Assembly: GCF_017873335.1 (NCBI RefSeq) | Contig: NZ_JAGGKB010000003.1 | Location: 186,001-250,000 of the forward strand | Source: Thermococcus stetteri | GTDB lineage: Archaea; Methanobacteriota_B; Thermococci; Thermococcales; Thermococcaceae | Reading direction: 5' to 3' | Length of the DNA stretch: 64,000 bases | In this document: positions 1-64,000 of the stretch, one piece after another | Numbering within the stretch: the stretch's first letter is position 1 | Layout of the letters: every line of letters starts with the position of its first letter | Made by a program: the position numbers and the translations under genes | The notes under the pieces: model-generated | The model's input: the letters and a program-made list of their open reading frames with translations, nothing else | The model's database searches: none | Told to the model about the DNA's origin: nothing

Positions 1-132
1 GTTCAGTTTTTGTAAGGTAGTAATTTTTCTGCATATAGTGACCAATGTGGTAACTTTCTTAATAAAATTTTCGAGATGGGGTTCAGGGTGGGACTTATGA
101 TAACACACTCGCTCATCTTGATGTGGTGGAAT

Positions 133-190
133 GCAGGGGCGAAGCCCCTGCACCCCGATTTATTTTGAATTACTGGGGGGCTCCGCCCCC
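133..190. repeat. Two GC-rich perfect hairpins
   Basis: GCAGGGGC-GAA-GCCCCTGC (133-151) has 8-bp arms, and GGGGGC-TCC-GCCCCC (176-190) has 6-bp arms. They stand out in an AT-rich intergenic stretch downstream of the PIN gene. The left 120 bases hold nothing I can identify. They could be transcript-end hairpins or the remnant of a small palindromic mobile repeat. Function is unknown. Confidence 0.6.
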
Positions 191-209
191 ACGCCCCCGG
201 AGGTTTAGC

Positions 210-650
210 CTAACAGAGTTGTTTCAGAACCTCGTGATAGAACTCAAGAGGTCGGAGGATTTTAAGGGCATGGTCCTCCAAGCACACAACCTTGTTCTCG
301 TCCCTCAAAGCTATCAAATCATCGTCCCAAGTTAAGATGTACTCAACTTTTCCTTCGTAGGCAATTTCCAGCCATTTATTATCCTCGGGATCCCTGGATA
401 TGTTAAACTCCCTCGAAGGCAAGACTGTTATGGAGCCCCTCAAATACCTGGCCAGAATCCGCTTCCATTCACTGGAGAGCCTCCCCTTCTCAGCCAAGAG
501 GCCAATCTTTAAGCTGATCTCATGGAGCGCTTCTTCGCTTGTATAATTCATAAGAAAATCCCCGTCTAGGGCTTTGATGAGAAGTGCCGCCAGTCCGCTT
601 GGCTTAATCATGGCCGCCAGGACAACGTTGGTATCCATGACCACCTTCAT
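210..650 (-). CDS. PIN-domain toxin (COG1569-type VapC-like RNase)
   Basis: A 146-residue PIN-domain protein of the 'putative toxin-antitoxin system toxin component' type. It opens with MKVVMDTNVV, carrying the first catalytic Asp. A second acidic patch, SRDPEDNKWLEIA, lies near residues 85-97 and a third, TWDDDLIAL, near 109-117, as expected for a Mg-dependent single-strand RNase fold. The start overlaps the stop of the upstream antitoxin by 4 nt (ATGA), so the pair is translationally coupled. Family knowledge predicts growth inhibition by RNA cleavage when the partner is lost; the target cannot be read from sequence. Confidence 0.85.
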   Translation of the reverse strand: MKVVMDTNVVLAAMIKPSGLAALLIKALDGDFLMNYTSEEALHEISLKIGLLAEKGRLSSEWKRILARYLRGSITVLPSREFNISRDPEDNKWLEIAYEGKVEYILTWDDDLIALRDENKVVCLEDHALKILRPLEFYHEVLKQLC

Positions 651-970
651 CTCCTGGCACCCGTGAGTCTCCTGTACTCCCCATCAACTTCCTCGAGGAC
701 ATCCTTGACTTCAGGCCACTCGTCCTCAAAGTCTCCAGAGGCCAACATTCTCCGGGCATTCTCGCTCTCCGCACGAACATCCTGAAGAGTCAGGTCCTTG
801 GCAAGTTCCTTGGCCTCTTCCATCATCATCTGTCCAAGTGCCAGCGTAACGGCGAACTTGATGAAGTCTGAACGGCTCCTGAACTCCTTCTTTTTTACCA
901 GCTCATCTATTTTCTTGATAACGTACCCCGGTAACCTCACGGAGACGGGGTAATCTACCGTCCCCGCCAT
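647..970 (-). CDS. Ribbon-helix-helix antitoxin of the PIN pair
   Basis: A 107-residue protein whose N-terminus, YPVSVRLPGYVIKKIDELVKK, is followed by RSRSDFIKFAVTLAL: a beta-strand plus two helices typical of ribbon-helix-helix DNA-binding antitoxins. The charged C-terminal half would bind the toxin. I chose the ATG at 970 over a TTG at 982 because GGTGAT lies just upstream of the ATG and the TATA box at 1001-1010 puts transcription start at about 975-983. It precedes and overlaps the PIN gene, the usual antitoxin-first order, and probably autorepresses the operon. Confidence 0.8.
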   Translation of the reverse strand: MAGTVDYPVSVRLPGYVIKKIDELVKKKEFRSRSDFIKFAVTLALGQMMMEEAKELAKDLTLQDVRAESENARRMLASGDFEDEWPEVKDVLEEVDGEYRRLTGARR

Positions 971-1000
971 GGCAATCACCAATTACATATAGACTACAAT

Positions 1001-1010
1001 AGTATTTAAA
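1001..1010 (-). promoter_or_regulatory. TATA box of toxin-antitoxin operon
   Basis: TTTAAATACT on the minus strand, about 30-40 nt upstream of the antitoxin ATG, with a purine-rich BRE-like stretch before it. The spacing predicts a very short leader. Confidence 0.55.
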
Positions 1011-1117
1011 GATGACTCCCCTTCTCCTACAAGTCCCACGAACATCCAACTTCAACTACAACGCCCATTTTCGCCACACTTAAGACGAGGTCAGCCCCTT
1101 CATTCTGGCCCTTATAT

Positions 1118-1162
1118 TGACCTCCTCCCCGCCCTGAAGGGCGAGGCTTTCAGAAGAAAAAA
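1118..1162 (-). mobile_element. IS200/IS605-type end remnant (45-bp scar)
   Basis: Read on the minus strand, the sequence after a TTAC target begins TTTTTTCTTCTGAAAGCC, continues through an imperfect palindrome (CTCGCCC-TTCA-GGGCGGGG) and ends GAGGAGGTCA. The same left-end bases follow a TTTAC target at 31070, and a near-identical right end closes that element at 31481. This looks like a left end fused to a right end after internal deletion. It interrupts the DUF996 gene that resumes at once on the plus strand. Confidence 0.65.
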
Positions 1163-1539
1163 GTAAGTATCTCTGGGCCGCCATTCTGGCCATAATAGCG
1201 AGCCTTGTCTGGTTTGGAACGATATTCGGCTCAATGATAAGCATGAACAAATCCCCGGAGATGGGCCTGGGAATGATGGGCACCGGCGGACTCGTGGCGG
1301 CGCTGCTTATGATAGCAGGAATGTGGTTTATGAAGCAGAGCTACGACATAATCTCCGAAGAGACAGGCGTTAAGACCTTTCACACGGTCGGTCTGCTCTA
1401 CATCGTCGGCGCCGTGCTGTCGATAATCGTGATAGGCATCCTCCTCATCGTGGTTGCGGCGATACTCGAGATAATAGCCTTCTTCTCCCTTCCCGACGAG
1501 CTTGAGAAGCCCAGCGAGGACGCAGTGGTCGTCGCATGA
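1163..1539 (+). pseudogene. DUF996 membrane protein, N-terminally truncated
   Basis: The open frame runs directly out of the IS605-type scar (residues KYLWAAILAIIASLVW...) and encodes the C-terminal part of a DUF996 integral membrane protein. Its end, IIAFFSLPDELEKP, matches IIAFSKLPDELEPK at the C-terminus of the intact 200-residue paralogue at 41445-42047. Roughly the first 80 residues are missing, and none are recognisable upstream of the scar. The first internal ATG is at 1234, so a shorter product is possible but would lack at least one membrane segment. Confidence 0.75.
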
Positions 1540-1652
1540 ACTCTTTATCTTTTTGAACGAATGGTGCCACCTGGTAACTCAAGTTTCACTTTTCTCTGAA
1601 CCTCCCTAGTAAACCTAATAAACATGGGGCTCTTTTTCCTCCGGTGGCGGTC

Positions 1653-2390
1653 ATGGGCAGTGGAATCAAGGTCCGGCTCGTCAATTATACGAAAAAATCC
1701 CTGGAAACTGTCACATGGGCGGCTCTCATAAGCTACTGGGATGGCTGGGAAACCGAGGCCTTTGGGAGAATGAGCGACAAGGATGTTGAGATGCACCTGC
1801 CCAGGGTTCTCGGCTACGGTCATGAGTCCATTCTGGAGCACGCGACGCTCACCTTTGCCATCGAGGGATGTTCTCGTGTTTGTTCGCACCAACTTGTGAG
1901 GCATAGGCTTGCAAGCTATACCCAACAGTCACAGCGCTACATCACCTTAAACCCTGAAGACGTTGAAGAGACTTTCGTCATTCCCGAGGGTATAAAGAAC
2001 GATCCCGAGCTTCTCGAAGAATGGAAGGAGCTTATGAGGAAGTCCATTGAGCTCTACAAAAAGAGCATTGAGCGCGGTCAGCACCAGGAGGACGCCCGCT
2101 TCATACTCCCCCAGGCGGTGAGGACGAAGATAGTTGTCACTATGAACCTCCGCGAGCTGAAGCACTTTTTAGGGCTGAGGGCCTGTGAGAGGGCCCAGTG
2201 GGAGATAAGGGAAGTTGCCTGGAAGATGCTCGAGGAGATCGCTAAAAACGATGAGCTGAGGCCGATAATAAAGTGGGCAAAGCTTGGGCCGAGGTGCATC
2301 CAGCTCGGCTACTGTCCGGAGGGCGAGCTGATGCCTCCTAACTGCTGGAAGAGGACAAAAGAAAAGTGGAAAACGCTTGTAAAAGGTTAG
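1653..2390 (+). CDS. thyX: Flavin-dependent thymidylate synthase
   Basis: ThyX makes dTMP from dUMP using methylene-tetrahydrofolate-type donors, FAD and reduced pyridine nucleotide. The 245-residue protein carries the diagnostic RHR(x)7S motif as RHRLASYTQQS at residues 83-93, preceded by GYGHESILEHATLTF, and the length fits archaeal ThyX. I chose the ATG at 1653 because GGTGGCGG sits immediately upstream; a GTG nine bases earlier would overlap that site. It stands alone between unrelated genes. Confidence 0.95.
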   Translation: MGSGIKVRLVNYTKKSLETVTWAALISYWDGWETEAFGRMSDKDVEMHLPRVLGYGHESILEHATLTFAIEGCSRVCSHQLVRHRLASYTQQSQRYITLNPEDVEETFVIPEGIKNDPELLEEWKELMRKSIELYKKSIERGQHQEDARFILPQAVRTKIVVTMNLRELKHFLGLRACERAQWEIREVAWKMLEEIAKNDELRPIIKWAKLGPRCIQLGYCPEGELMPPNCWKRTKEKWKTLVKG

Positions 2391-2451
2391 AAACCTTTGG
2401 TTTTAGAAACGGTTTTATTATTTCTTTTTCATCCCCCATTGGTGATAGCAT

Positions 2452-3147
2452 TTGAAATCGAGGGGCTGGGAAGTCGATATTAACGCTGATTGGGAGACCC
2501 TCAAGACAATCCTGAGCGATCCAAAGAAGACACTACCGTTCTTTCCCTACTTCAAGGAGTTTAGGGAGAACAAAGTTAGGTTTGAGGTTCCTAGGTTCAT
2601 CTTCAACTTTGGCTACGAGTTCAAACTCGACATCGGCTTCGGAAACAGCGAGGCCATCTACACCCTCAGTGGGGAGAGGGGAATACTGACCGTGACATTC
2701 AAAGTTGAGCACGGCCGCCTCCGAGTAACCGCCAGCTGGGCTGGCTTTGGAGAGGCATTAATGGGCAAGCCTTTGGAGATTTTTGCCCGAGGAATAACGG
2801 AAGCCCTTCAGGAGTTCTGTTCATCTTTCACATGTCCAGTGGTCGGGATGTCTTCAGAGGAGGGAGAAGTCATCAGGATCACCCCTGAGAGCGCACCCGC
2901 CTTTTTAAAGAGGCTGGCTCTTGAATTCGGCACTGATTTCATAGTGGAGGGAACGGCAGAGGATGGGACCTACCTGGCGGCCGAGGTGGTTGAGGGCCGG
3001 TTGGTTGAACTCCACGTAAGGCAGGGACTAAAAGAGACTGTGATAAATACTGACATTAGTGTGGTCGAACTTGATGAGGATCCGTTCCGAGACCTGCCTC
3101 TAAACAGAAACTTCAAAATAAAAGTGAAAAAGTTGCCCACCGGGTAG
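2452..3147 (+). CDS. START-like (DUF3211-type) protein, unknown function
   Basis: A 231-residue soluble protein starting at TTG, with GGTGATAG just upstream. Residues 5-125 (WEVDINADWETLKTIL... through WAGFGEALMGKPLEIFARGITEALQEFC) have the strand/helix pattern of an SRPBCC/START hydrophobic-ligand fold and resemble DUF3211. Residues 130-231 form a second alpha/beta segment I cannot place. There is no signal peptide or membrane helix. A lipid- or isoprenoid-binding role is inference only. Confidence 0.6.
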   Translation: MKSRGWEVDINADWETLKTILSDPKKTLPFFPYFKEFRENKVRFEVPRFIFNFGYEFKLDIGFGNSEAIYTLSGERGILTVTFKVEHGRLRVTASWAGFGEALMGKPLEIFARGITEALQEFCSSFTCPVVGMSSEEGEVIRITPESAPAFLKRLALEFGTDFIVEGTAEDGTYLAAEVVEGRLVELHVRQGLKETVINTDISVVELDEDPFRDLPLNRNFKIKVKKLPTG

Positions 3148-3161
3148 AAAGTTGCTATGGC

Positions 3162-4173
3162 CTAATCATACAGTGAGGCCAGACCAGTAACAACCATAAT
3201 CGTCTTCTCGCCTTCTTCCTCTTTTACACCTGCCCCGAGGTCTCCGGTCAGGACCTCAACCCAGCCTCGCTCCCAAAGGAGCTTTTTCCAGAGGATTTTC
3301 CCCTTGAATCAAGCTCCATAAGAAAGGCCGTCCCCTCGACTTCCCCTCCAACGAGAAGACCATCCCCCAGCGGGAGGAGTGAAGTGGCGGCGCCGTTTGG
3401 AATGGTCACCTCCCCCTCGCTCCAGACCCAGAGGTCTCTTCCCTGGTATCCAGCCAGGACGAGCATGCCGCTCCAGAGAGTTGCCATGAACGCCACTCCC
3501 TCAGCGATGTTTTCTTTGCCCAGGAAGTTTCCGTTGGAATCGAAGTTAAATGTAAAGACTTTCCAGTCCTTCTCCTTAACGCTTCCAATGAGCTTCGGCC
3601 TTTTCCCCGAAAGGAGGGACGCCGTTATGATCTCCTCCCAGCCTCCAAAGTCCTTCAGCCACTCAAGCTCGCCCCCAATCGAGAGCTTTCCAACAGAGCT
3701 TTCCAACAAAAAAGCCCATGTTTCCTGGTCTCCCAGTGTCCCCGGCTATGAGGATTGAACCGCCAGCAGGCAGGATAGAGTAAACGTTTTCATTACCCCT
3801 AATTTCGATCTTCCGCTCCCAGAGGACGTTTAAGTTTTCATCGAGCCTCGCGACATAGGCCTTCCAGCCCTCCCCGCCGTCGGGAGTTGCCACACCCTCG
3901 GCGGCACCCCCTATTAGGTAACCGCCCTCGATCCGCACTATCGAGTGCCCCTCCCAGTCGTTTTTTTCCGTCCAGAAAGCGGGTCTCAAGGATCTCTTCG
4001 CCATCAACTCTTGCCAACATGATTCGGTAATTTCTTCCATCGTGGACGCTCCCGATGAGCAGATTATCCGTCAGAGCAACTGGAACCGTCTCAACGCCGA
4101 AGGAATACGTTCTCATTTGATACCATCCCCTCCAGCCAAACGTTTTTGAGGGCGAAAGTTTTAAAGTTTTCAT
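3162..4173 (-). pseudogene. Beta-propeller-like protein, three frameshifts
   Basis: Three overlapping frames join into one protein of about 335 residues made of repeated short beta motifs (GGYLIGGAAEG, GGSILIAGDTG, DGLLVGGEVEG), like WD/PQQ-type propeller blades. There is an extra A in a run near 3961-3967, a perfect 13-bp tandem duplication at 3682-3707, and a missing A near 3300; correcting all three gives a continuous frame ending GLASLYD at 3162. There is no clear signal peptide. Function unknown. It faces the gene at 4199, so the short gap holds divergent promoters. Confidence 0.7.
3682..3707. repeat. 13-bp perfect tandem duplication
   Basis: AGAGCTTTCCAAC occurs twice in direct succession (3682-3694 and 3695-3707) inside the propeller gene. 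Removing one copy restores the reading frame across FFVGKLSIGGELEW, so the duplication is itself the mutation. Confidence 0.9.
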
Positions 4174-4198
4174 ATTCGGTAGTAAATTGGTGGTTCAA

Positions 4199-4714
4199 GT
4201 GAGGAAAAACGCCATCATTATGGCAATCGCTCTTCTGCTCGCCGCTGGTCTAGTCGCTTCGACTTATTCCTTGTGGAAGTGCCAGAAAAAGAGTGAACGG
4301 CTCATAGATAGTGTTTACATTGATTCCATCCGCTCAGTAGAGGTACTTTCAGATATGGCCAATTTCCTCAACGGCTCAATTGAGACTAACGCTTCCGATG
4401 ACTATCTCATGTTCCAGCTGATTCTCTACGATGAACATGCGATCTTCCTTGGGAAAATCCTTTTCGACTTATACGAACAAACGGGAGAGAAAAAATATTA
4501 CACCCTCTACACTGCCGTTTCCAATGTCGTTAGCTTTCTTACCGATGTCTCAAATGACGGGCCAACGAAAATGAGGGCAAGGGTGAAGGACAATTTTTAT
4601 ACTCTCAAACAGATTCAAGAACTCTTCAAAGAGCTTTCAAAGTATCAGAAACCGGAAGAAATTCCAGAAGACTTGGCAGAAGAACTCCTGAATGCTTCGA
4701 GGAAGTTGAAGTAA
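4199..4714 (+). CDS. Membrane-anchored helical protein, unknown
   Basis: A 171-residue protein with one N-terminal hydrophobic segment (residues 5-24, AIIMAIALLLAAGLVASTYS) followed by a largely alpha-helical extracytoplasmic domain without recognisable motifs. The GTG at 4199 is preferred because GGTGG lies 5 nt upstream; the TTG at 4187 would place that site inside the gene. It begins a run with the small membrane protein at 4735 and the nitrilase at 5032, probably one transcription unit. I do not recognise the family. Confidence 0.6.
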   Translation: MRKNAIIMAIALLLAAGLVASTYSLWKCQKKSERLIDSVYIDSIRSVEVLSDMANFLNGSIETNASDDYLMFQLILYDEHAIFLGKILFDLYEQTGEKKYYTLYTAVSNVVSFLTDVSNDGPTKMRARVKDNFYTLKQIQELFKELSKYQKPEEIPEDLAEELLNASRKLK

Positions 4715-4734
4715 AGGTCACCGAGGTATCTTCC

Positions 4735-5063
4735 ATGAGGAAGAGTAGGCCTAGCAGTGGAATCTTCACCATCCTCGCGGTGATCATGATAATCCTTGCC
4801 TTTGTTCCTGCCTACTTCATCGGCTACCTCTACCTCGTTCTAATGGCCGTTTACCTTGCTCTCTTCTACGTTGTCGAAAGGAGAGGACACAGGAAGCTTT
4901 CCATGGCGATCTCCTACCTCTTTGGCCTTGTCGTGGTGTACCTCGTTATGAAAAAATCGGGAAGTGGGATCTCAGGCTTTTCGCCTTGGTTACGGTTCTG
5001 GGTGCGCTTTCACTCATAAGGAGGGCGAAGAATGAAGGTGGCGCTAATCCCGATGCGGGTTGA
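4735..5063 (+). pseudogene. Small multi-span membrane protein, frameshifted near 4958
   Basis: As read, the ORF ends at 5019 after three hydrophobic segments with an improbable tail (FSPWLRFWVRFHS). Adding one G to the GGG at about 4957 changes this to GKWDLRLFALVTVLGALSLIRR, a good further transmembrane helix with positive cytoplasmic end, and the stop moves to 5061-5063 so that the gene overlaps the nitrilase start. I therefore read it as a one-base deletion in a roughly 109-residue protein. No family assigned. Confidence 0.55.
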
Positions 5064-5715
5064 GGACGGGGACTTCGAGGCCAACTGGAAGGAGTTCAAA
5101 AGACGCTTTGACGAGGCCTTGGAACACAACTCGGACTTTCTCGTTTTTCCCGAGTACTGCCTCACCGGCTTTAGGGAGTGGGACTTTTCCGGGGTGGAGC
5201 TCTACGAGGAGATAACCGCAAGGGTGAGCGAGCTCGCGAGGGAGAACAACGTCTACGTCGTCTTCGGCCTTCTCGAACCCTACAAGAACTGCGTTTACAA
5301 CTCGGCCCTGCTCATCGGGCGGAACGGCGAAGTCCTCCTCAAGCACCGCAAGTTCCAGGAGCCCTACAAGTTCTGTACTGGCAACACGGTGAGGACTGCA
5401 AGGACAGAGTTCGGAAAAGCTGCAATCATCATCTGCGGCGACCTCTACAACAAGCGCATAGCCAAGTGGGTGAGGAGGAAGAGGCCGGATTTCCTCTTCG
5501 TTCCCATGGAATATTCGCCAGACTACGAGGAGCCCAACGAGGAGGACATAGAGGCCATGTCGGAGCGGGTTAGGCTCCTAGGTGTTAGGGCTTTCATCGT
5601 GAACAGCTTCCCGCCAGGAGGTGTGTGGGTCTTCGATAAGAACGGGGCATTAATAGTCGGGAGCAGAGGGGAGAGAATGCTTGTATGGGAAGATAAAAGA
5701 AAAGGTCAGCCGTAG
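5032..5715 (+). CDS. Carbon-nitrogen hydrolase (nitrilase superfamily)
   Basis: A 227-residue cytoplasmic amidase/nitrilase-fold enzyme. The catalytic triad is visible as Glu41 (VFPEYCLTGF), Lys107 (LLKHRKF) and Cys135 (IIICGDLYN), in standard order and spacing. Such enzymes hydrolyse non-peptide C-N bonds. The protein is shorter than most family members (about 260-300 residues). The substrate is not deducible. The 3' end runs convergently into the amidase gene with a 10-bp overlap. Confidence 0.85.
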   Translation: MKVALIPMRVEDGDFEANWKEFKRRFDEALEHNSDFLVFPEYCLTGFREWDFSGVELYEEITARVSELARENNVYVVFGLLEPYKNCVYNSALLIGRNGEVLLKHRKFQEPYKFCTGNTVRTARTEFGKAAIIICGDLYNKRIAKWVRRKRPDFLFVPMEYSPDYEEPNEEDIEAMSERVRLLGVRAFIVNSFPPGGVWVFDKNGALIVGSRGERMLVWEDKRKGQP

Positions 5716-6692
5716 ATATCGACGACTATCCTGTCCGGGTTGCTGAGGGTGAAGTGCCTGTAGGGGAGGTAGGGCTGGTTCAGGTGGGCGACGATGATAA
5801 CGTTCCCGTTTATCTCCTTTGCCATTATGTAAGAAACGGTGCGGGTGTTCGTTATCCTGTAGTACCAGCCGTAGCTGTTCTTCGCCCATCCGAGGTTCCC
5901 GAGCTTCGCGCCCTTGACTTGGATAACGAGGTTGTAGCCGTTCGAGTAGGCAGTGTAGTAGGTGGAGTAGTCGGCCTTCTTGGTGAGGTCAACGACGAGG
6001 CGGAAGTATTCAGCGTGCTGTCCGTACCTCACGTTCTCGACCACAGGGGTGGAGGAGTCAATCGGGTCGTGGACGGGGACGCCGAAGTAGCGCTGGATCC
6101 CGTGCAGGATGGCGAGGGAGTACTTCCACTGGTAGGCATCGTTGGTGAGGATCGAAACGTCGTAGGGGTTGGTTATGAACCCGGTCTCAATGAGTATGGC
6201 GGGCATCTTGGTGTATTTTATGACGTAGAAGCCGGCTTCTCTAACGCCCCTGTTCTTGAGGGGTATAAACTTCACTAGCTCACGGTTAACGTACGTGGCC
6301 AGCAGGTTCCCCTTGCTTGAGCCGTAGTAGTGGTAGACCTCAAAGCCCGTGGCGGAGCTTGAGCCGGAGTTCACGTGAATGCTCACGAAGATGTCGCAGC
6401 CCGCGCTGTTCGCTATCCTTACCCTCTCAGGGAGCGTGACGAAATAATCTCCGTCCCTCGTGAGGACGACCTTAGCCCCGTCCTTCTTGAGGATTTCAGC
6501 AGTTTTAAGGGCTATGGCGAGAGCTATGTCCTTTTCTCTAACGCCGTTTCCTATGGCTCCCGGGTCGTGTCCCCCGTGTCCAGCATCAACACAGATCGTG
6601 TAACCGCTCAGGTCGCTGGCTCCCTCTACATGGCTGGCCGGAACGAGGGCTAGAACAACGATTAACAGCACAAACGCTGACTTAAGTCTCAT
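5706..6692 (-). CDS. Secreted Amidase_3 (N-acetylmuramoyl-L-alanine amidase-type) with AMIN domain
   Basis: A 328-residue exported protein with signal peptide 1-25 (hydrophobic core FVLLIVVLALVPA). Residues 31-195 are an Amidase_3 zinc hydrolase with metal/catalytic residues His39 (VDAGHGGHDPG), Glu53 (REKDIAL), His106 (SIHVNSG) and Glu169 (AILIETGF). Residues 215-328 resemble an AMIN targeting domain ending DRIVVDIYG. I chose the ATG at 6692 for its GGAGGTGT site and signal peptide. In bacteria this enzyme cleaves murein, which Thermococcales lack, so the substrate here must differ or be foreign peptidoglycan. Confidence 0.85.
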   Translation of the reverse strand: MRLKSAFVLLIVVLALVPASHVEGASDLSGYTICVDAGHGGHDPGAIGNGVREKDIALAIALKTAEILKKDGAKVVLTRDGDYFVTLPERVRIANSAGCDIFVSIHVNSGSSSATGFEVYHYYGSSKGNLLATYVNRELVKFIPLKNRGVREAGFYVIKYTKMPAILIETGFITNPYDVSILTNDAYQWKYSLAILHGIQRYFGVPVHDPIDSSTPVVENVRYGQHAEYFRLVVDLTKKADYSTYYTAYSNGYNLVIQVKGAKLGNLGWAKNSYGWYYRITNTRTVSYIMAKEINGNVIIVAHLNQPYLPYRHFTLSNPDRIVVDIYG

Positions 6693-6938
6693 AGTGTACA
6701 CCTCCAGACACTCTTTGAGCATAAGGAATTTTCTGGGTTTATATATTTTCCCGCATTTAATTGTACAAAATACAAATGTTCGAAAATACTCAAAAGACAA
6801 TGTAGCTACAATAGACATTGGGAAATTGTCCATCCACGTGCTTCCGCCGTTGGCATGTTTTGCAGCAATCCAAGAAATCACGAACTCCTGGTAGCAACCC
6901 TAAAATACGTCTCACCCACATTATCTTTGGTGAACCCC

Positions 6939-7268
6939 ATGGAGCTCTACGATGTTGACGAGTTCTGGAAGTTTGACCTCCGCGTTGGCCTCGTTAAGGG
7001 GGCCGAGAAGCTGAAGAGGACGAAGAAGCTCATCAAGCTCGATGTGGACTTTGGCAATGAAGAGAGAACGATAATCACGGGCATAGCCGACCAGTACCCT
7101 CCGGAAGAGCTTGAGGGGAAGAAGTTCGTCTTCGTGCTCAACCTGAAACCCAAGAAACTCAGCGGTGTCGAGAGCCAGGGGATGCTCCTCCTCGCGGAGA
7201 CTGAAGAGGGCAGGGTTTACCTCCTTCCGGTTCCCGACGAAGTGCCGGTTGGAACGAGGGTGTGGTGA
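6939..7268 (+). CDS. tRNA-binding domain protein (MetRS-beta/CsaA-like)
   Basis: A 109-residue OB-fold protein of the EMAP/Trbp111 class: FDLRVGLVKGAEKLKRTKKLIKLDVDFG, ITGIADQYPPEEL and PKKLSGVESQGMLL are the standard motifs. It matches the C-terminal dimerisation/tRNA-binding domain of methionyl-tRNA synthetase, which in Thermococcales is often a separate gene. GGTGA precedes the ATG at 6939. The phosphatase follows after one base and is probably cotranscribed. Confidence 0.85.
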   Translation: MELYDVDEFWKFDLRVGLVKGAEKLKRTKKLIKLDVDFGNEERTIITGIADQYPPEELEGKKFVFVLNLKPKKLSGVESQGMLLLAETEEGRVYLLPVPDEVPVGTRVW

Positions 7269-7269
7269 G

Positions 7270-7722
7270 ATGTGGCCCTCTGCAAAGTTCATTGACGACA
7301 AAGTCGCCTTCTCCCGGATGCCGACGGAGAAAGAGTTAGATGAGGTCGTCAGAGACTTCAATGCAGTTGTTGTCCTCGTTGAAGAGCACGAGCTCCCTTA
7401 CCCGCTTGAAGAGTGGGAAAAGAGGGGTGTAGAAGTCCTCCACAGTCCGATTCCAGACTTCACGGCTCCAAGCATAGAGCAACTCCTTCAGATCCTCCGA
7501 TGGATTGAAGAGAGGGTCAAAGGAGGGAAGAGGGTTCTTATTCACTGCATGGGTGGTCTTGGGAGGAGCGGGACCGTGGCTGTTGCGTGGCTCATGTACT
7601 CGCGCGGCCTTTCCCTGCGCGAGGCACTCATGGAGGTCAGAAAAAAGAGGCCCGGGGCAGTGGAGACGTGGGAGCAGATGGAGGTTTTGCAGGAGCTTGA
7701 ACGACATCTCAGAAGCCGTTGA
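7270..7722 (+). CDS. Dual-specificity protein phosphatase
   Basis: A 150-residue cysteine-based phosphatase. The P-loop HCMGGLGRSGT spans residues 92-102 with nucleophile Cys93 and Arg99, and the general-acid Asp63 lies in IPDFTAPS. This minimal DSP fold occurs in Thermococcales and removes phosphate from Tyr/Ser/Thr or other phospho-substrates. The ATG is one base after the upstream stop, in GGTGAGATG. The tail overlaps the convergent nitroreductase by 14 bp. Confidence 0.9.
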   Translation: MWPSAKFIDDKVAFSRMPTEKELDEVVRDFNAVVVLVEEHELPYPLEEWEKRGVEVLHSPIPDFTAPSIEQLLQILRWIEERVKGGKRVLIHCMGGLGRSGTVAVAWLMYSRGLSLREALMEVRKKRPGAVETWEQMEVLQELERHLRSR

Positions 7723-8272
7723 AGCTCACGACCTCCTCAAGCTCCCTCCTCTCGTACTTTGGCTTGGGGTCGGCGGGATAGCCAACGGGGAGTATCGTCT
7801 GGAGCTTGTAATCCTTTGGAGCGTTTAGGAGTTCCTCAATGGGCCTCGGGTTCGGAGGGGTGTAAGTTACAGTGCCGAGGCCGAGTTCCTCAAGAGCAAG
7901 CAGAAGATAACCCACAGCTATCCACGTTGACTGGAGCCAGTAGGGAGCTTTAATGTGGCCGAAGACGAGGATTAGGTAAGGAGCCTCGCTCAAAAAGGGT
8001 TTTTCGAATGTAAACCCTTTCTCTTTTAACCACTCTCCCAGCTTGCCGGAGACTTTATCGTGAAACTTCTTCTCTTCAGCCTCACAGACATCGCGGATTT
8101 TTGCCTTCAGCCACTCGTCCTCTATGATTACGAACTTCCAGGGCTGGGCGTTCATCCCGGAGGGGGCTTCCTTGGCCGCTTCTATGGCCTTTAGAATGTC
8201 CTCTTTCGGCGGTTTGTCGGGCATGAACTTTCTAACAGTCTTTCTCCTTTTGGCGAGCTCAAGGACACGCAT
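7709..8272 (-). CDS. Nitroreductase-family FMN oxidoreductase
   Basis: A 187-residue FMN-dependent oxidoreductase. The N-terminal RRKTVRKF (FMN phosphate contact), PSGMNAQPWKFVII and the C-terminal LPVGYPAD are hallmark nitroreductase motifs, and the central segment WIAVGYLLLALEELGLG is the dimer helix. Substrate not predictable. GGTGGTTGA precedes the ATG at 8272. Confidence 0.88.
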   Translation of the reverse strand: MRVLELAKRRKTVRKFMPDKPPKEDILKAIEAAKEAPSGMNAQPWKFVIIEDEWLKAKIRDVCEAEEKKFHDKVSGKLGEWLKEKGFTFEKPFLSEAPYLILVFGHIKAPYWLQSTWIAVGYLLLALEELGLGTVTYTPPNPRPIEELLNAPKDYKLQTILPVGYPADPKPKYERRELEEVVSFNGF

Positions 8273-8314
8273 TCAACCACCTGCTTAATTTTAGATTCAA
8301 AATGCTAAAAACGT

Positions 8315-9064
8315 TTAGACGTAGAACACCATCCCATCGTAGGCCACGAGGACTTTGTTTCTCCACTTCCTTCTCACGTACTCCACGAGCTCGAGGAAGG
8401 GCAGGTTCTTGTGGGAGATGTGGCTTAAAACTGTCCTTTCCGCAAGCTGAAGGCCGATTTCAGCGGCCTCATCCACGTTGTTGTGGTTGGGATCATCGAA
8501 GCCGGGCGGATAAGTGGCATCGACGATGGCCAGCCTCAGAGGTGCTTTTTCCCTCAAGAGCTCCCAGGTCTCCTCTGGAAGGCCTTTTGTGTCGTAGAGA
8601 AGAGCCACACTCTTTCCATCTTCCTCTATGAGATAGCCGAGGGTCTCAACGTCGTGGTTAAGTCTTATGGCCGTTATCTTCAGTGTTTCCACTTTCAGCG
8701 TATCGCCGGGCTTCAGCGTCTTCGGCCGGAGGTTCTTCGGGTCGTTGAGGATCAGAGCGTCCGCGTGTCCCTCGGGTGCGTAGAGCTCCGTCTCCAGCGC
8801 CATCCAGCGGAGCTTGTAGAGGCCGTAGATGTGGTCGTGGTGCCAGTGGGTCAGGAAGATCGCTTCAAGCGGGACGTTGAGGAAGTCCCTTATGTCAGTT
8901 CCGACGTCGAAGAGGACGGCTTTTCTGTTCTCCGTGATTACTGCTAGGGTCGAGGGCCTCCTCTGGGCGAAGCCGAATTTCCGGGCTTCGTTACAGGAGG
9001 AACAGGTGCAGAGGTGTGCCGGAATCCCCTCGCTTCCGCCCGTGCCGATGAAGTAGACGAGCAT
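8315..9064 (-). CDS. MBL-fold hydrolase, PhnP-like
   Basis: A 249-residue metallo-beta-lactamase-fold hydrolase. The HxHxDH motif is HWHHDH at residues 73-78, and the N-terminal cysteine site CTCSSC (19-24) is typical of PhnP-type cyclic phosphodiesterases. Asp (YDTKGLP, VDATYP) and His (LSHISH) metal ligands follow. Likely a phosphodiester bond is cleaved; the substrate is uncertain. GGTGATTGAG precedes the ATG at 9064; the longer open frame to 9214 lacks such a site and reads like intergenic sequence. Confidence 0.82.
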   Translation of the reverse strand: MLVYFIGTGGSEGIPAHLCTCSSCNEARKFGFAQRRPSTLAVITENRKAVLFDVGTDIRDFLNVPLEAIFLTHWHHDHIYGLYKLRWMALETELYAPEGHADALILNDPKNLRPKTLKPGDTLKVETLKITAIRLNHDVETLGYLIEEDGKSVALLYDTKGLPEETWELLREKAPLRLAIVDATYPPGFDDPNHNNVDEAAEIGLQLAERTVLSHISHKNLPFLELVEYVRRKWRNKVLVAYDGMVFYV

Positions 9065-9421
9065 CTCAATCACCGGACATTGGGGTGTTTTATGGCTGTA
9101 AAACATCTGCCGGTTAAAAGGTTTTGGAAGTAGAATGGCCGTCCGATTTTCGGTGATAGCTTTAAAACCTGTAGGGGAGCCCAAAACCCTAAGGCATGTG
9201 CACTCGTAGTGCAAAGACGTTTATGGAAAACCTACAGAGGGAAATGACTTCCTCATGGGCCTATTTTAGAGGGATTGAGAGATGACGAGAGCGAAACCCA
9301 CACAGATACTGTGAAACAACGGTTCTACAAAATACATGGACATAGGAAAAAGATAAGTCTTCAATTTCGTTTTCTTTTGCTTTAGAACTCCGTGGAAATT
9401 GGGCATCCGAGAGCCTTAAAT
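9065..9421. other. Intergenic region, no gene seen
   Basis: I find no convincing gene in this 357-bp stretch. It holds a short inverted repeat TGCACT-CGT-AGTGCA at 9199-9213 and a TTAAATA promoter box just before the palindromes at 9422. Confidence 0.5.
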
Positions 9422-9453
9422 ACTAATCTTGATTAGTACTAACCATGATTAGT
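9422..9453. promoter_or_regulatory. Tandem 16-bp palindromes over ATPase start codon
   Basis: ACTAATCTTGATTAGT (9422-9437) is a perfect palindrome with 7-bp arms. It is followed without a gap by ACTAACCATGATTAGT (9438-9453), the same unit with one mismatched pair. The second unit contains the ATG at 9445. A TTAAATA box lies at 9416-9422. A dimeric regulator bound here would block both initiation and early elongation; identity unknown. Confidence 0.6.
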
Positions 9454-10808
9454 CGATTTATTGACAGGGAGAGGGAGCTGGGAATCCTCGAAAGGGAATG
9501 GAAAACACCCCATCCTTCGTTGTCATCTACGGAAGGAGAAGGGTTGGAAAGACCAGGCTTCTCGTGGAGTTTTCGAGAGGGAAGAAAGTCTTCTTTCGCA
9601 CCTTCATGGAGGGGACGAAGGAGAGCCAAGTCAAAAGTCTCGCAGGAGAGCTAGCCGATTTCTTTAACGATGAAGTCTTCCTAAGCTTCTCTGACTGGTA
9701 CCCCCTTTTCAAGTACCTTTCGGGAAAAATCAACGAAAAAACTCTCCTCGTATTCGATGAGTTCACCTACGCGGTCAAAAGTGATAAAGGCATCTTAAGT
9801 ACACTCCAGAGGGCATGGGATCACGAGTTAAGCAATAAACCAGTGATGCTCGTCCTCTCCGGTTCACTTATGGGAATGATGGAGGACGAGGTTCTGAGCC
9901 ACTCCTCCCCTCTCTACGGCAGGAGAACCGCCGGCTTCAGGCTCCGCCCTCTGAGGCTCTTCCCCTCCCTCAGATTTTTCAAAGACTTTACAGAAGGCCT
10001 GAAGTTCTACATGCTCCTTGGTGGAATCCCAGCGTATCTTATCATTGCCTCCCGCTACAAGACAGTTGGAGAGTTTGTCGAGGGAGAGTTCCTTACCCCC
10101 GAAGGGTACTTCTATGACGAGCCGTACATAGTCCTCTCCGAGCTTAGGGAGCTGAAAACTTACTTTTCAATCCTCTCGGCAATGGCAACAGGGAGGAGAA
10201 AGCCTTCGGTAATAGCCAGTAGTGTGGGCCTGGAAGGGAGGCGAATATATCCCTACCTCGAGACTCTGATACGGCTCGGCTTCGTAGAGAGGGAGCTTCC
10301 GGTTGTGGGTAAGGAGAGGAGGGGCCTCTACAAGATTTCCGACCCGATGTTAATGAGCTGGTTCTCGCTCGTCTATCCGAACAGAACGAGGATAGAGCTT
10401 GGGACAATGACCCTCGATGAGGTTGGAGAGACCCTCCAGAAAATCTTTTCCTTCCGCTTCGAGGAAGTTTCAAGGGAATTCCTCATAGAGCTGAATAGGA
10501 CTGGGAAGCTCCCCTTCAGGTTCACCAAGATTGGGAGGTGGTGGTATAAGGGTGAAGAGATTGACGCCGTTGCCCTCAACGAAAAGGAGAAGGAGGTCCT
10601 TTTTGTTGAGGTCAAGTGGGAGGATTTGAGTGAGGGGGAAGGGCGGGGGATTTTAAGAGACCTCGAACGGAAAGCCGAGCTCGTTGGTCTTAAGGGATGG
10701 GAGAAGAGCTATGGGCTAATAGGAAAGAGAGTAGAAGGAAAAGGGGAGCTTAGAGACGAGGGGTGGCTGGTTTGGGACTTAAAGGACTTTAAGCGGTTTG
10801 GAAAATAA
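9445..10808 (+). pseudogene. Archaeal ATPase (PF01637/DUF234 type), frameshifted near 9500
   Basis: The first frame gives MISRFIDRERELGILEREWK, the canonical N-terminus of this family. The rest continues in another frame from about 9500 as TPSFVVIYGRRRVGKTRLL with Walker A GRRRVGKT and Walker B LLVFDEF. One extra A in the AAAA run at about 9498-9501 restores the junction EWKNTPSFVV. The C-terminal third is DUF234-like, and residues AVALNEKEKEVLFVEVKW resemble a PD-(D/E)xK nuclease core. An internal ATG at 9498 could give a 436-residue product lacking the N-terminus. The cellular role of this STAND-like family is unclear. Confidence 0.75.
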
Positions 10809-10937
10809 GTCCCATGATCGCCATGTTGGCAAGAAGGTATGAAGACGTTTTGTGGAAAAGCTAGAAAGTCGGCTTTTCTTTTTCTCGCAAATCCACAAAC
10901 TCTTAAATTCTCGAACCTAAAATTTAGTTTGGTAACC

Positions 10938-11417
10938 ATGAAGTTCATCGCCGACATGATGCTCGGTCGCCTGGCACGGTGGCTCAGGCTGTACGGGTAC
11001 GACACCCTCTACGGGATAGTGGACGACGACGAGATCATCAAGAGGGCCCTCGCCGAGGCCAGGGTCATCCTCACCCGGGATGAGGAGCTGGCAGAAAAGG
11101 CGGAAAAGCTCGGCGCCAGGGTTATCTTCCTCTCCTCGAACTCCCTTGAGAGACAGGTTGAGGAACTGAGAAAGTTCGGCGTCGAGTTCAGGGAGCTCTT
11201 CCCGGAGAACGCCCGCTGTCCAAAGTGCAACGGGCCGATAGAGAGGGTCCCAAAGGAGTACGTCAAGGGAAAAGTGCCGGAGAGCGTTTACGAAAAATAT
11301 GACGAGTTCTACGTCTGCAAGAAGTGCGGGCAGATATACTGGCCCGGAAGGCAGTGGAAGGAGATGCTTAAAATAGACAGAAAGCTCAGACTGGGAAAGT
11401 CTGAGGAGAAGGAATAA
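10938..11417 (+). CDS. Mut7-C RNase-domain protein with zinc ribbon
   Basis: A 159-residue protein of the Mut7-C (PF01927) family. A PIN-like N-terminus, MKFIADMMLGRLARWLRLYG, carries the acidic Asp6, and LTRDEELAEKA follows; a C-terminal zinc ribbon has CPKC and CKKC pairs at roughly residues 94-97 and 133-136. The family is predicted to be an RNase. GGTAACC precedes the ATG at 10938. Confidence 0.82.
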   Translation: MKFIADMMLGRLARWLRLYGYDTLYGIVDDDEIIKRALAEARVILTRDEELAEKAEKLGARVIFLSSNSLERQVEELRKFGVEFRELFPENARCPKCNGPIERVPKEYVKGKVPESVYEKYDEFYVCKKCGQIYWPGRQWKEMLKIDRKLRLGKSEEKE

Positions 11418-11426
11418 AACAAAGAG

Positions 11427-12416
11427 TCACCCAAGCGGGTGGTGGCAGGCCGCGAAGTGATTGTGGGAGACCTCCACCAGCTTTGGCTCTTCGTTCCTGC
11501 ACTTCTCGTCCGCGAAGGGGCATCTCGGATGGAAGCGACAGCCGCTGGGTGGGTTGGCGGCGTTCGGAACCTCTCCGGTAATCTTGAACTTCTTCTTCCG
11601 CTTTCTGCGTTCTATCGAGGGGACAGCGTCTATCAGGGCCCTTGTGTACGGGTGGGCGGGATTTCTTAGAACCTCTTCAGTCGGGCCTATCTCCACTATC
11701 TTCCCGAGGTACATAACCGCTATTCTGTCCGCTATGAGCTTCCCTACGGCTATGTCGTGGGTTATGAAGAGCTGGCTGAGGTTGTACTCCCTCCTGAACG
11801 ACTCGAGAAGATCCAGTATTGAAGCGCGCATTGATACGTCTATCATAGAGACTGCCTCGTCAGCCACCACGAACTCCGGCTTGAGTATCATTGCCCTCGC
11901 TATAACGACCCTTTGCCTCTGGCCGCCGCTGAGGTGGTGTGGATAGCGGTCGTAGAACTCGTCCTCAGGTGTTAGACCGACACGCTTGAGCATCTTGAGC
12001 GCGATCTCCCTGGCTTCCTCCTTGTCCGCCAGACCGTGGACGAGGAGGGGGTGCGCTATTGCGTCGCCTATCTTCATCCTAGGACTCAGGCTCGCGTATG
12101 GATCCTGGAAGATTATCTGCATCCTCCTGCGGAATGGTCTCAGCTCCTCCTTGCTGAGCTTCATTATGTCGGTGCCGTCGAAGATAACCCTGCCGTCGGT
12201 CGGCTCGATAAGCCTCAGAACTGCCCTCCCAGTCGTTGTTTTTCCACAACCGCTCTCGCCTATTAACGCCAGAACCTCACCGCGCTCTATCTCAAAGCTC
12301 ACCCCGTCCACTGCCCTAACGTACCTCACCGGCTCTTTCCTAAGGGCCTCGATGATGCTTCGCTTTATCGGAAAGTACTTCTTCAGGTTCTCGACCCTGA
12401 GGAGCGGCTCACCCAT
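11427..12416 (-). CDS. oppF: Oligopeptide ABC transporter ATP-binding protein (OppF-type)
   Basis: A 329-residue ATPase that, with OppD, energises peptide (or oligosaccharide) uptake. It shows Walker A GESGCGKTT, signature LSGGQRQR, Walker B (FVVADEAVS) and the C-terminal oligopeptide-type cysteine motif CRFHPRCPFADEKC, which may bind an Fe-S cluster as in other Dpp/Opp ATPases. The ATG at 12416 overlaps the oppD stop by 8 bp. It is the last gene of the opp operon. Confidence 0.9.
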   Translation of the reverse strand: MGEPLLRVENLKKYFPIKRSIIEALRKEPVRYVRAVDGVSFEIERGEVLALIGESGCGKTTTGRAVLRLIEPTDGRVIFDGTDIMKLSKEELRPFRRRMQIIFQDPYASLSPRMKIGDAIAHPLLVHGLADKEEAREIALKMLKRVGLTPEDEFYDRYPHHLSGGQRQRVVIARAMILKPEFVVADEAVSMIDVSMRASILDLLESFRREYNLSQLFITHDIAVGKLIADRIAVMYLGKIVEIGPTEEVLRNPAHPYTRALIDAVPSIERRKRKKKFKITGEVPNAANPPSGCRFHPRCPFADEKCRNEEPKLVEVSHNHFAACHHPLG

Positions 12417-13368
12417 TCCCGCCACCTCCTGGGAAGTGGCATGCCACATAGTGGCCTTTCTCGACCTCTCTGAACTCGGGCTCCTCTGTATCGCAGACGC
12501 CCGCCCTGGCAAAGGGACACCTCGGGTGGAAGCGACAGCCGGCCGGAGGATTCCTCAGGTCGGGTGGATAGCCTGGAATGGCCTTCACCTTACCTTCCTT
12601 CCAGAGGTCGGGTACGGCCTCGATGAGGGCCTTAGTATATGGGTGCATCGGGTTCTCAATTATCTGCTCCACCGTCCCGAATTCGACGAGCTTTCCCGCG
12701 TACATAACTGCTATCTTGTCGCTCCTCTCGGCGGCAAGGGATATGTCGTGGGTGACGAAGTATATGCTCGTCCCTTCCTCCTTGAGGCCCTCAATTAGAT
12801 CCATTATGGAGTCCTGAACTATAACGTCCAAGGCGGTAGTCGGTTCGTCCGCGATGAGGAGCTTGGGGTTGAAGGCCATCGCCATCGCTATGCTTATCCT
12901 CTGCCTCTGGCCGCCGCTGAGCTGGTGTGGGTAGGAGTCCAGCCTGTCTGGGGGCAGGTTGACCCGCTCAAGCAGCTCCTTCGCACGCTCCATTGCTTCC
13001 TCTTCAGGGACGCCGTGGACGGTCATGACCTCTACCATCTGGTCTCCTATCTTCCTTAGTGGATCGAGGCTCGTCATTGGGTCCTGGAAAATCATGCTAA
13101 GCTCCTTCCCCCTTATTGTTCTAAGCTCCTCCTTGGGGAGCTTTAGGAGATTCTTCCCCTCGAAGATGACTTCACCAGACACTATCTTTCCCGGGGAAGG
13201 TACGAGGTTCATGACGGCGTGGGCGACTGTTGATTTTCCGCTCCCGCTCTCACCGACGAAGATCACCCACTCACCCCTGTCTATGCTGAAGGTAACTCCC
13301 TCGGCCCCTCTGACGACTCCAGAGAGTGTGTAGTAGTACACGCTAAGGTTCCTGACTTCGAGCAACAT
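12409..13368 (-). CDS. oppD: Oligopeptide ABC transporter ATP-binding protein (OppD-type)
   Basis: A 319-residue ATPase with Walker A GESGSGKST, signature LSGGQRQR, Walker B LLIADEPTT and C-terminal CRFHPRCPFARAGVC. It pairs with OppF on the inner face of the permease. GAGGTGATAAGG precedes the ATG at 13368, which lies 5 bp after the oppC stop. The larger open frame beginning at 13476 is out of register with the family start. Confidence 0.9.
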   Translation of the reverse strand: MLLEVRNLSVYYYTLSGVVRGAEGVTFSIDRGEWVIFVGESGSGKSTVAHAVMNLVPSPGKIVSGEVIFEGKNLLKLPKEELRTIRGKELSMIFQDPMTSLDPLRKIGDQMVEVMTVHGVPEEEAMERAKELLERVNLPPDRLDSYPHQLSGGQRQRISIAMAMAFNPKLLIADEPTTALDVIVQDSIMDLIEGLKEEGTSIYFVTHDISLAAERSDKIAVMYAGKLVEFGTVEQIIENPMHPYTKALIEAVPDLWKEGKVKAIPGYPPDLRNPPAGCRFHPRCPFARAGVCDTEEPEFREVEKGHYVACHFPGGGGNG

Positions 13369-13373
13369 CCTTA

Positions 13374-14222
13374 TCACCTCGTTCCAAGCGACAGCCTCTC
13401 GCTGAGGGCCTCTCCTATCAGCGCGAAGGCCATGGCCAGTAGCATGATCATTATTCCGGGGAAGAACACCAGCCACCAGTAGCCGTCTAGCAGGAAAGGC
13501 TGACCTACGCGCAGGTCGTATCCCCAGTCGGGAGTCGGCGGCGTTACTGAGAGTCCCAGGAAGCTCAGGCCTGCCTCGGTGAGTATCGCATCCGCGACGC
13601 TCAGGGTGAAGACTACCAGAACCGTTGGTGCCAGGTTGGGGAGGATGTACTTGAACATGACCTCCCTATCCCTCGCCCCCATGGCGTGGGCGGCCTCAAC
13701 GAAGAGTTGCCCTTTAAAGCTCAGTGTTTGACCGCGGACCATCCTGAAGTAGGTCGGGACGTAAACGAAGCTTATTGCTATGGCGGTGTTTAGGGGGCTT
13801 GGGCCCAGAACGACTGCTATGACTATCGCCAAGATGAGCGCGGGGAAGGCGTAAATGCTGTCCATTATGACGCTCAGCGTTCGGTCGATCTTTCCGCCGT
13901 AGTAGCCGGAGAGCAGGCCGAGGGGAATGCCTATGGACATGGAGAGGATTGTAGCTATGAAGACCACGTAGAGGACTATCCTTGAACCCCAGACTATCCT
14001 GGAGAACATGTCCTGTCCGAGCCGGTTCGTTCCCATAATGTGCTCCCCGCTTGGAGGTTTAAAGACGTCTTCAGTGCTCTGGGTAGGGTTGTAGGGTGCT
14101 ATCAGCGGAGCGAATATCGCCATTAACAAGACGGCCAAGATTATGATGAGTCCAAAGATGAGCATGCCCCTGCCGGGTTTCTTCCCGAAGAGGAACTCGG
14201 AGATTTTTCCCGCTATTTCCAT
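13374..14222 (-). CDS. oppC: Oligopeptide ABC permease (OppC-type)
   Basis: A 282-residue membrane protein with an N-terminal helix (MLIFGLIIILAVLLMAIFAPLIAPY), a GTNRLGQDMFSRIVWGSR motif typical of DppC/OppC, and the EAA coupling loop EAAHAMGARDREVMFKYILPN that contacts the ATPases. The ATG at 14222 is preferred over a GTG nine bases upstream because GGTGAT is placed correctly. It lies 10 bp downstream of oppB. Confidence 0.9.
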   Translation of the reverse strand: MEIAGKISEFLFGKKPGRGMLIFGLIIILAVLLMAIFAPLIAPYNPTQSTEDVFKPPSGEHIMGTNRLGQDMFSRIVWGSRIVLYVVFIATILSMSIGIPLGLLSGYYGGKIDRTLSVIMDSIYAFPALILAIVIAVVLGPSPLNTAIAISFVYVPTYFRMVRGQTLSFKGQLFVEAAHAMGARDREVMFKYILPNLAPTVLVVFTLSVADAILTEAGLSFLGLSVTPPTPDWGYDLRVGQPFLLDGYWWLVFFPGIMIMLLAMAFALIGEALSERLSLGTR

Positions 14223-14232
14223 TTTGATCACC

Positions 14233-15252
14233 TCAGTACTTCACCCTTGGGTCAAGGACGGCGTAGACTATGTCCACTATGAGGCTGATGACGCCCACGA
14301 AGAAGGCGAAGAATATCACCGCACCCTGGATTGCGTTGTAGTCGCGGTAGTCGATCCTGTCCACGAGGAAGGTACCCATTCCGGGCCAGCTGAAGGTTGT
14401 CTCGGTTAGAACCGCACCGCCGAGGAGTATGGCGAACTGGAGGCCCATTAAGGTGACGACTGGTATGAAGGCGTTCTTGAGGGCATACCACAGAACCTTC
14501 CTGTCGGGAACTCCCCTGGCATGGTAAGCCCTGATGAAGTCCTGGCTGAGTACATCAACCATGTTGTTCCTGACGAGACGGGTGTAGGCACCGCTCAGGA
14601 CTATTCCTAAGGTCAGGGATGGGAGGATAAGGTGCTTGACAGCACTCACAAACGCCTCCCAGTTACCGGTTAGAATGCTGTCCAGGACGTAGAGGCCCGT
14701 TATTGAATGCAGATTAACCCCAGGGTCGAGCCTCCCTGACGTTGGGAGCCAGTGGAGGTGAATCCCAAAGAGGTACTGGAGCATCATGCCGAACCAGGGT
14801 ATGAAGAGGGTGTAGGCCACTATACTGTAGAGTCTCATCGCACTGTCTGTCTTGGTTCCCCTCTTCGTTGCCCCTATCACTCCGGTCAGGAGGCCGAGGA
14901 GCACGCTAACGGTGAATGACCAGATTGCCAGCTCAAACGTGGCAGGGAAGCGCTGGGCTATGTAGTCCCAGACAGGCTTGCCCATCGGGAAGGCCAGCGT
15001 AACTCCAAAGTCACCGTGGAGCAGGCCCGCGAGGTATTCAAAGTACTGCACGTAGAGGGGCTTGTCCAAACCCGCCATGTGCATGAGGTGCTCCAGCTGT
15101 TCCGGTGGGATGTTCTTCGTCCCTACGACGGCCATGACCGGGTTTCCGGGGAGTATTCTCAGGAAGATGAAGACGAGAGTATACAGAATGAGGATCGTCG
15201 GAATTATCATGAGCGCTCTGATTACTATGTATTGTCCCAAACCTCTAGCCAC
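14233..15252 (-). CDS. oppB: Oligopeptide ABC permease (OppB-type)
   Basis: A 339-residue permease with the DppB/OppB pattern: an N-terminal membrane helix, the large loop with PGNPVMAVVGTKNIPPEQLEHL, five later helices and an EAA-like loop DFIRAYHARGVPDRKVLWYALKNAFIP. The GTG at 15252 follows GAGGTGATAAC, which decides the start. It follows the damaged binding-protein gene by 46 bp and forms the channel with OppC. Confidence 0.9.
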   Translation of the reverse strand: MARGLGQYIVIRALMIIPTILILYTLVFIFLRILPGNPVMAVVGTKNIPPEQLEHLMHMAGLDKPLYVQYFEYLAGLLHGDFGVTLAFPMGKPVWDYIAQRFPATFELAIWSFTVSVLLGLLTGVIGATKRGTKTDSAMRLYSIVAYTLFIPWFGMMLQYLFGIHLHWLPTSGRLDPGVNLHSITGLYVLDSILTGNWEAFVSAVKHLILPSLTLGIVLSGAYTRLVRNNMVDVLSQDFIRAYHARGVPDRKVLWYALKNAFIPVVTLMGLQFAILLGGAVLTETTFSWPGMGTFLVDRIDYRDYNAIQGAVIFFAFFVGVISLIVDIVYAVLDPRVKY

Positions 15253-15298
15253 GTTATCACCTCGCTCGATTGAAATCAAAAAAAGGGTAAAAAGGAAA

Positions 15299-16855
15299 TC
15301 ACTCCTTGTAGAGGGTCGAGTACAAGAATATCATGTCCGGCCCTATTGCAACGCCCTTGACGTTCTTCTGCGTGACGACGAAGAGCTTACCCTGAATCAG
15401 AGGTATGTACGGCACGTCCTCTGCCAGTATGTCCTGGACCTGCTCGTAGAGCTTAGCTCTCTCGTTCTGGTCGCTCAGGATTTGGGCCTTTGTAAGAAGC
15501 TCGTCGACCTTCGGGTTGGAGTACCCGGTTCCAGCCCATTTGTTGGCGCCGCTCTTGAGGAACGGTGTGGTGTAGTCATCCGGGTCGAGGTAGTCCGGGT
15601 ACCATCCGAGCAGGTAGACCTGCATCTGGCCGTTCCTGGCGTAGTCGGTGTACGTACCCCACTCGGCGCTCTTTATGGTGACTTTTATCATTCCCGTCTT
15701 CTCCCACTGCTCCTTTAGCACCTGGGCGAGGTCTGCCTCAGTGTCTCCATAGTGGGTTGGGGTGTACCAGAGCTGTATCTCCAGCGGGTTGCTCTCAGAG
15801 TAGCCAGCCTCCTGGAGAAGCTTCTTGGCGAGCTCAATGTTTCCATCGCCGTACTTCTCCTTGAAGACGTCTTTGTGGCTCCACATTCCGTTCGGAATCA
15901 GGCTGTAGAGAGGTTCAACAGTGCCCATGAAGACTTTCTTGGATATCTCGTTCCTGTCAATCGCCGCAGCCAGGGCCTGCCTCACCTTGACGTTGCTCGT
16001 TGGATCGTTCTTGGTGTTCAGGCAGATGTAGCGGATGAAACCTCCAGGAACCTCAATGACGTTGAAGTTTTCGTCCTTCTTGAGGCTCTCTATGTCACTC
16101 GGCCTCAGGGTTCTCCAGGCGATATCTATCTCGCCGTTCTGGAGGGCAAGGCGCATTGTCGAGGCGTCGCGGTAGAACTTGATTATGATCTTCTCGGTCT
16201 TAGGCTTCTCGCCGTAGTAGTTCGGGTTAGCCTCTAGAACGAGCTCCTCGTCACGAACCCACTTGACGATCCTGTAGGGTCCAGCTCCACCGGCAGTCTG
16301 GTCGCTGTCGATCTTGTCCGGAGCGTAGTTCGGGTGAACTGGGAAGTACGGAGGCGTGGTAAGCAGGGCCAGGAAGTAGCTCGTGGGCTGCTTGAGATAG
16401 AAGACAACGGTGTAGTCATCCTTTGCCTCGACCCTATCGACGAAATCAGTAACGAGCCAGGAGGGGGTCTCCCTGAATCTTCATTACCCTCTCAATGCTC
16501 CTAACGACATCTTTAGCTGTTAACGGCGTCCCATCGGCGAACTTAAGGTCCTTCCTCAGGTGGAACGTCCATACGGTCGAGTTCTCGTTAACTTCCCAGC
16601 TCTCCGCTAGAGCGGGTTCTATTTCAAGGGTGCCCGGCTTGTATTTGACGAGGCCCTCCATGACGTTGTGGAGAACCTCCCATGTGTAGAAGTCGTAGGC
16701 GTTAGCCGGGTCAAGGTCTGTTACCTTGTCGGTAACTCCTATCACTATTGTGCTTGCCTTCTCTTCTCCGCCACCGCCGCCACCAGTGCAGCCGCTGGCC
16801 ACCACAGAAAAAACAACTAAAAAACTAACACAGCCGCTGTGTAACGTCCTTTCAT
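15299..16855 (-). pseudogene. oppA: Peptide ABC transporter binding lipoprotein, two frameshifts
   Basis: Fragments in three frames make one SBP_bac_5 protein of about 518 residues, from a lipoprotein signal ending VVASGCTGG through ...EPALAESWEVNENSTVWTF to YNLVIQ-like C-terminal sequence ending FLYSTLYKE. One T appears to be missing inside the signal peptide near 16824, and there is one extra C in a run near 16462-16466; correcting both gives a continuous frame from the ATG at 16855, which has GGTGAAACCC upstream. As written no exported product is made, although oppBCDF are intact. Confidence 0.85.
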
Positions 16856-17000
16856 GGGTTTCACCAGTGTATTATTAAGTTCATGTATGCATTTAAATCT
16901 TTCTCTCTGTATTACTATGTCAACAATTTGTGAGATGTAGCCCATGAAAGATCATAACTGGGCGGAAAGGTTTAATAGCAACTCAGAAATCAGTTGTAAT

Positions 17001-17696
17001 ATGAAGTGGGAAGAGTGGAAGCCGTTCTACATGAGGATCGTTGAGGAGATGGGTTACTCAATAGAGGAGGATAGAAAGGCCGCCCAGATACTGCGCGCTC
17101 TCCTTCTTGAAAGCGACGATTACATTCTAAGAGATGAACTTGAGGCCGTTGTTGGAGAAAAGGCCTACGTCTTCGGTGCAGGACCGAGCCTTGAAGATGC
17201 CCTGAAAGAGCTTGACTTCTCGGACGGAACGCTGATAGCGGCCGACGGTGCAACGTCAGCCCTCCTCGAAAACGGCCTCGTGCCGGACATCATCGTGTCC
17301 GACTTAGACGGGAGGATCCCGGACCTTAAGATAGCCAACGACAGGGGGGCATTCATGGTAATCCACGCCCACGGAGACAACATTGACAAGCTGACTTCTT
17401 ACGTTCCCCTCTTTTCTAGAATCCTGGGTACGACCCAGGCTGAGCCGCTCGACATAGTTTACAACTTTGGCGGATTCACCGATGGGGACAGGGCCGCGTT
17501 TCTTGCCGAGGAACTTGGCGCTAAGGAGATCGTGCTGGTTGGTTTTGACTTCGGGAACGTTGTTGGGAAGTGGAGCAAGCCCGGCCTCAGAGAGCACTCG
17601 CCCATCTGGGAGAGCAAGCGGAAAAAGTTTGAGTTCGCAAGGGAACTCCTTGAGTGGCTGGAGAAGAATGGGCGGGCAAGACTTGTCTACTTATGA
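17001..17696 (+). CDS. mptE: MptE-like 6-hydroxymethylpterin diphosphokinase
   Basis: A 231-residue DUF115-family enzyme that transfers pyrophosphate from ATP to 6-hydroxymethyl-7,8-dihydropterin in archaeal pterin/methanopterin-type cofactor synthesis. Visible motifs: VFGAGPSL, IAADGATSALLE, PDIIVSDLDG, IHAHGDN and FGGFTDGDRAAFLAEELGA. A TATA-like TTTAATA box at about 16970 places the transcript start next to the ATG at 17001, suggesting a nearly leaderless mRNA. Confidence 0.85.
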   Translation: MKWEEWKPFYMRIVEEMGYSIEEDRKAAQILRALLLESDDYILRDELEAVVGEKAYVFGAGPSLEDALKELDFSDGTLIAADGATSALLENGLVPDIIVSDLDGRIPDLKIANDRGAFMVIHAHGDNIDKLTSYVPLFSRILGTTQAEPLDIVYNFGGFTDGDRAAFLAEELGAKEIVLVGFDFGNVVGKWSKPGLREHSPIWESKRKKFEFARELLEWLEKNGRARLVYL

Positions 17697-17892
17697 GCAT
17701 ACAACAGCATTGCTATCACTAGTAGGTCATTATACGCCTTTGGAGAACTACAATGAGTCAATTATTTATCTTTATATTTGTAAACTTTGGTGATGGCAAT
17801 GGGGAAAAGTTTATAACAACCCGACCACCAGTTAATTAGGATGTATATGTTTGATGACGTGAACTAGTATGTTCATTGGGGTGGTGATGATA

Positions 17893-19146
17893 ATGAAGAA
17901 CAAACTCGAGACTAAACTTGCGGCTCAGCCGCTGAACTTTGAGTCATTCTTCTCCGAGAAGGCTCTGGAGATGAAGGCCTCGGAGATTAGGGAGCTCCTC
18001 AAACTCGTCGAGACGAGCGACGTTATAAGTCTCGCTGGAGGTCTTCCCGCTCCAGAGACGTTTCCGGTGGACATCATCAAGGAGATAGCTCAGGACGTCC
18101 TCACAAACCACGCCGACAAGGCCCTCCAGTACGGCACGACAAAGGGCTTTACACCGCTCCGCCTCGCCCTGGCCAGGTGGATGGAGAAGCGCTACGGAAT
18201 CCCGATGAGCAAGGTCGAGATAATGATAGTCGCCGGAAGCCAGCAGGCGCTTGATTTGATCGGAAGGGTCTTCATAAACCCAGGCGACATAGTGGTCGTC
18301 GAAGGGCCAACATACCTTGCCGCCCTCCAGGCCTTCAACTACTATGAGCCAGAGTTCATCAGCATCCCGATGGATCACGACGGCATGCGCGTTGACCTCC
18401 TCGAGGAGAAGCTCGAAGAACTTGAGAAACAGGGGAAGCGCATCAAGTTCGTCTACACGGTCTCGACCTTCCAGAACCCGATGGGCGTTACCATGAGCGT
18501 TGACAGGAGGAAGAAGCTCATCGAGCTGGCGAAGGAGTACGACTTCCTCATCGTCGAGGACAACCCCTACAGCGAGCTCCGCTACTCCGGCGAGCCGGTT
18601 CCGCCGATCAAGCACTTCGACGATGAGGGCAGGGTCATCTACCTTGGAACCTTCTCCAAGATACTCGCCCCAGGCTTCCGCCTCGGCTGGGTAGCGGCCC
18701 ATCCGCACTTCATCAGGAAGATGGAGATAGCAAAGCAGAGCATCGACCTCTGCGCCAACACTCTCGCCCAGGTGATAGCCTGGAAGTACGTTGAGGATGG
18801 CCACCTCGACAGGCACATACCGGAGATAATCGAGTTCTACAAGCCGAGAAGGGATGCGATGCTCCAGGCGCTCGAGGAGTACATGCCGGAAGGCGTCGAA
18901 TGGACGAGGCCGGACGGCGGAATGTTCATCTGGGTAACTCTCCCAGAGGGCATAGACACGAAGCTTATGATGGAGAAGGCCGTTGCGAAGGGCGTTGCCT
19001 ACGTCCCGGGTGAGGCCTTCTTTGCCTACAGGGACATCAAGAACACGATGAGGCTCAACTTCACCTACGTTCCAGAGGATAAGATCCGCGAGGGCGTCAG
19101 AAGACTTGCCGAGGTAATAGCGGAGGAAATGAAAAAGCTCAAGTGA
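17893..19146 (+). CDS. PLP aminotransferase (PH0207-like, 2-aminoadipate/multispecific)
   Basis: A 417-residue fold-type I class I/II aminotransferase. The PLP lysine lies in GTFSKILAPGFRLGW, with substrate/cofactor residues in LQYGTTKGFTPLR, FQNPMGVTM and EDNPYSELRY. It closely resembles, from memory, the Pyrococcus PH0207 protein assigned to 2-aminoadipate/aromatic amino acid transamination in lysine or aromatic metabolism. GGTGGTGA precedes the ATG at 17893; a TTTATAAC box lies near 17811. The upstream 200 bp otherwise hold nothing clear. Confidence 0.88.
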   Translation: MKNKLETKLAAQPLNFESFFSEKALEMKASEIRELLKLVETSDVISLAGGLPAPETFPVDIIKEIAQDVLTNHADKALQYGTTKGFTPLRLALARWMEKRYGIPMSKVEIMIVAGSQQALDLIGRVFINPGDIVVVEGPTYLAALQAFNYYEPEFISIPMDHDGMRVDLLEEKLEELEKQGKRIKFVYTVSTFQNPMGVTMSVDRRKKLIELAKEYDFLIVEDNPYSELRYSGEPVPPIKHFDDEGRVIYLGTFSKILAPGFRLGWVAAHPHFIRKMEIAKQSIDLCANTLAQVIAWKYVEDGHLDRHIPEIIEFYKPRRDAMLQALEEYMPEGVEWTRPDGGMFIWVTLPEGIDTKLMMEKAVAKGVAYVPGEAFFAYRDIKNTMRLNFTYVPEDKIREGVRRLAEVIAEEMKKLK

Positions 19147-19214
19147 GTTTCTCTTCATCTCTGCTACCTATACTTTTTTATTTGGTTGCCCTTATTTTTC
19201 CCCAGGTGAGACTT

Positions 19215-20066
19215 ATGCGTCCAATCATAGCCATAATCGGTACCTCCAAAGACGGATATACCCTGACTAATACGCAGCACTTCAAGAGGGTTCTTGAGGC
19301 TGGTGGCCTTCCAGTGCTCTTCAGTCCAGAGAGCGATCCTGAGGATGTTATAGAAGTTTCGGACGGCATACTCCTTGTTCAAGGCCCCGACATCCATCCC
19401 AGTTTCTACGGTGAGGATCCTTCACCCAACCTCAGGGACGTGGACGTCGTTAAGGACGAGTTTGAAATGACCCTTGTCAAACTGGCGATTGAGAGAGAAA
19501 TCCCGATTCTCGGTGTTGGAAGGGGAATGCAGATAATAAACGTCGCCCTAGGTGGGACGCTGTATCAGGACGTATATGAAATCCCGAAGGCCATAAAGCA
19601 CGACTGGGAAATCGGCAGGGTTAGGCCCGATCAGAAGCTCCACACGGTGAGGGTGAAAACGGACTCAAAGCTCTACAACATCCTCAAAGACGTCCTGGTC
19701 ATCGAGGGCACAAACGATGCCTGGACTTGGGTAAACAGCTTCCACCACCAGGCCGTCAAGAGGGTCGGAGAGGGCCTCAGACAGGTGGCCTTTTCCGTTG
19801 ATGGCCTCATAGAGGGCATCGAGTCCACCGACGAGAGCTTCGTTATCGGTGTCCAGTGGCAGCCTGAGTACTTGGACGAAATGAAAGTCCTGTACGAGGC
19901 TCTGGTGAAGGCGGCGCTCGCGCACCAGCAGCGGAAGCACGAGATTGAATTAATCCAGCTCGAGGAAGAGGCTAAGAAGAGGCTCCTTCAAGGCTCTACG
20001 GAACAAGGTGAGAGCCATCGCACGTCGGAAACGAACGATAACCCTCCCGACATGAACCAAACGTGA
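19215..20066 (+). CDS. Class I glutamine amidotransferase-like protein, catalytic residues lost
   Basis: A 283-residue PuuD/peptidase C26-family protein that keeps the fold (PILGVGRGMQIINVALGG, NSFHHQAVKRVG, IGVQWQPEYL). The nucleophilic Cys is Gly102 (codon GGA) and the catalytic His is Gln216 (codon CAG); only Glu218 remains. Hydrolysis of gamma-glutamyl amides is therefore unlikely, and a binding or regulatory role is possible. A Lys/Glu/Gln-rich helical tail follows residue 235. GGTGAGACTT precedes the ATG. The last 71 bp overlap the convergent radical SAM gene. Confidence 0.85.
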   Translation: MRPIIAIIGTSKDGYTLTNTQHFKRVLEAGGLPVLFSPESDPEDVIEVSDGILLVQGPDIHPSFYGEDPSPNLRDVDVVKDEFEMTLVKLAIEREIPILGVGRGMQIINVALGGTLYQDVYEIPKAIKHDWEIGRVRPDQKLHTVRVKTDSKLYNILKDVLVIEGTNDAWTWVNSFHHQAVKRVGEGLRQVAFSVDGLIEGIESTDESFVIGVQWQPEYLDEMKVLYEALVKAALAHQQRKHEIELIQLEEEAKKRLLQGSTEQGESHRTSETNDNPPDMNQT

Positions 20067-20835
20067 TTCCCTTCTCGGTTATCTTCTTTTCGGCCTCCCT
20101 CAAGAGGGGCATCCTAACGTCCTTTGGGAGGTAGTAGTAGCCTCCTATTTTTTCTCCCCTCTCGTAAAGCAGCCACAGCTTCTTCATAAGCTCCGGGAAC
20201 TTTGCGAACATTCTCTTTTTTGAGTCGGGCCTGAGCTTGAGGGTGGAGACCGTTATGTGGCTCACAAAGGAGAGGGCGTCGAGGGTTCTATCGAAGTCTT
20301 CCCAAGTGTAGTAGGGAATTATCGGGTCAATCCTGGCGTAGACTGGAATGCCAGCATCTTTCGCCTTCTTCAGCGCCTTTATCCTTCTCCTTGGGGATGG
20401 GGCGTTCGGTTCGAGGAGCTTTGCCTTTCTCTCGTCTACGGTCGTCACCGTTACTCCAACAGCGCACCTCAGCTCGCTCAGGATGTCTATGTCCCTCTCA
20501 AAGATGTCGGACTTCGTTAAAATGAGACAGCGCACGCCGTACCTCTTGAACAGTTCTAAGACTTTTCTCGTTATTCCGAGCTCCCGCTCCACCGTTGGGT
20601 AGGGGTCGGAGGAATACGAGAGGGCCACTATGTACCTCCTGTCGAACTTTCGAAGCTCTTTCTCCAGTTTTGGAATGAGGTCTTTCTTTGTCCTGACACG
20701 GAAGGCGTTGGGGATGTAGCTGGTTATGTAGCAGTAAACGCAGGCGTGGTCGCAACCGGTGTAGGGATTGAGGGTGTACTTGAAGGGACACGTGCAGAGG
20801 GGGCTTTTCCACGGGTCGAAGGGCCTTATGTACAT
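19996..20835 (-). CDS. Radical SAM protein (SPL/COG1533-like)
   Basis: A 279-residue radical SAM enzyme. The 4Fe-4S/SAM motif CxxxCxxC is CDHACVYC in TLNPYTGCDHACVYCYITSY, and SSDPYPTVERELGITR, ILTKSD and ARIDPIIPY fit the COG1533 family related to spore photoproduct lyase. The reaction is unknown. The ATG at 20835 is used; a TATA-like TTTTTTAAATG lies 20-30 bp upstream, giving a short leader. It diverges from osmC. Confidence 0.82.
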   Translation of the reverse strand: MYIRPFDPWKSPLCTCPFKYTLNPYTGCDHACVYCYITSYIPNAFRVRTKKDLIPKLEKELRKFDRRYIVALSYSSDPYPTVERELGITRKVLELFKRYGVRCLILTKSDIFERDIDILSELRCAVGVTVTTVDERKAKLLEPNAPSPRRRIKALKKAKDAGIPVYARIDPIIPYYTWEDFDRTLDALSFVSHITVSTLKLRPDSKKRMFAKFPELMKKLWLLYERGEKIGGYYYLPKDVRMPLLREAEKKITEKGITFGSCREGYRSFPTCDGSHLVP

Positions 20836-20892
20836 AGCCTCCAATTCGGAAATACATTTAAAAAAGTAAACCCTAGCGCCCTCGGTGGTTCC

Positions 20893-21303
20893 ATGGTCAA
20901 AGGGGCGGTAAAGTGGGTTCCGGGTAAAGAATTCCAGTTCATCGGAAGGATGGAAGACGATAAATGCTCCGTCATCTTGGGTGATGGCGGCATAAGCCCG
21001 ATGAAGCTCCTCCTTCTGAGCGTTGCCGGGTGCACAGCGTATGATGTTGTCATGATACTCCAGAAGATGAGGGAGCCGATAAAGGGGCTAGAAGTTGAGA
21101 TCTCCGGGGAAAGACGCGAGGAACACCCGCGCATCTACACCAAAGTCCATATCCACTACAAGATATACGGAAACGTTAAAGAGGAGAAGGCTAGAAGGGC
21201 CATAGAACTCAGCCAGGACAAATACTGCTCGGCATCAGCACACGTAAAGCTCAGCGGTGCTGTACTTACCTACTCCCTTGAGATAGTTCCGGATGATGAG
21301 TAA
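20893..21303 (+). CDS. OsmC-family thiol peroxidase-like protein
   Basis: A 136-residue OsmC/Ohr-fold protein with both redox cysteines, Cys47 (SVAGCTAYDVV) and Cys112 (DKYCSASAHV). The family reduces organic hydroperoxides. GGTGGTTCC precedes the ATG at 20893. Its last codons (Asp-Asp-Glu-stop) form the C box of the C/D guide RNA at 21290. Confidence 0.88.
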   Translation: MVKGAVKWVPGKEFQFIGRMEDDKCSVILGDGGISPMKLLLLSVAGCTAYDVVMILQKMREPIKGLEVEISGERREEHPRIYTKVHIHYKIYGNVKEEKARRAIELSQDKYCSASAHVKLSGAVLTYSLEIVPDDE

Positions 21304-21349
21304 ACCCGTTGCTGAGAAAAAGATGATGAGAGGATCGACTAGCTGACCT
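21290..21349 (+). ncRNA. Box C/D guide sRNA overlapping osmC 3' end
   Basis: All four boxes occur in order with archaeal spacing: C box ATGATGA 21293-21299, a 12-nt guide, D' box CTGA 21312-21315, a 7-nt spacer, C' box ATGATGA 21323-21329, a 13-nt guide, and D box CTGA 21343-21346. GG before C and CC after D can form the terminal stem. The roughly 60-nt length is typical of Thermococcales 2'-O-methylation guides. RNA targets were not identified. A T-rich stretch follows. Confidence 0.8.
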
Positions 21350-21360
21350 TTCTCTCTTTT

Positions 21361-21927
21361 TCAAAGCTCTCCACACAGCTCCGCGAAGTTGCGGTAGATC
21401 TCAGCCCCATGCTCCGTGTGGGCAACCTCCGGGTGAAACTGGACGCCGTAGATGGGGAGCTTTTCGTGCTTCATGGCCTCAACCGGGCAGGTCTCGCTCC
21501 TGGCCAGGAGCTTAAAGCCGGGCGGGAGCTCCTTGACCTCGTCCATGTGGCTCTCCCAGACCCTCAGCTTCCTCGGAAGCCCCTTGAAGATGTCGTCCTC
21601 ATCGAGTATCTCAATCTCGACGAGGCTGTACTCTGCCTTCTCGCCCCTCCCGACCCTCCCGCCGAAGTGCTTCGCTATGAGCTGGTGGCCGAGGCAGATG
21701 CCGAGTATCGGAACTTTGAACTCGTCGTAGTGCTCCAAAACCGCTTCGCAGTTCCCGGTCTTCTCTATATCCGGACCTCCGGAGAAGATTATCCCCTTTG
21801 GTCTCATGGCCTTTATCTCCTCAAGGGGCGTCGTGTTCGGGATTATCTTCGCCTCGACGCCGAGGTAGCGGAGGGTTCTCCAAATCCTGTGGACGTATTG
21901 ACCGCCGTTGTCCATTATGATTATCAT
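21361..21927 (-). CDS. guaAA: GMP synthase glutamine amidotransferase subunit
   Basis: A 188-residue class I glutaminase that supplies ammonia to the separate ATP-pyrophosphatase subunit for XMP to GMP conversion. The nucleophile is in [17 protein letters not shown] and the His/Glu pair in [24 protein letters not shown] forms the oxyanion region. The ATG overlaps the stop of the PIN gene by 4 bp (ATGA), so its translation is coupled to a toxin gene instead of to its partner subunit. Confidence 0.95.
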
Positions 21928-22370
21928 GCTTCCACCCCCACGAGCTTGAAAAACTCATCGGCCTCTTCAGCGAGGTAGAAAGCCTTCACACCAACGGATC
22001 TGGCCATATCGGCCATTTTTCGGTCGTTGGTTAGGAGAACGGCATTCAGGAGCTTAGCGGTGGCTATAAAGTAAAGATCGGAAACGTAGTGCTTCAGCTC
22101 GAAGGCAAGCTCCATGACAGTGTCCATTATGATCTCCTCGGGAACCCACGTTACTATCTCGTCGTATCCCGAGAGGGCCTCGCTGACCTCGTTTCTTTCA
22201 AAATACCTTGAAAGCACCGCCACAAACTCTGCCCGCCCTATCCTCGGAGCGAACCCTTCAAGGGAATCCGTCTGGATTAGCTCGACAATCCTCTCTGCGA
22301 CCCGCGTTCTTTCGGGATAGAAACTGGAGAAGAGGTGAAAGACCACTGAAGTGTCAATAACGGCCCGCAT
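21924..22370 (-). CDS. PIN-domain toxin inside gua operon
   Basis: A 148-residue VapC-like PIN protein. [14 protein letters not shown] opens with the catalytic Asp, [13 protein letters not shown] carries the Glu, and [14 protein letters not shown] plus [12 protein letters not shown] carry the later acidic residues. The ATG at 22370 is chosen since the family start is MRAVIDTS. It overlaps the antitoxin gene by 17 bp and the guaAA start by 4 bp. It is probably an RNase held inactive by the DUF104 partner. Confidence 0.88.
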
Positions 22371-22587
22371 AGTCCCTCTCCTCACGCATCTTGAGCAGGT
22401 AATCAGTGGGGTCCATGTCCACGGTTTCAGGGGTGATCTTTTCCCTGAGCTTCCTTGCCAGCTCTATGATGGAGCTTTTTTTCACCTTCAGCAGGACTCG
22501 CTCCCCTTCCTTGAGCTTGAGCGGCTTAAGCGGCTTCAGCACGCCGTTCTCGTAAACCGCTTCAACGACCTCGACGTTCTCCCCCAT
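22354..22587 (-). CDS. DUF104 (AF2212-like) antitoxin
   Basis: A 77-residue protein whose N-terminus VVEAVYENGVLKPLKPLKLKEG is the signature of the DUF104 antitoxin family (PF01954), a small beta domain followed by a helical toxin-binding tail. It overlaps the PIN gene. It lies 42 bp downstream of guaAB on the same strand. Confidence 0.88.
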   Translation of the reverse strand: MGENVEVVEAVYENGVLKPLKPLKLKEGERVLLKVKKSSIIELARKLREKITPETVDMDPTDYLLKMREERDYAGRY

Positions 22588-22629
22588 GCTCCCACCGGTT
22601 TATTGTAGCTCTCAAAGTAAATAAGGGTT

Positions 22630-23553
22630 TCACTCGAACTCTATCGTTGCGGGAGGCTTGTTGGTGATGTCGTAGAGTACCCTTCCGACCTCTGGAATCT
22701 CGCTCGTTATCCTGAAGGCTATCCTCTGGAGTACCTCCCACGGGAGGTTCATCGCGTTGGCGGTCATGCCGTCGAGGCTCTCGACAACGCGCACCGCCAC
22801 CGTCTCCTTGTAGGCCCTTATGTCGCCCTGAACGCCGACCGTTTTAACGCCCAGCAGAACCGCGAAGGCCTGCCAGGGCTTAAGCCCGGCCTTCTCAATC
22901 TCCTCCTCGACTATGGCGTTGGCTTCTCTGACGATGGCGACCTTCTCAGGTGTGACCTCGCCGAGAACCCTGACGGCCAGCCCCGGCCCAGGGAAGGGCA
23001 TGCGGTTGTAAATCTTCTCTGGAAGGCCGAGCTCCTTCGCCAGCTCGCGAACCTCGTCCTTGTAGAGATCCCTCAAGGGTTCGATCAGCTTGAGGTTGAG
23101 CCTCTCTGGCAATCCACCAACGTTGTGGTGGCTCTTTATTTTGCCCTGGCTCTCTATCCAGTCGGGAGCTATCGTCCCCTGGATGAGGAAGTCGGCGTTT
23201 ATCTCCCTCGCAATCTCCTCAAAGACCTCGATGAAGATCCTGCCTATTATCTTCCTCTTTTCCTCAGGGTCGGTTACACCCTTGAGCTCCTTAAAAAAGC
23301 GCTCGCTGGCGTCTACGTAGTGGAGATTCAGCCCGAACTCGTCGCGGAAGGTCTTGACTACGAATTCCGGCTCGCCCTTCCTCATGAAGCCGGTGTTCAC
23401 GAAGACCGCGTGGAGCCTGTCACCTATAGCCTTATGAGCCAGAACGGCAGCCGTTGAGCTGTCAACGCCACCGGAGAGAGCTATGATGGCCTTCCCGTCT
23501 CCAACAGTTTCCCTTATCTCCCTAACCTTCTCCTCGATGAACTTCTCCCACAT
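22630..23553 (-). CDS. guaAB: GMP synthase ATP-pyrophosphatase subunit
   Basis: A 307-residue subunit that adenylates XMP and aminates it with ammonia from GuaAA. PP-loop [59 protein letters not shown] and the C-terminal [24 protein letters not shown] are diagnostic. The ATG at 23553 follows GGGTGGTG. It is separated from guaB by 84 bp of AT-rich sequence that may hold its own promoter. Confidence 0.95.
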
Positions 23554-23637
23554 GAGCACCACCCTTCAACATTAATTTGGCAAACTTAACTTAAAAATTT
23601 GTTGTTTTTGCGTTAAAAATGTTAAAAACAAAAACCC

Positions 23638-25113
<1,476 letters not shown>

Positions 25114-25205
25114 TCACCCTTTTTGACTTGAGAATGATGAGGGCTTTTAAGGGTTGCGGAAAAAAGGGTTAAATATTCGGGAAGAGTACGCTATCTGGTG
25201 GTACC

Positions 25206-29375
<4,170 letters not shown>

Positions 29376-29469
29376 CTTGAACCCTCCTTTTATTGACGTA
29401 TTAATGTAAAAAAATTCCATTTTTAAGGTTTGTTTTAACATAAAAATGTCAAATAAAGAACCGTGGGAA

Positions 29470-30126
29470 CTAAACTCCAAACAGTATAGAAGGTATATCT
29501 GCGACCCGTTCGTCGGTGTAGTTTATGAAAGCTTTGAGAAGCCGGTAAATCTTGAATAACTTCTCCTCTTCTTTGTTCCGTGGCTGCTCACCCCTGTCAG
29601 CGCGGGAAAATACATCCACAATGTTAAAGCGCTCCGCGAGCACCTTTGGAGTTACCTCCTCCATGAGCTCGTTTATGATGTAGTAGACGTTGAATGCCCC
29701 ATCCGGGTTGGAGGGATAAAGCTTCCTGACGAGCGAGAATGCCTTCAGGATGGCCTTTTCCAGGTCTTCCGGCGAAAGTTCTTCCAGTGCCCTCAGGTAT
29801 TCACTCCGGAGCCTCTTTACGACTTCATTATCCACATAACCGCACTTCCACAGCTCAACGTTCCTCAGAATTTTCCGCGGGTTCCTCACGTAGACTATCC
29901 CGTTGCTTCCATCTACTATGACATCGTCGCCCTCTCGTATTGCCTCCACGTCAACACCCACAACACATGGGATACCGAGCTCTCTGGCCATTATTGGGAG
30001 TCGGGGGACCATCGTGGTAAGAAAGGTTATGACGAGGATGGGCCCCACCCCCGATAGTATTTGAGCGGGGCTTTCCCTCAGAGTCCACAACTCCTTCTCA
30101 ATCAAAGTTTTCACTCTGTTCTTCAT
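29470..30126 (-). CDS. Chimeric ORF: ABC-permease-like N-terminus joined to PEP-utiliser swivel domain fragment
   Basis: A 218-residue ORF. Residues 5-40 ([18 protein letters not shown] then a hydrophobic run) resemble the N-terminus of an ABC-2 permease. Residues 45-80 ([19 protein letters not shown]...[14 protein letters not shown]) are the second half of a PEP-utilising mobile domain, missing the preceding GG-x-SHAA stretch that bears the phospho-histidine. The C-terminal 135 residues are helical and unassigned. I infer a deletion fusion, or a swivel domain that lost about 20 residues. Its ATG overlaps the upstream stop as TAATG. Probably not functional as an enzyme. Confidence 0.55.
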
Positions 30127-30483
30127 TATTCCTCCCCCTTGAAGAGGGCCTCGTCGAGGATTAATAACCCCTTGTCGGTTTTCAGGACAATGGCGTATGG
30201 CGTCGTGCAGTGAACGGTAGCCGTTCCGTACTCCGTCTTGAACCTGCCTATCTTTTTGGATGGAAGGTTGATGCCTGAAATCCTGATACTTGATTACGGA
30301 ATTCACGGGAATCCCACTGTCGAGAGCCTCGAGTATCCTGTACCCCTTTGAGGAGAGTGGGAATCTAAAGATGACCTCGTTTCCCTTAACTTATGCTCGT
30401 TTTCATGTGAGAAATCGCAAGCACGACTATGACAATCGCCAGGGAAATAGCCAAAACTGAAGGGGATTGGGTTCATTTTTCAT
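30126..30483 (-). pseudogene. TM plus bacterial-PH-like protein, multiple frameshifts
   Basis: Starting at the ATG at 30483 (overlapping the upstream stop), fragments in successive frames read MKNEPN, then the helix PSVLAISLAIVIVVLAISHMK, then KGNEVIFRFPLSSKGYRILEALDSGIPVN, then ISGINLPSKKIGRFKTEYG through LLILDEALFKGEE to the stop at 30126. Together this looks like a single-span protein with a PH_10/bPH-type domain broken by about three small indels. The family assignment is tentative. Confidence 0.5.
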
Positions 30484-30911
30484 CTCCTCCCGAGGTATCT
30501 GCAGCTAATGACAAATCCCGCCAGCACAAAGGCCCACAACAGATACTTGCTGGGGAAGAACGGATAGAGGAGTATCATTGGGACAAGGAGCTTCTTTTCC
30601 TCTATCTCGGACATAAAGGTTACCATCGGGATAATGTCGGACCCCGAAAGAAGGGCATACGGAAGGGTGGTGAGAAGTTTGAAAAGTACCCTCCCGAGGG
30701 CAATGTCACAGAGCGTTAGGGGAAGGGGGAGAAACTTCCCAGGAGGATTTCTTATCTCTTCCTCAACGCTCACCACGCCTACCCATACCAGGCCAAAAAC
30801 ATAGGGTAGAAGGGAATGGATAAAGAAGGATGGAAGTGTAAGGACGAGGTAGGGAAGGTAGTGCCTCCAGTACTTGACGAACATAAACCTGCAGAACGTC
30901 AGGAAAATCAT
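30480..30911 (-). CDS. Membrane protein, possible ABC-2 permease fragment
   Basis: A 143-residue protein with three to four hydrophobic segments. SVEEEIRNPPGKFLPLPLTLCDIALGRVLFKLL resembles the cytoplasmic loop and following helix of ABC-2/CcmB-like permeases. The ATG at 30911 follows GGAATTGG and overlaps the upstream small gene by 4 bp. It belongs to the decaying operon 31063-29470. No ATPase gene is left nearby, so transport function is doubtful. Confidence 0.5.
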   Translation of the reverse strand: MIFLTFCRFMFVKYWRHYLPYLVLTLPSFFIHSLLPYVFGLVWVGVVSVEEEIRNPPGKFLPLPLTLCDIALGRVLFKLLTTLPYALLSGSDIIPMVTFMSEIEEKKLLVPMILLYPFFPSKYLLWAFVLAGFVISCRYLGRR

Positions 30912-31063
30912 CCCAATTCCTCCTTTTTGAGACTGATTCCACATACCACCCCGGCCCCCATTAGGAGAGCCCCGATACCCCACGCAAGGATGACTGCGTT
31001 GAAGGGGGAGATGAAAAAGAAGCCCCCTATTATGGCAACCATCATTGCGATGGCGGAAATCAT
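30908..31063 (-). CDS. Small two-helix membrane protein
   Basis: 51 residues, MISAIAMMVAIIGGFFF followed by a second helix and a charged tail GISLKKEELG. The start at 31063 lies only 7 bp from the left end of the IS605-type element at 31070. The element may therefore have displaced the promoter, or removed an N-terminal extension. The 4-bp overlap with the next gene suggests a real operon. Family unknown. Confidence 0.45.
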   Translation of the reverse strand: MISAIAMMVAIIGGFFFISPFNAVILAWGIGALLMGAGVVCGISLKKEELG

Positions 31064-31069
31064 CTTTAC

Positions 31070-31481
31070 TTTTTTCTTCTGAAAGCCTTGCCCTTTAGGG
31101 CGGGGATGCAGTAAACCGCCCAACAGCCTTTCAACAGTCAAAACCCTTTTAAACTTTGGAGTTTAGTAGGGTCTCGAAGAGACCACTCAAAACAACCCGA
31201 TGAGATGAGGGGTTTCATCGTGTCCTCCCGCTTTGGGAGGAAGACGCCGGCAGGCGTCCCTGAAGGACTGCCCGTTTGGGCAGTCAAGAACTGGAGTTCG
31301 GTCTCTAAGCGATAACCCCAATCCGGCTTTGGCCGGTAGGGGTAACGGGCACAAGACCGTGCCCTCGGGCTGAACCGAAACCGGCAACGGGAGTAGGAAA
31401 TGAGTGCCCGTAAACCGAACCGCCCGCTGGCGAGGGGTTAATTCGCTGGAACCCTCGCCCTTCAAGGCGGGAAGGAGGTCA
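31070..31481 (+). mobile_element. Non-autonomous IS200/IS605-type element without tnpA/tnpB
   Basis: It begins after a TTTAC target with TTTTTTCTTCTGAAAGCC and a palindrome, GCCCTTTAGGGC, and ends with CTCGCCC-TTCAA-GGCGGG-AAGGAGGTCA. The same left end follows TTAC at the 1118-1162 scar. No terminal inverted repeats or target duplication are seen, as expected of single-strand (HUH) transposition. The 412 bp interior has no ORF of any quality but a series of strong hairpins. It is flanked by two disrupted loci. Confidence 0.7.
31171..31481 (+). ncRNA. Candidate omega-RNA (reRNA) of IS605-derived element
   Basis: Successive stem-loops: GGTCTC-GAA-GAGACC (31171-31185), CCTCCC-GCTTT-GGGAGG (31224-31240), GACGCC-GGCA-GGCGTC (31243-31258), GACTGCCC-GTTT-GGGCAGTC (31266-31285), a compound ACCCC/CCGGC hairpin (31315-31343), GGGCAC-AAGACC-GTGCCC (31347-31364), and the end palindrome at 31453-31473. 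In TnpB systems the guide RNA ends at the element's right end and continues into flanking DNA, which would make the sequence after 31481 the guide. No tnpB is in the window. Expression is inferred. Confidence 0.55.
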
Positions 31482-31739
31482 GCCGGATGTTCCCGTGGTC
31501 ATTGAATACCATGGAGAAAAGTGCTCCGGGCGTTTAAGGGCCAAACCTCAAGGTAAGATCACCGCGAAGTTCACCGTTGAGGAAGCCTCCCTCAACAGGC
31601 GCTCCGGTGAGACTTTTGAACTTGGGAAGTTGGCAATTTCACTCTGCTCGTCCACGTGAACGAGGCTGATAACTATACATTCACAGTCGAAGGGAACAAC
31701 AACGAACGGCTTTCGAGTGGAGGGCTTGTGGTTGGTTAG
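31482..31739 (+). pseudogene. C-terminal fragment of an unknown gene, truncated and frameshifted
   Basis: From the element boundary an open frame reads DVPVVIEYHGEKCSGRLRA, then GKITAKFTVEEASLNRRSG and FELGKLAI. It shifts near 31640 to FTLLVHVNEADNYTFTVEG and LSSGGLVVG, stopping at 31739. The beta-rich sequence suggests a secreted or surface domain. There is no start codon and the 5' part is absent, consistent with disruption by the adjacent element. Its end overlaps the convergent PIN gene by 4 bp. Confidence 0.55.
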
Positions 31740-32716
31740 CCCTCCATAATTTTTCTTAGCTTCCTGCAGAGGTCCAGATGAAAGAGGAACTTTTTCATAA
31801 GGCTGTGGCTTCTGAAAACCAGCTTAAGCTCGTTCAGCCTCTTCTTCCCCCCAAACTCTCCGTAGACAAGTGTCCCGTTCACCTCGACCAGGCCAAAGAC
31901 GGCAGCGAGGTTGAAGATAAGAGTCCTAAGCTGGTAGGCGGAGACCTCGTGGGTGCTAAGCCTTGCCGTTGGGTATTCAAAGTAGAAGTATTCTAGGCCC
32001 TCTATCCTAGCGACGTCCGTTATGGCAAGGTCTGCTGTCAGAAATACCACCATGGCAGGGCTCATCTCGTCGTAGTGCTTGAGGGTCTTCACTATGCGTT
32101 CGTCGTTGTTGTGGCCCTCTCCATAGCGCTCCACAACGATGATCCTGTCCCTCAGCGCTTCAAATTCCTTTAGGGCAATGTAGGAGGCTTTTCTGGCTTT
32201 CTTCGTCCTCCTGTTGCTCAGCTCACGAAGGAGGTGGCCGTTTTTGACGTTGTCCATAATCTCATGGAGGTAGCTTGAGTGGTACTTGTAGTTCATGGCA
32301 CTCTCTATCTCGTTTTTAACGTCCTCGGCGACGACAATATGATAGCCATCGAGGGGTCTGTAGTTGGATATAAAGCGGTGGTAGAATATGTTGGTGTCGG
32401 GGGAGAACACAACTCCCTTTCTAAGAAACTGGTACAGCTCCAGCATCTCCTTGAAGTCGTCTATGTTGTCGTACATGATCACCCCAGAGGAGATAAACGC
32501 CTCGTAGAAGTCGGAGTAAGAAGGCAGTTCAGGGTGCCTGACGTGGAAGTCCCGTTTTTCGGCTTTCACATCCACAATGTAGCCCCTCTCAAATGGTCTA
32601 GCAGTGAACAGGAGTGTGTTGTAAATCGGGTAGTGAACTCTAATTTGATCCCTCTCCTGGATTAAGTTGATGAGTATCTGAAGCTCGGGCTTTTCGATAA
32701 CGACTTCACCTGCCAT
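31736..32716 (-). CDS. Large PIN-domain nuclease paired with CARF-like protein
   Basis: A 326-residue protein. Residues 1-100 are an unassigned alpha/beta N-terminal domain; residues 102-250 form a PIN domain with the acidic set Asp107 (FSPDTNIFYH), Glu136 (VKNEIESA), Asp205 (NNDERIVKTL) and Asp229 (LTADLAITD); a C-terminal helical part follows. This is about twice the size of a VapC toxin. The ATG at 32716 follows GGTGGGGAGA and overlaps the CARF gene by 11 bp. I infer an RNase effector controlled by the CARF partner. Confidence 0.75.
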   Translation of the reverse strand: MAGEVVIEKPELQILINLIQERDQIRVHYPIYNTLLFTARPFERGYIVDVKAEKRDFHVRHPELPSYSDFYEAFISSGVIMYDNIDDFKEMLELYQFLRKGVVFSPDTNIFYHRFISNYRPLDGYHIVVAEDVKNEIESAMNYKYHSSYLHEIMDNVKNGHLLRELSNRRTKKARKASYIALKEFEALRDRIIVVERYGEGHNNDERIVKTLKHYDEMSPAMVVFLTADLAITDVARIEGLEYFYFEYPTARLSTHEVSAYQLRTLIFNLAAVFGLVEVNGTLVYGEFGGKKRLNELKLVFRSHSLMKKFLFHLDLCRKLRKIMEG

Positions 32717-33179
32717 TCTCCCCACCCAGAAAGTTCTTGAGGACCTGCATATGTTTTGGAAGCATCATATAGGGCCTGTTTGGGAACTGGACGTCGAGGA
32801 GGGCCATGTAAAGGATCTCCCTAACTTTAGATTCCCTGCTGTGGATTATCGCGGCAGCAACCAGTGCTTTCCTCCCAGAGGTCATGTTGAGGACTATGTC
32901 GCCGTCCTTCTCTGTCAGCTCAGAGAACAGGTTTTTCAAGACCCTGTCCGCCTCCTTGAAGTCGTCATCGGGTATGACGAGGGTTTTAACTTCGGGCGAA
33001 AAACCATACGCCTCTGATATCGCCTTTATAGCCTCTGTTATTTTTGGAAGGTTGTGTGAGTATCTGCTCTCAGTCACGATGTATACTTCCTTAGGCCGCT
33101 CCTCCCTCATTACTGAGGCGTAATAGGTGTTTACCAGCGCCCAGGGAGTTCTTCCGAGGAGGGCTATGTGGACGCTCAT
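32706..33179 (-). CDS. Stand-alone CARF-like ligand-sensing protein
   Basis: A 157-residue Rossmann-like protein. MSVHIALLGRTPWALVNTYYA forms the first strand and loop, VYIVTESRYSHNLPKI the second, and DIVLNMTSGRKALVAAAI (94-111) matches the conserved (N)xTxGxKxM-type strand/turn/helix of CARF/Csx1-like domains that bind cyclic oligoadenylates. There is no HEPN, RelE or other effector domain in the same chain. It overlaps DUF2284 by 4 bp and the PIN gene by 11 bp. Ligand and any ring-nuclease activity are unknown. Confidence 0.7.
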   Translation of the reverse strand: MSVHIALLGRTPWALVNTYYASVMREERPKEVYIVTESRYSHNLPKITEAIKAISEAYGFSPEVKTLVIPDDDFKEADRVLKNLFSELTEKDGDIVLNMTSGRKALVAAAIIHSRESKVREILYMALLDVQFPNRPYMMLPKHMQVLKNFLGGENGR

Positions 33180-33637
33180 TCGACCATCACCATCCCGTAG
33201 AGGACGCTTTCTGAGAAGTCTATATCAACGATCGAGCTTATCTCTATTCCAATAGCGTCTATGCTCGGCCTCACCTTCTCCGGCATCCTGCAGGGTTCTC
33301 CCCTCTCAAAAGGGCAGTCATCGCACAGGTTGCAGTTCCCTGGGAAGAGGGCCATTGCGTAGAGCTTCCCCTTCTTGAAAAGCTCCGCTTCTTTCTTCAG
33401 AAGCCACAGGAGGACTTTCCTCTTCTCGGCCTCAAACTCATCCATATCGATCTCAAACTTCACGAGAAGCGCCTTTTTGAAAGACCTTGTCCATTCCTTG
33501 GCCTCGTGCCAGTCAGGGGCATATGGCGGGCAGTTTGGCCTTTTCCCATACATTGGACAGGCCCTGCACTTCCACACCGGCCTCGGCGAGACGGTTATCT
33601 TCTCCGCTGGAATCTCCCTCTCCCATACTACTCGCAT
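33176..33637 (-). CDS. DUF2284 predicted metal-binding protein
   Basis: A 153-residue cysteine-rich protein: WKCRACPMYGKRPNCPPYAP near residues 22-41 and CNLCDDCPFERGEPC near 102-116 match DUF2284 (PF10050), predicted to bind metal or Fe-S clusters. It is the first gene of the DUF2284-CARF-PIN unit, with ATGA overlap to the next. Its role in that unit is unknown; a redox- or metal-sensing part is conceivable. Confidence 0.78.
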   Translation of the reverse strand: MRVVWEREIPAEKITVSPRPVWKCRACPMYGKRPNCPPYAPDWHEAKEWTRSFKKALLVKFEIDMDEFEAEKRKVLLWLLKKEAELFKKGKLYAMALFPGNCNLCDDCPFERGEPCRMPEKVRPSIDAIGIEISSIVDIDFSESVLYGMVMVE

Positions 33638-33702
33638 TTTTGCCCACAGAAGAGAGTATGAATAAAGAGGTTAAAATCGTTTATGCCGTCTGCGTTCTTG
33701 GA

Positions 33703-34370
33703 TCAATATTTGAGGGTAACGATCATGCCGTCAAGAGTCCTGTTCATAGACTTAACAACGGACATCACAAACTCTTCCTCTGTCTTTGAGACTCTAACCA
33801 CAGTGGTTGCTATTTCCTCAACGAGGGGGAGGATAAAATGCTTATCCCCCTCTATCAAGTCCTTATTTAGGAAATATAACGCGATCCTGCGCTCATCTCC
33901 AGTGTAAGTCAGGATTGTGTTGGCTATGCTCATGACCTCCCTGAAATTGGACAGCAGAAACAGTTTTTCAAGTCCGAGGATGACATCAATGAGCCTCCCG
34001 CCTTTTAGGACAGAGTTAAAGGCCTCGCTGTATTCCTTGAACCAAATTACATAGTCCTTGCTGGGCCGGATGTATTTGAGTATCTTACCGATATTTTGGT
34101 GTCCGCCCTCTTTGATTACCGCCATCTCATCCAAAAAAGACACATCGAGTCCTGCCAATTTGAGGTGAACCCTGTGTAGGTAAAGTGTGTCTAAAATATC
34201 CTCAGAAATATCCTCAGATAACAATGCGATACCCCTTGTTCCTTGCCCACTTGAGAGCATAATATAGGCCGAGTGCCGGGGATGTTAGTGAGTCATGCTC
34301 AACAACGACGGTCTCTCCAAACTGTATGCTATCCCAAATTCTTTCAACCTCTGATATTGGGAATCACTCT
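33703..34370 (-). pseudogene. DUF257-family protein, frameshifted and duplicated
   Basis: The 5' part (SEVERIWDSIQFGETVVVEHDS, then PALGLYYALKWARNKGYRIVI) stops near 34215. The rest continues in a second frame as LSEDISEDILDTLYLHRVHLKLAG through the C-terminus at 33703. The pattern matches DUF257 (PF03192), a Thermococcales family of unknown function. At the break AATATCCTCAGA is tandemly duplicated, and one extra base shifts the frame. No clean in-frame start is visible near 34370, so there may be a further lesion. Confidence 0.65.
34195..34218. repeat. 12-bp perfect tandem duplication
   Basis: AATATCCTCAGA occurs twice without a gap (34195-34206, 34207-34218) at the frame break of the DUF257 gene, producing the repeated residues SEDI-SEDI in the downstream frame. 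Confidence 0.9.
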
Positions 34371-34478
34371 CATACTAACTACTAGTTGAGGACTAAAAGA
34401 AGAATTTGATAAATGATGATTTAAATGTTTCGATTGTCCTTTTATAAAATTGAAATAAAAATGTGTCAGCTATATGCA

Positions 34479-35201
34479 CTAATCCATGAGCCTGCCGCCG
34501 TTGACGTCCACCAGCTCTCCAGTAACGTGGTCGTTCTCGAGGAGGAAGATAACTGCGTGGGCTATGTCCTCGGGCTTCGCTATCTCCCCCGTTAGGGAGA
34601 GCTTCCTGAGCTTCTCCTTTATCTCGGGGCTTATCAGCCCCGTGTCCACCGGACCTGGTGCGACCGCGTTCACGAGTATGTTGGGAGCGAGGTGTCTCGC
34701 GAGGTTGAAGGTCAGAGCTATCAGCCCGCCCTTCGAGGCCGCGTAGTGCGGCCCGACGGTTCCGCCGTCCTTGCCCGCTATCGAGGCTATGTTCACGATC
34801 TTGCCCTTCTTCATATACCTGAGCACTTCCTGAGTAACTATGAAGGCCCCCTTGAGGTTCACGCCGAGAACGTTATCCCAGTCCTCATCTGTTACATCCA
34901 TTGGCTTCAGGGCCTTTCCGAGTATTCCCGCGTTGTTGACGAGAATGTCTATCCCGCCGAAGCGCTTGACGACCTTCTCCACCATCGCCCTAACTTCTTC
35001 CCTGTTCCTCACGTCGGCCTTCACTATCATTGCCTCCGCTCCGGCCTCCCTGCAGAGCCTCTCGGTTTCCCTCGCTCCCTCCTCGTCGTGGGCGTAGTTT
35101 ATGGCAACCTTTGCCTCCTTCTTCGCGAGGGCAACCGCTATGGCCCTACCAATCCCCCTCGAGGCTCCGGTAACGAGGGCAGCTTTTCCGGCCAGCTCCA
35201 T
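34479..35201 (-). CDS. SDR-family oxidoreductase (FabG-like)
   Basis: A 240-residue short-chain dehydrogenase. TGASRGIGRAIA binds the dinucleotide, NNAGILG is structural, and the catalytic Ser/Tyr/Lys lie in IASIAGKDG and HYAASKGG. The closest bacterial label would be 3-oxoacyl-ACP reductase, but archaea lack that pathway, so the substrate is open. GGTGATACT precedes the ATG. Confidence 0.88.
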   Translation of the reverse strand: MELAGKAALVTGASRGIGRAIAVALAKKEAKVAINYAHDEEGARETERLCREAGAEAMIVKADVRNREEVRAMVEKVVKRFGGIDILVNNAGILGKALKPMDVTDEDWDNVLGVNLKGAFIVTQEVLRYMKKGKIVNIASIAGKDGGTVGPHYAASKGGLIALTFNLARHLAPNILVNAVAPGPVDTGLISPEIKEKLRKLSLTGEIAKPEDIAHAVIFLLENDHVTGELVDVNGGRLMD

Positions 35202-35269
35202 AGTATCACCGGATAACTTTCAGTGATTCAATCCAAAAACCTTTTATCCTCAACAGCGTAACTAAAACC

Positions 35270-35818
35270 ATGAGGAGGTTGCTCCCGCTGTTGCTGACCG
35301 TATTGGTTGTTGCTTCGGGATGCATCTCCGGAGGGGGTGGGAAAATGGAGAAAACCCTTGAGGTAGGCTCCGTCTTCCACGACGGAGATTTTATACCGAA
35401 GGAGTACACCTGCGAAGGCGACGATACAAACCCGCCGATTTATATCGGAAACATTCCAAGTGAGGCCAAGAGCCTCGTCGTCATAGTTGACGACCCGGAT
35501 GCGCCCGCTGGAACCTTCACCCACTGGATAGCATGGAACATTCCGCCCGTTGGGGAGGTGCCTTCCTGGATACCGAAGAAGGCCGAGACCGACGAGCCGA
35601 TACACATCGTCCAGGGGAAGAACGACTTCGGCAAGATAGGCTACAACGGCCCATGCCCGCCGAGGGGACACGGGGTTCACCACTATCACTTCAAGGTATA
35701 CGCCCTCGATACAGAGCTCCACCTCAAGCCCGGTTCATCGAGGAAAGAACTGGAGAAGGCCATGGAGGGTCACGTCATAGCCTGGGGTGAGATAGTCGGC
35801 CTCTACGAGAGGAAGTGA
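35270..35818 (+). CDS. PEBP (YbhB/RKIP-like) lipoprotein
   Basis: A 182-residue phosphatidylethanolamine-binding-protein-fold protein. A lipoprotein-type signal ends at VVASGC (Cys18). The PEBP signature is seen in VVIVDDPDAPAGTFTHWIAWNIP and in GYNGPCPPRGHGVHHYHFKVYALD. The family binds anionic ligands; the extracellular role in archaea is unknown. Confidence 0.88.
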   Translation: MRRLLPLLLTVLVVASGCISGGGGKMEKTLEVGSVFHDGDFIPKEYTCEGDDTNPPIYIGNIPSEAKSLVVIVDDPDAPAGTFTHWIAWNIPPVGEVPSWIPKKAETDEPIHIVQGKNDFGKIGYNGPCPPRGHGVHHYHFKVYALDTELHLKPGSSRKELEKAMEGHVIAWGEIVGLYERK

Positions 35819-35824
35819 GGCCAC

Positions 35825-36076
35825 TCATTTTTCCATCAACTTTACCACCAGGTTGATGCCGCTCTGGAACGCTGAGAGAAAGTTCAGCGTGAAGAATATC
35901 CAGTCACCTATTATCCAAGAGTAGATCGTTAGCAGGCTCGCCGCGAGTACGTAGATTATTACGAACTCCAGATTCAGCGGGCAGTGGCGCTTTCTTACTG
36001 TCTCAACGGTCTGGGGTACCCATGAGCTGACCAGCAGGAGCATTCCTAGAAGTCCTATTATCTCTCCACCGTTCAT
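35825..36076 (-). CDS. PQ-loop (SemiSWEET-like) small membrane protein
   Basis: An 83-residue protein with three hydrophobic helices and the motif SWVPQTVETVRKR, a PQ-loop near the end of helix 1. The size fits a half-transporter that dimerises, as in SemiSWEET sugar carriers. GGTGAGAG precedes the ATG at 36076; the upstream GTG would include that site. Substrate unknown. Confidence 0.7.
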   Translation of the reverse strand: MNGGEIIGLLGMLLLVSSWVPQTVETVRKRHCPLNLEFVIIYVLAASLLTIYSWIIGDWIFFTLNFLSAFQSGINLVVKLMEK

Positions 36077-36176
36077 CTCTCTCACCCAGCCCAGAAAAGG
36101 AAAGGCCTAAAAAAGCCTTATGGAAGGATTCTTGTAAAATTCCTTCTGCAAAGTACGGATATTTGAAAAAAGAAAG

Positions 36177-36641
36177 TTAAAGCTTGTTGGCGAGCCTCGA
36201 AGTCGCCCAGGTCTTAACGTCCTCGTCAAGGATGTTATCTATAATCCCCATAGCCCGGGCGATCTCTCCCCTCTCGGCTAGCTTCAGGGCGACTTCTGCC
36301 TCGACTTTTGCCCTGTTTGATATGTCAGATATGTACTCTGCTATTTTCAGGGCGTCGTCGATCTTTCCAAGTTCAAGGAGATCAAAGGCAAGACTCATAA
36401 GAGTCTTGGTGCTCTCATCCTGGCTGGTAACGTTCATAGCGACCTCTACCGCCCTATTAAGTGCTGTAGAATAGTCTTCGCCCGCTTTGATTAGTTCAAC
36501 TACAATCTGGTTCAGGGCCATTGACTTGACCTTGGTATCGGGAATTTTTTCAACAAGGTCTAGGGCCTCATTGAACCTGTGCGCATTTAGGAGTTTTATG
36601 ACCCCCTCATAAAGCGCTCTGGAGCGGTACCATTCCTGCAT
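36177..36641 (-). CDS. Helical-repeat (TPR-like) protein
   Basis: A 154-residue all-helical protein with repeats of about 34 residues (RFNEALDLVEKIPDTKVKSMALNQIV, KIDDALKIAEYISDISNRAKVEAEV, EIARAMGIIDNILDEDVKTWATSRL), like TPR/Sel1 scaffolds. No catalytic motif. Probably a protein-protein adaptor; partner unknown. Confidence 0.65.
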   Translation of the reverse strand: MQEWYRSRALYEGVIKLLNAHRFNEALDLVEKIPDTKVKSMALNQIVVELIKAGEDYSTALNRAVEVAMNVTSQDESTKTLMSLAFDLLELGKIDDALKIAEYISDISNRAKVEAEVALKLAERGEIARAMGIIDNILDEDVKTWATSRLANKL

Positions 36642-36713
36642 TAAATTCCCCCCTCAACTTTTAACGCCCAAAGTTTATAATGTCTTCTCCGCTTTAATTG
36701 CACGGGTGATTTA

Positions 36714-37313
36714 ATGAAAAAGCACGGGATTATCCTTTTGATACTGCTCCTCACTAGCTTCATAGCGGGATGTATTGGAAGTGCAAATTCGGGAACCACA
36801 GCTACCTCATCTACAGGCCCTCAGACGCCATCTGATAAATACGTGGATATTAACGGGACAAGGATATACCTCAATGAGATTCACTTTTACATGTACGGGA
36901 TGAAAACCTGCCCGCACTGCAGGCGCATGCATGAGTGGATACCAAAGGAATTTGGGGAGAACTCCCTTACGTACTATGAGATTCTGGACAACAGGACTAA
37001 CCAGGAGCTGTTCAACCAGCTTGCTCAGTTGATTGGCATAACCGGCGTTCCGGCTATAGCGATAACCTACAATGGCACTATACAGGCAGTGTTTGAGGGC
37101 GAGTTCAACGTATCGGCAACCCCCGAGATAATTGCAACAGCCCTGAAGAAAAACAGCTGTATCCTCATTGTTCATGGTAGAGGATATCTCCTGTCGCGTG
37201 ATGATCCTAAGTCAGAAGTCTTCCTCAATGCGCTTCAGACGATTTTCGTGGAGCACAAAAGCGTTGATGTCCAGAGCGTTCTTGCAAAGCTGAAATCGAA
37301 CTCCACTGAGTGA
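36714..37313 (+). CDS. Thioredoxin-fold lipoprotein (CPHC)
   Basis: A 199-residue exported protein. The lipobox FIAGC gives Cys20; a Ser/Thr-rich linker follows (22-40). The redox motif CPHC is at residues 66-69 in YGMKTCPHCRRMHEW, and the cis-Pro region is TGVPAIAI. The membrane-anchored thioredoxin domain would face outside and could receive electrons through the CcdA protein encoded next. A TTTATAAT box lies near 36673 and GGTGATTT precedes the ATG. Confidence 0.85.
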   Translation: MKKHGIILLILLLTSFIAGCIGSANSGTTATSSTGPQTPSDKYVDINGTRIYLNEIHFYMYGMKTCPHCRRMHEWIPKEFGENSLTYYEILDNRTNQELFNQLAQLIGITGVPAIAITYNGTIQAVFEGEFNVSATPEIIATALKKNSCILIVHGRGYLLSRDDPKSEVFLNALQTIFVEHKSVDVQSVLAKLKSNSTE

Positions 37314-37337
37314 ACCCTTTGTTTTCAACCTTTTGTT
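37313..37337 (+). promoter_or_regulatory. Extended SurR-type site upstream of ccdA
   Basis: The sequence reads AACn5GTTn3AACn5GTT (AAC 37313-37315, GTT 37321-37323, AAC 37327-37329, GTT 37335-37337). It contains the published SurR consensus GTTn3AACn5GTT exactly and adds its mirror half-site. It lies 37 bp before the CcdA start and overlaps the last base of the thioredoxin gene. SurR is the sulfur-responsive redox regulator of Thermococcales. Confidence 0.65.
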
Positions 37338-37374
37338 TTAGAAAAGGAGAAAAACTGGCGGTACAACTATCTCC

Positions 37375-38103
37375 ATGCGAGGGGAAATCAAGCTACTGTT
37401 GATAATCCTGCTACTGTCCTTTGGAATCAGCGCACTTGCTCTATACCTGCTGGGAATCCCCGGGTTCATCCCCCAGTTCTATGCCCTCTCAATGAGCGAC
37501 TCTATAAACCCATGCACCTTCGTTATATACACGATGCTCCTGATAGCGCTGTCAGTTAGAAAGGTTGAGAAGAAGCAGCTTTACATAGTCGGTTCCGCGT
37601 TCATCCTGGCCGTCTACATTTCATACTACCTTCTCGGAGTCGGCCTCCGGTACCTCGGGCAATACATTCCCCTCTGGTTCGCGGGCTTCCTGGCAATAGC
37701 GTTTGGAGCCTACACCATTGTTACCGGCATCATGGAGAAGTCGAGGATAGCTGACAAGAAGGGCATTAGAAAGAAGATGTTCAGTACCGAGGCGACTTTT
37801 CTAAGCTCCTTCTTCCTCGGTGTCGTAGTCTCGACTACTTTACTTCCATGCTCGGCGGGAAGCTACCTTGTCTATGCAACGATTATATCCCACGGTAGCA
37901 GGGCGCTCGCATTCCTTCTTCTGGTCCTTTACAACGTAATTTTCGTCCTGCCTTTGGTGCTCATCCTGCTCACTATGGGAAGCATCTCCGAGAGCAAACG
38001 CTTTTCCCAGGCCATTGTCAGGCACAGCAGGGAGCTTTCGGTCGTCGCTGGAATACTTTTGATAGGGATTGGAGTGTGGGTACTCGTGGGAGGCTCAGTT
38101 TAG
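37375..38103 (+). CDS. ccdA: CcdA/DsbD-type transmembrane thiol transporter
   Basis: A 242-residue membrane protein with six predicted helices. The two essential cysteines are Cys47 (SDSINPCTFVIY) and Cys159 (TTLLPCSAGSY), as in CcdA, which passes electrons from cytosolic thioredoxin to outside thiol proteins. The adjacent CPHC lipoprotein is the likely acceptor. It overlaps the convergent Lrp gene by 4 bp. Confidence 0.88.
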   Translation: MRGEIKLLLIILLLSFGISALALYLLGIPGFIPQFYALSMSDSINPCTFVIYTMLLIALSVRKVEKKQLYIVGSAFILAVYISYYLLGVGLRYLGQYIPLWFAGFLAIAFGAYTIVTGIMEKSRIADKKGIRKKMFSTEATFLSSFFLGVVVSTTLLPCSAGSYLVYATIISHGSRALAFLLLVLYNVIFVLPLVLILLTMGSISESKRFSQAIVRHSRELSVVAGILLIGIGVWVLVGGSV

Positions 38104-38561
38104 AACACCCTAGCGTAACCCCACTTTCTGACGCTGGTCAGTATTGAGGTCTCCGTGCTTTTTATCCCGTCTATGCTCCCAAGCTTCTCGATTAGAAAGT
38201 CCTCAAGCTCCTTCAAATCCCTGACGGTGACCTGCATCAGTATGTCGTGGGCCCCAGTTGCAATGCCGAGGACGTCCACCTCGGGAAGCTTGCTCAGCCT
38301 CTCTGCGGCCTCTTTCACTTTTCCCGGCTCGGCATCAACGGCTATAAACGCCACTATCGAGTAGCCCGCTTTAAACGGGTTTATAAGGGCCGCAAACTTC
38401 CGTATAACTCCTTTCTCGGCGAGTTTCTTGACTCTGAGCCTCACAGTTGATTCAGGAACTCCTATCCTTCTTGCGATCTCGGAGTAGCTTGCCCTTCCGT
38501 CTTCCTGGAGGATACGGAGTATTGATCTGTCAAGTGCATCGAGCTCTTCCGTATTCGTCAT
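38100..38561 (-). CDS. Lrp/AsnC-family transcription regulator
   Basis: A 153-residue regulator. Residues 7-60 form the winged HTH (LDRSILRILQEDGRASYSEIARRIGVPESTVRLRVKKL) and residues 68-150 the RAM/ACT-like effector domain. It diverges from the class III aminotransferase/racemase gene, sharing an AT-rich 106-bp intergenic region; Lrp proteins commonly control the adjacent amino acid gene. Confidence 0.9.
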   Translation of the reverse strand: MTNTEELDALDRSILRILQEDGRASYSEIARRIGVPESTVRLRVKKLAEKGVIRKFAALINPFKAGYSIVAFIAVDAEPGKVKEAAERLSKLPEVDVLGIATGAHDILMQVTVRDLKELEDFLIEKLGSIDGIKSTETSILTSVRKWGYARVF

Positions 38562-38667
38562 TCTTAGCCCTCTGTTTGGATGATTTTAACAACTATATTA
38601 TAAATCTTTCTGCTAAATTAGCAATTTTTGGGCGAAAACGCTATTAGTTTCAAATGCATATAGTACC

Positions 38668-40012
38668 ATGGTGAACACCGGTATGACACCTGAAGAGGTC
38701 GTTGAGAGATACTCTCGTGTCATTTCAAGAGCGTCCTACGTTACGTACGTGCCCATTGTTCCGTATAGGGCGGAAAACGCCTTCGTGTGGGACATAGAAG
38801 GGAGAAAATACATAGACTTCCTCGTAGATGCCGCCGTCCAGAACGTCGGCCATAACAACCCCAGGTTGTTGATGCAGTGAAGAAAACTGCTGACAGATTG
38901 CTCCACTTCACGTTCATTTATGGCTTCCCGGTCGAGCCGCTGCTTCTCGCGGAGAAGCTGAGGGAGATAGCACCGATTAATGGAGCAAAGGTTGCCTTTG
39001 GCCTGAGCGGGAGCGACGCAAACGACGGCGCGATAAAGTTCACCAGGGCCTACACTGGGAGGAGGGCCATAATAGGCTACCTCAGGAGCTACTACGGTGC
39101 GACCTATGGGGCCATGAGCGTTACAGGCCTCGATTTCGAGGTCCGCGCGAAGGTCGGGCAGCTCAGCGATGTCCACTTCATACCATTCCCAAACTGCTAC
39201 CGCTGTCCATTCGGTAAAGAACCGGGGAAATGCAGGATGGAGTGCGTCTCATTCCTCAAGGAAAAGTTCGAAGGTGAAGTACACGCCGAGGGAACTGCTG
39301 CGCTGATAGCGGAGGCAATCCAGGGCGATGCAGGAATGGTAGTGCCCCCAGAGGGATACTTCAAAGAGATCAAAAGGATACTTGATGAACACGGCATACT
39401 GCTCGTCGTTGACGAGGTTCAGAGCGGCCTGGGAAGGACTGGAAAGTGGTTCGCCATAGAGCACTTCGGTGTCAAGCCCGACATTATAACACTAGCAAAA
39501 CCTCTAGGCGGCGGACTGCCCATAAGCGCAATAGTTGGTAGAGAGGAGATAATGAACTCATTACCCCCGCTGGGACATGCGTTTACGATGTCGGGAAATC
39601 CTGTCGCGAGCGCCGCCGCTCTGGCGGTAATCGAAGAGATCGAAGAGAAAAACCTGCTCAAGAGAGCTGAAGTACTTGGAGAGAGGGCAAAAAGACGACT
39701 GGAAAAATGAAAAAGAAACACGAGCTGATAGGCGATGTTCGCGGACTAGGCCTCATGTTGGGCGTTGACCTCGTTAAGGACAGGGAGACGAAAGAGAGGG
39801 CATACGACGAGGCCAAAAAGGTCGTCTGGAGGGCCTACGAGCTGGGCCTGATTGTGGCCTTCCTCCAGGGCAACGTCCTGAGGATAGAGCCGCCCCTGAC
39901 CATCGAGGAAGAAGTGCTTGATGAGGGATTAGACAAGCTCGAGGAAGCTATAGAAGACGTTGAAGAAGGCCGCGTACCCGATGAAGTCGTTGAGAAAGTT
40001 CAGGGGTGGTAA
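38668..40012 (+). pseudogene. Class III PLP aminotransferase/amino acid racemase, split by two frameshifts
   Basis: Three overlapping frames make one enzyme of about 445 residues: [20 protein letters not shown]..., [22 protein letters not shown], the PLP lysine in [12 protein letters not shown], and a C-terminal [12 protein letters not shown]...VLRIEPPLT. The cysteine cluster [12 protein letters not shown] is typical of Thermococcales ornithine aminotransferase/broad racemase proteins. One G is missing at about 38869 and one A at about 39706. Each break creates a GTGA/ATGA stop-start overlap. The true start may be ATG 38683, which has GGTGA upstream. Confidence 0.85.
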
Positions 40013-40050
40013 TTAACAACTTTCTGTTTATTTTCTCCACCATCCGAAAA

Positions 40051-40060
40051 CTTTTTAAAC
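40051..40060 (+). promoter_or_regulatory. TATA box of NCS2 permease gene
   Basis: CTTTTTAAAC, preceded by a CCGAAAA BRE-like element, 30-39 bp before the ATG at 40090. This decides the start against an upstream in-frame ATG at 40006. Confidence 0.6.
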
Positions 40061-40089
40061 AAAAACCGACACAGGCTGAGCGGGCTTTA

Positions 40090-41391
40090 ATGGAGAAGGT
40101 CGATGTTGTAGAGAAGCCGGTTCTGAAAGTTGGAATAGAGGAAAAGGTTGAGCCTGCGAAGGCTTTCGTTTTTGGTCTTCAGCACGTCCTTGCAATGTTC
40201 GGAGCCACAGTTACAGTGCCGCTGGTTGTTGGCGGGGCAGTGGGACTCAGCGGAGACCAGGTAGCCATGATGATACAGGCGGTTCTCCTCGCTATGGGCA
40301 TAGCGACGCTACTTCAGACCCTTATTGGCACCCGCTACCCAATAGTCCAGGGATCGAGCTTCGCATTTATTCCCGGGCTGATATCAATAGGTTCAACCAT
40401 CGGCATGGCGGCCGTTCAAGGTGCACTGATCGTCGGTGGGCTGATAGAAGGGCTCGTAGGCTGGCTCGGCATCATCGGAAAAGTCAGAAAGCTCTTCACA
40501 CCGCTCGTCACGGGAGTAACGATAACCCTCATAGGCTTCAGCCTCGCCAACGTCGCGCTGATGAACTTCTTCAACGCGTATGCAGACCCGAACGGCACAA
40601 ACGTCTGGAAAGCAGTGCTTGTAGCAACGGTCACGTTCCTCACGACGGTTTTCGTGGCACTGAAGGCAAATGGTAGCCTAAAGGCCATGCCAGTAGTGGT
40701 GGGCGCAGCAGTTGGATACCTCATCAGCATCCCGCTCGGGCTTACCAACTTCAGTCTCGTCGAGAGCCTCCCTATGCTCAGCATCCCTAAGCCGTTTCCA
40801 TGGGGAGCGCCGGTTTTTGATACAGCTGCAATATTCATACTGCTCTTTGCCTTCATGGTCAGCATAATCGAGAGCGTAGGTGATTATCACGCCATAGCGA
40901 CCGTAACGGGTGCGGAGATAACGGAGAGGCACATCGGAAGGGGCATAGGGGCTGAAGGGCTGGCGTGTTCGATAGCTGGCTTTCTTGGCGCCTGCGGTAC
41001 AACGAGCTATTCCGAGAACATAGGTATGGTCGCTTTAACGAAAGTGGGCAGCAGGCACGTGGTTCAGATCGGAGCAATGATACTGATATTCCTCTCCCTG
41101 TTCCCGAAGTTCGCTGGGTTGCTAGCTTCAATGCCGGCTCCAGTGCTCGGCGGCCTAACGCTGGCCCTCTACGGGATGATAAGCGTCACTGGTCTCAGGC
41201 TGATAAAGGAGAGGGTTGAGTTCACTGACAGGAACGTCCTCATTCTGGCGGCCGCACTGATAGCGGGCCTCGGCGCACCTCAGCTCCCCGAGAGTCTGTT
41301 CCACGCTCTACCAAGAATAATCTCCAGCATCCTTGAGTCGGGCATGGCAGTTGGAGCGATAACGGCGATAATTCTTGAGAGGATTCTCTGA
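40090..41391 (+). CDS. NCS2-family uracil/xanthine permease
   Basis: A 433-residue transporter with about 12-14 hydrophobic segments. FVFGLQHVLAMFGATVTVPLVVG, the conserved QGSSFAFIPG and the ESVGDYHAIA motif (transmembrane segment 8 Glu) identify the UraA/UapA family of nucleobase-proton symporters. Specificity for uracil or purine is not clear from sequence. Confidence 0.88.
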   Translation: MEKVDVVEKPVLKVGIEEKVEPAKAFVFGLQHVLAMFGATVTVPLVVGGAVGLSGDQVAMMIQAVLLAMGIATLLQTLIGTRYPIVQGSSFAFIPGLISIGSTIGMAAVQGALIVGGLIEGLVGWLGIIGKVRKLFTPLVTGVTITLIGFSLANVALMNFFNAYADPNGTNVWKAVLVATVTFLTTVFVALKANGSLKAMPVVVGAAVGYLISIPLGLTNFSLVESLPMLSIPKPFPWGAPVFDTAAIFILLFAFMVSIIESVGDYHAIATVTGAEITERHIGRGIGAEGLACSIAGFLGACGTTSYSENIGMVALTKVGSRHVVQIGAMILIFLSLFPKFAGLLASMPAPVLGGLTLALYGMISVTGLRLIKERVEFTDRNVLILAAALIAGLGAPQLPESLFHALPRIISSILESGMAVGAITAIILERIL

Positions 41392-41444
41392 TCTTTCTCT
41401 TTTGCATCTTTACCATAGCTCCAAAAGCCGGAAAAGAGGAAATC

Positions 41445-42047
41445 TCAGTAAACGACCACTCCAGTATCGTACTCCGGTTTCTGGCCTTTCGGCTCCAGTT
41501 CATCTGGGAGCTTTGAGAAGGCGATTATCTGGAACACTTCTGCTATCAGGAGCAGGATGATGCCAACGAGGATTATCAGCGTTATTGCGCCCCACTTGAG
41601 GAAGGTGGCGGTTTTGTCGAACTCCTCAACGCCGGTCAGCCTGTACATCGTGCGCCAGGTCTTGATGGCGTAGTAGATGCCAATTATCGCCGCGGCCAGC
41701 AGGACAAGGACGCCAAGGCCCAGGAAGGATATTCCAACGGTGGAAATTGAGTCGGCCTCATCGACGAAGGCCGGGATTGAGAGGATTCCAATCGCCACGA
41801 AAATTAACGCCACAATGGCGCCTACTATGCCCGAGACGACCGAGTAGAGGTAGTACTTAAAGGGCCTGTCGTCCCCGAGCTTGTCCCCGATTCCCTTGAG
41901 GGAGAGGAGTATGAGAACCTGCCCGACGAGGGAAACCGTGCTCATTATTATCCTGATGTAGGGAGTTATACCCAGGAATCTGCCCACTATCACGAGAATC
42001 GAACCTATCAGACCGTAGTTCTTTTCGCTCTTAATGTTCACCGTCAC
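41445..42047 (-). CDS. DUF996 integral membrane protein
   Basis: A 200-residue protein with four hydrophobic stretches and the family C-terminus IIAFSKLPDELEPK. It is the intact paralogue of the fragment at 1163-1539. Function unknown. It is followed by about 100 bp and then the last gene of the Mbs operon on the same strand. Confidence 0.8.
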   Translation of the reverse strand: MTVNIKSEKNYGLIGSILVIVGRFLGITPYIRIIMSTVSLVGQVLILLSLKGIGDKLGDDRPFKYYLYSVVSGIVGAIVALIFVAIGILSIPAFVDEADSISTVGISFLGLGVLVLLAAAIIGIYYAIKTWRTMYRLTGVEEFDKTATFLKWGAITLIILVGIILLLIAEVFQIIAFSKLPDELEPKGQKPEYDTGVVVY

Positions 42048-42147
42048 GGAATCACCCCAGCAGGTTGTTGGGCTTTATAACTTTAAAAGGTTACGCTGGC
42101 ATAGGGGGCTCCTGAAAACCTAAGGGAATCAAAAGAAAAGAAGAGGA

Positions 42148-42837
42148 TCACTCCTTCTTCTCCTCGGCTTTGGTCTCAGCCTTTCCGGTGGGTTTCTCTT
42201 CCTTCTTCGCCGATGTGGGAGCCTCTTTCTTCTCGGCCGGCTTCTGTGCTGGCTTTGCCGGCGGCTTCGGCGGCCTGAGGCCGTAGCCCAGTATCTTGAA
42301 CTGTATCGTCGAGCCGTCGCGGAGGTAGTACGTTACCTCCTTTGTCTCCTTGTTGAACTTTATCCTTTCGACCGGGAAGCGGTAGTCATTGAACTTCTCG
42401 TTCAGCTCCCTGACCTTGTCCGGGTGGATGGGAACCCAGTCGTAGAGCTGGAGGTCTTCTTCGAGGCCGCCAGTGGTCAGGTAGTAGTTCTCGCTGAAGC
42501 CGAGAGCTCCCGTCGGGCAGACATCGACGCAGAACTGGCAGAACGTACAGCGTCCGTAGTCCACCTTCGGGTGCGGCCTCTTCTCCATCTGGCCGTCCAC
42601 TTCTATCCACGTCATCTCTATTGCCCTGGCCGGGCATATCTGGCCGCAGAAGTTACAGCCAATGCACTTCTTCCAGTCGAGTGTGTGGAATCCCCTGTAC
42701 TTCGGAGCGGGCTCTATCTTCTCATAGGGTATCTTTATCGTAACCGGCTTCTTGAAGAGGTACTTGATGCCCATCCAGGGCTTGATGAAGGACTTCTTGA
42801 GCTTGACCTTTTCCTCACCAACGACTCTCGCGGGCAT
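42148..42837 (-). CDS. mbxN: Mbs ferredoxin-type subunit N (NuoI-like)
   Basis: A 229-residue subunit carrying two 4Fe-4S clusters: CIGCNFCGQIC (Cys58, 61, 64, 68) and CTFCQFCVDVC (Cys97, 100, 103, 107). It conducts electrons from ferredoxin to the J subunit. A low-complexity Lys/Ala/Pro/Glu tail fills residues 185-229. GGTGATGAAG precedes the ATG at 42837, and the gene overlaps mbxL slightly. It is the last gene of the operon. Confidence 0.9.
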   Translation of the reverse strand: MPARVVGEEKVKLKKSFIKPWMGIKYLFKKPVTIKIPYEKIEPAPKYRGFHTLDWKKCIGCNFCGQICPARAIEMTWIEVDGQMEKRPHPKVDYGRCTFCQFCVDVCPTGALGFSENYYLTTGGLEEDLQLYDWVPIHPDKVRELNEKFNDYRFPVERIKFNKETKEVTYYLRDGSTIQFKILGYGLRPPKPPAKPAQKPAEKKEAPTSAKKEEKPTGKAETKAEEKKE

Positions 42838-42842
42838 CTTCA

Positions 42843-44027
42843 TCACCTGTCTATGTCCGGCGGGCAGTTGTCAAGGGTCTTCAATATGACCGGGACATCA
42901 GCGAGGCGCGCTCCCTTCAGGAGCTCCTCAAGCACTGTAACACCGTGGCTCTGGCTCGGACCGCGGAAGTGTGCCCTGTACGGCTTGTGGGTTCCGTCGC
43001 TGACGACGAAGACCCCGAAGTCGCCCTTGGTGCTCTCCACGTGTGCGTAAGCCTCCCCCTTCGGCGGCTTGAACCTCGGGAGGGCCTTAAGCCTGGCGTC
43101 CTGAACCATGTAAGGCCCGCTCGGCGGCCCCATGTCGAGAAGCTGTTCGAGTATGTAAAGATCCTGCTCAATCTCGTACCTCCTGACGAGAACCCTCGCG
43201 AGGCTGTCGCCCTCCTTGAGGACTGGAACCTCGAAGTCGAGCTGGTCGTAGAAGTAGTACGGGTCGTCCTTCCTAACGTCGTAGGGAACGCCGACTGCCC
43301 TGAGGTTCGGCCCGGTTACCGCGTGCTTAAGGGCGAACTTCTTGTCCATAACGCCGACTCCCTCAGTCCTCTCGAACATGATGTAGTTGTCGAAGAGTAT
43401 CTCGTCGAAGTCCTTCATCTTGCCCTTGATGTACTCAACGGTGTCCCTGAGCTGGCGGAGCCACCTGTCTCCCGGTATGTCCCTCCTCACACCACCTGGG
43501 ACGGTGTAGATGTGGTACACCCTTCCCCCGGTGAGCTCCTCGAAGAGGCGCATGAACCTCTCACGATAGGCCGCCGCCCACTGGCCGGCTGTGTAGAGGC
43601 CTATCTCGTTTCCAAAGCCCATTATCCAGAACATCCAGGCGCTGAGCCTCGCCATCTCGAGGACAACGTTCCTGATCCAGATAGCCCTGTCCGGGACCTC
43701 CCATCCGACTATCTCGTCAACTGCCATTGAGTAGATGTTCTCAGGGACGTCGCTCTCCGGGACACAGATACGGAGGATGAGGGCTATGTTCGTGAAGTAC
43801 GGCCTCTGCTCGGCGAGCTTCTCGAAACCCCTGTGGAGGAAGCCTGGGTTTACTATCGCCCTCTCGATCCTGTTGCCGTCCATCTTCAGGATTATGCTGA
43901 AGTTCTCCGTTGCCATGTGCTGTGGACCGAAGAACAGCTCGTAGGTGTCCTCGTCTATCGGGTGGAGGTACATGTCGTGGGCCTTTGCCTCTTCCCTCAA
44001 CTCCTTCGGAACTTCAAGGTTAGCCAT
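42843..44027 (-). CDS. mbxL: Mbs large subunit L (NuoD-like, NiFe cysteines incomplete)
   Basis: A 394-residue relative of NiFe-hydrogenase large subunits (NPGFLHRGFEKLAEQ near residue 65). The first metal motif is C88-VP-E, not CxxC, and the C-terminal one is C388-PP-D, so one Cys of each pair remains. That pattern is known for the sulfane sulfur reductase MBS, whereas MBH hydrogenases keep four. The likely role is reduction of polysulfide coupled to ion pumping. GGTGATGATC precedes the ATG at 44027. Confidence 0.92.
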   Translation of the reverse strand: MANLEVPKELREEAKAHDMYLHPIDEDTYELFFGPQHMATENFSIILKMDGNRIERAIVNPGFLHRGFEKLAEQRPYFTNIALILRICVPESDVPENIYSMAVDEIVGWEVPDRAIWIRNVVLEMARLSAWMFWIMGFGNEIGLYTAGQWAAAYRERFMRLFEELTGGRVYHIYTVPGGVRRDIPGDRWLRQLRDTVEYIKGKMKDFDEILFDNYIMFERTEGVGVMDKKFALKHAVTGPNLRAVGVPYDVRKDDPYYFYDQLDFEVPVLKEGDSLARVLVRRYEIEQDLYILEQLLDMGPPSGPYMVQDARLKALPRFKPPKGEAYAHVESTKGDFGVFVVSDGTHKPYRAHFRGPSQSHGVTVLEELLKGARLADVPVILKTLDNCPPDIDR

Positions 44028-44037
44028 GATCATCACC

Positions 44038-44625
44038 TCATATCACGTAGTTTGTCTTGCTCTCATCATATCTGTCGAAGTCCTTTCCATAGATGGTCTT
44101 GACGTAGGACAGCGTGTTGAAGTCCTTCCTGAGCGGGTGCTTCTCGTACTCCCTTGGCTCGAGGATGAACGGCCCGAGCCTCGGGTTGCCCTCGAAGACT
44201 ATCCCGAAGAACTCGTGTGCTTCCCTCTCGTAGGTCTCCGCAACCGGCCAGATGTCCATGACCGTCGGGAGCTTCGCGTCGTCCCTCGGAACCCTCGTCT
44301 TCACGAAGGCGTGGACGCTCTCGCTCACGCTCCAGAGCTGGTAGTTCACCTCGAACTGGCCCTCCTTGAGCCAGTCAACGACGCTTATCTGCATGAGCAT
44401 CTCAAAGGTTTCGCTCGCGAGCTCAAGGAACTCGTGTATCCTCTCCGCTGGAACCGTGAACTTAACGCGCCTCTCGCGGATTACCTCTCCCTCGGCGTAG
44501 GGTGCCTTTTCAAGGAGCGCCTTCACGATCTTTCCTTCCTTAGTGTCGGGTAGGGTCGGCTTCTCCTCCACGGTTGCCTCCTCCTGAACCTTTTCCTCAA
44601 CCTTGGGCTTCTCGTTCATATCCAT
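44038..44625 (-). CDS. mbxK: Mbs subunit K (NuoC-like)
   Basis: A 195-residue subunit. The NuoC/30-kDa signature is EREAHEFFGIVFEGNPRLGPFIL followed by HPLRKDF. The first 28 residues are charged and low complexity. It lies between J and L and has a structural role in the peripheral arm. GGAGGTGG precedes the ATG at 44625, which overlaps mbxJ by 10 bp. Confidence 0.9.
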   Translation of the reverse strand: MDMNEKPKVEEKVQEEATVEEKPTLPDTKEGKIVKALLEKAPYAEGEVIRERRVKFTVPAERIHEFLELASETFEMLMQISVVDWLKEGQFEVNYQLWSVSESVHAFVKTRVPRDDAKLPTVMDIWPVAETYEREAHEFFGIVFEGNPRLGPFILEPREYEKHPLRKDFNTLSYVKTIYGKDFDRYDESKTNYVI

Positions 44626-45206
44626 GCAAGCCACCTCCTCGCGTCCTTCTCGCGCCATCCTTCTCCGAAGAGCTCGTCCTGGTTCTTCCTGTACCACTCG
44701 TAGTTCTCCTTATACCTCTTCCAGCCGTCGGCTTCACCGCTCTCGATCTTGCGCATTATCTCCATTATACCGTCCATGACTGCCTCCGCCCTCGGCATGC
44801 AGCCGGCTATGGCGACGTCGATCGGGATGTACTTGTCGAGTTGCTTGACCACGTTGTAGGAGTCCCAGTAGACTCCTCCGTTTATCGGGCAGGAGCCGTG
44901 GGCGAGGACGTACTTCGGATCCTGCATCATCTCGTAGGTTATGATTATCCTCTTGAGAGTCTTTGGAGTAACGTAGCCCGTGATGAGGAAGAGGTCTGCC
45001 ATTCTGGGGGCTGGGTTGGGCATTATTCCGAAACGCTCGAAGTCGTACCTGGCGGTGGCTAACGGAGGCATCTCTATACCGCCGCATCCCGTACAGAACG
45101 CCACTATCCAGAGGCTCTTCTTTCTCGCCCACCTGAAGAGGGGCTCGAAGAGCTGGAACTCCTTCAGTTCGTAGTGTATCACATCACCGTTCTGCATCTC
45201 GCTCAT
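44616..45206 (-). CDS. mbxJ: Mbs small subunit J (NuoB-like)
   Basis: A 196-residue subunit with the proximal 4Fe-4S cluster ligands Cys38 and Cys41 (FCTGCGGIEMPP), Cys106 (AHGSCPINGGVYWDS) and Cys136 (AIAGCMPRAEA). It hands electrons to the catalytic site in MbxL. The ATG at 45206 is chosen because GAGGTGATGGTG precedes it. Confidence 0.92.
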   Translation of the reverse strand: MSEMQNGDVIHYELKEFQLFEPLFRWARKKSLWIVAFCTGCGGIEMPPLATARYDFERFGIMPNPAPRMADLFLITGYVTPKTLKRIIITYEMMQDPKYVLAHGSCPINGGVYWDSYNVVKQLDKYIPIDVAIAGCMPRAEAVMDGIMEIMRKIESGEADGWKRYKENYEWYRKNQDELFGEGWREKDARRWLAWI

Positions 45207-45216
45207 CACCATCACC

Positions 45217-46116
45217 TCACATCGTCAGGAGGACTGCTATTATTCCAATTATCGTGGGCCACTTCCAGAAGAACTTGGCCGCTTGGTCAATGGTGAACCT
45301 CGGGTAGATGCTGGCTATGAAGATCGATATGAAGAGCACCGCTATCTGCTTGATGAGCAGTTCAAGGAGGTTGCTCGCTCCACCGAGGAACAGTATAGCG
45401 AAGAAAGCTGTTTCAGCGAATATCTGAACCGCGTGCTGGGTGAAGAGCAGTGCGGCGTGCTTTCCGCCGTACTCAACCATTGGACCCATCGAAATTTCTG
45501 CCGGGGCGGTGATTATGTCGAAGGGTTCAAGACCAAGCATCGCCTGGAAGACTATGTCAAAGACTATGAGGGCCAGCAACAGTGCCGGAACGGTAATGCT
45601 CCACCCCTGGGTCTGCTGGAGGACCACTATCTCGCTCAGTTTGAAGGTTCCCCAGTGCTGGATGAGGGCTATCAGTGCCAGGCCGTAGGGCAGCTGCATT
45701 GCCACCATGGTCAGCAGACCACGCTGGACACCAAGGGCCGAGTACGGGTTTCCGGAGCTCATGGCACCGAGCATTATTCCGAGCATTGGAACCTCAAGGA
45801 GGTAGGCAACGACGATGAGGTCAGCGTTGGTGCTGAAGAGCTGGAAGTTCGCTATTGGGAGGAAGAGGAGGGCCGCTATGCTCGCACCGAGGGCGAATAC
45901 AGGACCAAAGTCGTAGATAAGGCCGTGGCTCACGCTCTCCTTCTTGCCCAACAGCTTGAGAGTGTCTATTATCGGCTGGTATATTGGAGGCCCAATCCTC
46001 CTCTGTATCCTCGCCATGGCTTTTCTCTCGATACCCATGAAGATGAAACCCATGAAGGTGGCGTATACCAGTATCCCAATGACCTCAAGTATGAGCTTCC
46101 AGTTCACTTCAATCAT
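45217..46116 (-). CDS. mbxM: Mbs membrane subunit M (NuoH-like)
   Basis: A 299-residue membrane anchor with eight hydrophobic segments and NuoH signatures ERKAMARIQRRIGPP, LLEVPMLGIMLGAMSSGNPYS and EPFDIITAPAEISMGPMVEYGG. It couples the peripheral redox module to the antiporter module. It starts directly after the mbxH' stop. Confidence 0.93.
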   Translation of the reverse strand: MIEVNWKLILEVIGILVYATFMGFIFMGIERKAMARIQRRIGPPIYQPIIDTLKLLGKKESVSHGLIYDFGPVFALGASIAALLFLPIANFQLFSTNADLIVVAYLLEVPMLGIMLGAMSSGNPYSALGVQRGLLTMVAMQLPYGLALIALIQHWGTFKLSEIVVLQQTQGWSITVPALLLALIVFDIVFQAMLGLEPFDIITAPAEISMGPMVEYGGKHAALLFTQHAVQIFAETAFFAILFLGGASNLLELLIKQIAVLFISIFIASIYPRFTIDQAAKFFWKWPTIIGIIAVLLTM

Positions 46117-47967
46117 TCACAGCACCCCCCAGAGAGCGAGTATCAGGAGGATTATCGCCAGGTACCACGAGTAGGCCTGCACGTTCCCGTTGTAGAAGCC
46201 CTCCCTAAGAGCGTCCGCGAAGTCCTCGCTGAGCTGGGCGACTCTCTCGTAGAACCTGTCGAAACTGTACTTGAGCCAGAAAGCTAGGGCCTCCGCGAGC
46301 GGCAGGTAGAAGTTCTTCCTTATGCTGAGGTTGAACTCCTTCGTTACGGGGTTACCCGACTGGTAGGTGTTGGTGACGGGTATCTTTCTCGTCTTGGCCC
46401 CGTAGAGGTACACCAGTCCCGCTATGGCGATGCCCATGACGAGGGCTATTGCAACCAGCAGGGCGTTGTAGGTTCCTGTCTGAGTAACGAGCTTGTAATA
46501 ATTGCCGCTGACGACATTCCCGCCGAGGGCCTTGTTGAGGTAGTTTGTCACAAGCCCTGGAGCTATTCCGAAGACGACGTTCGGAATTGCCAGTATAGTC
46601 ATTGCTATGAGGAGCGGTAGCGGAGCTTCCTTCACGTCCTCAAGGTCGCTCGGCCTCTGACCGAACCAGACGGCGTAGAGGAACCTGACGACGTAGGCAA
46701 AGGCCAGTGCACTCCCGAGGAATATCGCTCCCGCGACGAGGGGCATGTGAGCCTGTATCGCCGCCTCATAGATGAGCCACTTGCTCGCGAACCCAGCCAT
46801 CGGTGGTATTCCGGCGAGGCTGAGGACGGCTATGAGGGCCATCGCTAAGGTGTAGGGCATCTTCTCAGCCAGTCCGCCGAAGTCCTTGAACTCGGTCTTG
46901 CCTGTCTGGAGTATTATCGCCGCCGTGACGAGCCAGAAGAGGCCCTTGAAGACCGCATGACTTAGAACGTGGAAGAGACCTCCGGCGAAGCCAAGTCCAG
47001 TGCCGAGCCCAAAGGCAAGCAGGATGTAGCCGACCTGACCAACTGACGAGTAGGCGAAGAGCTTCCTGATGTCCTCCTGAAGGACGGCTAAGAAGCTGGC
47101 GACGACGACCGTTATCGCGCCTATCCACGCTATTATGTACGCGAATGTTATGTGACCGTGGAAGGTTCCCAGGGCGTAGTAGAGCTTGGCGCCCATCAGG
47201 ATGTAGAGGAGCAAGATACCGTAGGTTCCGGCCTTGCTGAGGGCTCCGCTGAAGAAGGTCGTGTAGCTCTGGTCGGTCTCGCTGTATGCCCCGGGTGCCC
47301 AGACGTGGAGTGGCCAGGCACCTGCCTTGACGCCGAACGCCGTGAGGAAGAGGACGAATATAAGTGCAGTCTCACCCCTGCCGATGGCTCCGAGCATTGC
47401 GTCCATGTAGAGGGCCTGTCTTATCGCATCAAAGTCAAGGGCACCGGTCTTGGCGTAGATGAGCGCTATAGCGAGCAGCATGGAGTATGCTCCTATGACG
47501 CTCAGCACGAAGTACTTGAGGGACTCGTGCCTGTTCCTCTTGAGGACCATCATGAAGCTGGCGAAGGTCATCAGCTCCCAGAGCAGGAAGAAGCTGATGA
47601 AGTCCCAGCTGAGGAAGACACCGAGGACGCCGGTGTAGCTCATGAGGGCGAAGAGCCAGTCGTAGCCGCTCTTGCTCGTTGAGATCATACCGAAGGCCAT
47701 GGCCAGTCCGACAAGGGAAGCTATTGCCGCAAAGTACCAGTTGAGGGTTCCCAGCTTAAAGGTTACCTGGAAGCCGCCTGCGCTGAGCTGGTAGGTTATC
47801 GGGTTGTTGGGGTTGTCTACAACGCTCGGATAGAGCTTGGCGAGGAGAGCGAGCGGAGTGGCCGCGCCGATAACCCCAATAAGCTCGCGAACTCCCCTGA
47901 GGTTTATCAACCAGGCGAGCACTCCAGCAAGGAGAGGAGTAAAGAGGATAATCGGTATCTCGTTCAT
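46117..47967 (-). CDS. Mbs antiporter-like subunit H' (second MrpD/NuoL-type)
   Basis: A 616-residue polytopic protein (about 15 helices) of the proton-conducting antiporter family. LLWELMTFASFMMVLKR carries the key Glu of TM5, WPLHVWAPGAYSETDQ and SVGQVGYILLAFGLG are conserved. The second antiporter-like subunit is what distinguishes the Mbs/Mbx layout from Mbh. Corresponds to mbxH' in Pyrococcus furiosus. It overlaps mbxH by 4 bp. Confidence 0.9.
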   Translation of the reverse strand: MNEIPIILFTPLLAGVLAWLINLRGVRELIGVIGAATPLALLAKLYPSVVDNPNNPITYQLSAGGFQVTFKLGTLNWYFAAIASLVGLAMAFGMISTSKSGYDWLFALMSYTGVLGVFLSWDFISFFLLWELMTFASFMMVLKRNRHESLKYFVLSVIGAYSMLLAIALIYAKTGALDFDAIRQALYMDAMLGAIGRGETALIFVLFLTAFGVKAGAWPLHVWAPGAYSETDQSYTTFFSGALSKAGTYGILLLYILMGAKLYYALGTFHGHITFAYIIAWIGAITVVVASFLAVLQEDIRKLFAYSSVGQVGYILLAFGLGTGLGFAGGLFHVLSHAVFKGLFWLVTAAIILQTGKTEFKDFGGLAEKMPYTLAMALIAVLSLAGIPPMAGFASKWLIYEAAIQAHMPLVAGAIFLGSALAFAYVVRFLYAVWFGQRPSDLEDVKEAPLPLLIAMTILAIPNVVFGIAPGLVTNYLNKALGGNVVSGNYYKLVTQTGTYNALLVAIALVMGIAIAGLVYLYGAKTRKIPVTNTYQSGNPVTKEFNLSIRKNFYLPLAEALAFWLKYSFDRFYERVAQLSEDFADALREGFYNGNVQAYSWYLAIILLILALWGVL

Positions 47968-49451
47968 GCTCCCACCCCCATAAGAGGAACGTTCTTGATG
48001 TAGTTAGCCACGTTGAAGACGTCCTGACCTGCTTTCTGAGCTATTGTCCATATGTCGTTCGGGTAAACACCTATGGCTATTATCAATGCAGCGAGGAAGA
48101 TCGCTATGACGCCTATGGCGAAGTTCTCCCTAACCCTCTCGCCGCCTTCAACGAACCACATTGTGTGGATCAGCCTGAGGTAATAGACCGCCTCGACGAC
48201 GCTGGCACCAAGGATGAGAGCGACGCTCCAGGGATAGCCTGCCTCGACACCGGCGAGGAGTATCCTGACCTTGCTCCAGAAGATGTTGAAGAGAGGTATT
48301 CCGACAGCGGCGAGGGAGCCTATTGTGAGTGTTATGGCGGTCAAAGGCATCCTCTTGCCGAGTCCCTGGAAGTTCTCGATGGTGGTTCCGCCGAGGGCAA
48401 CGCCGACGTACCCGACTGTGAGGAACAGGAGGGCCTTGACTATGGCGTGGTTCACCATGTGGAAGACTCCCGCGTCAACGCCTGCCTGCGTACCGAGTGC
48501 CAGGGCAAAGGCTATCATTCCCACCTGGCTGATTGATGAGTAAGCTACCATCCTCTTGACGTCCCTCTGCCTCAGAGCCGAGAACTCGGCGACGACAACG
48601 GTCAGCGTGGCCATTGCTATGACAAGCTTGAGGACGCCGCTCCACCCGTTTGCGTTCTGGAGTATGTAGAGGAGCCTGGCTATTGCGTAGAGGCCAGCCT
48701 TGACGACGAAGGCCGAGAACATAACGGTTACCGGGTGTGGTGCTGCTTGATAAGCATCCGGTGCCCATGCGTTGAGCGGGAAGAGCTCTGCCTCAACCGC
48801 CAGGCCGAAGATTATCAGCGCGAGGCCGACCTGGGCAACCGTCGGGTCAATGGTTCCGGCGAGCTGGGCGAGATGGGCCATGTTCAGGGTTCCGGTCGCT
48901 CCGTAGATGAGGGCAACGCCGATGAGGAAGAAGCTCGAACCGATCCCACCGAGAACGATGTACTTCATCGATGCCTCTGCTGCCTCACCGGTCTTGTTGT
49001 AGGCGGTGAGGGCGTAGGCCGTTATTGAGGTTATCTCCATGAAGACGAAGAGGTTGAAGATGTCTCCGGTAGCTATCATTCCGGTTGCACCGAGCATCAG
49101 CAGGAGGAAGAGCATGGCGTACTTGTCAACCGGCTCGATGGTGACGGCTTTAAAGCTGAAGAAGGCCATGAAGAAGCTGACGACAGCTATTATGAACACG
49201 AAGAGCGCCGCGAACTGGCCGATGTAGAGGTTGATTCCGACCGGAGGCCTCCAGCCGCCTGCCATGACTATTATCGGCTTTCCAGTGGAGTAGACTTCAC
49301 TCGCCACCCAGCCGGCTATGGCCGCCTGAATTGCGGTTATGAGCACGAGGTAGCCCATTATAGCCTTTCTCCCGAGTCCCTTTATCAGGGGGACGAAGAA
49401 GGCGCTGATGAGCGGTAACGCAATGAGGAGCGAAGCGTACTGCCCGTTCAT
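47964..49451 (-). CDS. mbxH: Mbs antiporter-like subunit H (MrpD/NuoN-type)
   Basis: A 495-residue polytopic subunit. DIFNLFVFMEITSITAYALTAY contains the essential TM5 Glu, ELFPLNAWAPDAYQAAPHPVTVMF the conserved Lys/Pro region, and SISQVGMIAFALALG the discontinuous helix. It forms one of two ion-translocating units. It overlaps mbxG by 4 bp. Confidence 0.92.
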   Translation of the reverse strand: MNGQYASLLIALPLISAFFVPLIKGLGRKAIMGYLVLITAIQAAIAGWVASEVYSTGKPIIVMAGGWRPPVGINLYIGQFAALFVFIIAVVSFFMAFFSFKAVTIEPVDKYAMLFLLLMLGATGMIATGDIFNLFVFMEITSITAYALTAYNKTGEAAEASMKYIVLGGIGSSFFLIGVALIYGATGTLNMAHLAQLAGTIDPTVAQVGLALIIFGLAVEAELFPLNAWAPDAYQAAPHPVTVMFSAFVVKAGLYAIARLLYILQNANGWSGVLKLVIAMATLTVVVAEFSALRQRDVKRMVAYSSISQVGMIAFALALGTQAGVDAGVFHMVNHAIVKALLFLTVGYVGVALGGTTIENFQGLGKRMPLTAITLTIGSLAAVGIPLFNIFWSKVRILLAGVEAGYPWSVALILGASVVEAVYYLRLIHTMWFVEGGERVRENFAIGVIAIFLAALIIAIGVYPNDIWTIAQKAGQDVFNVANYIKNVPLMGVGA

Positions 49452-49804
49452 CCTCTCAACCTCCTTATCTCCTCAACGTTAAGGGTTCCGTACTTCTCGT
49501 AAATGATTATCGCGGCACTAAGGGCCATAGCAGTCGTGGCAACACCGATAACTATCGCCGTGAGGACGAGGGCCTGCGGAATTGGGTCAACGGCTTGAGT
49601 TGGGCCTATTCCCTCGCTCAGGATGGGTGCGCTCTTCCCGGAGACGTAGCCGATGCTTATGAGGAGAAGGTTTACTCCCGTCTCCATAATGCTGAGGCTG
49701 ATGAGTATCTTCATGAGGTTCTTCTTGACGAGGACGCCGTAGAGGCCTATGAGAACCAAGGAAATTGCGCCGAAGTAGTAGATGCTTATGTGTGGGACGT
49801 TCAT
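49448..49804 (-). CDS. mbxG: Mbs subunit G (MrpC/NuoK-like)
   Basis: A 118-residue subunit with three helices; LIGLYGVLVKKNLMKILISLSIMETGVNLLLI contains the family Glu, and VDPIPQALVLTAIVIGVATTAMAL matches MrpC. The larger open frame starting at 49951 is an artefact of overlap with the preceding gene; the ATG at 49804 overlaps its stop by 4 bp. Confidence 0.9.
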   Translation of the reverse strand: MNVPHISIYYFGAISLVLIGLYGVLVKKNLMKILISLSIMETGVNLLLISIGYVSGKSAPILSEGIGPTQAVDPIPQALVLTAIVIGVATTAMALSAAIIIYEKYGTLNVEEIRRLRG

Positions 49805-50517
49805 TCTCTCACCTCCTCCTTGAGCATGTTGTCGACGATGCCGCTCAGCTCGGTGCCGACCTTGATGCCGATTATCGTATAGATCACCGGTATGAAGCCG
49901 CCGCTGAAGAGCCTGCCGAGGTTGTTGGTTCCCCACTGCCAGGTCTGCCATATCCAGTCGAAGAGGAAGTAACCGCCAATTGCAAGACCGATGAGGCCGA
50001 CGAGGACGTAGCTCATTCCGGCGATGCCCTCGGTCTTCTCAAAGGCCTTGTGCGGTACCTCATAGATTGTGAACGCCATGTAGAGCAGCAGGAAGGCCGT
50101 GGCTATCGTCGCTCCACCTGGGAAACCTCCACCCGGTGTGAGGTGTCCGTGGATGAAGATGTAGGCACCGAACATGACTATGAACGGGAAGAGAAGCTCC
50201 ACGCCCGTTGTAAGGACTACTGAACCCTCGGTCTTTGCGGTTCTCTCCCTCTTCTTTCTCCAGAGGAGGGCTCCTACGCCAGTTGAGGCTATGAATAGAA
50301 CAGTAACCTCACCGAGGGTATCGAAACCACGGTAGTTGACGACTATGGCCGTTACGGCGTTGACAGCTCCTGTCTGTTCTTTAACGTGCTGGAGGTAGTA
50401 GTGCCCAACGAGCATCTTGTCCTGGCCGAAGGGGACTCCGGCGAGGCCCTGGGCCAGCCAGTAGCCAATTATGAGGATTGAGATTATAGCGAGGGACCTC
50501 TTAAGTATGCTCACCAT
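49801..50517 (-). CDS. mbxF: Mbs MrpB-like subunit (E/F equivalent)
   Basis: A 238-residue membrane protein. FDTLGEVTVLFIASTGVGALLW and the MrpB signature GHLTPGGGFPGGATIATAFLLLY are present. In Mbh this module is split in two genes; here the N-terminal MbhE-like and C-terminal MbhF-like parts appear fused, as expected for a 13-gene Mbs operon. The ATG at 50517 overlaps the mbxD stop. Confidence 0.85.
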   Translation of the reverse strand: MVSILKRSLAIISILIIGYWLAQGLAGVPFGQDKMLVGHYYLQHVKEQTGAVNAVTAIVVNYRGFDTLGEVTVLFIASTGVGALLWRKKRERTAKTEGSVVLTTGVELLFPFIVMFGAYIFIHGHLTPGGGFPGGATIATAFLLLYMAFTIYEVPHKAFEKTEGIAGMSYVLVGLIGLAIGGYFLFDWIWQTWQWGTNNLGRLFSGGFIPVIYTIIGIKVGTELSGIVDNMLKEEVRE

Positions 50518-50795
50518 CTCACCCACCACCCGGGCTTCTCCTCTTCTTCGGTCTCAAAGCGCTGGGTTCTCTTAACTGCGAAGATAACTATCGCACCGCT
50601 CAGCGCTGCACCTATGGCCGCTTCTGTCATTGCAACATCTGGAGCCTGGAGCATGAAGAACAGGATCGACGCGAACAGGCTCACTGCGGCCATGCCGACT
50701 GCGGCGGCGAGCAGGTCTCTCCACTCCACTGCCAGTATTGCCGATATGATCATGAGGGCAACAACTATGTACTCGATACAGGCTACGCAGTTCAT
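50511..50795 (-). CDS. mbxD: Mbs subunit D (MrpA C-terminal-like)
   Basis: A 94-residue subunit with three helices. WRDLLAAAVGMAAVSLFASILFFMLQAPDVAMTEAAIGAALSGAI matches the DUF4040/MrpA-C module with its conserved PDVAxTEA motif. It overlaps mbxC by 4 bp. Confidence 0.88.
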   Translation of the reverse strand: MNCVACIEYIVVALMIISAILAVEWRDLLAAAVGMAAVSLFASILFFMLQAPDVAMTEAAIGAALSGAIVIFAVKRTQRFETEEEEKPGWWVRW

Positions 50796-51184
50796 TCTTC
50801 ACCACCCTCCAGTGGGGCGTCGGTTTCGGCTTTTTCCTTGGCCTCAAGGTGCTCGCGGTACTTGTCAACGACGCTTCCGTGCCAGAGGGGTATCCCGCTC
50901 ATGTAGGCCGCCCTTATGAGGGCGTGGGCGCTTATCGGGTTGGTCAGGAGAAGGAACACTGCGATAACCGTGGCCTTCACGAGCCACGCCCATGAGAGGC
51001 CGTTTCCCACTGCCCAAACGCCGACGCCTATTATGACGCCGAGGGACCCAAGCGTGGCGCTCTTCGTTGAGGTCTGCATCCTGTTGTAAACGTCCGGCAT
51101 CCTGATGAGACCGAGCGTCGAGAGGAAGTAGAAGAACGTTCCGATGAGCACGAGAGCCTCACCGAGAGCCGCGAGCGCGTTCAT
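50792..51184 (-). CDS. mbxC: Mbs subunit C (MrpG-like)
   Basis: A 130-residue subunit. LGLIRMPDVYNRMQTSTKSATLG and LLTNPISAHALIRAAY are the MrpG signatures, with three helices and a charged C-terminal tail. It overlaps mbxB by 4 bp. Confidence 0.9.
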   Translation of the reverse strand: MNALAALGEALVLIGTFFYFLSTLGLIRMPDVYNRMQTSTKSATLGSLGVIIGVGVWAVGNGLSWAWLVKATVIAVFLLLTNPISAHALIRAAYMSGIPLWHGSVVDKYREHLEAKEKAETDAPLEGGEE

Positions 51185-51435
51185 AGTCCTCCCTCCATGT
51201 AGCGTGCGAAGGCTATGACACCGCCAAAGGCCAGCATCGCGTAAACCAGGGCTACGTCGAGGAAGATGATGCGCTTGTAGTAGAGGGCAAAGAGCACCAT
51301 CAGTCCGGTTGTTATCGTGGTCATGATGTCTACCGCCACCAGCCTGTCGGGAGTCGTTGGGCCGACCATGAAGCGGTACATGCTGAGCAGTGTCGCTATC
51401 GCTATGAGTGCCAGATAAATACCTACCCCTATCAT
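51181..51435 (-). CDS. mbxB: Mbs subunit B (MrpF-like)
   Basis: An 84-residue, three-helix subunit with GPTTPDRLVAVDIMTT, the MrpF hallmark including the conserved Asp. Overlaps mbxA by 4 bp. Confidence 0.9.
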   Translation of the reverse strand: MIGVGIYLALIAIATLLSMYRFMVGPTTPDRLVAVDIMTTITTGLMVLFALYYKRIIFLDVALVYAMLAFGGVIAFARYMEGGL

Positions 51436-51965
51436 CCGAAGATCACCTTCAGGAATTTTTCAAAGGGCCTTGTGATGTTCTCGGAGGCCTTCTCAACGTG
51501 TTCCTCTTCGGTTTCGGCATGGAGAACCTCGTCAGGAACCCATATCCAGTGGATGAAGTAGTTGTCGCCGTCGACGTCGAGGGTTATCGTTCCAGGCGTG
51601 AGGGTTATCGAGTTCGCCAGGGAGAGCTTCCCCGGGTTGGTCTTGAGGATGGTCTTGCAGTGGACGATGCCGGGCCTTATGGGCCTCTTGGGGTGGAGAA
51701 CCCTGTAGGCAACATCAAGGTTGGCCATAATCATTGCCCACAGGAAGTAGGGCGCGTAGGCTATCGCGTAGGCAACCCTCTTGGGATGGAGGTTCGCCAG
51801 TCCTCTCGTTGTAAAGATTGGGTAAGTTATCGCAGCCACTATCGCTGATAGAACAAAGCCGAAGATGAGCTCCTGTTCGTCGAGGCTTGCCGTCAGTGCC
51901 AGCCATATTAAAAACAGGATTATCAGGGTGTAGAGGTACCTGCTAACTTTACTCGCTTCCTCCAT
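51432..51965 (-). CDS. mbxA: Mbs subunit A (MrpE-like)
   Basis: A 177-residue first subunit of the operon. Two N-terminal helices are followed by YAPYFLWAMIMANLDVAYRVLHP and the cytoplasmic domain NSITLTPGTITLDVDGDNYFIHWIWV, typical of MrpE. Its promoter carries the SurR site at 52006-52022. Confidence 0.9.
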   Translation of the reverse strand: MEEASKVSRYLYTLIILFLIWLALTASLDEQELIFGFVLSAIVAAITYPIFTTRGLANLHPKRVAYAIAYAPYFLWAMIMANLDVAYRVLHPKRPIRPGIVHCKTILKTNPGKLSLANSITLTPGTITLDVDGDNYFIHWIWVPDEVLHAETEEEHVEKASENITRPFEKFLKVIFG

Positions 51966-52005
51966 TCATCAACCCTCCAGAGAGTCTCAGCAGTTCTGGA
52001 CTGCT

Positions 52006-52035
52006 AACAGGAGGTTTCCAACGATACCTTATAAA
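52006..52035 (-). promoter_or_regulatory. Mbs operon promoter with SurR site
   Basis: On the minus strand TTTATAAGG (52027-52035) is the TATA box. GTT-GGA-AAC-CTCCT-GTT (52022 down to 52006) matches the SurR consensus GTTn3AACn5GTT exactly and lies between TATA and the expected transcript start. That position suits repression released when SurR's CxxC is oxidised by sulfur, consistent with sulfur induction of this operon in Pyrococcus. Confidence 0.75.
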
Positions 52036-52201
52036 CGTTATCTGCAAAGAACAAAGGTTTAGAACTTTTGGTTAAAATGGGGGTATCTAATTTGTCCAGC
52101 AGTCCAAATAAGCGGGCATTAAAGTCCCTTCTCGTTGAAAAGCTCCCAAAAATCTTCCAAAAATATTAGAATGAGAGTAGTGAAAGAAGCAGAAAATTCG
52201 G

Positions 52202-52702
52202 TCAATAAATGGATATCCTCTTGACACCTTCGAGCTTGGAGAGCTCGTTGATTAGGTCTCCCGGTATGGGCCTCTCTGTGATTATTGTAAGGGTCGCCTC
52301 GGGGTAGAGTTCAGGGTCTTCGGCGACTACCTGTATGATGTTTATGTCGTGCTCAGCTATCTTCTGGGCAATCTTCGCGAGTATTCCAACTGCCCTCGGT
52401 TCCGGCTCTATCTCGATGACGCCGTAGCCCACGTGCCTGCCTACGTGTTTCATGTGGACAGTCGGCTCGAGGTTCGTGTATATGTCTCTCAGCTCTGGAA
52501 CCTTGAGTATCATGCCAACGGTCTCCTTAACTACCCTCCTGTCAACGTCGAGGGCCTTGGCTATCTTGGTGTACGGGACTTCGATGTCCCCTGCCTTTAT
52601 CTTCATGTCATCAGAGACCCTGAGACCGTACTTCAGGAGGGTCTTTGCTATGAGTTTCCTAACCGGATATTCGTCAAAGTAGTGTTCGATCCGTCCCCAC
52701 AT
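52202..52702 (-). CDS. ACT-domain regulatory protein with N-terminal HTH-like part
   Basis: A 166-residue protein. Residues 15-75 (LIAKTLLKYGLRVS, VPYTKIAKALDVDRRVVKETVGMIL) look like a winged-helix segment; residues 93-166 (YGVIEIEPEPRAVGILAKIAQKIAEHDINIIQVVAEDPEL) form an ACT amino-acid-binding domain, as in COG2150 archaeal proteins. GGTGATGTGG precedes the ATG. The ligand is not known. Confidence 0.78.
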   Translation of the reverse strand: MWGRIEHYFDEYPVRKLIAKTLLKYGLRVSDDMKIKAGDIEVPYTKIAKALDVDRRVVKETVGMILKVPELRDIYTNLEPTVHMKHVGRHVGYGVIEIEPEPRAVGILAKIAQKIAEHDINIIQVVAEDPELYPEATLTIITERPIPGDLINELSKLEGVKRISIY

Positions 52703-52807
52703 TCCACATCACCCGCTTAAGTTCACTACTATACTTTTTGCATCATCAATATTAAAATGTTTCCATGTCCACATAATGACAATCCAAATAGTTTAAAAAT
52801 TTTGAGA

Positions 52808-54121
52808 ATGGATAAAAAAGCCATCGTCGGATTTTTAAAAGCTGGGGAGAAACCCGCCGACATGATTGAAGTTGTACTGCCACATGTGACCTTTGAAGAC
52901 CTTGGCGAGAGCATAAGGCTGGTGTGGAGGGAGACCCTTTACGCAGACTTCGAAAAAAAAGAGCTTATCAGAGTAATCAGACGTAAGTACCGCGTGAGGC
53001 CTGAACTAGTTGTGAGAGATGGGAGGCTTTTCATAGACACGGACTATCCTGGGATTGAGAAGTACATTGCGATCTACATCCAGAACAACCTAGGTGCTCT
53101 CCTCAGAAACAGGTATACGAAGCGAAGAGTCCTCTATATCCACGAAGGCCTTGATGTCCCCCTTCTAGGTTACAACGCCTTTGGCCTTATTGACAGGGGA
53201 ACTAACTTGATCCAGGTTAGGGGAGTGAGTGGCTGTAACCTGAGCTGTGTCTTCTGCTCCGTTGATGAGGGTCCCTATTCAAGGACGAGGAAGCTTGACT
53301 ATGTCGTTGATATAGACTACCTTATGAAGTGGTTCGATAAGGTTGCCCGGATAAAGGGGAGGGGCCTCGAGGCCCACCTCGACGGTCAGGGCGAGCCGCT
53401 CATCTACCCCTTCCGCGTCGAGCTCGTTCAAGCGCTCAGGGAGCATCCAAACGTCTCGGTTATTTCAATGCAGAGCAACGGGACTCTCCTAACAGACAAG
53501 CTCGTTGAGGAGCTGGCAGAGGCAGGTCTCGACAGGGTGAACCTCTCCATCCACTCCCTCGACCCGGAGAAGGCGAAGATGCTCATGGGGATGAAGAGCT
53601 ACGATTTGGAGCACGTCCTTGACATGGAAGAGGCCCTTGTGAACGCTGGAATAGACGTCCTCATAGCACCTGTCATAATTTTCGGAGTGAACGACGACGA
53701 GGCCGAGGCCTTCATAGAGTTCGCGAGGAAGATCGGCGCGGGAAGGCGCTGGCCAGCTCTGGGCTTCCAGAACTACGTCCCATACAAGTTCGGCAGGAAC
53801 CCAGTTATAGCAAAGGTCAAGCCCTTTAAGGAGTTTTACGCCTGGCTCAGGCACCTTGAGGAAAAAACCGGGATGAGGCCTCTCGTTCTAAAGCCTGAAC
53901 ACTTTGGGATGGAAAAAAGAGAGTTTATCCCCTTGGCTTTTAGGCCCGGAGAGGTAGTTAAGGCGGAAGTTGTTCTCCCTGGGAGGATAGAAGGCGAGAT
54001 GATAGCAAAGGCCAGAAACAGGCTCATTGAGGTCGTAAACACTCGGGCAGAAGTCGGGGACAGGATCAGGGTTAGGATAGTGAGGACGAGGCACGGGATT
54101 TACATCGGAACACCAGTGTAG
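52808..54121 (+). CDS. Radical SAM protein with C-terminal TRAM-like domain
   Basis: A 437-residue radical SAM enzyme. CNLSCVFC within RGVSGCNLSCVFCSVDEGPY holds the cluster, LEAHLDGQGEPLIYP and SNGTLL are SAM-core motifs, and residues 375-437 (VVKAEVVLPGRIEGEMIAKARNRLIEVV...GDRIRVRIVRTRHGIYIG) look like an RNA-binding TRAM fold. The N-terminal 120 residues are archaeal-specific. A tRNA or ribosome modification role is inference. The start at 52808 is the first ATG giving the family N-terminus. Confidence 0.75.
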   Translation: MDKKAIVGFLKAGEKPADMIEVVLPHVTFEDLGESIRLVWRETLYADFEKKELIRVIRRKYRVRPELVVRDGRLFIDTDYPGIEKYIAIYIQNNLGALLRNRYTKRRVLYIHEGLDVPLLGYNAFGLIDRGTNLIQVRGVSGCNLSCVFCSVDEGPYSRTRKLDYVVDIDYLMKWFDKVARIKGRGLEAHLDGQGEPLIYPFRVELVQALREHPNVSVISMQSNGTLLTDKLVEELAEAGLDRVNLSIHSLDPEKAKMLMGMKSYDLEHVLDMEEALVNAGIDVLIAPVIIFGVNDDEAEAFIEFARKIGAGRRWPALGFQNYVPYKFGRNPVIAKVKPFKEFYAWLRHLEEKTGMRPLVLKPEHFGMEKREFIPLAFRPGEVVKAEVVLPGRIEGEMIAKARNRLIEVVNTRAEVGDRIRVRIVRTRHGIYIGTPV

Positions 54122-54125
54122 CTCA

Positions 54126-54628
54126 ATGTTTCCCAATATCTTGAACAAAATTTGTAACATTTCCCACATGCTCAATGGAGTTACCAGCTCCCTCAAAGAC
54201 CCGAACGAGATTATCAAGGGGCAGGAAAGCCACACTGTCTTGTCGAATCTCCCCAGCAACCAGACGGACACTGGAAACCCGTGGAGAACTCTCAACTCCC
54301 GGAATCTGGAGTATACACTGTTGATCAAGTAAACAAAACTCTCATTAAGGAGGTTCTTGATCCAACAGACTGGTATGTGGGAAACACTTCTCTAAGCTCC
54401 GACTATGCATACAGGGTGTACAATGACACCCTGAAGATAGTCGAAAACTCAACCAAGACCTCCGAATCAATAATAGAGAAGTTCCTCGGGATCTTTAAGA
54501 TCAGCACAGACAACAATGAGACTCAGAACGGAGTCGAGCAGTTATTGGACAGTGCCATGGAAAAGGTCCAGAACATCACAAAGTCAACCGAAGATTATTT
54601 AAGTTCTATCTTTAGTGGCGACCATTGA
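54126..54628 (+). pseudogene. Unknown Asn/Ser/Thr-rich protein, frameshifted near 54280
   Basis: The first frame (MFPNILNKICNISHMLNGVTSS...) runs to NQTDTGNP and the second continues VENSQLPESGVYTVDQVNKTL through ...DYLSSIFSGDH; one missing G near 54279 would join them into about 167 residues. It has many N-x-S/T sites and no signal peptide in what is visible, so the 5' end may also be lost. No family recognised. Confidence 0.45.
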
Positions 54629-54696
54629 GATCCTTTAATTTTTATTGTTGGAAAACATTTTTAAATCGATAGTGTAATCTCTGGTTTGGTGATTAT

Positions 54697-55374
54697 ATGC
54701 GATCAAGAGTTTTCGTGTACATTTTACTTGCGGTAGCCCTCTCATTTATCTTGGTATTGGGCTTTGCCGTTGCAAGTGAGTCTTAAATGCTCTCAGATTA
54801 CTCTGGAGGGAGCTATCACAGTGGAGCCACACTAACTTCCGGAGCCGGTAATGAGTGGAAAGAAGCACCTGAAAATCCCAAAGTTGTTTACATCTCAGTG
54901 CTGGCCCCAGAACCCTACGGGCAAGTTATTGAACGCTCGATAACAGAGGTTGCAAAGGTTCACAACTTAACCCCAATAGTGGTTGATGACATCATAAATT
55001 ACGACCTAAAGGGCCGAGTTGTAATCGCTTACTTTCCCATGGTCGGTGAGGACAATCGCCTCCTTAAAAAGACGTACAGGCTCTCGGGCATTCTGTACTA
55101 CTCATATCCGGGAGACGCTGAGTCCGCTATTGAGGCCATAAACGAGGGGATCGTGCTCTCCGAGGACGGGATAGACAAATCGTCCCAGAGCTTGATCCAA
55201 AGGAGCGTCAGGCGATTACTTGAACTAAAAATTGCCAACCAATCAACTGGAGTTGCCTACTGGTGGAACTTGAAGGCAAGTGTCGGTGTGCTCACGAGTA
55301 GAGATCCCTATGAGATGATAGCCGATGAGGTGGCAAACGAGCTCGACCAGTTCCTGAAAAGTGATGAAACTTAA
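54697..55374 (+). pseudogene. Secreted protein with in-frame TAA after its signal peptide
   Basis: GGTGATTAT precedes the ATG at 54697, which encodes a 29-residue signal peptide (MRSRVFVYILLAVALSFILVL... ending VASES). A TAA at 54784-54786 follows, and the same frame continues at once with an ATG at 54787 for 195 residues (DYSGGSYHSGATLTSGAGNEW..., then KVVYISVLAPEPYGQVIERS). A TTTTTAAATC promoter box lies near 54656. As written, the mature domain can only be made without a signal peptide. Family unknown. Confidence 0.6.
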
Positions 55375-56504
55375 ATGAAGCGGGAGCTTCTGACCCTCAG
55401 CTCCCCCTTCTCATAGAGCTCAAGCAGGATTTTTGCAATCCTTTCTCCCGCTTTTCCATCCCCGAACGGGTTTGGTGCCCCAGCCATTCTTTCATAGAAC
55501 TCTCTGTCCTTCATCAGCTTTCTTAGGTAGAGAAGTACTCTCTCTTTTTCTAGACCGACCAGAACGTTGCCGCCTGCCTTGACTGTCTCCGGCCTTTCGG
55601 TGTTGTAGCGGAGGGTCAAACAGGGCACGTCAAGGATTATCGCTTCTTCTTGGACGCCTCCGGAGTCGGTCATCACGGCGAAGGCGTTCTTCTCCAGCCT
55701 CAGGAAGTCTAGGTAGCCGAGCGGTTTGGTGATTATGAGGTGTTCTATCGAAGTAACTCTCTCCCAGAGTCCGAATACCTTGAGCCTGTTCTCTGTCCTT
55801 GGGTGGATTGGATAAACGGCCCTCATCGGTAGACTTTCGAGAATTTCAACGAGCCTGGTGAGGTTTTCCCTGCTGTCGGTGTTCTCTGCGCGGTGGGCCG
55901 TTATAAGAATGTACTCTTTGGGCTTTAGGCCGAGCCTTTCAAGGATGTCGCTCTTTTCCTCCGCCATAATGGAGTTCTGAAGGACGGCGTCAACTATCGT
56001 GTTCCCCACAACGTAAACGTTCTCGGTTATGCCCTCCCGTTCAAGGTTTTTTCTGGCCTCTTCAGTCGGCGGGAAAAGGACTTCGCTCACATGGTCAGCT
56101 AGGATTCTGTTTATCTCCTCGGGCATCGTTCGATCAAAGCTCCTTAGCCCGCCCTCAACGTGAGCCACTGGTATCTTCAGCTTTACACTCGCTAGGGCAC
56201 CTGCTAGAACCGTGTTGGTGTCCCCCTGAACCAGGGTGACGTCGGGTTTCTCTTCCATCAGGACTCTTTCGATTTTAATCATGGCCTTTCCCGTCTGCTC
56301 CGCCTGTGTTCCAGAGCCCACCTCAAGGTGGTAGTCTATCGGCGGAAGCTCGAGCTCCTCAAGAAAGACCCTGCTCATCTCGTAGTCGTAGTGCTGACCG
56401 GTATGGATAAGGAGCGGCTTAATCCCCATTTCAAGGAGAGCCCTAACGACAGGAGCAAGCTTGATTATTTCGGGTCTGGTTCCGAATACGAGGGCGGGTT
56501 TCAA
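55371..56504 (-). CDS. wecB: UDP-N-acetylglucosamine 2-epimerase
   Basis: A 377-residue enzyme interconverting UDP-GlcNAc and UDP-ManNAc. FGTRPEIIKLAPVV, GQHYDYEMS, VQGDTNTVLAGA, HVEGGLRSFDRTMPEE and MTDSGGVQEEA are diagnostic. It starts at TTG, overlapping the wecC stop by 4 bp. With wecC it supplies UDP-ManNAcA for surface glycan or N-glycan synthesis. Confidence 0.94.
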   Translation of the reverse strand: MKPALVFGTRPEIIKLAPVVRALLEMGIKPLLIHTGQHYDYEMSRVFLEELELPPIDYHLEVGSGTQAEQTGKAMIKIERVLMEEKPDVTLVQGDTNTVLAGALASVKLKIPVAHVEGGLRSFDRTMPEEINRILADHVSEVLFPPTEEARKNLEREGITENVYVVGNTIVDAVLQNSIMAEEKSDILERLGLKPKEYILITAHRAENTDSRENLTRLVEILESLPMRAVYPIHPRTENRLKVFGLWERVTSIEHLIITKPLGYLDFLRLEKNAFAVMTDSGGVQEEAIILDVPCLTLRYNTERPETVKAGGNVLVGLEKERVLLYLRKLMKDREFYERMAGAPNPFGDGKAGERIAKILLELYEKGELRVRSSRFI

Positions 56505-57763
56505 TACTCCCCCCTCCCGATGCCCTTAAAGAGGAATCCCCTAGGGGGTTCGTCTATGACGTGCCTGCCGTCTATCAGGATCCTCGTCCTCATAAGCTTC
56601 CCAAGCTCCCCCCAGTCTAGGCTCTTAAAGGCTGTGTGGTCGGTGGCAATGACCACTGCATCGGCACCGCTCAGGGCTTCCTCTATGCTTCCTACCGTCC
56701 CCTTAACGAACGGATCATAGCTCCTGACTTCCTTAACGTCGTCTTCTATGGCTTCTATGAAAGCTATGGCTGGAGAGTTCCTAGTGTCGTCGCTGTTTCC
56801 CTTGTAGGCGAGGCCAAGAACTGCAACCACAGCGTCCTCGGGCGGAATGTTGAGCTGTTTAAACGCGGAGAAGAGGAGATCCTTGGTGAAGAGCGGCATT
56901 GAGTCGTTTACTTCCCTGGCGTTCCTTATGAGGCCAAAATCTTCCCTGGCTGGCCAGAGGAGGAGGTGGGGATCCTTTGGAAGGCAGTGCCCACCAACGC
57001 CGATTCCAGGGATGTGGATGTTCACGCGCGGGTGCGTGTTGGCCAGCTCTATAGCCTCAAAGACGTTTATCCCGTACTGGTGAGCCAGGAAAGCGAACTC
57101 GTTTGCAAGTGCGATGTTCACATCACGGAAGGTGTTCTCCATGAGCTTCACAACTTCGCTCACGGTAGAGCTGGTCTTAAAGGTCTGTCCCTTAACAAAG
57201 GAGCGGTAGAGATTTTCGGCCAGCTCCGCACTCTCAGGGGTTATCCCACCAAAGATTCTGGAGTTGTACACAAGCTCCTTGAATATCTTACCCGGCATGA
57301 CCCTCTCCGGCGCGTGAACCATGTAGAAGTCCTCGCCCGCCTTGAACCTCGTTATCTCTTCAATCAGCTTTGCCATTTTGACCGTTGTCAGCGGCGGAAC
57401 GGTGCTCTCTATCACAATGAGGGAACCCTTTTTCATCCGCTCAGCGACTGTCCTAACGGCACTTTCAAGGTAGCTTAAGTCTGGAGTCTTGTCCTCCCTT
57501 AGGGGGGTCTGGACGCAGATTATATAGGCGTCTTTTTCCCTAATGTCCTCAGGATCAGAAGTCGCTCTCAGATTGCCGCTTAAGACGGCCTTTTTTAGGA
57601 GTTCATCTATCTCAGGTTCGACTATGTGAGCTTTTCCGGAGTTTATGCTCCTGACGACGTCTTCTCTTATTTCATAGCCTATGACCTTAAATCCTGCATT
57701 TGCGAACATTATCGCAGTAGGCAGTCCAATGTATCCGAGCCCAATTACAGCAATTTCCTTCAC
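56501..57763 (-). CDS. wecC: UDP-N-acetyl-D-mannosamine dehydrogenase
   Basis: A 420-residue UDP-sugar dehydrogenase. GLGYIGLPTAIMFANAG binds NAD, VIESTVPPLTT, HAPERVMPG, KLMENTFRDVNIALANEFA and the catalytic Cys in GVGGHCLPKDPHLL are visible. It oxidises UDP-ManNAc to UDP-ManNAcA with 2 NAD+ and is coupled to wecB. Confidence 0.94.
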   Translation of the reverse strand: MKEIAVIGLGYIGLPTAIMFANAGFKVIGYEIREDVVRSINSGKAHIVEPEIDELLKKAVLSGNLRATSDPEDIREKDAYIICVQTPLREDKTPDLSYLESAVRTVAERMKKGSLIVIESTVPPLTTVKMAKLIEEITRFKAGEDFYMVHAPERVMPGKIFKELVYNSRIFGGITPESAELAENLYRSFVKGQTFKTSSTVSEVVKLMENTFRDVNIALANEFAFLAHQYGINVFEAIELANTHPRVNIHIPGIGVGGHCLPKDPHLLLWPAREDFGLIRNAREVNDSMPLFTKDLLFSAFKQLNIPPEDAVVAVLGLAYKGNSDDTRNSPAIAFIEAIEDDVKEVRSYDPFVKGTVGSIEEALSGADAVVIATDHTAFKSLDWGELGKLMRTRILIDGRHVIDEPPRGFLFKGIGRGEY

Positions 57764-58059
57764 CAGTCACCACCCGGAGGAGCTATCCTGGACGGAATAA
57801 AAGCCTTTTCCAGCTAACGGTTGCGAAAATGTTGTAGGGCATAATGCGTTGGTTAGTCATCCCAACTTCTCAAAAATTCGAGATAATTTTGAGGATGCTT
57901 GTAAATAGGTGCTTAATAACTTGTTTCATCGAAAGAAAGTGTTAGAAAGCTTTTTCGGTTAAATGGTTAAATTCAATGACACTAAAAAAACGCCTTCAAA
58001 ACGGTTTTTAGGAAACCCTTATAATGGACAAAGGCGTCCAGTTATTGGACGGTGATAGA
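57764..58059. other. Divergent intergenic region, no gene seen
   Basis: An AT-rich 296-bp gap between wecC and the DUF354 gene. It contains an inverted repeat CTCAAAA (57869-57875) / TTTTGAG (57887-57893) and a CTTATAATG promoter box near 58018 for the downstream gene. No ORF or RNA recognised. Confidence 0.5.
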
Positions 58060-59163
58060 ATGAAGGTCTGGGTGGATATAACCAACGCGCCTCACGCTCA
58101 CTTTTTTAAGGGCCTAATAAGAGAGCTTGAAAACTCAGGCTACGAAGTTATAATCACCACAAGGGAGTTCGACGGACTGACTGGAATTCTTGATATGCTT
58201 GGTTTCGACTACTACGTCGTCGGGAAGCACGGTGGTGCCACCCTCGAAGGAAAGCTTTTGGCAAGCTCTGAGAGGGTTTACAAACTCAGCAAGCTCATAA
58301 TAGAGGAGAAACCTGACTTGGCAATATATAAACACTCCGCGGAAGCCCCAAGGGTTGCATTTGGACTCCAGATACCCAGCATAGGCTTCATTGACAACGA
58401 GACCGCTGTAGGTCAAAACAAGCTTATAGCCCCGTTCACAAGGCTACTCCTTTATCCCAAGGCGATTGACGCCTACGAACTCATTAAATGTGGTGCTGAT
58501 CCAAACGGCATGAGACCCGTTAACGGTTTCTCGGAGCTAGCTCACCTCTACGGTTTTAAGCCCGAAAGAAAGGTTCTAAAAGAGCTTGACCTGAAGCGCA
58601 ACGGGTACATCGTCATGCGCACTGAACCCATAAAGGCCAACTACTTTAACGGTGACATAAAGAGTATTCTTGAGGACATCATACCCCTTCTTCCGGACTT
58701 CCCCATAGTCCTGTTCCCGAGGACTGAAGAACAACGGAAGCGCTTTGAACGCTTTGACAACGTTATAATGCCGGAAAAGCCTGTGGACAGCTTGAGTCTT
58801 ATTTACTACGCTAGGCTGATGATTGGAGCCGGTGGAACAATGAACAGGGAAGCAATAGCACTCGGAACTCCAACGATCTCTACTTACCCCGGAAAAGTTC
58901 TCGCAGTTACCAGGTGGCTTGTTGAGCTTGGAGTAAAGTTCCACTCAACGGATCCACTGGAAGTTGCCAGAATGGCAGAGCGCATGATAGAGATGAACGG
59001 GAGTTATAGAAACTACATCAGGAGCGTTGTTTCGGGACTTGAGAACCCAATGGAAGTAATCCTGAAGGAGATAGAGGCCTACGAAACAGAGGGGACTTTC
59101 CTCGTCTCACCCGAGGTTGGCAACGTTGGGAGTTACATAAGCCTCGATAAACGCGGCGATTAA
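58060..59163 (+). CDS. DUF354 glycosyltransferase-like protein
   Basis: A 367-residue GT-B-like protein. VWVDITNAPHAHFFKGLIRELENSGYEVIITTRE, KPDLAIYKHSAEAPRVAFGL and IGAGGTMNREAIALGTPTIST match DUF354, common in archaeal glycan clusters. The neighbouring wecBC genes support a role in surface glycan synthesis, but the reaction is unproven. GGTGATAGA precedes the ATG at 58060. It overlaps the convergent SpoIIM-like gene by 57 bp. Confidence 0.82.
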   Translation: MKVWVDITNAPHAHFFKGLIRELENSGYEVIITTREFDGLTGILDMLGFDYYVVGKHGGATLEGKLLASSERVYKLSKLIIEEKPDLAIYKHSAEAPRVAFGLQIPSIGFIDNETAVGQNKLIAPFTRLLLYPKAIDAYELIKCGADPNGMRPVNGFSELAHLYGFKPERKVLKELDLKRNGYIVMRTEPIKANYFNGDIKSILEDIIPLLPDFPIVLFPRTEEQRKRFERFDNVIMPEKPVDSLSLIYYARLMIGAGGTMNREAIALGTPTISTYPGKVLAVTRWLVELGVKFHSTDPLEVARMAERMIEMNGSYRNYIRSVVSGLENPMEVILKEIEAYETEGTFLVSPEVGNVGSYISLDKRGD

Positions 59164-59667
59164 GAGCATCACCAGTACGACGAGATACAACCTTAACGCC
59201 CGCAGGGCGCCCTCCTTGAAGCCTTTTCCTTTGTCTTCTTCATCTATAATCCTGCGGTACCAGCACATACCAGCCGCCCCGGCCAGGAGTATCGCTGGGA
59301 CTTCTATAATCCCGTGGGGCACCAGGCCTAAAATGAGAGTTTTCACTGGGATCCCCCTTTCTTTGAGCACGCCAACTACAAGTCCGACTATGAACCCGTT
59401 GGCAAAGATCACAAAGCCAGAGCCCACTCCAAAGAAGAGTCCAGCTACAATCACGAGAAGTGCAACCTTGGCGTTGTTGAGGAATATCTTTACAAAATTT
59501 TTGAATGGGTCATCTGAGATGCCCCCAAACTGCCTGGCTAGTCTTTCCATATACTCAATAGCCGCTCCAGGTCGGGTCTTTGAATAAGCCAGACCAACAG
59601 CTATGCCGACGAAGAACACCGCCAGAAGGTAAAGGAAGTACCTGGAGATTCTGCTCAAGGACTTCAC
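59107..59667 (-). CDS. SpoIIM-like (DUF95) membrane protein
   Basis: A 186-residue, five-helix protein. NNAKVALLVIVAGLFFGVGSGFVIFANGFIVGLVVG and GLVPHGIIEVPAILLAGAAG are characteristic of the stage II sporulation M/DUF95 family. Archaea do not sporulate; function unknown. It starts at GTG, overlapping the upstream stop as GTGA. Confidence 0.85.
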   Translation of the reverse strand: MKSLSRISRYFLYLLAVFFVGIAVGLAYSKTRPGAAIEYMERLARQFGGISDDPFKNFVKIFLNNAKVALLVIVAGLFFGVGSGFVIFANGFIVGLVVGVLKERGIPVKTLILGLVPHGIIEVPAILLAGAAGMCWYRRIIDEEDKGKGFKEGALRALRLYLVVLVMLLIAAFIEAYVTPNVANLG

Positions 59668-59948
59668 CCTTCGAGGGCTTTTTTCAATGCTATCTTAAAG
59701 TCTTCAACGTTTATATAGGGCATCTCGACATCGAGCCTCATGGCGAAGAACTCATCTATTATCCCCTCTAGCTCATCAAGCCTGTGGCCTTCAAGCCTGC
59801 TCTCAAGCTCCTGAACTGCCTCTTCTGGGTGGATGAAGAAATCCCCTGTTATCCTAACGTGTTCGGCTCTCCCGTCCTTCTCGTCAAACTCTATCCTTAT
59901 TAGGCCCTTTCTAGCCTTGTGTTCGCCAATGTGGTGTTTCATACCCAT
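59664..59948 (-). CDS. Lipoate-protein ligase C-terminal domain protein (LplB-like)
   Basis: A 94-residue protein resembling the accessory C-terminal domain of lipoate ligases: HKARKGLIRIEFDEKDGRAEHVRITGDFFIHPEEAVQELE. In several archaea ligase activity needs separate LplA and LplB chains; this would be LplB. No LplA catalytic gene is in the window. It may start at 59948 or at the second Met (59942). It is coupled to the SpoIIM-like gene. Confidence 0.72.
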   Translation of the reverse strand: MGMKHHIGEHKARKGLIRIEFDEKDGRAEHVRITGDFFIHPEEAVQELESRLEGHRLDELEGIIDEFFAMRLDVEMPYINVEDFKIALKKALEG

Positions 59949-59976
59949 CCCCTTAGTAAGCTCGCAGAAGAAGTTT

Positions 59977-60704
59977 TTAAATGTTAGTCATGTTCTCTGA
60001 GCTCGACATTGCTCGCCCATCGTAGAAAACTCTCAGCTTCATCGGCGTATTCCAGGTGTACCCTGCTGTTATAGATACCGACAGGCGCCCGAAGGTGTGC
60101 TTTCCTCCAGATATCTCAAGAGCGTCGTTGGGGTACGCTATGAGGGCCACCACCAGGGTCTTTCCGCGCCACACTTTACGTGCCCTTACGTACACCGTCA
60201 GTTCTTCTTTTGTAGTGCTCCCGCCGAAGACCCCAGGGAGCTCCAGAGGGAACGAGAACCGCCACACAACGTCCTCTCCAGAGGCGTACTTTTCCAGAGG
60301 TTTCAGTCCCAGTTCCTCCGCCATAGAAAAAACTTCATCCTCAATGAGCCTCCCGACTTCTTCTTCCACCTTTCCACGGACCAGAGGAAGAATCGTTGAA
60401 GGAACGGGGGAGAGACCAACAACCGCTACGTACCCCACAACCCCGTCTTCCAGCGAAACACCCACACCGGCCAGCCTTGATAGGTTCTCCATGTCGCGGA
60501 CAAATCCCGCGTACGAGTACTCCGTTATGGTGTACCTCACCTCTATGGGGCCGTAGGATATGGTATTAACCTGTGTTCCTTTGGAGTTCCATCCTACGGG
60601 AGCCGAGAACGGCACAAGGGTTTGGGGTTCATCCATTGTGACCACCGTTAGGAGGGAAAACAGCGCAACCACCGCAATAATGGCACCGACGATTTTCAGA
60701 GCTC

Positions 60705-60708
<4 letters not shown>
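59977..60708 (-). CDS. Membrane-anchored or secreted protein, unknown
   Basis: A 243-residue protein with an N-terminal hydrophobic helix (residues 5-24) and a beta-rich extracellular domain. Its C-terminal layout (long helix GKVEEEVGRLIEDEV, then FPLELPGVFGG, ELTVYVRARK, VVALIAYPND, LRVFYDG) parallels the upstream lipoprotein, so the two may be diverged paralogues. It overlaps that gene by 4 bp. Function unknown. Confidence 0.65.
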
Positions 60709-63496
<2,788 letters not shown>

Positions 63497-63543
63497 GTTC
63501 TCTTCCATTTCTTCCTTTTCTGCCTATATCCAGATATCGGTAG

Positions 63544-63558
63544 CGATACTAAGTATCG
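63544..63558. promoter_or_regulatory. Palindrome upstream of DapA-family gene promoter
   Basis: CGATACT-A-AGTATCG is a perfect inverted repeat with 7-bp arms, followed by a related AGTACTTAGT at 63566-63575. It lies about 35 bp upstream of a TATATAA box at 63591-63597, a usual position for an archaeal activator site. Regulator unknown. Confidence 0.55.
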
Positions 63559-63643
63559 AGGGACAGTACTTAGTGAGAGCCTGACTAGCCTATATAACCC
63601 CAATCCTAAAATACCCCGTTGATGTAATCCCCTTGGTGATTTC

Positions 63644-64000
63644 ATGCACGGCGTAATTGTGCCCCTCGTAACTCCCTTCAATGAAGACTACTCGATAGAC
63701 ATATCAGCTCTCGAAGAGCACATAGATTACCTCCAGAAAGTTGGAGTCCATGGGATATTCATAAACGCCACCACTGGAGAGTTTACGAGCCTCAGCAGGG
63801 AGGAGAGGAAGTTTTTGGCTGAAAAAGGGCGCGAGCTTGTAAGTTCAGCTTTCTACCTCGTTGGAACTGCATCGTCGAACACATTCGAGGTTATTGAACT
63901 TACAAAGCATGCCCAGGGCATCGGAGCGGACTACGCGGTCATAACACCGCCCTACTACTGCCCTCTCAACGAGGAGGCCCTGTTCGAGCACTACTCGATG
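63644..64000 (+). CDS. Dihydrodipicolinate synthase/KDG aldolase-family protein (partial)
   Basis: The first 119 codons of a DapA/NAL-family TIM-barrel aldolase, cut by the window end. VIVPLVTPFNEDYSID, VHGIFINATTGEFTSLSREER and YAVITPPYY match the family. The substrate (aspartate semialdehyde, KDG or another aldehyde) cannot be decided from this part. GGTGATTTC precedes the ATG at 63644 and TATATAA lies at 63591. Confidence 0.85.
   Translation, partial: MHGVIVPLVTPFNEDYSIDISALEEHIDYLQKVGVHGIFINATTGEFTSLSREERKFLAEKGRELVSSAFYLVGTASSNTFEVIELTKHAQGIGADYAVITPPYYCPLNEEALFEHYSM

Follow-up and report, generated by a model that had tools for sequence, protein, structure and literature searches.

A gene-free IS200/IS605 element of Thermococcus that probably carries a trans-acting TnpB guide RNA

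Introduction

Altae-Tran and coworkers reportedly described, in 2021, stand-alone omegaRNAs of IscB in Ktedonobacter racemifer, which occur at loci free of nuclease genes and are presumed to act in trans. In the TnpB lineage, the last ~16 nt of the guide RNA (reRNA) of ISDra2 derive from the DNA that flanks the element (PMC8612924). Searches of the open-licence literature found no account of a TnpB omegaRNA element that stands alone. Among archaeal noncoding RNAs, the HgcC family has seven loci in Thermococcus kodakarensis, five of which are transcribed; HgcC1-3 are located within the transposase genes TK0298, TK0495 and TK0850, HgcC4 (at TK1679) and HgcC5 (TK1820) lie outside such genes, and HgcC1-5 are all transcribed (PMC4247193).

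The element considered here lies in a 64-kb stretch of DNA (G000:C3:186001-250000; hereafter the window, to which coordinates without a prefix refer) from a genome of 2.03 Mb in 7 contigs (G000). It is a gene-free IS605 element that occupies 413 bp (31070-31482, plus strand) after the sequence TTTAC. The reading preferred here, with a probability of roughly 0.64, is that of a non-autonomous IS200/IS605 element whose sole cargo is a promoter-driven omegaRNA of ~315 nt that would be used in trans.

Gene content, copies and insertion site

The original prediction had located the element correctly except for its right boundary, which was moved one base to the right, to 31482, because the final G of ...GGAGGTCAG is common to every copy and the sequences differ only beyond it. 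There is no conserved ORF within the element (the longest mechanical ORF, on the minus strand, has 92 aa), and the possibility that the interior is part of a protein gene was rejected for this reason. No tnpB ORF was found inside or adjoining the element, and the usual overlap with the 3' end of tnpB is missing. The earlier view that the element has no ORF and neither TnpA nor TnpB therefore stands, and its description as solo holds for gene content; it fails for number, since the element belongs to a repeat family with ten copies in this genome.

These ten near-full-length, ORF-free copies in the 2.03-Mb genome, the window copy included, match at 91-100% in nine cases and at 78% in one, and compared pairwise they are 93-99% identical with the exception of one at 74-78%. 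L006 and L008 are 98.8% identical, which indicates that copying was fairly recent. Full-length relatives are present in many members of the genus. A scan of GTDB with a conserved interior pattern returned five MAG contigs only, a scan of viral contigs with another pattern returned no match, and a repeat-pair search on the element region returned no pairs. Given the ten copies, the full-length relatives in the genus and the paired helices with double-sided changes described below, the element is not a product of chance.

One solo copy (L006, G000:C2:78593-79000) splits a gene for a MoxR-type AAA ATPase; when its flanks are joined the frame is kept, but ~16 residues appear to be missing at the junction as judged by eye from unaligned sequences. 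The same genome possesses micro-elements of ~45 bp (1118-1162 on the minus strand of the window, and L024, L027 and L028) in which an IS605 left end is fused to the right-end hairpin (TTAC followed by TTTTTTCTTCTGAAAGCCTCGCCCTTCAGGGCGGGGAGGAGGTCAG), and these are apparently the smallest insertable form of the element family.

The right flank of the window copy lies immediately after TTTAC in G016 and G057 (TTTAC followed by CCGGATG, with no element, in G016), and sequences matching the left flank reach the insertion point in G006 and G040 (at 72%). The right boundary is thus confirmed to the base and the left boundary is less firm. The left flank matches G006 and G040 and the right flank matches G016, G012 and G057, which are different genomes, and no single genome has both flanks together. 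Since the flanks never occur together, the locus probably arose from recombination between two copies or from a later rearrangement; the insertion may lie at a rearrangement breakpoint, possibly one produced by recombination between two solo copies. The reading frames of joined flanks provided no general proof of an empty site.

Ends and target site

The left end (31070-31115, plus strand) includes a subterminal hairpin, CCTTGCCCTTTAGGGCGGGG and GATGCAGTAA, and is the same in elements with tnpB or with both tnpA and tnpB (L151, L154, L156, L162-L164, L022 and L023). In the alignment of copies and relatives the left-end consensus reads TTTTTTCTTCTGAAAGCC, hairpin, GATGCAGTAA, and there is a single right end, GGAGGTCAG, which in the window closes a segment with a palindrome (31448-31482, plus strand) common to all solo copies and to the right ends of tnpB elements. 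The target TTTAC (31065-31069, plus strand, in the left flank) is a candidate TAM. Solo elements lie after TTAC in 36 of 49 cases and after TGAC in 5, the corresponding numbers in their own genome being 8 and 2.

By their left ends, two types of tnpB element can be told apart in the genus, and both share the right end with the solo elements. Type 1 elements, which include the tnpA-plus-tnpB elements L162-L164, have the solo-like left end and lie after TTAC in 12/12 scored cases, and type 2 elements have another left end (CAAGCCTCGCCCTTCAG..GCG.GG-TACGGTG) and lie after TGAC in 11 of the 12 scored. Because their left end and TTAC target agree with those of type 1, the solo elements appear to derive from type 1. 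Two marks of the IS200/IS605 family are present: palindromes in subterminal position at either end, as in autonomous tnpA/tnpB elements, and an insertion point 3' of a short, fixed sequence, TTAC. Ends of this type had been proposed for the element, together with a comparison of its right end with those of tnpB-containing elements; that comparison was carried out, and type 1 tnpB elements of the genus, like those with tnpA, were found to share both ends and the target. The outcome that had been named as refuting the proposal, tnpB elements all lacking these ends, did not arise.

The omegaRNA scaffold

The tnpB elements terminate in ~180 nt with the order ATAACCCC, hairpin, TAGGGGTAA, hairpin, long stem-loop, right end. 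A covariance model (R1) built from aligned tnpB-linked omegaRNAs alone matched the window at 31310-31482 over model positions 1-181 (106.4 bits, E 3.9e-34). Up to E 10, the sole other match in the remainder of the 64 kb was an antisense echo of the palindrome that scored 7 bits, so that the covariance search that had been suggested yielded one credible match. Since transposition requires the right end, which could by itself account for the R1 score, a second model (R2) was built from the tnpB-linked scaffold without the right end, and it matched at 31310-31417 (51.8 bits, E 2.4e-13). Full-length matches were obtained in 70/70 sources searched with R1 and in 34/34 with R2. Across its own genome R1 identified 23 omegaRNAs, of which 13 are at tnpB genes or their remnants and 10 are in solo elements. 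The original prediction of a TnpB guide-RNA scaffold read toward the right end is supported by these matches, with and without the right end.

The complete scaffold (31310-31482, plus strand) constitutes the last 173 bases of the element, and model position 181 of R1 aligns with 31482, its last base. The scaffold stops at the right end of the transposon, and the flanking DNA would therefore be the guide. By analogy with the ISDra2 reRNA, the predicted guide segment is CCGGATGTTCCCGTGGTCAT (31483-31502, plus strand), the ortholog of which in G016 is TTTACCCGGATGTTTCGG.

One further element (L091, G044:C70) is a chimera of a solo-type 5' domain and a tnpB-type omegaRNA that scores 180.8 bits to R1, far above other solo elements, which suggests that the solo 5' and omegaRNA modules recombine.

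Promoter-like block, 5' domain and covariation

In an alignment of 45 solo elements, columns 71-90 (CG-AAACCCTTTTAAA) form a conserved island with 1.34-1.42 bits per column, as opposed to 0.60-0.96 and 0.75 bits per column in the blocks that flank it. In the window this island contains a putative archaeal promoter (BRE/TATA), GTCAAAACCCTTTTAAAC, at 31137-31154 on the plus strand. Promoters of T. kodakarensis consist of a BRE and a TATA box located a median of 23 bp upstream of the transcription start site (PMC4247193), a spacing that places the predicted RNA start at the first hairpin, ~31168-31176. Between this predicted start and the scaffold are ~145 nt of hairpins that form an element-specific 5' RNA domain (31168-31309, plus strand; five hairpins). 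The covariance model of the domain (R3), which matches the window copy at G000:C3:217168-217311, found matches in 55 of 94 Thermococcaceae genomes, distributed over 5 of 6 genera, and a search of 49 tnpB loci gave no credible match (best E 0.014). Within this sample, then, the 5' domain belongs to the solo family alone.

Across the 45 solo elements, 95.1% of cells at 62 named pairs are paired, a percentage that is biased upward because the structure was partly derived from the same alignment. Double-sided changes, which are less affected by this bias, occur in 120 cells versus 40.0 +/- 6.0 in shuffles (0 of 500 shuffles), and pairing falls to 36-57% when partners are slid by 1-3 columns. This strong covariation, which extends to the 5' domain, points to selection on RNA structure. 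G.U outnumbers A.C in the helices by 66:16 in the omegaRNA part and by 73:30 in the 5' domain, counts in which the cells are non-independent and the helices come from the plus-strand prediction; the excess fits an RNA read on the plus strand. In two species, solo elements at an identical site (L105 in G009 and L112 in G052) have flanks that are 98.0-99.6% alike and are themselves 88.5% alike, with entire hairpins swapped for alternative paired versions, a pattern suggestive of gene conversion or of one copy having been replaced by another. As a comparison for selection on the element this orthologous pair is uninformative, the element being more diverged than its flanks.

These observations bear on an alternative in which the element is a plain MITE: a deletion derivative, mobilised by TnpA, in which part of the omegaRNA persists because of its overlap with the right end and the RNA has no function. 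Non-autonomous IS605 derivatives are common, IS605 transposition requires the ends only, and the 45-bp micro-elements with nothing but ends reside in the same genome. The same micro-elements suggest that the interior is dispensable for insertion, and an RNA without function does not readily account for compensatory changes in interior helices across diverged elements, a conserved promoter-like block, the excess of G.U over A.C or a specific 5' domain that persists across 5 genera. The plain MITE is accordingly considered unlikely, although it is the strongest of the competitors.

A modified scaffold could instead serve as a decoy or inhibitor that occupies TnpB, protecting empty sites or competing with tnpB-bearing elements. 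The P3 stem-loop of the solo scaffold is unlike the tnpB-linked type, and with the extra 5' domain it sets the solo RNA apart from the tnpB-linked omegaRNAs examined. On the guide side, however, the right end and the adjoining stems agree with the tnpB-linked RNAs and an open guide position is kept in each copy, which makes a decoy a rather improbable explanation.

Relationship to HgcC

At gathering thresholds Rfam identified nothing in the window. Below them, HgcC (RF00062) matched 31345-31492 (E 1e-4, 28.6 bits, gathering score 50) and sot0042 matched the scaffold. In G012, taken here to be T. kodakarensis, R1 located omegaRNAs at 250.97, 424.92 and 743.25 kb, each beside a TnpB match, and a further one at C1:1474313-1474479 that has no TnpB match beside it among the matches listed. 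This last locus is a 5'-truncated solo element (it matches positions 159-412). Gene number versus position of the first three loci extrapolates TK1679 to ~1.47 Mb, and by position and R1 match C1:1474313-1474479 is thus very probably HgcC4, which would make HgcC4 a member of the solo family and its transcription an indirect sign that solo RNAs are made. HgcC5 was not found by R1 in G012, unless it corresponds to a weak fifth match at 1.124 Mb, a position that does not fit TK1820.

HgcC RNAs were first described simply as noncoding RNAs, some of them unlinked to transposases (PMC4247193), and the RNA might likewise be an independent structured RNA that is unrelated to TnpB and rides in an IS605 element, a notion made very hard to sustain by the full-length match to a model of tnpB-linked RNAs alone, with or without the right end.

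Possible partners and proposed mechanism

Across 61 genomes of the genus, a TnpB match is present in 30 of the 31 that have an R3 match, and at least two TnpB matches are present in 17/17 that have at least two R3 matches. Copy numbers of solo and tnpB elements correlate with a rho of 0.72 with no phylogenetic correction, a correlation that could reflect a shared transposase only. The gene for TnpA, the Y1 transposase, is rarer, occurring in 15 of the 61 genomes.

The window's own genome encodes three full-length TnpBs (L013, L014 and L016), all of type 2 (after TTGAC or TGAC); another ORF, at C5:129039, is TnpB-like and has 394 aa. The three proteins possess RuvC-I and RuvC-III motifs (GIDLG and NADLVGAFNI) and an E ahead of the zinc-finger cysteines instead of at the usual RuvC-II position. 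In these and other Thermococcus TnpBs the position of the RuvC-II glutamate reads VVGYPKG, and a conserved E is found in (N/G/D/S)EAFTS.(T/S)C. TnpBs with rearranged active sites exist, and the catalytic glutamate has apparently been relocated in this group as judged from its motifs.

The type 1 copies read in this genome (L022, L023 and L173) are disrupted, with no intact type 1 tnpB among them, and the single tnpA (L173) is disrupted and carries a stop. Since the intact TnpBs checked are of type 2 and the element lies after TTTAC, the system may be inactive in its own genome now. The ends of contigs C4, C5 and C6 of G000 fall within tnpB elements or close to them and truncate several tnpB copies, so that the assembly gives minimum values for copy number. 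Use of the solo RNA in trans is most plausible in genomes with an intact type 1 TnpB and is uncertain here.

For the preferred reading of a trans-acting omegaRNA, transcription would start near 31170 and continue through the right end, with 16-20 nt of flanking DNA taken as guide, and a TnpB encoded elsewhere would bind the RNA. TnpA would peel the element out, the TnpB-RNA complex would cut the empty site consisting of TTTAC plus flank, and repair from a sister copy would restore the element. The element would thus depend on TnpA to move and on TnpB to be kept, and, with a complete guide scaffold and no gene, it is probably parasitic on the RNA-guided nuclease and the transposase of its relatives. 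A broader and more tentative version, with somewhat less than even odds, extends this to an RNA-only hyperparasite across the Thermococcaceae, a mobile element that encodes no protein and, equipped with a promoter and a TnpB guide RNA that acts in trans and has a special 5' domain, would hijack the TnpA and TnpB of related elements. The promoter-like block, the 5' domain, the copy number and the kinship with HgcC are additions to what had been predicted.

Comparison with known systems

If the preferred reading is correct, trans-acting omegaRNAs would also be present in the TnpB (Cas12) lineage, and there would be a natural case of split guide and nuclease genes, as in CRISPR. The old archaeal noncoding RNA family HgcC would be tied to TnpB guide function, and HgcC4 of T. 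kodakarensis, a model archaeon, would be a system in which the idea can be cleanly tested.

The solo scaffold is homologous from end to end to the omegaRNAs linked to tnpB in the genus and, like the guide RNAs of ISDra2 and its archaeal relatives, stops at the right end with the flank as guide (PMC8612924). Unlike these RNAs, it has no overlap with tnpB and possesses its own promoter-like block, an extra ~145-nt 5' domain and another P3 stem-loop. HgcC resembles it in the match at 31345-31492 and in that HgcC4 and HgcC5 lie outside transposase genes yet are transcribed, and differs in that the window scores 28.6 against a gathering score of 50 and the 130-position Rfam model lacks the 5' domain. 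Non-autonomous IS200/IS605 derivatives (MITEs and PATEs) share the IS605 ends, the TTAC target, the lack of genes and the multiple copies, whereas the interior of the solo elements is no filler, being occupied by a structured RNA with covarying helices and by a promoter-like block. The IscB omegaRNAs of K. racemifer are likewise reported from loci without a nuclease gene and presumed to be trans-acting, but belong to the IscB/Cas9 lineage, and the solo elements are archaeal, of the TnpB/Cas12 lineage and a family-wide mobile element. The element is a combination of known parts, an IS605 derivative and a type of guide RNA, and not a new kind of system; what is new within the literature searched is a coherent, structured, promoter-bearing and family-wide element of the TnpB lineage.

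Follow-up and report, generated by a model that had tools for sequence, protein, structure and literature searches.

The window, that is, the whole 64-kb stretch of Thermococcus stetteri DNA analyzed here, carries a gene for a CPHC thioredoxin-like lipoprotein followed on the same strand by a ccdA-like gene, with an extended SurR-type palindrome at the junction of the two. The features of this locus are as follows.

36674 to 36679, plus strand: TTTATA, TATA box of a separate promoter that serves the lipoprotein gene
36714 to 37313, plus strand: gene for the CPHC thioredoxin-like lipoprotein (199 aa); it precedes the site and, in the proposed model, is outside its control
37313 to 37337, plus strand: extended SurR-type palindrome AAC-n5-GTT-n3-AAC-n5-GTT, AACCCTTTGTTTTCAACCTTTTGTT, an exact match to the pattern
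37313 to 37315, unstranded: extra symmetrical half-site AAC, partly conserved
37321 to 37329, unstranded: inner palindrome GTTTTCAAC, which is the SurR short motif GTTn3AAC and the most conserved part of the site
37340 to 37344, plus strand: AGAAA, putative BRE-like element just after the site (AAA kept in 64–65 of 65 loci, G in 56 of 65)
37348 to 37355, plus strand: AGAAAAAC, putative weak, A-rich TATA-like element at a fixed distance (AAAA kept in 59–65 of 65 loci)
37375 to 38103, plus strand: ccdA-like gene (242 aa), in whose product NPC (Cys47) and LPC (Cys159) are invariant

The pattern AACn5GTTn3AACn5GTT, with the SurR consensus inside it, is present at 37313–37337 exactly as originally predicted. 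Because the four-half-site pattern is its own reverse complement, each strand carries an exact copy of the long motif GTTn3AACn5GTT published for SurR. The site had been placed between the CPHC lipoprotein gene and ccdA; the flanking genes are as described, but the lipoprotein gene's TGA stop codon (37311–37313) ends on the A with which the site starts, so that the site begins inside the upstream gene and is not strictly intergenic. It is the single exact match in the 64-kb window, and 100 dinucleotide-preserving shuffles yielded none. When up to two mismatches were allowed, the window contained 3 matches versus 1.54 expected, which limits the significance within the window to the exact form. 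Elsewhere in the window, three overlapping reading frames at 38668–40012 together make up an aminotransferase-like gene; with two apparent frameshifts, it looks like a pseudogene or a sequence error.

The ccdA-like protein of the window is polytopic and had no match in a Pfam/NCBIfam profile search or in a profile search of solved structures. PF02683 was matched by 2 of its 46 relatives and, by hand tally at E ≤ 0.1, at 19 ccdA loci across the 94 Thermococcaceae genomes, with one match above the cut-off; remoter relatives from other phyla matched PF02683 and also PF11139. Cys47 and Cys159 are invariant in all 46 sequences, one in each inverted repeat, and both are located at helix starts in a structure model with a mean pLDDT of 79.7. 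Two membrane cysteines, one per inverted repeat, are the signature of CcdA. A Foldseek search with the model gave no match at E ≤ 0.001, and the best Z score in VIA-align was 7.4, within the stated background, with unspecific helical transporters as the matching rows. On the basis of the weak profile matches and the two invariant cysteines, the protein is likely to be CcdA-like. It is a membrane protein that probably carries electrons out of the cell. The thioredoxin/glutaredoxin-like domain of the lipoprotein scored 24.7 and 21.9 bits in Pfam, both slightly below the cut-offs. A relative of the CPHC lipoprotein is present in 91 of the 94 genomes, which fits a family-wide CcdA–thioredoxin pathway.

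SurR and its sites in Thermococcaceae genomes

The SurR-type identity of the site, as proposed at the outset, is supported by its sequence, and the same genome (2.03 Mb, 7 contigs) encodes SurR. The protein scored 402.5 bits against NF047699 (cut-off 250), P. furiosus PF0095 is the closest to it among solved structures, and CTEC, a CxxC near the N-terminus, was read in the translation. SurR exceeded the curated cut-off in 91 of the 94 family genomes, this one included.

The extended pattern occurs at 6 places in the whole genome, compared with none for a reversed control pattern. Inspecting these sites locus by locus, we found one in the intergenic region of mbh and SHI, both known SurR targets, one at a carboxymuconolactone-decarboxylase-family gene (a Pfam-backed name), and one at a presumed M48 peptidase gene (a name read from the translation). 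Across the 94 genomes, 251 extended sites were present versus 18 for the reversed control, and 85 genomes had at least one. The long motif GTTn3AACn5GTT occurs 48 times in the T. stetteri genome (reversed control, 6), also at surR/pdo, mbs, and hypF, and 2986 times in the 94 genomes (reversed control, 1201).

The ccdA site accounts for one more of the six extended places, and the last two are at gdhA and a cobN-like gene. An exact extended site (L004, 1501–1525) lies upstream of gdhA, encoding glutamate dehydrogenase as read from the translation, and ahead of a good TATA. Another (L005, 1501–1525; G000:C3:179562–179586) precedes a cobN-like gene, likewise named from its translation, beside nrdD/nrdG; near-identical strings of this site and promoter occur in several other family genomes. 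Within the window, a further long motif at 2386–2402 is followed by TTAGAAA and TTTTATTA, a ccdA-like layout before a gene at about 2452. In the 94 genomes, the ratio of the long motif to its reversed control, uncorrected for base composition, was 3.9-fold in clade g1 and 1.3-fold in g4, with no excess in g5 and g6; it looks as if the SurR regulon has been enlarged in some clades.

Conservation of the site and its probable target gene

A ccdA match was obtained in 89 of the 94 family genomes, and 86 loci had readable upstream DNA; G003 and G088 (contig edge nearby) and G049 (fragmented) were left out. Conservation of the motif upstream of orthologues had been set beforehand as a refuting test: the site is kept directly upstream of ccdA in 65 of the 86 Thermococcaceae loci. 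At the 12 fixed letters, 12 of these sites are exact, 37 have one mismatch, 13 have two, and 3 have three; G024 (L008), for example, has an exact site and G026 (L035) has one mismatch. Within 110 nt upstream of ccdA and on the strand of the gene, exact GTTn3AACn5GTT was found in 47 of the 65 loci and exact GTTn3AAC in 60, and neither was present over the same distance in the remaining 21 loci, which were assigned to the 'no site' class by hand after their upstream regions had been seen. At up to one mismatch, the real pattern matched in 49 of the 65 loci, whereas each of 500 scrambled-letter decoys matched in at most one.

We then compared the columns of the alignment. With the site at each locus taken as the best match within −105 to −20, a choice that somewhat favours the core columns, the mean pairwise difference over the 65 loci was 0.14 in the core columns, 0.48 in the spacers, and 0.72 in the 5′ flank. 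In a dereplicated set of 26 loci, one per 85% CcdA cluster, the corresponding values were 0.15, 0.55, and 0.73. Each of the six fixed letters of GTTn3AAC is kept in 63–65 of the 65 loci (24–26 of the 26). The extra 5′ AAC is less constant than this inner palindrome (A 31, A 53, and C 61 of 65; A 19, A 21, and C 25 of 26), indicating a genuine additional half-site that is kept less strictly than the published core.

Tallied by hand, the site is present in 55 of 56 loci in clade g1, 2 of 2 in g2, and 8 of 8 in g3, where the third GTT is frequently ATT, and in 0 of 13 in g4, 0 of 6 in g5, and 0 of 1 in g6. The loci that lack the site although SurR is present are all 19 of g4 and g5, L041 in g1, and L091, the fused locus of g6; the last has a two-mismatch match at −50, within its longer fused reading frame.

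The original prediction treated the CcdA/thioredoxin pair as one regulated unit. Using a TATA hexamer list chosen after the promoters had been viewed, and a search stretch of 45 nt for lipoprotein genes versus 28 nt for ccdA, we found a TATA-like hexamer in all 62 testable lipoprotein promoters; none of the 65 site-bearing ccdA promoters had a strong TATA hexamer where one would be expected. The long SurR motif is absent from all 62 lipoprotein promoters. In 20 genomes the lipoprotein gene is located away from ccdA; in none of them does a long motif come within 200 nt of the lipoprotein gene, and the ccdA gene of each belongs to the site-bearing set. Since the lipoprotein gene possesses a TATA of its own but lacks the long motif, and since the site stays at ccdA when the two genes are separated, we assign the site to ccdA. 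Co-regulation of the lipoprotein gene by the site was accordingly rejected, and the idea of a jointly regulated pair was not borne out: of the two genes, ccdA alone is downstream of the site. The ccdA and lipoprotein genes overlap in the sister clades g4 and g5, where neither has the site, with SurR present.

The short motif GTTn3AAC occurs in 19 of 41 lipoprotein promoters of the site-bearing set. In g1 lipoprotein promoters such as that of L022, the TATA box GTTTATAAC itself spells GTTn3AAC, so that counts of the short motif near Thermococcales starts may be inflated. We counted these occurrences as coincidence, the motif being part of that TATA box in the promoters inspected.

Promoter layout and alternative readings

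In all 65 loci, the site is followed by GAAA and then, about 12 nt past the site, by an A-tract, at the same distances and in a gap-free alignment; the spacings from the site to GAAA, the A-tract, and the ATG are independent of the best-match choice of site. We infer from this alignment that GAAA and the A-tract represent the BRE and TATA elements. By these aligned elements, the site is upstream of BRE/TATA at ccdA, and no second SurR site was found downstream of them. The first in-frame ATG is 37–40 nt past the site in 51 of the 65 loci, and in 2 more an ATG at this distance is a later candidate. The remaining ATGs are mainly 47–49 nt past the site, with an in-frame GTG at 38–39 in several of these loci. 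A Shine-Dalgarno-like GGDGRD precedes the ccdA start in just 10 of the 65 loci. The short promoter-to-ATG spacing suggests that the ccdA mRNA is leaderless. Initiation at the ATG itself is plausible, since in T. kodakarensis some 14% of mRNAs lack a leader (PMC4247193).

At L041, the sole site-free locus of g1, ccdA begins with TTG and is preceded by a strong TATA (TTTTTATA). The absence of a strong TATA at site-bearing ccdA promoters, together with its presence at L041, is as expected if the promoter needs an activator.

A position rule is given in PMC12162507 and PMC12401011: a SurR site upstream of BRE/TATA activates, and one on or after BRE/TATA represses. The original prediction set ccdA alongside the Mbs operon of the same window, whose promoter has the following features.

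51432 to 51965, minus strand: first gene of the mbs cluster
52006 to 52022, minus strand: long motif beside the mbs TATA, on the side nearer the start, a comparison for the repressed geometry
52057 to 52073, plus strand: second long motif, on the opposite side of that TATA

The two long motifs at mbs flank the TATA, which is the repressed arrangement, whereas the ccdA site lies upstream of BRE/TATA, as in the activated type. Shared behaviour with the Mbs operon is thus not supported by the layout, and ccdA and mbs should respond to sulfur in opposite directions. The hypF promoters of the same genome resemble that of ccdA in having a long motif, TTGGAAA, and a TATA-like element a few bp on; they differ from it in their better TATA (TATAAA) and in having no exact fourth half-site. 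In a T. onnurineus study (PMC4463584), HypF protein falls in sulfur-grown cells, with ratios of 0.26, 0.41, and 0.18. On the indirect evidence of the published position rule and the analogy with hypF, ccdA is expected to be on without sulfur and off with sulfur. Reading the sequence in this way, we put at roughly 0.7 the probability that 37313–37337 works as a SurR operator through which the ccdA-like gene is activated, both binding and activation being predicted.

The main rival is that SurR binds the site and represses ccdA, as at mbs and pdo, in which case ccdA would rise with sulfur. SurR both activates and represses in Thermococcales (PMC12162507), and the site could overlap an undetected promoter. 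However, a few bp separate the end of the site from the conserved GAAA and 12 bp separate it from the A-tract, and no second site follows, in contrast to the flanking sites at mbs; and the lack of a strong TATA hexamer in all 65 site-bearing loci is what an activated promoter would be expected to have. We consider repression unlikely.

The stretch begins at a stop codon and is T-rich in many relatives, and archaeal terminators are T-runs. It could therefore be mainly the terminator of the lipoprotein gene, with the SurR match as a by-product. The conservation pattern argues otherwise: the GTT/AAC letters are kept and the T-rich spacers are not, and some loci with a different upstream gene (L046, L054) have C/G-rich spacers with the core intact. 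The distance to the ATG is near-constant, and a scan that models bacterial terminators found no stem-and-T terminator. Such an origin seems very unlikely.

Slightly less probable again is action by a different regulator that recognises a similar sequence, for instance Phr, an ArsR-like heat-shock regulator. The Phr motif includes AC-n5-GT and requires A at +25 and +28 of the site. Most of the family genomes listed have a second, weaker match to the SurR model that could be Phr, and the T. stetteri SurR itself also scores weakly against the Phr model. Where the Phr motif calls for A, however, the ccdA loci have T at +25 in 54 of 65 and G at +28 in 56 of 65, and their conserved letters match the published SurR long motif. 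The least probable alternative, a chance match or functionless relic, draws on the abundance of short SurR motifs in these genomes and on a long motif barely above control in g4 and g5, and is countered by retention of the site across three clades against diverged flanks.

Predicted sulfur response and relation to the SurR regulon

Under SurR activation of ccdA, reduced SurR would, without elemental sulfur, bind the 25-bp palindrome just upstream of BRE and the weak TATA and aid the loading of TBP/TFB, giving a leaderless ccdA mRNA that may start at or near the ATG. CcdA would then take electrons from thiol carriers in the cytosol and hand them to the CPHC lipoprotein on the outer side of the membrane. 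When sulfur is present, the SurR CxxC is oxidised, a redox switch described in the literature, and SurR would leave the site; ccdA would then drop along with the hydrogenases, and mbs, nsr, and pdo would rise.

As to why such control might exist, sulfur may shut a leak through which electrons from cytosolic thiols would otherwise reach polysulfide outside, by way of CcdA and the CPHC lipoprotein and without energy gain; hence the tie, through SurR, of ccdA to the absence of sulfur. Since TrxR–Pdo reduces SurR and CcdA would draw on the same thiol pool, ccdA (SurR-activated) and pdo (SurR-repressed) would form a feedback loop on the SurR redox state, and the clades with overlapping genes would have no such valve. 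We offer this proposal as speculation and think it rather doubtful.

If SurR activation of ccdA is correct, the sulfur switch reaches across the membrane and controls reducing power for extracytoplasmic thiols, in the opposite sense to Mbs, and SurR control is not confined to hydrogen and sulfide enzymes. Because SurR is a thiol switch reduced by cytosolic carriers, the site would also offer a route to test the separation of internal and external thiol redox when sulfur appears, with the site-free clades as a natural comparison.

ccdA is not named in the examined parts of the published promoter tables of PMC12162507 and PMC8595942, and a literature search, whose coverage did not extend to Lipscomb 2009 and 2017, found no statement linking SurR and Thermococcales ccdA. 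A T. piezophilus paper counts 170 promoters with SurR motifs, among which ccdA may figure unremarked. We therefore describe ccdA as a new predicted target within the known SurR regulon and do not claim the link as unpublished.

The CcdA-like protein resembles the CcdA/DsbD transmembrane family (PF02683) in being a helical membrane protein with a Pro-Cys starting a helix in each half, but differs in that the window's own protein has no profile match. The ccdA site is identical in letters and spacing to those of the SurR regulon of Thermococcales (mbh, SHI, SHII, mbs, nsr, pdo, surR), of which the same genome has sites at surR/pdo, mbh/SHI, and mbs, and it is the most complete palindromic form of the known SurR site. 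By contrast with the listed targets, which are electron-flow enzymes, ccdA encodes a predicted extracytoplasmic thiol-electron carrier.
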